A stretch of 22,100 nucleotides of DNA from an uncultured Blautia sp. (GTDB lineage Bacteria; Bacillota; Clostridia; Lachnospirales; Lachnospiraceae): the NCBI GenBank assembly GCA_934408705.1, contig CAKRVL010000037.1:1-22100 (forward strand), given 5' to 3'. The notes beneath the pieces were generated by a model that had not been told where the DNA came from, did not search any database, and was given only the letters and a program-made list of their open reading frames with translations. Positions 1-22,100 of this stretch are shown here, in pieces. The translations under genes and the position numbers were made by a program. Within the stretch, counting starts at the first letter, position 1, and each line of letters begins with the position of its first letter.

Positions 1-177
1 GGTTATATTGCTCTTTTGATGACGTTTATGGCACAGGGAACACCAATTGATAATATTATGAATTACAAGTATGTTGCAGCTGAATTACTGGATACTGTAG
101 TTGGAAGCTTCGGGCTTGTGACAGTTGCCCCTTTTACAGCCCTGACAAGTGCCTGGCTTCTTACAAAGAAAAAATAA
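1..177 (+). CDS. C-terminal fragment of a YibE/F-like membrane protein
   Basis: The frame is open from the first base of the window and stops at 175-177, giving the last 58 residues of a protein that begins outside it. The segment is hydrophobic, with two membrane stretches (about residues 1-12 and 36-55) and a short lysine tail (TKKK). The order of a loop with [10 protein letters not shown] followed by [17 protein letters not shown] resembles the end of the YibE/F family, multi-pass membrane proteins of poorly known function that are common in Firmicutes. The assignment is recognition by eye from a short tail; another multi-pass membrane protein is possible. Confidence 0.55.
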
Positions 178-355
178 TACTACACTTTTACTATTATTTT
201 CTGAAAATTAAAGTGCTATACTCCTTTCGGACAAGGAAATAAGGACCCGCAAGTTTAACTGTTTTTGCAATGACAACTGTTTGTTCTACAGTCTTTGGTG
301 CTGCTGAGCATTATACAACCATTGCCAGTGCATCTTTTAAAAAACGAATGAATGT

Positions 356-384
356 TTGCTTTTTGCTGGCGGATATGATATGAT
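356..384 (+). promoter_or_regulatory. Sigma-A-type promoter for ruvAB
   Basis: A -35 box TTGCTT (356-361) and a -10 box TATGAT (379-384) are separated by 17 bp, and the ruvA start lies 43 bp after the -10. A second overlapping TATGAT begins at 374. The rest of the 178-426 spacer has no convincing gene; a 37-codon frame at 270-383 ends inside this promoter and is probably chance. Confidence 0.6.
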
Positions 385-426
385 GACAAAGAATTTTGAA
401 AGTAGATAAAACAGGAGGTTCTCCCC

Positions 427-1041
427 ATGATCTCATTTATCCGCGGAACAGTTGCAGATCTTACTGAAACTTCTGCAATTATAGAATCTAATTGTATCGG
501 ATTTGAAATAAATATGACGGGAAATGCTTTGGCTCAGCTTCATATTGGACAGGAAGTGAAGCTTCACACCTATTTTCAGGTAAGAGAGGACGCTATGGTG
601 CTCTACGGATTTTTTAATAAAGATGACTTGCAGGTGTTCAGACTTCTTCTTGGTGTGAATGGAGTTGGTCCAAAGGCTGCGCTTGGGGTTCTTGCGGGAA
701 TTACTGCAGATGAGCTTCGGTTTGCTGTTCTTTCTGATGATGTGAAAACTTTATCAAAGGCTCCGGGAATTGGCAAGAAGACTGCCCAGAAGCTGATTCT
801 GGAATTAAAAGACAAGTTAAGCCTGGAAGAGGCTTTCGAACAGAAGCTTGCTAATGAACAGACACAGGCTGCTGTGGCAGCATCCACAGCAGGAATGACA
901 GATGCCAGACAGGAAGCTGTAGAGGCGCTGGTGGCACTTGGTTACAGCAGTACAGATGCGCTGCGCGCTGTGCGCAAGGTAACGGATGTGGATCCGGCAG
1001 ATGTAGAAGGAATTCTGAAGGCGGCACTGAAGAATTTTTAA
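427..1041 (+). CDS. ruvA: Holliday junction branch migration protein RuvA
   Basis: RuvA tetramers bind the four-way Holliday junction and load RuvB rings during recombinational repair. The 204-residue length is typical. Visible features are the N-terminal OB-fold start MISFIRGTV, a first helix-hairpin-helix at about residues 76-88 (GVNGVGPKAAL), a second at about 112-128 (PGIGKKTAQKL), an acidic flexible linker and a C-terminal RuvB-binding domain (about 155-204, ALVALGYSSTDALRAV). The ATG at 427 has an AGGAGG at 413-418. It is followed after 55 bp by ruvB, the usual operon order. Confidence 0.98.
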   Translation: MISFIRGTVADLTETSAIIESNCIGFEINMTGNALAQLHIGQEVKLHTYFQVREDAMVLYGFFNKDDLQVFRLLLGVNGVGPKAALGVLAGITADELRFAVLSDDVKTLSKAPGIGKKTAQKLILELKDKLSLEEAFEQKLANEQTQAAVAASTAGMTDARQEAVEALVALGYSSTDALRAVRKVTDVDPADVEGILKAALKNF

Positions 1042-1096
1042 TCTCGTGCAATTTGCAGATATAAGAAGTAAACATTCAATTTTCAAGAGGTAAAAA

Positions 1097-2098
1097 ATGG
1101 ATAATCGTATCATAACTACCGAAGTCATGGAAGAAGATTTTTCTTTAGAGGGAAATCTTCGCCCCCAGACACTGGACGAATATATTGGTCAGGAAAAAAC
1201 CAAGAATACATTAAAAGTATATATCGAAGCTGCCAAACAACGCCATGATTCTCTGGATCATGTGCTTTTTTATGGCCCTCCGGGACTTGGAAAGACTACT
1301 CTGTCCGGTATTATTGCCAACGAAATGGGAGTTCATATGAAGGTGACTTCCGGTCCGGCAATTGAGAAGCCTGGAGAAATGGCAGCAATCTTAAATAATC
1401 TCCAGGAAGGAGATATTCTTTTTGTAGATGAGATCCACCGTCTGAATCGTCAGGTGGAAGAGGTGCTTTATCCTGCTATGGAAGATTTCGCCATAGATAT
1501 CATGATCGGAAAAGGTGCGTCAGCCAGATCTATCCGATTGGATCTGCCCAGGTTTACCCTGGTAGGAGCTACCACAAGAGCCGGACTTCTATCTGCACCG
1601 TTACGTGATCGTTTCGGTGTGATCCATCATCTTGAATTCTATAGTAAGAAAGAACTGACTACTATTATTATGCGTTCTGCCCAGGTGCTGGGAGTGGAAA
1701 TTGACGTAAAGGGTGCCGGCGAGATCGCCATGCGTTCCCGCGGAACACCTCGTCTTGCAAATCGTCTGTTAAAGCGTGTCCGTGACTTTGCACAGGTAAA
1801 ATATGACGGAAGGATTACCTATGATGTAGCCTGTTTTGCACTGAATCTTCTGGAAGTGGACCAGTATGGGCTAGACAAGCTTGATCGCCAGATCCTGACT
1901 ACATTGATCGTAAACTTTAAGGGCGGTCCGGTGGGGCTTGACACTCTGGCAGCAGCAATTGGTGAAGATTCTGGCACGCTGGAAGATGTTTATGAGCCCT
2001 ATCTTTTGAAAAATGGCTTCCTGAACCGTACACCAAGAGGCAGGATGGCTTCTACACTTGCCTATGAGCACCTTGGCTTTCCTGTTCCTGAAATATAA
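1097..2098 (+). CDS. ruvB: Holliday junction branch migration ATPase RuvB
   Basis: RuvB is the AAA+ hexameric motor that drives branch migration of Holliday junctions together with RuvA. The 333-residue protein shows Walker [10 protein letters not shown] from residue 60, Walker B/DEIH at residues 111-114, the sensor-1 region LVGATTRAG, the arginine-finger region PLRDRFG, and a C-terminal winged helix ending near [13 protein letters not shown] at 1086-1090 precedes the ATG. No terminator-like hairpin lies immediately after the gene; instead, the attL of an integrated element begins 22 bp beyond the stop, so transcription may run into it. Confidence 0.98.
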
Positions 2099-2120
2099 AT
2101 ATCAGAAGTATGAGAATTTT

Positions 2121-2148
2121 ATAATTTTGTAAAAAATCCTATACTTTT
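2121..2148. other. attL core direct repeat
   Basis: Twenty-eight bases starting ATAATTTTG and ending TATACTTTT recur without mismatch at 13028-13055. Inside attL the segment 2129-2150 is a perfect inverted repeat, GTAAAA - 10 nt - TTTTAC, the shape expected of paired core-type recombinase sites around a crossover region. The last two bases of that inverted repeat lie beyond the shared 28 bp and come from the element side, so the perfect palindrome belongs to attP and attL. Confidence 0.85.
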
Positions 2149-2162
2149 ACTTTGCACGTATT

Positions 2163-2218
2163 ATCAAGGCTTATCTGGGTGCATCATTTGCTGTTCTGAA
2201 AACCCGGGAAGCCTTGAT
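2163..2218 (+). terminator. Long hairpin just inside attL
   Basis: ATCAAGGCTT (2163-2172) pairs perfectly with AAGCCTTGAT (2209-2218), and GGGT (2177-2180) can pair with ACCC (2202-2205) inside it. Four T residues (2218-2221) follow. It could end transcription coming from ruvB into the element, or transcription coming from int through attP in the circular form. It could also be a structural part of the attachment region. The large loop makes it an atypical terminator. Confidence 0.4.
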
Positions 2219-2280
2219 TTTGCTAGGGAAATTTATAATTATGGTTTTATCTTTACGCATTATGTTACATCACGTGTCAG

Positions 2281-2333
2281 TGGGGTAAAATCTGTTTTGT
2301 GGGGTAAAAATTGGGGTAAAATGTGGGGTACAG
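2281..2333 (+). repeat. Left arm-type repeats TGGGGTAAAA, four copies
   Basis: TGGGGTAAAA occurs at 2281, 2300 and 2312, with a shortened copy (TGGGGTA) at 2324. The last three are spaced exactly 12 bp. Two more copies in the same orientation, also 12 bp apart, lie beside attR (12963 and 12975). Repeats on both sides of an attachment core are the usual arm-type binding sites for the N-terminal domain of a tyrosine integrase; this role is inferred. Confidence 0.7.
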
Positions 2334-2350
2334 AAAGCCACAAAATAAGT

Positions 2351-2388
2351 AAAGCACTCAACGCCTTAATTGGTATTGGGTGCTTTTT
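2351..2388 (-). terminator. Bidirectional terminator-like hairpin at the end of the repressor gene
   Basis: AAAGCACTCAA (2351-2361) pairs with TTGGGTGCTTT (2376-2386) with one G-T wobble, and runs of T follow on the plus strand. The stop codon of the minus-strand repressor lies in the loop, so the hairpin would end that transcript. Confidence 0.6.
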
Positions 2389-2968
2389 CAATTGTTTTTT
2401 TATAAATGGATTTTATGCAGGAAGATAATCCCTCGCTTGCGGTAAAAAGAGCTAATCGCAAATTTTTTAGGGCTTTTGTTTTTTCACTAGTTGGAAGAGA
2501 TGAATCTTCATATCTATGTCGATAAATGCAGTAATCAGCAATTGGAAGTAAAACATCATGCGAGAACCACATATCCTCTTCTAGTAAATTGTTAATGGCA
2601 TGTGTACAATTACGAGCCCATGAATATTCTTGGCCTTTAAGGGAACCAACCTCATTCCATTGTTTTAAAATTTCAATACTTTTTTCTGAAAGACCTGTTA
2701 TCTGATGAATGTCAGTGGAACTTTTGGTTTTGCAATCATGTTCACATAGTAGATATCCTAATTCACAATTGAAAGGTTCACATAATGTACATAGAACATC
2801 TAAAGGAGGCATTTCTTCACCCTTTTCCCATTTTGAGATAGTTTGCCTTTTGAAACTCCGATAGTTATTTTGTTGAATATATTCAACTAAGGCATCTTGA
2901 CTTTTAAAACCAGCTTTTTTTCGTTCCTCTTTTAGACGATTCCCAATTTTTATTTTATCGTACCTCAT
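2366..2968 (-). CDS. XRE-family transcriptional repressor
   Basis: A 200-residue protein with an N-terminal XRE/Cro-type helix-turn-helix at about residues 8-65 (RLKEERKKAG, then RQTISKWEKGEEMPPLDVL), the DNA-binding fold used by phage immunity repressors. The C-terminal part is not recognised. I start it at the CAT of 2966-2968, because GGGGGA (2981-2986) is a suitable ribosome site 12 bp upstream; the longer open frame would add 23 unlikely residues and overlap the divergent promoter region. It is divergent from the excisionase/replication operon, the classical arrangement of a lysogeny switch, and probably represses it. Confidence 0.85.
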   Translation of the reverse strand: MRYDKIKIGNRLKEERKKAGFKSQDALVEYIQQNNYRSFKRQTISKWEKGEEMPPLDVLCTLCEPFNCELGYLLCEHDCKTKSSTDIHQITGLSEKSIEILKQWNEVGSLKGQEYSWARNCTHAINNLLEEDMWFSHDVLLPIADYCIYRHRYEDSSLPTSEKTKALKNLRLALFTASEGLSSCIKSIYKKTIEKAPNTN

Positions 2969-3090
2969 TTTTAACAAAAATCCCCCAATAAATAAAATGT
3001 GTAAAAAATATGTATCCAGACAATTACAGTTTATCATTGTATTATGAGATTGTAAATAACAAAGATAAATTTTGGTTGGAGGTTTATATT

Positions 3091-3285
3091 ATGAGATCAT
3101 TGATACAAAATACGGAGATTGAACAAAAAACAGGAACATTAGAGCAGGCAGGATTAAGATATGGATTTGGCCGCAATTCTATTCGCAAAATTGCGAATGA
3201 TGCTGGGGCAATCATAAAAATCGGAAAATCAGTTCGTATTAATTTTACTATTCTTGATCAGTATATGGATGAAATCTCAGAGTGA
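3091..3285 (+). CDS. Small excisionase-like DNA-binding protein (DUF6462-like)
   Basis: A 64-residue protein resembling the small helix-turn-helix proteins (DUF6462/excisionase-like) found next to replication genes of Lachnospiraceae elements. The core is a winged-helix-like segment, GLRYGFGRNSIRKIANDAGA, followed by a beta-wing KIGKSVRINF. I use the ATG at 3091 with GGAGG at 3078-3082; the frame is open further upstream but without a ribosome site. A plausible promoter is CAGACA (3017-3022) - 17 bp - TATTAT (3040-3045). It is the first gene of the rightward operon and could act as excisionase or as antagonist of the repressor. Confidence 0.65.
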   Translation: MRSLIQNTEIEQKTGTLEQAGLRYGFGRNSIRKIANDAGAIIKIGKSVRINFTILDQYMDEISE

Positions 3286-3298
3286 TGGAGGTAATTCT

Positions 3299-3616
3299 AT
3301 GAGTGTATATGAAAATCTGCTGCCAGGAAGAGAAAATGCATTGTCTCCGGAGTACCTGGCTGTGAAATGTAATCTATCCAGTGTTCGGCTGCTCCAAAAA
3401 GAGATTGAAAGGGAGCGCAGATCTGGAAAAGTTATCCTATCGAGCACAGTTACGCCAGGAGGTTACTATTTACCAGCAGAGGGAGACATTGCAGAAGTAA
3501 AGCGGTTTATCCGAACACTGGAGAGTCGAGGAAGTAAGACGATTTCTATCTTAGAGAGCGCAAAAGAATTATTAAGAGAATTGGAGGATAAGCAATGTGG
3601 CAAATCCTCAGATTGA
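3299..3616 (+). CDS. Winged-helix-like hypothetical protein of the replication operon
   Basis: A 105-residue protein. Residues about 18-60 (YLAVKCNLSSVRLLQKEIERERRS, then a beta-like GGYYLPA) look like a winged-helix DNA-binding domain followed by a helical tail rich in Leu, Lys and Glu. I choose the ATG at 3299 because GGAGG at 3288-3292 precedes it. Its 3' end overlaps the GTG start of the initiator gene by 20 bp, which suggests translational coupling. The function is unknown; a replication accessory or regulatory role is inferred from position only. Confidence 0.65.
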   Translation: MSVYENLLPGRENALSPEYLAVKCNLSSVRLLQKEIERERRSGKVILSSTVTPGGYYLPAEGDIAEVKRFIRTLESRGSKTISILESAKELLRELEDKQCGKSSD

Positions 3617-4352
3617 AAATGGTTACACAGTTGTAGCCAATGAGATATTAGACCACCTTTATAAACAACCATTGAATGGGACAGAGCTAAAGGTTGTTAT
3701 GTGTATTCTTCGTTATACATTCGGATTTCAGAGAAAATCACATAAGTTATCAGCAACTTTTATAGCTAAATGGGGAAATTGTGATCCAAGAACAGTAAAG
3801 AGAGCATTAAAGAAACTTCAACAGGACAGAGTTATTATTTACATTAATTCTGAACGGAAAGGTGTTACTGCAGAGTTAATGTTTAACAAGGACTATGAGC
3901 AATGGTGTACTGGTGGGCAAAACGTCACTAGTGGCGAAAATGACACTGGTGGGCAAAATGTCACTGGGGTAGTGGGCAAAATGACACCAGAACCGGTGGG
4001 CAAAATGACACACAAGAAAATAAAAAAAGAAAATAAAAATATAAAAACAAAATATTATGATGATTTCTTCGAAAAAGTTTGGAAACCGTATCCGCGGAAG
4101 TTGGGAAAATCGTCAGTGACGCAGAAAGCTAAAAAGGAACTGTACGAAGCAGGGGAAAAAGTTGTTCTTGGAGCTGTTAATTCATACATGGCAGAGATAC
4201 AGGAGAATGGAACAGCAGAAAAGTATATTTTGCATGGATCTACGTTCTTTAATGGTAGATGGCGTGATTATATCAAACAACCAGAACCAAGTGTTGAGGT
4301 TACGGCAGAAGAACCAGCAGAGAAACCTATTGATTTATGGAGTGAGGAATAA
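3597..4352 (+). CDS. Phage replication initiator, lambda-O-like, with helicase-loader-type C terminus
   Basis: The 251-residue protein starts at GTG 3597 with GGAGG at 3583-3587. Residues 1-100 match the N-terminal replication protein O pattern (GYTVVANEILDHL, NGTELKVVMCILRYTFGFQRKSH, SATFIAKWGNCDPRTVKRALKKL), a winged helix that binds origin iterons. Residues about 105-140 are low-complexity GGQNVT and VGKMT repeats because the DNA beneath them is an iteron array. After a lysine/asparagine-rich linker, the C terminus (YYDDFFEKVWKPYPRKLGK, then FFNGRWRDYI) resembles the C-terminal segments of Gram-positive phage replication proteins. Its stop overlaps the primase-helicase start in TAATG, so initiator and helicase are made together. 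Confidence 0.85.
   Translation: MANPQIENGYTVVANEILDHLYKQPLNGTELKVVMCILRYTFGFQRKSHKLSATFIAKWGNCDPRTVKRALKKLQQDRVIIYINSERKGVTAELMFNKDYEQWCTGGQNVTSGENDTGGQNVTGVVGKMTPEPVGKMTHKKIKKENKNIKTKYYDDFFEKVWKPYPRKLGKSSVTQKAKKELYEAGEKVVLGAVNSYMAEIQENGTAEKYILHGSTFFNGRWRDYIKQPEPSVEVTAEEPAEKPIDLWSEE
3913..4070 (+). repeat. Iteron array and A-rich tract: probable replication origin inside the initiator gene
   Basis: Five 16-bp direct repeats with consensus GTGGGCAAAATGWCAC begin at 3913, 3931, 3949, 3972 and 3996. The last two are identical, the others differ by one to three bases, and the spacings are 18, 18, 23 and 24 bp. Directly after the array, 4012-4070 is almost all A with a few T, a likely unwinding element. 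Iterons followed by an A-rich tract within the O gene is the architecture of the lambda origin. The role as origin is inferred from this match and from the protein identity. Confidence 0.8.
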
Positions 4353-6187
4353 TGGAATATTACGAATTTAAGAAAGAAGATGCCTATGAATTCGCCAGAA
4401 CTTCCGGAATCCAAGCTAAACAGAGGGGGGATGAACTTCAGTTTCTGTCTTGTCCGTATTGTAGAGGTGGTAAAAATGGAGATAAAGGGACGTTTTCTAT
4501 TAGCTTGGATACTGGACAATTTAAATGTCTCAGGTCCTCCTGCTCTGTTTCGGGAAATATGATTACACTTGCCAGAGATTTTGACTATTTTAGCTTGGGA
4601 AAAGATATAGATGCATATTACCGGACCGGAAAACAGAAAAGATTCCGGCAATTTAAGAAGATGGAGCCTATAAAGCCTAAACCCGAAGCTGTTACATATC
4701 TGGAAAGTAGAAAAATCACTGTTGCTACGGCAGAGGAATATCGGATCACGGTTCAGAGTAACCATAAGAATATTCTAGTATTCCCTTTCTTGGATGAAAA
4801 AGGAACTATGCCGTTTATAAAATACAGGAAAATAGACTTTAACCCGGCAGTGGACAAGGGAAAAGAGTGGTGTGAAGCAAACTGCAAACCCATTTTGTTT
4901 GGAATGTACCAGTGTAATCTGAACAATAAAACCCTGATTCTCACAGAAGGGCAGATTGACAGCTTATCAGTTGCGGAATCTGGAATTGAAAATGCAGTTT
5001 CTGTTCCGTTTGGGAAAAATGGTTTTACTTGGATTCCCTATTGTTGGGAATGGATGCAAAACTTTGATACGTTAATCGTGTTCGGGGATTGTGAAAATGG
5101 GACAATAACTCTTTTGGATGAAATGCGAAAGCGATTCAGGGGAACTGTTAAAGTGGTTCAGCAGCAGGATTATAAAGGATGTAAAGATGCAAATGAGCTG
5201 TTATGCAAATACGGAAAAGACGCAGTTCGTAGGGCTGTTGAGCAGGCGAAAACAGTATTAATTGATCGAGTGATAGAAATTGCTGATATTAAGGCAGTGG
5301 ACTTATTTTCACTTCCGAAGATATCAACGGGAATTAAGGGAATTGATAAGGTTCTCTCAGGCGGAATTTATTTAGGTCAAACAGTAATCTTAACAGGCAA
5401 GAGAGGAGATGGTAAGAGTACACTTGGCTCCCAGATATTAGCGAATGCACTGGACAATGGAAAATCTATTTTTGCGTATTCTGGAGAGTTGCCGGATTAT
5501 TTCTTTAAACGGTGGCTGGATTTTCAGATTGCAGGCCAGCACAATGTGATTGATCGTGCAGGAGAAGCTGGATCAGTAAATTATTTTATTCCAGATAGTA
5601 AGGTGTACGAAATCTCTGAATGGTATCGAGGACGAGCTTATTTATTTGATAATCAATCAACGGAAGATAATGAGCTGGATTATTTACTTGTTACTATTGA
5701 GAAGTCAATACAGCAATATGGAATTCAGCTGGTATTACTGGATAATTTGATGACGGCACTTGATATCGGATTAGATATGGATTTATACCGCGCTCAAAGT
5801 AAATTTGTTGATAAGCTGGTTAAGATTTCCAAAAACTATAATGTTGCAGTGATTTTAATTGTTCATCCTAGAAAAAACAGTCTTGGAGCCGATGATAATG
5901 ACGTTGTTAGTGGAAGTTCCGATATCACAAATAAAGTTGATGTTGTTATGACATACAAGCGAGATAAGAACTTACCTGATACGGAGCGCATATTAACAGT
6001 TTCGAAGAATCGTTTGACAGGAAGATTGGCTTTAGGAGAAAAAGCAATAAAGTTATATTTTGACGAGGCATCCAAGAGAATAAGTGATAATCGTGATGAT
6101 TTCAGAAAACCTTACGAATGGGAAGCAGATCGAAATGGATTTATGCCAGTTAGTGCTTTGGAACAGATGGAAATACCATTTGATTGA
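4352..6187 (+). CDS. Twinkle-like primase-helicase
   Basis: This 611-residue protein combines DNA primase and replicative helicase modules, like the T7 gp4/Twinkle group. The N terminus has a zinc-ribbon pattern with C34, C37, C59 and C64 (SCPYC, then FKCLRSSC). A Toprim-like segment follows near residues 190-270 (LILTEGQIDSLSVAESG, then IVFGDCENG). The C-terminal RecA-like motor has Walker A GKRGDGKST near residues 349-357 and Walker B LVLLDNLM near 470, with a later VHPRKN segment. It probably unwinds and primes at the iteron origin located in the gene just upstream. It overlaps that gene by one base. Confidence 0.9.
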   Translation: MEYYEFKKEDAYEFARTSGIQAKQRGDELQFLSCPYCRGGKNGDKGTFSISLDTGQFKCLRSSCSVSGNMITLARDFDYFSLGKDIDAYYRTGKQKRFRQFKKMEPIKPKPEAVTYLESRKITVATAEEYRITVQSNHKNILVFPFLDEKGTMPFIKYRKIDFNPAVDKGKEWCEANCKPILFGMYQCNLNNKTLILTEGQIDSLSVAESGIENAVSVPFGKNGFTWIPYCWEWMQNFDTLIVFGDCENGTITLLDEMRKRFRGTVKVVQQQDYKGCKDANELLCKYGKDAVRRAVEQAKTVLIDRVIEIADIKAVDLFSLPKISTGIKGIDKVLSGGIYLGQTVILTGKRGDGKSTLGSQILANALDNGKSIFAYSGELPDYFFKRWLDFQIAGQHNVIDRAGEAGSVNYFIPDSKVYEISEWYRGRAYLFDNQSTEDNELDYLLVTIEKSIQQYGIQLVLLDNLMTALDIGLDMDLYRAQSKFVDKLVKISKNYNVAVILIVHPRKNSLGADDNDVVSGSSDITNKVDVVMTYKRDKNLPDTERILTVSKNRLTGRLALGEKAIKLYFDEASKRISDNRDDFRKPYEWEADRNGFMPVSALEQMEIPFD

Positions 6188-6236
6188 TGAAACGCAAATT
6201 TTATAGGCGGTGATTCGCCAGAAAGGAAAATGATAT

Positions 6237-6473
6237 ATGAAAATTTTAATGCAAAATTTATGTGAGGTTTTTGATTTTAATTCCAAAAGAATACGAATAT
6301 TGCTTTCGGTTTATGATGGTGAGCCATCAATGGCAGCAGTTGTATATATGGCATCAAACTCTTTCAAAATTATGGGGAACTATAAAGATGAAGCACGAGC
6401 AAAGGAAGTTACAAATGATATGCTTCATGAGTGTACAGCGGGAAAAAAGGTGTATATCATGCCGGAGGCGTAA
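6237..6473 (+). CDS. Hypothetical protein, 78 aa
   Basis: The ATG at 6237 follows an AAAGGAAAA ribosome site. I do not recognise the protein; it looks like a small soluble alpha/beta protein (IRILLSVYDGEP, MAAVVYMASNSFKIM, KKVYIMPEA). A second frame (6262-6498) overlaps it, but this frame has the better ribosome site and ends just before the next gene, whose Shine-Dalgarno sequence lies in its last codons. Such tightly packed small ORFs are typical of the early region of Lachnospiraceae phages. Confidence 0.6.
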   Translation: MKILMQNLCEVFDFNSKRIRILLSVYDGEPSMAAVVYMASNSFKIMGNYKDEARAKEVTNDMLHECTAGKKVYIMPEA

Positions 6474-6476
6474 CCT

Positions 6477-6725
6477 GTGGACAACAATGAAGAATTAAAA
6501 CGGGTCTATGATATTTTCACGGACTGCTGGAGGCTCTACAGGAAACTGTATCCTCCAGGCAAGCCCAAGGATGATGATTACTGGCAGCAGGCAGTAAAAG
6601 AAATGGAGCAGTTGGAAAATAAACATTGTCATTCCGTATTGTGTCAGGATCTTTTGTGTGCGGTGGCAAAAGACCTGGAAAAGAAAGCAAAATTAACCTG
6701 TCCTGCTGCCGAAAAGAATGTGTAA
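6477..6725 (+). CDS. Hypothetical protein, 82 aa (GTG start)
   Basis: The GTG at 6477 is preceded by GGAGG at 6463-6467, nine bases away, and the gene begins three bases after the previous stop. The protein is hydrophilic and mainly helical (RVYDIFTDCWRLYRKLYPP, AVKEMEQLENKH) and has four cysteines without a clear metal motif. The function is unknown. Confidence 0.6.
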   Translation: MDNNEELKRVYDIFTDCWRLYRKLYPPGKPKDDDYWQQAVKEMEQLENKHCHSVLCQDLLCAVAKDLEKKAKLTCPAAEKNV

Positions 6726-6770
6726 TGTTGTTCTCTGAACTTATATTAGCATAGCGAGGAGGATAACACA

Positions 6771-7100
6771 ATGAGAACCAGAGAAATGAAATTGAAACAT
6801 TATGGAATTACTTTTGAAGAAAATAAGTGGGCGCTTGAGCAGGCTAAGCTAAAGGAAAATGAAAAATTAGTCCGCCTGGCAGCAGAACAGAGCAACCCGA
6901 ATATAGCGGACGGAATTATTCGTTCTCTAGTAACGGGGGAAAGCTACGATAAAATGAATAAAGTTAAGGATATGTACATCAACCGTGATGATTTTTATGC
7001 ATACCGGAGACAGGCTACTTATATTTTCTGGATATTGCTGAATGGGCGAGAATTGGACAGAGAGAATATGGGTAGATCTGATAATCAGTATAGCTCTTGA
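6771..7100 (+). CDS. Hypothetical protein, 109 aa
   Basis: A clear GAGGAGGA ribosome site precedes the ATG at 6771. The protein is helical and charged, starting MRTREMKLKHYGITFEENK and later reading YDKMNKVKDMYINRDDFYAYRRQATYIFWILLNGRE. I recognise no domain with confidence; similar small ORFs occur in prophages of gut Clostridia. Its last codons already contain the first TATAG motif of the repeat region that follows, and it is the last rightward gene before about 1 kb of non-coding DNA. Confidence 0.65.
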   Translation: MRTREMKLKHYGITFEENKWALEQAKLKENEKLVRLAAEQSNPNIADGIIRSLVTGESYDKMNKVKDMYINRDDFYAYRRQATYIFWILLNGRELDRENMGRSDNQYSS

Positions 7101-7604
7101 GATGTTGAAAATTGTTGAGGTAGTTGGCTATATAGCGATAATGTCGGAAGAACCATACAAAACCCTACATGATTTCTATATAGCTGAAAACCTTAACAAA
7201 TATTATCATTTCCAGTACAGAGAACCTAACAAAACCTAACATTTTTGCATGTATAGGTAAAACCTAAAAAATTCTTATATTTTGTGGATATAAGGGCGTG
7301 AGAACTTACGGAAACCTACGATTTCTGCATATATATCCGAAACATTAGTATTTTTTAGTACTATGGCTGCCTAGTACAACCTAGGATTTTGGTTCGTATA
7401 GTTGCCTTTTTGAAAACCTCAGAAAACCTCATATTATTCGAGTATACGGCGCCAGAGCTTAACAAAAGTTAACATTTTGAAGCATATAGGCAGAACTTAA
7501 GAAAACTTAAGGTCTTTGGGAATATAGTACAGAACTTGAAAAAGCTTGAGATCCTTTGCGTATAGCTGAAATGGTGGAAAAGGGTGGAACTTTGGACCAT
7601 ATAG
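7089..7604. repeat. Non-coding doublet array, left half: 10-bp word pairs capped by TATAG
   Basis: About 13 successive units each contain a short word written twice, exactly 10 bp apart, usually followed by a T-rich stretch and TATAG or a variant. Word starts (first/second) are 7103/7113 TGTTGA, 7152/7162 ACCATACA/ACCCTACA, 7193/7203 TTAACA/TTATCA, 7223/7233 AACCTAACA, 7261/7271 (degenerate), 7303/7313 AACTTACG/AACCTACG, 7345/7355 TTAGTA, 7370/7380 CCTAG, 7412/7422 GAAAACCTCA, 7459/7469 TTAACA, 7494/7504 AACTTAAG, 7535/7545 CTTGA and 7573/7583 GGTGGAA. TATAG-like caps start at 7089, 7131, 7179, 7216, 7252, 7289, 7397, 7443, 7485, 7523, 7561 and 7600. Stops occur in every frame, so it is not coding. 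The function is unknown. Confidence 0.8.
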
Positions 7605-8148
7605 TTTGTTGATACGATTACGCGCACAAGGAAATTTAATGACACGATACGCGCGCGAAAAGAATTCGTGGACACGATGTACACAGGAGTGTATTTGGTG
7701 GTTTTTGGAGCCTTAAAAGGTCAAAGAAATTCTGAATGAATTCCGAGCAAACTTCGAGAAATTAGCAAAAATATCTTTGAACAAAGAGCGAACAGAGAGA
7801 AATCGAACAACAGACGAACAAAACAGAAAGGCATACTATTATTAGTAAAAGGTTATTTACGGTCCAGGTGTACAAGCGATTGTTTACTGCTTAATTGAAC
7901 AGGCGAGGACCAGGCGAAAAACGTATTAGAGTGGCTCCACCATTTCAAGGAGTTTAAGGTAGTGAAGCCGCTGGAAAGCCGCACAAAGCCGTGAGAAATG
8001 GAATAAAGCGGCGAGGAAGCGGTGAGAACCGGGAGTGCTTGAACTGTCGATTAACAGTCGATATATTTGATCGAAGCAGTGAGGAAGCAGTGAAAAATTG
8101 ATGGAAAAAGATGGTGTTTTAGTATATAGCTAAAGAAAGGCGTATAGC
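7605..8148. repeat. Non-coding doublet array, right half: 30-bp triplicate and mostly 11-bp word pairs
   Basis: The octamer GAYACGAT recurs at 7611, 7641 and 7671, exactly 30 bp apart. Beyond it the doublets continue with spacing mostly 11: TTTGG 7694/7704, AATTCYGA-like 7728/7739/7750, GAACA 7779/7790 and 7805/7816, CAGGCGA 7900/7911, AAGCCG 7965/7976/7986, AAGCGG 8006/8017, GTCGAT 8046/8057, GAAGCAGTGA 8073/8084 and GATGG 8100/8110. This half is richer in G and C than the left half. Two TATAGC motifs (8125 and 8143) lie just before the rha start, and a weak promoter TTGATG (8098-8103) - 16 bp - TAGTAT (8120-8125) may overlap the last unit. No ORF or tRNA is present. Confidence 0.75.
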
Positions 8149-8820
8149 ATGAATGAACTTGTTTATTTGAAAAATGATGAAGCGGTATGTGATAGTCTTC
8201 AGGTGGCGGAGAAATTTGGAAAGAGACACGATAAGTTGATTGCCGAAATAAGAAGGATGTATGGAGATTTAATAGGGAAAAGGGGTGCCCGAAATGGTGG
8301 AGCCAAATTTTTCTTTGAATCAACTTATGAAAACCGTGGAAAGCGATATCCTATGTTTTTAATGACGAGAGATGGTTTTTCTCTTCTGGTAATGGGATTT
8401 ACCGGGAAGAATGCCCTTGAATGGAAATTACAGTATATCCGGGCATTTAACCAGATGGAAAGCTTTATCCGTGAGAAATCAACTCAGATGTGGATTGAAA
8501 CCAGGAAAGCAGGGAAGTTCACTAGAAGGGCGGAGGTTGACACAATCCAGAAACTTGTGGAATATGCAAAAGAGCAAGGCAGCAGTCATGCAGAAAAGCT
8601 CTATATGACATATTCCAAATTGGCTAATAAGATGGCCGGAATTACTAAGCGGGATGAGGCTACTGTAATGCAGCTGAATACTCTGTCATTAGTGGAAAAT
8701 ATTATTCTGCATGAGGTTGATCTTGGAATCTTGAAAGGAAAGCCTTACAAGGAGATATACAAAGATTGTCGGAAGAGACTTGAAGCGGTAAAAGATCTGG
8801 CTTATTTGGAAGCGGTATAA
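8149..8820 (+). CDS. Rha-family phage regulatory protein
   Basis: The 223-residue protein opens with the pRha pattern LVYLKNDEAVCDSLQVAEKFGKRHDKLIAEIRR (read in shorter pieces), then FFESTYENRGKRYPMFLMTRDGF and a segment ending GKNALEWKLQYIRAFNQME. That order (S-x-x-VAE-F-K-H at the start, T-DGF-LL-MGFTG in the middle) defines the Rha/antirepressor-like family of phage regulators, whose members affect the lytic-lysogenic balance. The C-terminal 110 residues are helical and not assigned. AAGAAAGG at 8133-8140 is a good ribosome site. It follows the doublet array directly, so the array forms its upstream region. Confidence 0.9.
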   Translation: MNELVYLKNDEAVCDSLQVAEKFGKRHDKLIAEIRRMYGDLIGKRGARNGGAKFFFESTYENRGKRYPMFLMTRDGFSLLVMGFTGKNALEWKLQYIRAFNQMESFIREKSTQMWIETRKAGKFTRRAEVDTIQKLVEYAKEQGSSHAEKLYMTYSKLANKMAGITKRDEATVMQLNTLSLVENIILHEVDLGILKGKPYKEIYKDCRKRLEAVKDLAYLEAV

Positions 8821-8853
8821 AAGAAAAATGAATAGGTGGCTCGGAATGGGAAA

Positions 8854-8882
8854 TTGACAAATCCGGGAAGATGGCATATAAT
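8854..8882 (+). promoter_or_regulatory. Consensus sigma-A promoter of the antitoxin RNA
   Basis: TTGACA (8854-8859) and TATAAT (8877-8882) are both perfect consensus boxes with a 17-bp spacer, the strongest promoter in the window. No plus-strand ORF follows for several hundred bases, but a terminator does (8950-8988), so the product should be a short untranslated RNA. Confidence 0.85.
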
Positions 8883-8888
8883 ATACTT

Positions 8889-8993
8889 ATCAAGACAGCC
8901 AGTAAGGGAGGTTGGGCTCCCCGTCCTGGCAAGATATATGTTTAAGACGTAGCCGCCTATTCTTTACCAGAGAGCAGGGCGGCTATTTCTTAT
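8889..8993 (+). ncRNA. Candidate RatA-type antisense antitoxin RNA
   Basis: The predicted start is about 7 bp after the TATAAT. The RNA would contain a 5' hairpin (GCCAG with CTGGC enclosing GGGAG with CTCCC, 8900-8930) and end in the hairpin TAGCCGCC (8950-8957)/GGCGGCTA (8978-8985) followed by TTTCTT. It converges on the minus-strand toxin gene, whose stop codon is inside the terminator stem, so it would pair with the 3' part of the toxin mRNA. This is the layout of the Bacillus txpA/ratA type I system. The ends are estimates. Confidence 0.65.
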
Positions 8994-9066
8994 GTGTGTA
9001 TGTAAGGATAGATACAATTAAGCTGGCTGTCGTCAGAATGACCATAAATATCTCATAATCGCTCAT
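8983..9066 (-). CDS. Type I toxin peptide, holin-like toxin family (TxpA/BsrG-like)
   Basis: A 27-residue peptide with an N-terminal MSDYE motif, one hydrophobic segment (IFMVILTTASLIVSIL) and a basic tail (THKK). This is the pattern of the putative holin-like toxin family (Hol_Tox), short membrane peptides that act as toxins of type I systems. I choose the ATG at 9064-9066: AGGAGG lies about 8 nt upstream. An in-frame ATG at 9070-9072 is too close to that site. A long leader (9067 to at least 9170) without a gene precedes it, also typical. Expression is presumably repressed by the convergent RNA from 8889. Confidence 0.75.
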   Translation of the reverse strand: MSDYEIFMVILTTASLIVSILTYTHKK

Positions 9067-9188
9067 AAGCATCCCCTCCTGTCAAGGCTCAGGATCAGGG
9101 AACCACAGCCGCTCTACTGGCTGCCTGGATAAATATACTATTCAGTTTTCTTTTATTTTCCCTTTAATTTGATATACAGACTGCTGCC

Positions 9189-9374
9189 TTAGTCCTTCAC
9201 GATGGAAAGACGGTAGGTAACGTGATGATCTTCGGATGGTGGATTCTGAAAGACTTCCTCGTCAATCTCCAGATCTGTAAAGTCATCTGTGTAGATTATT
9301 CCGTCAAGCAATTCCACACGGATAAAATCAGGCAGATTCATAATATCATCACAGGTATATAAACGTTTTGCCAT
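9189..9374 (-). CDS. Small Uma2-N-terminus-like protein, 61 aa
   Basis: Starts at the CAT of 9372-9374 behind AAAGGATG. The first 30 residues (RLYTCDDIMNLPDFIRVELLDGIIY) follow the N-terminal pattern of Uma2-family nucleases (YT-x-DDI-x-LP-x-x-x-R-x-ELIDG-x-IY). The PD-(D/E)xK catalytic part that should follow is absent: the rest is a short acidic tail. It could be a stand-alone regulator, a fragment, or an unrelated small protein with the same motif. It lies third in the minus-strand RHH operon. Confidence 0.55.
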   Translation of the reverse strand: MAKRLYTCDDIMNLPDFIRVELLDGIIYTDDFTDLEIDEEVFQNPPSEDHHVTYRLSIVKD

Positions 9375-9418
9375 GGTAGCACATCCTTTCTTGATAGAAT
9401 GATAATAAAATTGCTTTG

Positions 9419-9667
9419 TTATACAAAGAATTCCCATTTCCTTGTTATGAAATGCCATATAAGCAGCCATAGCCAGATATATGCGCCAGGGTAAGCACAG
9501 AGCAATAATACAGCTGCTATATTGCATTTTGTAACACAAAATACTATGAAGAGCAATCCAAGCCATAGACACAAAGGGATTTTGAAGAATATGAGCCGGA
9601 ATGTGCCACAAATTCTCTGGGCTTTGATTTTCTCTTGTGGGTGGTATTTTCTGGAAAGTTTACTCAT
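9419..9667 (-). CDS. Small two-helix membrane protein
   Basis: An 82-residue protein with a basic N terminus (MSKLSRKYHPQEKIKAQR) and two strongly hydrophobic segments, about residues 27-46 and 49-74 (AAVLLLCAYPGAYIWLWLLI), then an aromatic tail. Its ATG overlaps the 3' end of the RHH gene by 8 bp, suggesting coupled translation; the ribosome site is weak. No family is recognised. A plus-strand frame (9522-9902) overlaps it but lacks a ribosome site and runs antisense to the convincing RHH gene, so I prefer this one. Confidence 0.5.
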   Translation of the reverse strand: MSKLSRKYHPQEKIKAQRICGTFRLIFFKIPLCLWLGLLFIVFCVTKCNIAAVLLLCAYPGAYIWLWLLIWHFITRKWEFFV

Positions 9668-9863
9668 TAGATTCTCGTTCCATTCGTTGATCTACTGCCT
9701 TCTTGATATAGCCGTTTACGGATTCTCCAGCGGCTTCTGCTGCTTGCATGATAATTTCTTTTTGACCTTTAGGAAAAGTTACATTAATGCGATCATAATT
9801 GTTTTTTACATATTTATTTACAGCTTTTTGTTGAGCCTTACTTACTTTGTTTTCCTCTGGCAT
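9660..9863 (-). CDS. Arc-like ribbon-helix-helix DNA-binding protein
   Basis: A 67-residue protein with a Lys/Gln-rich N terminus, then the ribbon-helix-helix pattern DRINVTFPKGQKEIIMQAAEAAGESVNGYIKKAVD (read in pieces), where the beta strand RINVTF contacts DNA. I start at the CAT of 9861-9863; a longer frame would begin near the predicted transcription start. A promoter TTTACA (9956-9961) - 17 bp - TATACT (9933-9938) lies upstream on the minus strand. A direct repeat covers its -35 box, so the protein probably represses its own operon. Confidence 0.8.
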   Translation of the reverse strand: MPEENKVSKAQQKAVNKYVKNNYDRINVTFPKGQKEIIMQAAEAAGESVNGYIKKAVDQRMERESNE

Positions 9864-9948
9864 ATAGACACCTGCTTTCTTAGTAGTAATAGGGGAGGGT
9901 AAATATAGATACACCTTTTCCACCATACAGGAAGTATACCACAAAAAT

Positions 9949-10043
9949 CTATTGATGTAAATATATAAAATACATAAATATATTGGTGCAAATATAGTAA
10001 AAGTGTCAATGGACTATTGGTGTAAATAGATATATAATATAAT
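9949..10043. promoter_or_regulatory. Triple direct-repeat operator between divergent promoters
   Basis: The 14-mer TATTGRTGYAAATA occurs at 9950-9963, 9981-9994 and 10015-10028, all in one orientation, 31 and 34 bp apart (about three helical turns). Copy 1 covers the -35 of the minus-strand RHH promoter. Copy 3 sits in the spacer of a plausible plus-strand promoter, TGGACT (10010-10015) - 17 bp - TATAAT (10033-10038). RHH proteins typically bind such tandem direct repeats, so these are the likely operators of the adjacent RHH protein. Confidence 0.65.
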
Positions 10044-10183
10044 CAGTTCAAGGGAACAGAACAACAGCGAAGGGTGAAAACGAAGTAATCGTAAGATGTA
10101 CCGGAGACACCAACATAATACCGGGCAAGGGTAAGCAAAGGAACAAAAGTTGCCGAGATTGGTTTAAGACCTGCCGGAGCTGA
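10043..10183 (+). other. Open frame without a start codon
   Basis: This frame runs 46 codons from just after a stop (10040-10042) to the TGA at 10181-10183 with no ATG, GTG or TTG. The translation has a protein-like look (GENEVIVRCTGDTNIIPGKG, later RNKSCRDWFKTCRS). It may be the remnant of a small gene that lost its start. The evidence is weak: no family is recognised. Confidence 0.25.
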
Positions 10184-10217
10184 TCGGGATTCCCAGAAGA
10201 GAAAGGAGCTGAAAGAA

Positions 10218-10409
10218 ATAGCGAAATTAACACCAATAAAAGCAATTCGGCAGAAATGCCTTGATTGTTGCTGCGGACAGTTGGCAGAAGTAAGAATGTG
10301 TACTTGCACAACATGCGCGTTATATGGCTACAGAATGGGGCATAGACCTAAAGACGAACAATTTACCATTGAAACAGATACAGGGGAAAAATCATCACGT
10401 AGCCTATAG
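10218..10409 (+). pseudogene. Cysteine-rich phage-type small protein with an ATA in place of its start codon
   Basis: From 10218 to the TAG at 10407-10409 the frame encodes 63 residues with the pattern AIRQKCLDCCCGQLAEVRMC, TTCALYGYRMGHRP. This pattern (AIR-x-KC-x-DC, EVR-x-C, C-x-LY-x-YR-x-G-x-xP) is a widespread small phage/prophage protein, probably zinc-binding. A strong site AAAGGAG (10202-10208) is correctly placed, but the codon where ATG is expected reads ATA, and no other start exists upstream before an in-frame stop. Either the start was lost recently by a G-to-A change, or a non-standard start is used, or there is a sequence error. No other gene is convincing in 10044-10437. Confidence 0.6.
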
Positions 10410-10437
10410 TTTTTCGTGACAGAAAGGGGATTATGAT

Positions 10438-10761
10438 ATGAAGTACAACCTTAGCAAGATCATGCTGAAAGCATGGAAAGTTTACCGAAGTGGTAAGCAG
10501 ATTAGTTTTGGTGAAGCTCTTCATAGAGCATGGTTATCTGCAAAAGCAGAGGAAATCAATGCAAAGAGAATTGAGACAGCGAAACAGACAGCAGGAATCA
10601 CTGAAGAGATAAATACCTTTGCTAAATGGAAAGAACTGGGATATAAAGTGGTTCATGGTTCCAAAGCATTATTTGGATGTTCTCTTATCTGGGGAAGTAG
10701 AGGAGATGGGGCAACATACAAAGCCAGTTTCTTCGGAAGGTCTCAGGTAGAAGCAATTTAG
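10438..10761 (+). CDS. Phage/ICE-type hypothetical protein, 107 aa
   Basis: AAAGGGG lies upstream of the ATG at 10438. The N terminus (KYNLSKIMLKAWKVYR, then SFGEALHRAWLSAKAE) is a motif seen at the start of many small proteins of Firmicute phages and conjugative elements. The C-terminal half (KWKELGYKVVHGSKALFG, then YKASFFGRSQVEAI) looks like a compact beta-rich domain recalling part of ArdC-type antirestriction N-terminal domains. That comparison is tentative, and the function is unknown. Confidence 0.65.
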   Translation: MKYNLSKIMLKAWKVYRSGKQISFGEALHRAWLSAKAEEINAKRIETAKQTAGITEEINTFAKWKELGYKVVHGSKALFGCSLIWGSRGDGATYKASFFGRSQVEAI

Positions 10762-10834
10762 TAAAAAAGCCCTTACCAGAGCGGCAACTCTGATAAAGGC
10801 AAAGTAACCCGTCATTCAGCAAAATTGAGGGGCT
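10762..10834 (-). ncRNA. Candidate minus-strand small RNA, about 73 nt
   Basis: Read on the minus strand, an extended -10 TGTTATAAT (10841-10849) with a partial -35 TTGCGC (10865-10870, 18-bp spacer) leads to a hairpin, GCCTTTATCAGAG (10800-10788) with CTCTGGTAAGGGC (10781-10769), followed by six T residues (10768-10763). That is a complete promoter-to-terminator unit with no ORF. On the plus strand the same hairpin has no T tract. GAGGGG (10827-10832) and CCCCTC (10858-10863) form a further dyad around the promoter. Confidence 0.45.
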
Positions 10835-10888
10835 GTGCGTATTATAACATACTCATTCCCCTCAGCGCAACGGATAAAGGAGAAGTAA

Positions 10889-10990
10889 ATGCTATCGGTA
10901 ATGGACGTTCTTACAATTTTTATCAGCGGTTTTGTGGCCGCCAAGGTGTGCGATTATATTAAAGAATTGGGTAAGGAGAATGAGATATGA
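10889..10990 (+). CDS. Small single-span membrane peptide, 33 aa
   Basis: AAAGGAG (10877-10883) precedes the ATG at 10889, and the stop overlaps the next start as ATGA (10987-10990), so it is translated with that gene. The peptide has one hydrophobic segment (VLTIFISGFVAAKVCDYI) and a charged C terminus (KELGKENEI). It resembles the tiny membrane peptides found in Firmicute prophages; the function is unknown. Confidence 0.6.
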   Translation: MLSVMDVLTIFISGFVAAKVCDYIKELGKENEI

Positions 10991-11331
10991 GCAATAAGGA
11001 AGTATCAAAGACACAGAAAGAAACAGAAGTGATGCAGACAACAGGCGTTCCGGCGCAGGAGACGGAAGGTGTAAGTGTTGTTCTTGCAACAGAGATTATT
11101 GCGGACCTTAAGAAACAGCTGAAGGAAGCAAAGGAAGAAGCTGATAATTTGGAAAAAGATTGGGAGTTTTGTTCACAGCAGAGATTAATTTTCGCAATGC
11201 AAACCGACATTATTAACTTTACACTGAAAATCTTTGATTATAAATGTCTCAGCATGGCCTTAAGCTATGTAAAGGCAGTATACAATCAGCAACCGCCGGA
11301 AGAAGAGGAAGAACAGGAGGGCGCTGAATAA
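10987..11331 (+). CDS. Hypothetical coiled-coil protein, 114 aa
   Basis: The ATG at 10987 overlaps the upstream peptide gene, and GTAAGGAG (10971-10978) is the ribosome site. Residues about 33-60 are a charged coiled-coil segment (IIADLKKQLKEAKEEADNLE), flanked by a Thr/Gln/Glu-rich N terminus and an acidic tail (PPEEEEEQEGAE). No family is recognised. Its stop overlaps the next ATG (TAATG at 11329-11333). Confidence 0.6.
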   Translation: MSNKEVSKTQKETEVMQTTGVPAQETEGVSVVLATEIIADLKKQLKEAKEEADNLEKDWEFCSQQRLIFAMQTDIINFTLKIFDYKCLSMALSYVKAVYNQQPPEEEEEQEGAE

Positions 11332-11627
11332 TGGAAAAATGTACATTAACTCAGGTTCCCTGTAGAGACGCAATCATGGAAGTGGTTCAGAACAACAAAA
11401 ACAGAAGATCATTACAGCACACCTATGAGCTGGCAGAACTCTTTCGGAACGCTTGTTCCAGTAATGAAGCATTTATGGAACTGCCGGAGGAAGAACAGGA
11501 GCGTTTCTTGCTGATTACAGATGCTTTAATGATGAATGATCTGGAAGACCTCAAGAGGGTACATAACCTTGCAAATTATCTGATGATAAAGCGGATTAAG
11601 GATAATGTGAAAGCGGTGGAGGCGTAG
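11331..11627 (+). CDS. Hypothetical helical protein, 98 aa
   Basis: It overlaps the upstream stop by one base, and GGAGG at 11316-11320 is the ribosome site. The protein is all-helical in appearance (HTYELAELFRNACSSNEAFM, PEEEQERFLLITDALMM, DLKRVHNLANYLMIKRI) and acidic. No known domain is visible. The packed arrangement suggests one transcript with 10889-11727. Confidence 0.6.
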   Translation: MEKCTLTQVPCRDAIMEVVQNNKNRRSLQHTYELAELFRNACSSNEAFMELPEEEQERFLLITDALMMNDLEDLKRVHNLANYLMIKRIKDNVKAVEA

Positions 11628-11628
11628 C

Positions 11629-11727
11629 ATGGACTACAAAGAAGAAACTATTAAAATGATTCAAAAATGCAACAATCTTCACTGGCTAAAAGTAATTCAT
11701 GCTTATGTATTAAGATTGTTAGGATGA
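11629..11727 (+). CDS. Small hypothetical peptide, 32 aa
   Basis: GGTGGAGG (11615-11622) precedes the ATG at 11629, the start lies beside the previous stop, and the frame ends at TGA 11725-11727. It begins MDYKEETIKMIQKCNN and ends AYVLRLLG. Short proteins starting with this KEE-I-KM-I-x-K pattern are frequent just upstream of integrases in Lachnospiraceae elements; they may be DNA-binding helical peptides, but no role is known. Confidence 0.5.
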   Translation: MDYKEETIKMIQKCNNLHWLKVIHAYVLRLLG

Positions 11728-11733
11728 TCAGAG

Positions 11734-11753
11734 GGGCGGCGTAACGGCTGCCC
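11734..11753 (+). promoter_or_regulatory. Hairpin upstream of the integrase
   Basis: GGGCGGC (11734-11740) pairs with GCTGCCC (11747-11753) with one G-T wobble around a 6-nt loop. Only TTT follows, so it may be a weak terminator that lowers read-through from the small-ORF operon into the integrase gene. Confidence 0.4.
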
Positions 11754-11783
11754 TTTGGAGTACAGAAAGGATGGTGACGCATA

Positions 11784-12932
11784 ATGGCAAGAATCCCATC
11801 AGGAATGCGAAAAAAGGAAAACGGCCTATTTGAGAAGCGTTTTACCGTGAATGGAAAACGATATAGTGCCTATGGCCATACCGTAAAAGAATGTGCAGAG
11901 AATGAAACAGAACTGCGTGAGACAATAAAGGCGGGCCTGTATAACGAAAATAAAAACCTAACCCTGGACACTTATTTTGACGAATGGGAAAGGTCCAGAG
12001 TTGGAGTGGTGAAGAATAGCAGCATTAAAGAAATCCGGTCAAGATATGACAATCATATCAAACCGGTTCTGGGAAAGACAAAAGTGCAGAAAATAGAGAA
12101 GCGTGCAGTGGTAAAGCTTCAACAGGAATTGTCCAGGAAGCTTTGCGCTTCAACAGTAAATGGGATTCTGGTTGTGCTGAAATCCGTGCTGAATGAAGCT
12201 GTCAGAGATGAGATCATTATCAAGAATCCTGCTGCCGGTATAAAGCCACTTCGAACAGACGACAGGCCGGATGCAAGTGAGACCATTCACCGGGCATTAA
12301 CCAGGGAAGAGCAGCAGACATTTCTGCAGGGTGCAAGGAATGAATGGTTGTATGAGTTCTTTTGCTTTTCCCTTTGTACCGGTATGAGAATTAATGAGAT
12401 CAATGCTTTGAAGTGGGGAGATATAGATTACATAAACAACGTGATCCATGTCACCAAGACAGTTTCCCGGAAGAAAGGCGGAGGAATCGAGGAGACAACT
12501 CCAAAGTCCGGGACCAGCAAACGTGATATCCCTATGAACGATACAATAAAAAAGATCCTGCAAATGCAAAAAGATAAGATTGCGATTTTCTACGGGGACA
12601 TTTTCGTGAGAAAGCTGAGTAATAACATCTTCCTGGGGAGCAACGGATCCAAGGCGATTGCATCCCATACAGTGAGTTATTCTATAGACAATGTTCTGGC
12701 TCAGCTCCGGCAGCAGGGAACGGAGATTGAGAGATTTACTCATCATGCTTTTCGGGATACATTCGCAACACGGTACATAGAAGAGGGCGGAAACATGAAA
12801 ACCCTGCAGATGATCCTTGGACACAAATCCCTGGCTATGACAGCAGATCTGTATGCACACGTTCTTCCAAGTACGAAGCAACAGGAAATGGAACAGATAG
12901 AGGGGGCATTTCATGAGGTGGCAGTTTTATAA
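11784..12932 (+). CDS. int: Tyrosine recombinase/integrase of the element
   Basis: The 382-residue protein catalyses integration at the 28-bp core and, with an excisionase, excision. Domains are an N-terminal arm-binding region (residues 1-55, RFTVNGKRYSAYGHTVKE), a SAM-like core-binding domain (about 60-165) and the catalytic domain. Catalytic residues visible are R202 (CTGMRINE), H321 and R324 (HHAFRDT), H347 (LGHKSL) and the nucleophile Y357 (LYAHV). AAAGGATG (11766-11773) is its ribosome site. The gene reads toward attR and ends 95 bp from it, and arm-type repeats and a terminator fill the gap. Confidence 0.95.
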   Translation: MARIPSGMRKKENGLFEKRFTVNGKRYSAYGHTVKECAENETELRETIKAGLYNENKNLTLDTYFDEWERSRVGVVKNSSIKEIRSRYDNHIKPVLGKTKVQKIEKRAVVKLQQELSRKLCASTVNGILVVLKSVLNEAVRDEIIIKNPAAGIKPLRTDDRPDASETIHRALTREEQQTFLQGARNEWLYEFFCFSLCTGMRINEINALKWGDIDYINNVIHVTKTVSRKKGGGIEETTPKSGTSKRDIPMNDTIKKILQMQKDKIAIFYGDIFVRKLSNNIFLGSNGSKAIASHTVSYSIDNVLAQLRQQGTEIERFTHHAFRDTFATRYIEEGGNMKTLQMILGHKSLAMTADLYAHVLPSTKQQEMEQIEGAFHEVAVL

Positions 12933-12962
12933 CTGCTGCCTTTTTCCATAAAATAAGCGGAT

Positions 12963-12983
12963 TGGGGTAAAAAGTGGGGTAAA
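12963..12983 (+). repeat. Right arm-type repeats TGGGGTAAA, two copies
   Basis: Copies at 12963 and 12975 are 12 bp apart, the same word and phasing as the four copies beside attL (2281-2333). They probably bind the integrase N-terminal domain. Confidence 0.7.
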
Positions 12984-12991
12984 TGCTAAAC

Positions 12992-13026
12992 AGTGCCTTG
13001 TGAAACCCAGTAAAACAGGCACTTTT
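12992..13026 (+). terminator. Integrase terminator abutting attR
   Basis: AGTGCCT (12992-12998) pairs with AGGCACT (13017-13023), extended inward by TGT/ACA with a bulge, and followed by TTT. It ends one base before the att core. Confidence 0.6.
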
Positions 13027-13027
13027 C

Positions 13028-13055
13028 ATAATTTTGTAAAAAATCCTATACTTTT
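13028..13055. other. attR core direct repeat
   Basis: Identical over 28 bp to 2121-2148. To its right the chromosome resumes with the zapA leader (13056-13192), which has a TATAAT at 13070-13075 but no good -35 at the normal distance, so part of the zapA promoter could lie in the att region. Confidence 0.85.
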
Positions 13056-13192
13056 CTACAATTTTCGATTATAATAGGAGTGCTTACATAATTATAATAC
13101 GAAAATAGAACACGAACAGACCGGGTTTTATCTGACTGCTTGCAGCAGAGAACCGGGCATTGTACAGTATAAGATACAGGAGGCTTGAACGA

Positions 13193-13600
13193 ATGGCGGT
13201 CAAGAATACAGCACAGGTGATCATCGGGGGCAAGATCATTACCCTTGGAGGATATGAATCAGAGGAATATTTCCAGCAGGTAGCATCATATATGAATAAG
13301 AAGATAGGAGAGCTGGAGACTGTGCCGGGATACGGCAGACAGCCTATGGAGACCAAGCATATGCTTCTCAGCCTGAATATTACAGATGACTATTTCAAGG
13401 CGAAGAAGCAGGTTGAGACATACGAGCTTGATCTGCAGCAGAAGGATCAGGAGATGTATGATCTGAAACATGAACTGATCTCACTTCGTATGCAGATTGA
13501 AGAAGCACAGAAGAATGAGCAGGAAGCTCTGGATGAGAAGAATCTTCTGGAAGGCAAGGTTAAGGAACTGGAAAAAGAATTGGATGAAATGCTGAAATAA
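13193..13600 (+). CDS. zapA: Cell division protein ZapA
   Basis: ZapA crosslinks FtsZ filaments in the division ring. The 135-residue protein starts at ATG 13193 with AGGAGG at 13178-13183; the frame is open for 11 codons more, without a ribosome site. The N-terminal globular domain shows NTAQVIIGGKIITLGGYESE, then EEYFQQVASYMNKKI, typical of Firmicute ZapA. From about residue 75 a long coiled coil with heptad-like Leu, Glu and Lys follows (KVKELEKELDEMLK), longer than in the roughly 85-100-residue Bacillus protein. A terminator follows at once, so it is transcribed apart from the downstream genes. Confidence 0.9.
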   Translation: MAVKNTAQVIIGGKIITLGGYESEEYFQQVASYMNKKIGELETVPGYGRQPMETKHMLLSLNITDDYFKAKKQVETYELDLQQKDQEMYDLKHELISLRMQIEEAQKNEQEALDEKNLLEGKVKELEKELDEMLK

Positions 13601-13606
13601 AAGCAG

Positions 13607-13634
13607 GAGGGATTACCTAGGTGATTCCTCTTTT
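13607..13634 (+). terminator. Terminator after zapA
   Basis: GAGGGATTACC (13607-13617) and GGTGATTCCTC (13620-13630) form an 11-bp stem with two wobble pairs and a tiny loop, followed by TTTT. Confidence 0.7.
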
Positions 13635-13683
13635 CATTTCTGACAGATCATTCACTTTATACCACTAATTTGGAGGTTATACT

Positions 13684-15891
13684 TTGAACCAAAACAGTAT
13701 TGAATTGCTGGCACCGGCCGGCTCCTACGAAGGCTTTGAGGCAGCACTTGGAGCGGGGGCAGACGCTGTGTATGTAGGAGGAGCAATGTTTGGGGCCAGG
13801 GCATATGCCCGGAATTTCGATGAAGAAGAGCTTCTTCACGCCATTGATGTGGCACATATTCATGGAAAGAAGCTGTATCTTACAGTTAACACTTTATTAA
13901 AGAACAGAGAGCTAAAAGAAGAACTGGTTTCCTATCTGGAGCCTTATTACAATGCAGGGCTGGATGCGGTGATCGTTCAGGATATGGGTGTGTTTTCTTT
14001 GCTTAAGAGGGAGTTTCCCGGGCTTCATCTTCATGCCAGCACCCAGATGACAGTGACAGGACCGGAAGGAATGAAATTTCTGGCAGATCAGGGGGCAGCC
14101 CGTGTAGTTGCTGCAAGAGAGCTTTCATTGGAGGAGCTTTCCTGTATGCACGAAGCCAGTCCGATTGAGATAGAAGCCTTTGTGCATGGTGCACTTTGCT
14201 ATAGCTATTCCGGGCAGTGCCTGATGAGCAGTCTTCTTGGAGGAAGAAGCGGAAACAGAGGCCGTTGTGCACAGCCTTGCCGCCTTCCTTATCAGGTGAA
14301 GAACTTCAGAACCAGAGAATATGGAAAAGGAGATTTTTGTCCGTTAAGCCTGAAGGACATCTGTACGATAGAGATTCTGCCGGAGATTATAGGAGCGGGT
14401 GTCACCTCGCTGAAAATCGAAGGCCGGATGAAGCAGCCTTCTTATACGGCAGGGGTTACAGGTATGTATCGTAAATATCTGGATCTTTTGTTTGAAAAAG
14501 GACCGGAGAATTATCATGTAACAGATAAAGACAAAAAATATCTTCTTGATCTGTTTAATCGTGGCGGTTCCTGTACAGGCTATTATCAGATGGGGAATGG
14601 CCCGGCGATGATGGCATTTACCAATGAGAAGAAAACTGGTGAGGTGTCTTTTGAGCCGAAGCAGTTAAAGATAAAAATAAAAGGTCAGTTAAGTCTTATA
14701 CCTGGTCAGCCTGCACTTCTTCATGTATCCTGCAAGGACGCAGAGGCAATGGCTTATGCCGGCGAAGTACAGCATGCCAAGAATCAGCCTGTAACGAAGG
14801 AACGTGTCCTTCAGCAGCTGGACAAGCTTGGAAATACCATTTTCACATGGGAAGCGCTGGATATCCAGATGAATGATGATATTTTTGTTCCTATGAAGGT
14901 TCTTAACGAGATACGTCATCAGGCTATAGAGGAACTGACAGAGAAGCTTCTTAAGAAATACAGAAGGAATGTGGAAACAAAACGGGTTAAACCTATTGCA
15001 GATGGTTCATTTTTGCAAGGCAGTGATGTTGTGCGCTGTAATAATGTCTCTCTTGGAAAAGAAGACTATATTCCGATTTATGCATCCTGTGAAAGTGATG
15101 AAGCTGCCCGGATCCTTTGTGAGAATGAAGGGGTCAGGGGTGTTTATCTGCCCTATGCGTTAATGGAAAAATATCTGCAGACAGGTCTGGCGAATGGTAA
15201 GGAAATGTATCTTTCCCTTCCGCACATTACAAGAGGAAATCCTCCTAAGGGATATATGGATCAGAGTCAGAAGTGGCTGGAAGCAGGCATGAAGGGATTT
15301 CTTGTACGAAATCTGGAGTCCTACAGTGCTTTAGAACAGCTGGGACTTGCACACAGGTGTGTGCTGGATCATTCGTTATATACCTGGAATGATGAGAGTA
15401 TCCATTTCTGGAAGAATCAGAGTGTACTTCGGAATACAGTTCCTCTGGAATTAAATGCCAAGGAGCTTCGCTACAGGGAAAACACAGGCAGCGAAATGGT
15501 GGTTTATGGGCGTCTGCCCCTTATGCACAGTGCCCAGTGTGTACGCAAAAACACCTCCGGCTGCAATGGACAGGAGGATCATCTTATTTTGAGAGATCGT
15601 TATGACAAGGAGTTTCCTGTGGTATGTTATTGTAATCCATGGAAAATGGGAAATACAAAGACGGCTGGTCCATGTTATAATATCATCTACAACAGTCTTC
15701 CATACGGCCTCTTAAGAGAGGCGCCTATGGTGAAGGAGCTTGGGGTTTCATCTGTACGGCTTTCTTTTACTATAGAAAGCATGAGAGAGACAGAGCGGAT
15801 CGTGGAGGATTTTGTGGCAGCATATCATAAGGGGCGGGTATCCGGCGAATATGAGTTTACAAAAGGTCATTTTAAAAGAGGAGCCGAGTAA
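13684..15891 (+). CDS. U32 peptidase-family protein (RlhA/TrhP-like, DUF3656)
   Basis: U32 family proteins act in hydroxylation of tRNA or 23S rRNA (TrhP, RlhA) in bacteria where they have been studied, rather than as general proteases. The 735-residue protein starts at TTG 13684, with GGAGG at 13672-13676. The N terminus has the family signature ELLAPAGSYEGFEAALGAGA, then DAVYVGG, and the motif EAFVHGALCYSYSGQC. Cysteines C172, C179, C195 (GRCAQPC) and C199 are the probable iron-sulfur ligands. Length and the long C-terminal region fit the large DUF3656-containing members. Which RNA it modifies cannot be told. Confidence 0.9.
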   Translation: MNQNSIELLAPAGSYEGFEAALGAGADAVYVGGAMFGARAYARNFDEEELLHAIDVAHIHGKKLYLTVNTLLKNRELKEELVSYLEPYYNAGLDAVIVQDMGVFSLLKREFPGLHLHASTQMTVTGPEGMKFLADQGAARVVAARELSLEELSCMHEASPIEIEAFVHGALCYSYSGQCLMSSLLGGRSGNRGRCAQPCRLPYQVKNFRTREYGKGDFCPLSLKDICTIEILPEIIGAGVTSLKIEGRMKQPSYTAGVTGMYRKYLDLLFEKGPENYHVTDKDKKYLLDLFNRGGSCTGYYQMGNGPAMMAFTNEKKTGEVSFEPKQLKIKIKGQLSLIPGQPALLHVSCKDAEAMAYAGEVQHAKNQPVTKERVLQQLDKLGNTIFTWEALDIQMNDDIFVPMKVLNEIRHQAIEELTEKLLKKYRRNVETKRVKPIADGSFLQGSDVVRCNNVSLGKEDYIPIYASCESDEAARILCENEGVRGVYLPYALMEKYLQTGLANGKEMYLSLPHITRGNPPKGYMDQSQKWLEAGMKGFLVRNLESYSALEQLGLAHRCVLDHSLYTWNDESIHFWKNQSVLRNTVPLELNAKELRYRENTGSEMVVYGRLPLMHSAQCVRKNTSGCNGQEDHLILRDRYDKEFPVVCYCNPWKMGNTKTAGPCYNIIYNSLPYGLLREAPMVKELGVSSVRLSFTIESMRETERIVEDFVAAYHKGRVSGEYEFTKGHFKRGAE

Positions 15892-15896
15892 GGCGT

Positions 15897-17270
15897 ATGA
15901 TTAATATTGTTGTTGAATTATCTAAATATGTGATTCTGACACTGATGCTGGTATATACAGGGTTATGCTATTATCTTGTGTCAGGCAGGAATGCGCAGGA
16001 CAGGAAGGGGCTTCTCAGAAGCCAGATCACATTAACCTTTTTTCTGGATTTTGTAGCGTTCCTGGTAATATTTTTGAAAACCTTTGATTTCAAAGTGGTG
16101 GTTTTTTATGCAGAGATGATGGTATACTTTGCAGTTATCCTGATTTTATATCGCAGGATTTATAAGAACGCGTCTATGCTGCTACTAAATAATATGTGCA
16201 TGCTTTTAAGTGTGGGCTTTATAATGCTTTGCAGACTGGATATTGCATCTGCAAATAAGCAGCTGCTGATCGTTGCATGCGGAAGTGCAGTGGCACTGGT
16301 GATCCCGGTTATGATCCGTAAGATGAAGTTTCTCAAGGATCTTACCTGGGCATATGCTGGACTTGGAGTGGTTCTTCTTGGAGCAGTTCTTGTTCTTGCA
16401 CAGACCAGCTACGGCGCCAAGCTTTCCCTGATGGGAATTCAGCCATCAGAGGTGATTAAGCTTACCTTTGTATTTTTTATGGCATCCCTTCTTGCAAGAG
16501 AAGTAACCTTTAAGAAGGTTGTACTGGCTACGATTGTAGCAGGTCTTCATGTAGGAATCCTGGTGCTTTCCAGGGATCTTGGAAGTGCGGTGATATTCTT
16601 TGTAGCATATCTGGTGTTGATTTATGTATCTACCAGGAAGCCGGCTTATCTTTGTATTGGACTTGCAGGGGGAGCAGCAGGCTCAGTGCTAGCCTACCAG
16701 TTATTTGGGCATGTAAGACAGCGTGTCAGTGCTTGGAAGGATCCTATGGCTGTTTACCAGAATGAGGGTTATCAGATCGTACAGTCTCTGTTTGCCATCG
16801 GTACAGGCGGCTGGTTCGGAATGGGACTTTGCCAGGGATCTCCGGAGAAAATCCCTGTGGTGAAGAATGACTTTATTTTCAGCGCCATCTGTGAGGAAAT
16901 GGGCGGGATATTTGCTATCTGCCTGATTCTTGTATGCATGAGTTTTTTCCTTACTATTGTGGAGATTGCATTGCAGATCAAGAACCCGTTTTATAAACTG
17001 ATTGCCATTGGTCTTGGTACAGAGTATGCATTTCAGGTATTTCTTACTGTTGGAGGTGCCACTAAGTTTATACCTATGACAGGTGTAACACTTCCTCTTG
17101 TCAGCTACGGAGGAAGCTCCATTATGTGTATGATCCTGATGATCGCTATTATCCAGGGCTTGTATATTTATAGAGAGGACGAGGACGAAGAAATTGAGAG
17201 ACATCGACGAGAGGCAGCAAAGAGAGCGAGACAGAGAGCTGTTGAGGCAGCGGAAGAAAGAGATTACTAA
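15897..17270 (+). CDS. FtsW/RodA/SpoVE-family peptidoglycan polymerase
   Basis: A SEDS-family membrane glycosyltransferase that polymerises lipid II, working with a class B PBP. The 457-residue protein has about ten membrane segments and family motifs such as GIQPSEVIKLTFVFFMASLLA, SRDLGSAVIFFVAYLVLIY, GYQIVQSLFAIGTGGWFG (with GLCQGSPEKIPVVKNDFIFS after it) and a late PMTGVTLPLVSYGGSS. The ATG at 15897 is 5 bp after the U32 stop. The last 25 codons form a charged cytoplasmic tail (EERDY end) and overlap the start of the PBP gene. Whether it serves elongation or division is not decided by the sequence. Confidence 0.93.
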   Translation: MINIVVELSKYVILTLMLVYTGLCYYLVSGRNAQDRKGLLRSQITLTFFLDFVAFLVIFLKTFDFKVVVFYAEMMVYFAVILILYRRIYKNASMLLLNNMCMLLSVGFIMLCRLDIASANKQLLIVACGSAVALVIPVMIRKMKFLKDLTWAYAGLGVVLLGAVLVLAQTSYGAKLSLMGIQPSEVIKLTFVFFMASLLAREVTFKKVVLATIVAGLHVGILVLSRDLGSAVIFFVAYLVLIYVSTRKPAYLCIGLAGGAAGSVLAYQLFGHVRQRVSAWKDPMAVYQNEGYQIVQSLFAIGTGGWFGMGLCQGSPEKIPVVKNDFIFSAICEEMGGIFAICLILVCMSFFLTIVEIALQIKNPFYKLIAIGLGTEYAFQVFLTVGGATKFIPMTGVTLPLVSYGGSSIMCMILMIAIIQGLYIYREDEDEEIERHRREAAKRARQRAVEAAEERDY

Positions 17271-18675
17271 GAAGCGTAAAGCCAGAAATAAAGAGTATAC
17301 CTTTGTTTCCATTTTCTTTGGAATCATCTTTATCAGTATGATCGGGTATCTGATTTATTTCAATGGCTTTAAAAGCGATGATTTTATTAACAGTCCTTAT
17401 AATACCAGACAGGATTCTTTTTCTGACCGTGTGGTACGAGGTAAGATCATGTCTTCTGATGGACAGGTGCTTGCACAGACGAATGTAAGTGAGGATGGAA
17501 CAGAGACTCGCAGCTATCCTTACTCTAATATGTTTTCCCATGTTGTGGGATATGATTCCAATGGAAAAAGCGGCCTGGAATCTGAGGCGAACTTTACTCT
17601 TCTGACTTCCCACTCCTTTTTCCTGACGCAGATGAAGAATCAGTTCGTAGGTGAGAAGAATACAGGAGATACGGTGATCTCCACTTTAAATGCCCGGCTT
17701 CAGAATATTGCCTATAATGCATTGGGCGACAGAAGAGGCGCAGTTGTGGTGATCGAACCCTCCACCGGAAAAAGACTGGTAGAAGTCAGCAAGCCGGATT
17801 TTGATCCGAATACCATCAAAGATAACTGGCAGTATCTGGTAAATGATGAGAATGACAGCAGTCTTCTTAACAGAGCTACCAATGGTGCCTATCCACCTGG
17901 TTCTACTTTCAAGGTAGTAACTGCATTGGATTATTTTCGTAAGAAGGGAACCTTCGAGGGATATAATTATCTGTGTGAAGGAAGCATAACATTGGAAGAT
18001 CACACCATTCATTGTTATCACAATACAGTTCACGGACAGGAGAATTTCTATTCAGCATTTGCCAATTCCTGTAACTGTGCCTTTGCTGATATTGGCGTAG
18101 GACTTGGAGGTGCGTCACTTCGTGATACCGCAGAAGGTCTTTTGTTTAACAAGAGTCTGCCATTGAACTCCTACAGGACCAGCAGCTTTTCACTGGATAA
18201 GAATTCTGTAACCCCACTGATCATGCAGACCTCTATCGGACAGGGAAATACTTTGGTTTCTCCTATGCATATGGCTCTTATTACCTGTGCCATTGCTAAT
18301 GATGGGGTGCTTATGAAGCCTTACCTCATTGATCAGGTGGTAAATGATAATGGTGATTCCATAAAGAAGACTGAACCGGTGGCTTATAAGCGTCTGATGA
18401 GTTCGAATGAAGCGAATCTTCTTGGCAAGCTGATGAAGCAGGTAGTCGATTCAGGTACAGCCTCTGCACTCTCTGGCAGGGGATACACGGTAGCTGGTAA
18501 GACCGGATCAGCTGAATTTGATGAAGAAGGACATAGCCATTCCTGGTTTATCGGTTATTCTAATGTGGATGAGCCAGATTTGGTGGTTGCTGTAATCGTA
18601 GAGAATGGTGGTTCCGGCAGCGAGGCGGCTGTTCCCATCGCCGGACAGATTTTTGATGCATATCATTTTAATTGA
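17194..18675 (+). CDS. Class B penicillin-binding protein (PbpA/PBP2-like transpeptidase)
   Basis: The 493-residue transpeptidase crosslinks glycan strands made by the SEDS partner encoded just upstream. A cytoplasmic, very charged N terminus (to about residue 36) is followed by one membrane anchor (VSIFFGIIFISMIGYLIYF). The catalytic motifs are S237-T-F-K240, S292-C-N294 and K436-T-G438. The short N-terminal region fits PbpA rather than the larger FtsI type. The start is TTG 17194 within the upstream gene; no ATG occurs before the membrane segment. The overlap is 77 bp. Confidence 0.93.
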   Translation: MRDIDERQQRERDRELLRQRKKEITKKRKARNKEYTFVSIFFGIIFISMIGYLIYFNGFKSDDFINSPYNTRQDSFSDRVVRGKIMSSDGQVLAQTNVSEDGTETRSYPYSNMFSHVVGYDSNGKSGLESEANFTLLTSHSFFLTQMKNQFVGEKNTGDTVISTLNARLQNIAYNALGDRRGAVVVIEPSTGKRLVEVSKPDFDPNTIKDNWQYLVNDENDSSLLNRATNGAYPPGSTFKVVTALDYFRKKGTFEGYNYLCEGSITLEDHTIHCYHNTVHGQENFYSAFANSCNCAFADIGVGLGGASLRDTAEGLLFNKSLPLNSYRTSSFSLDKNSVTPLIMQTSIGQGNTLVSPMHMALITCAIANDGVLMKPYLIDQVVNDNGDSIKKTEPVAYKRLMSSNEANLLGKLMKQVVDSGTASALSGRGYTVAGKTGSAEFDEEGHSHSWFIGYSNVDEPDLVVAVIVENGGSGSEAAVPIAGQIFDAYHFN

Positions 18676-18703
18676 TTGTAAATATAATTAATTACATTCC
18701 CTG

Positions 18704-18732
18704 TTGCCAGTTTTCTGAAAAAGAGGTATACT
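18704..18732 (+). promoter_or_regulatory. Sigma-A promoter of the Nudix gene
   Basis: TTGCCA (18704-18709) - 17 bp - TATACT (18727-18732), 44 bp before the ATG. Confidence 0.75.
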
Positions 18733-18775
18733 ATATACAGTTTAGAAAACACACGCATTACAGGAGGATTGCAGC

Positions 18776-19231
18776 ATGATAGAAGCAACGAGCTGTGGCG
18801 GTGTGGTAATTCATCGAGGTAAGATTCTTGCATTATATAAATCTTACAAAAACCGTTACGAAGGCTGGGTTTTACCGAAGGGAACCGTAGAGCCTGGAGA
18901 GACTCATGAGCAGACCGCTTTGCGGGAGGTGAAGGAGGAAGCTGATGTGAGAGCCTCCATTGTGAGATATGTGGGGAAGAGCCAGTATAATTTCACAGTA
19001 CCGGAGGATATGGTCAACAAAGAGGTACATTGGTATCTTATGACGGCGGATAATTATCATAGCAAGCCTCAAAGAGAGGAGTTTTTCGTGGATTCCGGAT
19101 ATTATAAGTTCCACGAGATTTACCATTTGCTCCGCTTTGCAAATGAGAAGCAGATTGTTGAGAAGGCGTACCAGGAATATCTGGAACTGCGAAGTGCCGG
19201 ATTGTGGGACAAGCAGCAGAAGCATTTCTGA
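18776..19231 (+). CDS. Nudix hydrolase
   Basis: A 151-residue Nudix protein, a family that cleaves nucleoside diphosphates linked to another group (X). The Nudix box reads GTVEPGETHEQTALREVKEE from G36: G36, E42, R50-E51, E54 and E55 are in place for metal binding, while the usual glycine near the end is D57. The following WYLMTADN and late tyrosine/phenylalanine-rich parts recall Ap4A-type hydrolases, but the substrate is not determined. AGGAGG upstream, its own promoter and a strong terminator downstream make it a single-gene unit. Confidence 0.9.
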   Translation: MIEATSCGGVVIHRGKILALYKSYKNRYEGWVLPKGTVEPGETHEQTALREVKEEADVRASIVRYVGKSQYNFTVPEDMVNKEVHWYLMTADNYHSKPQREEFFVDSGYYKFHEIYHLLRFANEKQIVEKAYQEYLELRSAGLWDKQQKHF

Positions 19232-19250
19232 TTTATGTGGAGAGAAGAAG

Positions 19251-19285
19251 GGCTGCGTAGCGGATTTACGCAGCCTTTGCTGTTT
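19251..19285 (+). terminator. Terminator after the Nudix gene
   Basis: GGCTGCGTA (19251-19259) and TACGCAGCC (19267-19275) form a perfect 9-bp stem with a 7-nt loop, followed by TTTGCTGTTTT. Confidence 0.85.
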
Positions 19286-19288
19286 TAT

Positions 19289-19446
19289 GAACGCAGATAA
19301 GCATTCCCCCGCTTCAAGTGCGTGGAGCACTAAGCGGCGGGTGAAGGGGGATGCTTCTGTCAGTGGGAGCCTTCAGCTCCCACTGACAGATCGCGAAGCG
19401 ACTGCGTTCATGAGCAAGTAGAGAAGCGGACCTGGAATATCCGCTT
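19289..19446. repeat. Palindromic repeat element, copy 1, with inserted hairpin block
   Basis: GAACGCAG (19289-19296) pairs with CTGCGTTC (19402-19409). Between them lie a long hairpin (AAGCATTCCCCC 19299-19310 with GGGGGATGCTT 19346-19356, with AGTGC/GCACT inside) and a perfect 14-bp hairpin (CTGTCAGTGGGAGC 19357-19370 with its complement 19376-19389). After it come ATGAGCAAGTAG and a third hairpin AAGCGGA/TCCGCTT (19424-19446). A second copy without the inserted block is at 21614-21680. No ORF fits; it looks like a dispersed intergenic repeat or structured RNA. Confidence 0.75.
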
Positions 19447-19511
19447 TAATTGTTACAGCAGATAATGTTTAAATTTCCGAGAAAGGGAAAGCATTATTAC
19501 AAAGGAGTGTT

Positions 19512-19832
19512 GTGCCGAATATGCTGAAATGGCGGGAAGATTATTATGTAGGTGATGGTATTAAGGATGCGGCAAAAACACGGAAGTGGATTGACGCCGG
19601 CAGAATAGCATTAGGAGTGTATCTTGTTACACTGTCTGAGAATCCGGGAAATCTTCTTGAAATTGTACCATCCTATATGCTGATCCAGAAGAGCTGCTAT
19701 ACCAGATGTCCTGAGATCATTGGTATGGCAAAGGGGAAAGATGAAGCTATTGATATGGCAGTAGATATTGTAAAGAATATTTATGGCGAGACGGGTGCAT
19801 TTCAGGTAAAAGAATATTTTAAGAACAGGTGA
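19512..19832 (+). CDS. Conserved-looking hypothetical protein, 106 aa
   Basis: AAAGGAG at 19501-19507 fits either GTG 19512 (close) or ATG 19521 (13 bp away); I give the longer form. The protein is mixed alpha/beta (KWIDAGRIALGVYLVTLSEN, SYMLIQKSCYTRCPEIIGMA, AIDMAVDIVKNIYG). I do not recognise a family, though it sits stably at the head of the ytfI-ytfJ cluster, 4 bp before the next gene, and is probably co-transcribed with it. Confidence 0.7.
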   Translation: MPNMLKWREDYYVGDGIKDAAKTRKWIDAGRIALGVYLVTLSENPGNLLEIVPSYMLIQKSCYTRCPEIIGMAKGKDEAIDMAVDIVKNIYGETGAFQVKEYFKNR

Positions 19833-19836
19833 GCGC

Positions 19837-20943
19837 ATGTTACATATACTGTGGATCCTCATAAAAATTATATTGATCATACTGGGAATCCTGCTGGGAC
19901 TTGCGCTTCTTGCAGTTCTTCTTCTGTTGTTCTGTCCTCTGCGTTATCAGGCACAGGCAGTGAAGGAGTCGGACAGCTTTAAGGAAACAGAAATTGAGGC
20001 CAGAGTCAGCTGGCTGTTTCATGTAGCGGGTGTCAGGTTATCTTACTATAATGGCGAGAGAAAGCTTGAAATTATGATTTTCGGGGTTTCTCTTGAAAAC
20101 ATTAAAGGCTGGTTTAAGAAATTAAAGGGTGACAAAGGGAAAAAATCCGGCAGAAGAAGTGTCCCCGGACAGGCGAAGGGGCAGAAAAAATCTGCGCAGG
20201 CAGAACCGGAGCTGTCTATGCCGGAGGATGAGCAGGCGGAGCAGCAACTGCAGGAGGATAATCAGGCAGAACCGGAGCTGTCCGCACCAGAGCCAGAGCA
20301 GCCGATGCAGGTAGAACCGGAGCTGCCCATGCCTGAGCCTGAGCAGGTAGCGCAGCCGATTCAGAAAGACGTTCCGGTAGAACCCAAGCAGCCGGCGCAG
20401 GATGAGAACGAAAATGCGGAATCTGCTGCAAGGCCGGGTTTATTTACCCGTATCCGGGAAATACTAAGTAAAACAATCAAAATTCCGGGAAAACTGTGGA
20501 ATAAACTTACTTCATTGATTAAAGGGATTATTAAGAAGATCAAGCATGTAAAGAAAACTATTTCCGGTATCACAGATAAAATTGGCTGGTGGAGAGCATT
20601 TCTTACCAACGAGCGGACAAAGGCAGCATTTTCCCTCATATGGAAAGATGCGAAAGGTCTGATTCATCATATCCTTCCTACGAAAGTGGATGGTCATGTT
20701 ACCTTTGGGTGTGAAGATCCATCTGTTACAGGCGCAGCCCTGGCAGTTCTTGGAATGTCTTTTCCTTTCCATAAGAACCGGATACAGATTACCCCGCTTT
20801 TTGACGGTGAGAATACGCTCACTGGAAATGTGTTTCTGAAAGGCCGTATCTACGGTGTCATGTTTGTAAAGGCAGCAATAGAGATTTACTTTAACAAAAA
20901 TATAAAATACGTTATTAACCGATGGAAGCATAAGGAGGACTAA
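19837..20943 (+). CDS. ytfI: DUF2953 membrane-anchored protein (YtfI-like)
   Basis: The 368-residue protein has an N-terminal membrane segment (residues about 4-32), then the DUF2953 start (CPLRYQAQAV, EIEARVSWLFHVAGVRLSY) and a C-terminal part (HVTFGCEDPSVTGAALAVLG). In Bacillus the DUF2953 protein YtfI is encoded beside ytfJ, as here. Between the two parts is an inserted low-complexity stretch of about 75 residues built from AEPEL, PEPEQ and similar words (20197-20420), a degenerate repeat that probably varies in length between strains. The role is probably sporulation or spore germination, inferred from the neighbour. Confidence 0.8.
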   Translation: MLHILWILIKIILIILGILLGLALLAVLLLLFCPLRYQAQAVKESDSFKETEIEARVSWLFHVAGVRLSYYNGERKLEIMIFGVSLENIKGWFKKLKGDKGKKSGRRSVPGQAKGQKKSAQAEPELSMPEDEQAEQQLQEDNQAEPELSAPEPEQPMQVEPELPMPEPEQVAQPIQKDVPVEPKQPAQDENENAESAARPGLFTRIREILSKTIKIPGKLWNKLTSLIKGIIKKIKHVKKTISGITDKIGWWRAFLTNERTKAAFSLIWKDAKGLIHHILPTKVDGHVTFGCEDPSVTGAALAVLGMSFPFHKNRIQITPLFDGENTLTGNVFLKGRIYGVMFVKAAIEIYFNKNIKYVINRWKHKED

Positions 20944-20945
20944 AA

Positions 20946-21326
20946 ATGGAAAACGAAAACAACTTCAAAGAAACCGTAAGCTCTCTGTTTAAGGGAATGG
21001 ATGGCTTTGTATCAGCCAAGACTGTAGTAGGAGATGCGATTCATGTAGGAGAAACCATTATACTTCCACTGGTGGATGTATCCTTTGGTGTAGGTGCCGG
21101 CGCATTTGCAGGTGACAAGAAGAATAATGGTGGCGGAGGTCTTGCAGGAAAGATGACTCCCTGCGCTGTTCTGGTAATCCAGAATGGTACTACCAAGCTT
21201 GTAAATGTTAAGAATCAGGATGGTCTTACCAAGGTTCTGGATATGGTTCCGGATTTTGTGAACCGCTTTGCACCTGGTGGAAATGATAGTGCTGACGAGA
21301 CAGTGGAACCCGAAAATAAAGACTGA
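20946..21326 (+). CDS. ytfJ: GerW-family sporulation protein YtfJ
   Basis: A 126-residue protein of the GerW/YtfJ family, needed for proper spore germination in Bacillus. It shows the family core IILPLVDVSFGVGAGAFAG, a glycine-rich loop (NGGGGLAG), then KMTPCAVLVIQNG and a C-terminal helix with DMVPDFVNRF. GGAGG overlaps the end of the upstream gene, and the ATG is 2 bp after that stop, so the two are co-translated. The acidic tail (ADETVEPENKD) is variable in the family. Confidence 0.92.
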   Translation: MENENNFKETVSSLFKGMDGFVSAKTVVGDAIHVGETIILPLVDVSFGVGAGAFAGDKKNNGGGGLAGKMTPCAVLVIQNGTTKLVNVKNQDGLTKVLDMVPDFVNRFAPGGNDSADETVEPENKD

Positions 21327-21421
21327 TCAGTGATATTAGCCGGGGACTATATCGGAAGTGCTTAAGATGAGAAATCCTGCATAAAATATACTAAACCAAA
21401 GAGACGAGAATGTAAAAGGTT

Positions 21422-21559
21422 ATGTGTAAAGTCCTTGGATTTATGTTGTTTTCTATCGGGATTGGAATGGTGATAGGACTTCTGATCTCTGAAACTATGG
21501 CATTGCTGATCGTAGCGGCCATGTGTCTGATGTGTGGATATCATTTGTTTTGTAAATAA
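21422..21559 (+). CDS. Small two-span membrane peptide, 45 aa
   Basis: The frame encodes 45 residues with two hydrophobic segments (VLGFMLFSIGIGMVIGLLI and MALLIVAAMCLMCGYHLFC). Short proteins with an LLFSIGIGM - LL - CLI-GYNLFC layout are common in Lachnospiraceae. The AAAAGG upstream is very close to the ATG, so the start or the ribosome site is uncertain. A strong terminator hairpin starts at the stop codon, which supports a real 3' end of the ytfJ transcript here. Confidence 0.5.
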   Translation: MCKVLGFMLFSIGIGMVIGLLISETMALLIVAAMCLMCGYHLFCK

Positions 21560-21610
21560 AATGAGCGTGAGAAGATTTTTGTGTTTGATCTTTTCATGCT
21601 CATTTTGTTG
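21558..21610 (+). terminator. Long terminator hairpin
   Basis: AAAATGAGC (21558-21566) pairs with GCTCATTTT (21598-21606), and the stem continues inward as GTGAGAAGAT/ATCTTTTCAT with G-T pairs, about 19 bp in all. GTTGTTT follows. It probably ends the ytfI-ytfJ operon. Confidence 0.7.
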
Positions 21611-21613
21611 TTT

Positions 21614-21680
21614 GAACGCAGATCGCGAAGCGACTGCGTTCATGAGCAAGTAGCAAAGCAGACCTGGAATGTCCGCTTTA
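21614..21680. repeat. Palindromic repeat element, copy 2 (short form)
   Basis: GAACGCAG (21614-21621), TCGC-GAA-GCGA and CTGCGTTC (21634-21641) form one hairpin with a single bulged A; then ATGAGCAAGTAG and an imperfect AAAGC/GCTTT hairpin follow. It matches copy 1 at 19289-19446 except for the absence of the 90-bp hairpin block and a few base changes. Confidence 0.75.
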
Positions 21681-21728
21681 TTTGTGCTTTTCAAAATACA
21701 ATTTCATATTCTGCAGATAAAATAGCTT

Positions 21729-21813
21729 TCACAGAGAAAAAAATATCCACAGAGAAAAAAATATCCACAGACAAAAAAATATCCACAGACAAAAAATATC
21801 CACAGACAAAAAA
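21729..21813. repeat. Tandem 18-bp repeat with DnaA-box-like 9-mers
   Basis: Four copies of ATATCCACA (starts 21743, 21761, 21779, 21796) lie in a tandem repeat of period 18, 18 and 17 bp, separated by A-rich stretches. The 9-mer differs at one position from the DnaA box TTATCCACA. The array lies directly downstream of the rpmB terminator. It may be a DnaA-binding cluster or just a simple expanding repeat. Confidence 0.75.
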
Positions 21814-21816
21814 ATA

Positions 21817-21838
21817 GCCCCCACAAAAATGTGAGGGC
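21817..21838 (-). terminator. Terminator of rpmB
   Basis: On the minus strand GCCCTCACA and TGTGGGGGC form a 9-bp stem with one wobble, followed by TATTTTTTT. Confidence 0.8.
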
Positions 21839-21847
21839 AGGTGTTTC

Positions 21848-22033
21848 TTAGGCTCTTTCAACGTTTCCGGATCTTAAGCAGGAAGTACATACGTACATTT
21901 TCTTAGCTCCGCCTTCAGTTTTAACTTTAACGGATTTCACGTTTGATTTCCACATCTTATTGGATCTTCTATGGGAATGACTCACATTATTTCCGAAATG
22001 AGCACCTTTTTCACAAATTGCGCATTTAGCCAT
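21848..22033 (-). CDS. rpmB: 50S ribosomal protein L28
   Basis: L28 is a 61-residue component of the large ribosomal subunit. It starts MAKCAICEKGAHFGNNVSHS and carries C4, C7, C49 and C52, the zinc-binding (C+) form. GGAGG precedes the ATG by 8 bp. It is a single-gene unit with its own promoter (22071-22099) and terminator. Confidence 0.97.
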   Translation of the reverse strand: MAKCAICEKGAHFGNNVSHSHRRSNKMWKSNVKSVKVKTEGGAKKMYVCTSCLRSGNVERA

Positions 22034-22070
22034 GATAGCACCTCCTTGACGCTTTTTTTCAACAGTTCAT

Positions 22071-22099
22071 ATTCTAACAGATGGAAAAACATTTTGCAA
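22071..22099 (-). promoter_or_regulatory. Sigma-A promoter of rpmB
   Basis: On the minus strand, -35 TTGCAA (22099-22094) and -10 TAGAAT (22076-22071) are separated by 17 bp, about 38 bp before the start codon. Confidence 0.75.
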
Positions 22100-22100
22100 G

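Follow-up and report, generated by a model that had tools for sequence, protein, structure and literature searches.

The systems closest to the locus described here are phage satellites and the packaging sites of their helpers. According to the parts of two sources available to us, EcCICFT073 and SaPIbov4 carry two cos sites and StCI-301 carries two putative cos sites (PMC6092414, PMC13376191). The available portion of a further source describes small terminases (TerS) as rings with adjacent HTH motifs about one helical turn apart, places the pac site of SPP1/SF6 across the start of terS, and calls the choice of DNA by small terminases poorly defined (PMC4737164). Here we analyse a window, meaning the whole stretch of 22,100 nucleotides at the start of contig CAKRVL010000037.1 from an uncultured Blautia sp., which holds an array of about 1 kb made of paired words. 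Judging by its likeness to phage genes, we regard the array as a probable library of terminase-recognition (pac/cos-type) sites, carried by a phage satellite in which no terminase was detected.

Results

The array lies in an integrated satellite-like element of 10.9 kb (2121..13055). A direct repeat of 28 nt marks its two ends (2121-2148 and 13028-13055) and forms the putative attL/attR. The element encodes a CI-like HTH repressor on the minus strand (2366..3037; HTH_19, HTH_3) and, on the plus strand, a DUF6462 protein (3088..3285; Pfam) whose position suggests an excisionase-like role, an O-like replication protein (3597..4352), a DnaB/KaiC-like ATPase as replication helicase (4352..6187), a small ORF preceding the array (6771..7100; PHROG 11237, labelled unknown function), rha (8149..8820; Phage_pRha) and a tyrosine integrase (11784..12932). 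A Pfam scan of 16 ORFs of the element, some of which had no match at all, found no terminase, capsid or tail genes, and in particular no TerS of its own. Features expected of a satellite are present, namely the integrase, the att repeats, and phage-like replication and repressor genes, and by this content the element looks like a phage satellite. The repressor is divergent from the replication genes, and the integrase stands at the far right end, co-directional with them. In PICIs the gene order is integrase and repressor followed by divergent replication genes, so that the element differs from classical PICIs in the position of its integrase.

Several other features were seen in the window. 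An 18-bp tandem repeat of 3.3 copies lies inside the O-like replication gene (3909-3967) and perhaps represents origin iterons, while direct repeats of TGGGGTAAAA inside both att ends (2281-2325 and about 12960-12985) are perhaps integrase arm sites. Two minus-strand ORFs, 9660-9944 (ribbon-helix-helix-like, PF07878, below Pfam's cut-off) and 9189-9611, may form a toxin-antitoxin-like pair. Outside the element, positions 21730-21829 hold another 18-bp tandem repeat, CACAGACAAAAAAATATC.

The original prediction described, upstream of rha, more than 20 doublets in which a word is repeated 10 bp away in the left half and 11 bp away in the right half, the word itself changing from unit to unit. 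Since the upstream ORF ends at 7100, the array proper spans about 7101-8118; two short ORFs overlap it (7042-7239 on the plus strand and 7469-7684 on the minus strand). As the prediction had anticipated, the autocorrelation of 7101-8148, computed for lags 2-60, peaked at lag 10 (z 2.6) and lag 11 (z 2.5), and no word is common to all units, which rules out iterons of one initiator or an operator array of a single protein. We scored doublets at lag 10 or 11 with +1 for a match and –2 for a mismatch, against 300 dinucleotide shuffles. At a score of at least 5, the loose cut, there were 22 doublets (shuffle mean 2.5, maximum 8), in agreement with the predicted number and at a threshold where chance gives 2-3; at least 6 was reached by 16 (mean 0.77, maximum 5), and at least 7, the strict cut, by 12 (mean 0.19, maximum 2), so that the array also passed the shuffling comparison proposed for it. 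The remaining lags from 6 to 19 gave 0 or 1 doublet at the loose cut, with the exception of lag 18, which gave 3. When the window was divided into 41 overlapping 1-kb tiles, the three that lie over the array had 5, 8 and 4 exact 7-mer doublets at lag 10/11, and the others had 0-1.

The array falls into two blocks on the plus strand. The left block (7101..7607), read as fragments of Terminase_2-type terS sites, has 10-bp doublets at 7103, 7151, 7223, 7303, 7345, 7370, 7412, 7459, 7494, 7535 and 7569, to which unit-like stretches at 7189 and 7261 were added by eye; many of its units recur at about 38 nt and terminate in (A)TATAG. The right block (7728..8118), read as fragments of PHROG 2412-type sites, has 11-bp doublets at 7728, 7779, 7804, 7900, 7965, 8006, 8042 and 8073, together with 10-bp doublets at 7975 and 8100. 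The predicted spacing thus holds, being 10 bp in the left half and mostly 11 bp in the right half, where a third 10-bp doublet starts at 7694. Many doublets are imperfect copies. Between the blocks, the stretch 7608..7700 (plus strand) contains GATACGATTACGCGC / GACACGATACGCGCG-like words, has a counterpart in loci L089 and L100, and could possibly hold sites of a third terminase type.

Array units resemble a defined site in phage terS genes. When the array was searched by blastn against 50,697 phage records, 12 records matched at E<=1: eleven are terS genes (8 by reading the sequence, 3 by annotation) and the twelfth is the satellite Javan435. In the 8 terS records that were read, the match begins 113-117 nt into the gene. 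The eleven records cover three units only and, most of them being related lactobacillus phages, are not eleven independent events. A dinucleotide-shuffled array used as query gave one match, which was unrelated. All three units are on the plus strand. The first (7215..7243) matches the terS site of the Lactobacillus phages PLE3, P7.1, R24.2, R26.9, R9.1 and ADMH18Phi4, and weakly that of Bacillus phage Pascal (nt 116). The second (7411..7436) matches the terS site of Lactococcus phage TP712 and, more weakly and at nt 120, that of Streptococcus phage Javan570. The third (7293..7335) shares 93% identity across 43 nt with an ORF of the gut phage MT840013, a human faecal phage contig; this is a terS-terL ORF with Terminase_2 and Terminase_3 domains, and the match lies in its terS part. 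In that ORF the doublet encodes ENLRKPTI and TATAG falls in the AYIA codons, which accounts for the TATAG of the array units. We had considered a promoter array, as TATAG follows many units at a –10-like distance, and dropped it on finding that this segment consists of terS codons in MT840013.

For a broader comparison, array 30-mers were scored against 170 terS segments (not de-duplicated), with controls taken from elsewhere in the window. Scores of at least 22/30 were reached by 59 of 340 array 30-mers and by 4 of 600 controls, and all 59 matched at or beside the doublet site, at positions 103-135 in Terminase_2-type and 22-53 in PHROG 2412-type segments. We then took 24 units, consisting of the 22 loose-cut doublets and the two picked by eye (7189 and 7261). 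The best terS match fell at the doublet site in 16 of them, as against 5.5% of controls, and 7 units scored at least 22. Two variants of this matching were weaker: in one, 9 of 22 units exceeded all 60 shuffles, and in the other p<0.05 was reached by 10 of 24 units but also by 4 of 24 controls. Correspondence to a site in phage terS, which is what a pac/cos-type unit should display, was therefore found for 16 of 24 units, and the eight others (7345, 7370, 7535, 7569, 7694, 7900, 8042 and 8100) had no convincing partner among the 170 segments. The words of two of these, 7900 and 8042, recur in L091 and L100. A 7103-type word was present at the homologous place of TerS in 3 of 19 new loci and a 7569-type word in TerS in 0 of 18 loci, while the pattern of unit 7259 matched L089 only. 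Separate blastn searches with quarters of the array at E<=10 gave mostly matches other than terS; a terminase small subunit annotation was carried by 5 among the best 40 of 109 records in the first search, by 2 of 30 in the second, by none of 18 in the third (8 of which are streptococcal satellites) and by none of 17, some without annotation, in the fourth. Overall, about half to two thirds of the units have a counterpart among terS sites.

The doublet is a property of the phage genes themselves. Of 328 relatives in IMG/VR, the best 80 loci gave 65 distinct terS segments of the Terminase_2 type. A 10-bp doublet sits about 112-130 nt into these genes, and because 10 is not a multiple of 3 its two copies are read in different frames. 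At lag 10, at least 8 of 11 positions matched in 60 of the 65 segments and at least 9 in 42, the lowest value being 5, in a sample for which one of the two search patterns, [IV]G[AR]ENL[RT]K, overlaps the doublet site. The segments contain 25 different words, for example AAAACCTGACA, AAAACCTAATA, GAAAACCTCAGA, AAAACCTGTTA and AAAACTTGTCA. The mean lag-10 match was 9.2 of 11. Synonymous shuffling lowered it to 6.1, and shuffling of codons within the same residue and column lowered it to 8.2; none of 1000 shuffles of the latter kind reached 9.2, and a subset of 24 sequences sharing less than 70% identity gave the same result. In 5 of 40 non-redundant sequences the residue after the lysine is leucine instead of proline; every one of these has AACTT in its first word, and 10 further AACTT-bearing sequences retain proline.

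A second gene family carries the 11-bp doublet. Exact copies of GAAGCAGTGAGGAAGCAGTG, a word of the right half, were found in four viral contigs: in non-coding arrays of L089 and L091, inside an ORF of L090 that has terminase-large-subunit domains and an N-terminal part matching PHROG 2412, and inside a PHROG 2412 ORF of L092 that adjoins an ORF resembling terL by eye. PHROG 2412 is annotated as 'unknown function'; its fusion with or nearness to terL suggests that it is a TerS. The pattern GAACNNNGAGCGAACNNNGAGAAA gave 66 matches in L093-L156, of which 42 lie in the N-terminal part of PHROG 2412 family members and 24 are orphan. In this type an 11-bp doublet sits near the gene start. The best 80 of 108, found with a pattern that overlaps the second word, supplied 61 distinct members. 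In 54 of these, at least 7 of 9 positions matched at lag 11; the lowest value was 4, and 36 different words were present. The mean of 7.8 of 9 compares with 6.8 under the residue-and-column codon-shuffle null and was reached by 0 of 1000 shuffles. In both families, therefore, terS words differ between phages, and the two copies stay matched beyond the demands of residue and codon use. The change from 10 to 11 bp along the array follows the change from Terminase_2-type to PHROG 2412-type terS.

Related loci carry comparable arrays. L089/L159 have a homologous array, with many units shared in a different order, that ends at a rha-like gene, and portions of the right block recur in L091 and L100; no match to the left block of the window was found in L100. 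The ORF preceding the array is 32% identical over 90 aa to the ORF that precedes a TerS/TerL-type ORF in the phage contig L090. The L100 copy of this ORF is identical to that of L159, and the gene that follows it in L100 is TerS-like (PHROG 2538, E 2.8e-4). As the array follows an ORF that precedes terS-terL in L090 and is succeeded by a TerS-like gene in L100, we place the array in the terS slot. This gene of L100 (4688-5107), like one in L001 (9209-9628), encodes an HTH protein that weakly resembles a terminase small subunit family, and it sits in the slot that the left block takes in the window and L159. The stretch after rha (8845-9141) is 92% identical to L159, and its part 8961-9141 is 97% identical to L100, values that exceed those of the surrounding genes.

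Around the GAACNNNGAGCGAACNNNGAGAAA matches, orphan-site loci (n=23) contained further lag-10/11 doublets at 0.80 per kb as against 0.20 at other lags, while loci with the site in terS (n=42) had 0.24 as against 0.28. TerL was detected in 31 of the 42 terS loci and in 0 of the 23 orphan-site loci, a difference that counts for little because the same queries missed TerL even beside terS: none of the 19 loci from the 7103-type scan, 3 of which have terS, gave a TerL. Two streptococcal cases also carry an array. One is L125, a relative of S. suis satellites, which has units on both strands; its doublets fall between the integrase and a repressor-like gene. The other is L150, which did not differ from the S. 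pneumoniae satellite Javan742 in the 561 bp used as query. It has a series of different 11-bp doublets in a gene-poor stretch, one of which matches a Terminase_2 gene of phage Javan640; beside them is a copy of Lactococcus phage phiLC3 sequence 13307-13338, which overlaps the annotated cohesive ends 13308-13320. A search of the genome collection with the helicase returned only L002 and L003, in which the cluster scan found no array and a looser tile count gave up to 3 doublets per 500 bp.

Three regions of related elements, L159 8072-12993, L100 16-4260 and L001 3865-8783, encode a tail tape-measure protein (about 1305 aa, PHROG 1535). Upstream of its gene in these loci are Gp15 (PF06854) and another small ORF, and no capsid gene was seen there. 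This raises the question of whether related satellites bring their own tail-length gene.

Discussion

A model that accommodates these observations is that each unit corresponds to 25-40 bp of terS from a different phage, the part bearing the doublet of that phage. In phages, adjacent HTH domains of the TerS ring would bind the doublet, so that its two words would lie on one face of the helix and would have to match each other, and different TerS proteins would read different words. Once a helper enters the cell or is induced, its TerS would locate the matching word of the array and recruit TerL, and packaging of the satellite DNA would begin. With twenty-odd words, more phages could serve as helpers, unrelated ones included. 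TerS binding, packaging and helper breadth are what we infer from the correspondence between units and genes. The prediction had offered three explanations: sites for a protein array of diversified specificity, paired guides, or slippage. Only the first finds support, and it came close, as the units resemble recognition sites for the ring-shaped small terminases of different phages.

The spacing of one turn between words fits the adjacent HTH motifs of the TerS ring, as far as the available part of the SF6 work describes them (PMC4737164). The same part reports that an SF6 domain weakly prefers TTAGGTT, the complement of AACCTAA, which is present in the array. It also reports that DNA binding by SF6 TerS is largely sequence-independent and unrelated to the known box repeats, and this counts against a strict reading of the words (PMC4737164).

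Several other explanations share part of the evidence. The array could be a decoy without any packaging role, titrating the TerS of infecting phages off their own pac site and thereby protecting the host or favouring the satellite. The sequence evidence is equal for this and for packaging, and many words would cover many phages; nevertheless, a few sites per cell would presumably titrate poorly against a replicating phage, and the TerS-like gene in the slot of the sister element L100 points to packaging, which makes a decoy unlikely. In a regulatory role, the array would be bound, ahead of rha, by the TerS of a phage that enters or is induced, and rha or the late part of the element would be switched. 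This would suit the position of the array, which in this element, as in L159 and L100, immediately precedes rha, and TerS-pac binding is reported, in the part of the source available, to lower transcription of the terminase operon (PMC4737164). We regard this role as very unlikely, given that the doublets of L125 and L150 are not before a rha gene. It is more doubtful again that the units are relics, a functionless collection of terS pieces that recombination with phages left behind: no terS partner is recognisable for about a third of the units and many doublets are imperfect, but only 25-40 bp around the doublet were kept, repeatedly and from two TerS families, and other elements have kept homologous arrays. 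The layout alone would allow paired RNA guides, or slippage generating 10-11-bp duplications, but the chance of either is close to negligible, since the words occur with their flanks inside phage terS genes and the window has 0 Rfam matches at gathering thresholds, a result on which a structured RNA family was rejected as well.

Returning to a library of packaging sites, we lean, with less assurance, towards a more general view: that Firmicute satellites keep reshuffled, changing libraries of terminase words, covering unrelated TerS families and both pac and cos, which amount to a readable list of their packaging helpers, and that the same doublets mark the TerS site within terS. If this is true, a simple doublet rule would locate candidate recognition sites in the terS genes of two families, and the possible helpers of a satellite could be read from its sequence. 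Generalist hijacking, with many sites and no terminase found in the satellite, would take its place alongside the known strategies, and many natural pairs of TerS and word would become available for asking how small terminases choose DNA.

Comparison with known systems delimits what may be new. The prediction knew of no described system with this layout. This holds for an array, none being described in the open-access literature searched (subscription papers and preprints lay outside its scope), and does not hold for single sites, as some satellites are known, from the part of the source available, to carry a helper's cos/pac site once or twice (PMC6092414). SPP1/SF6 pac and lambda cosB likewise have repeated sites at or near the start of terS that are bound, or thought to be bound, by TerS; they represent one site per phage genome with one specificity, and the doublet geometry was not found in the portions of these sources at hand (PMC4737164, PMC6092414). 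SaPIs with their own TerS, as the available sections describe them, package by redirecting the helper terminase, as proposed here (PMC6092414, PMC12597102). They bring a TerS protein and one pac site, whereas this element has no detected TerS and its sister L100 has a TerS-like gene. Closest are the PICIs with helper cos/pac, which, according to the accessible parts of their descriptions, are likewise terminase-less satellites that carry helper sites and are packaged by the helper terminase (PMC6092414, PMC13376191). Their one or two sites serve a single helper type; here, about twenty different words, corresponding to two TerS families, stand in one tandem array, and it is this library of about twenty sites, apparently for different terminases, that would be new.
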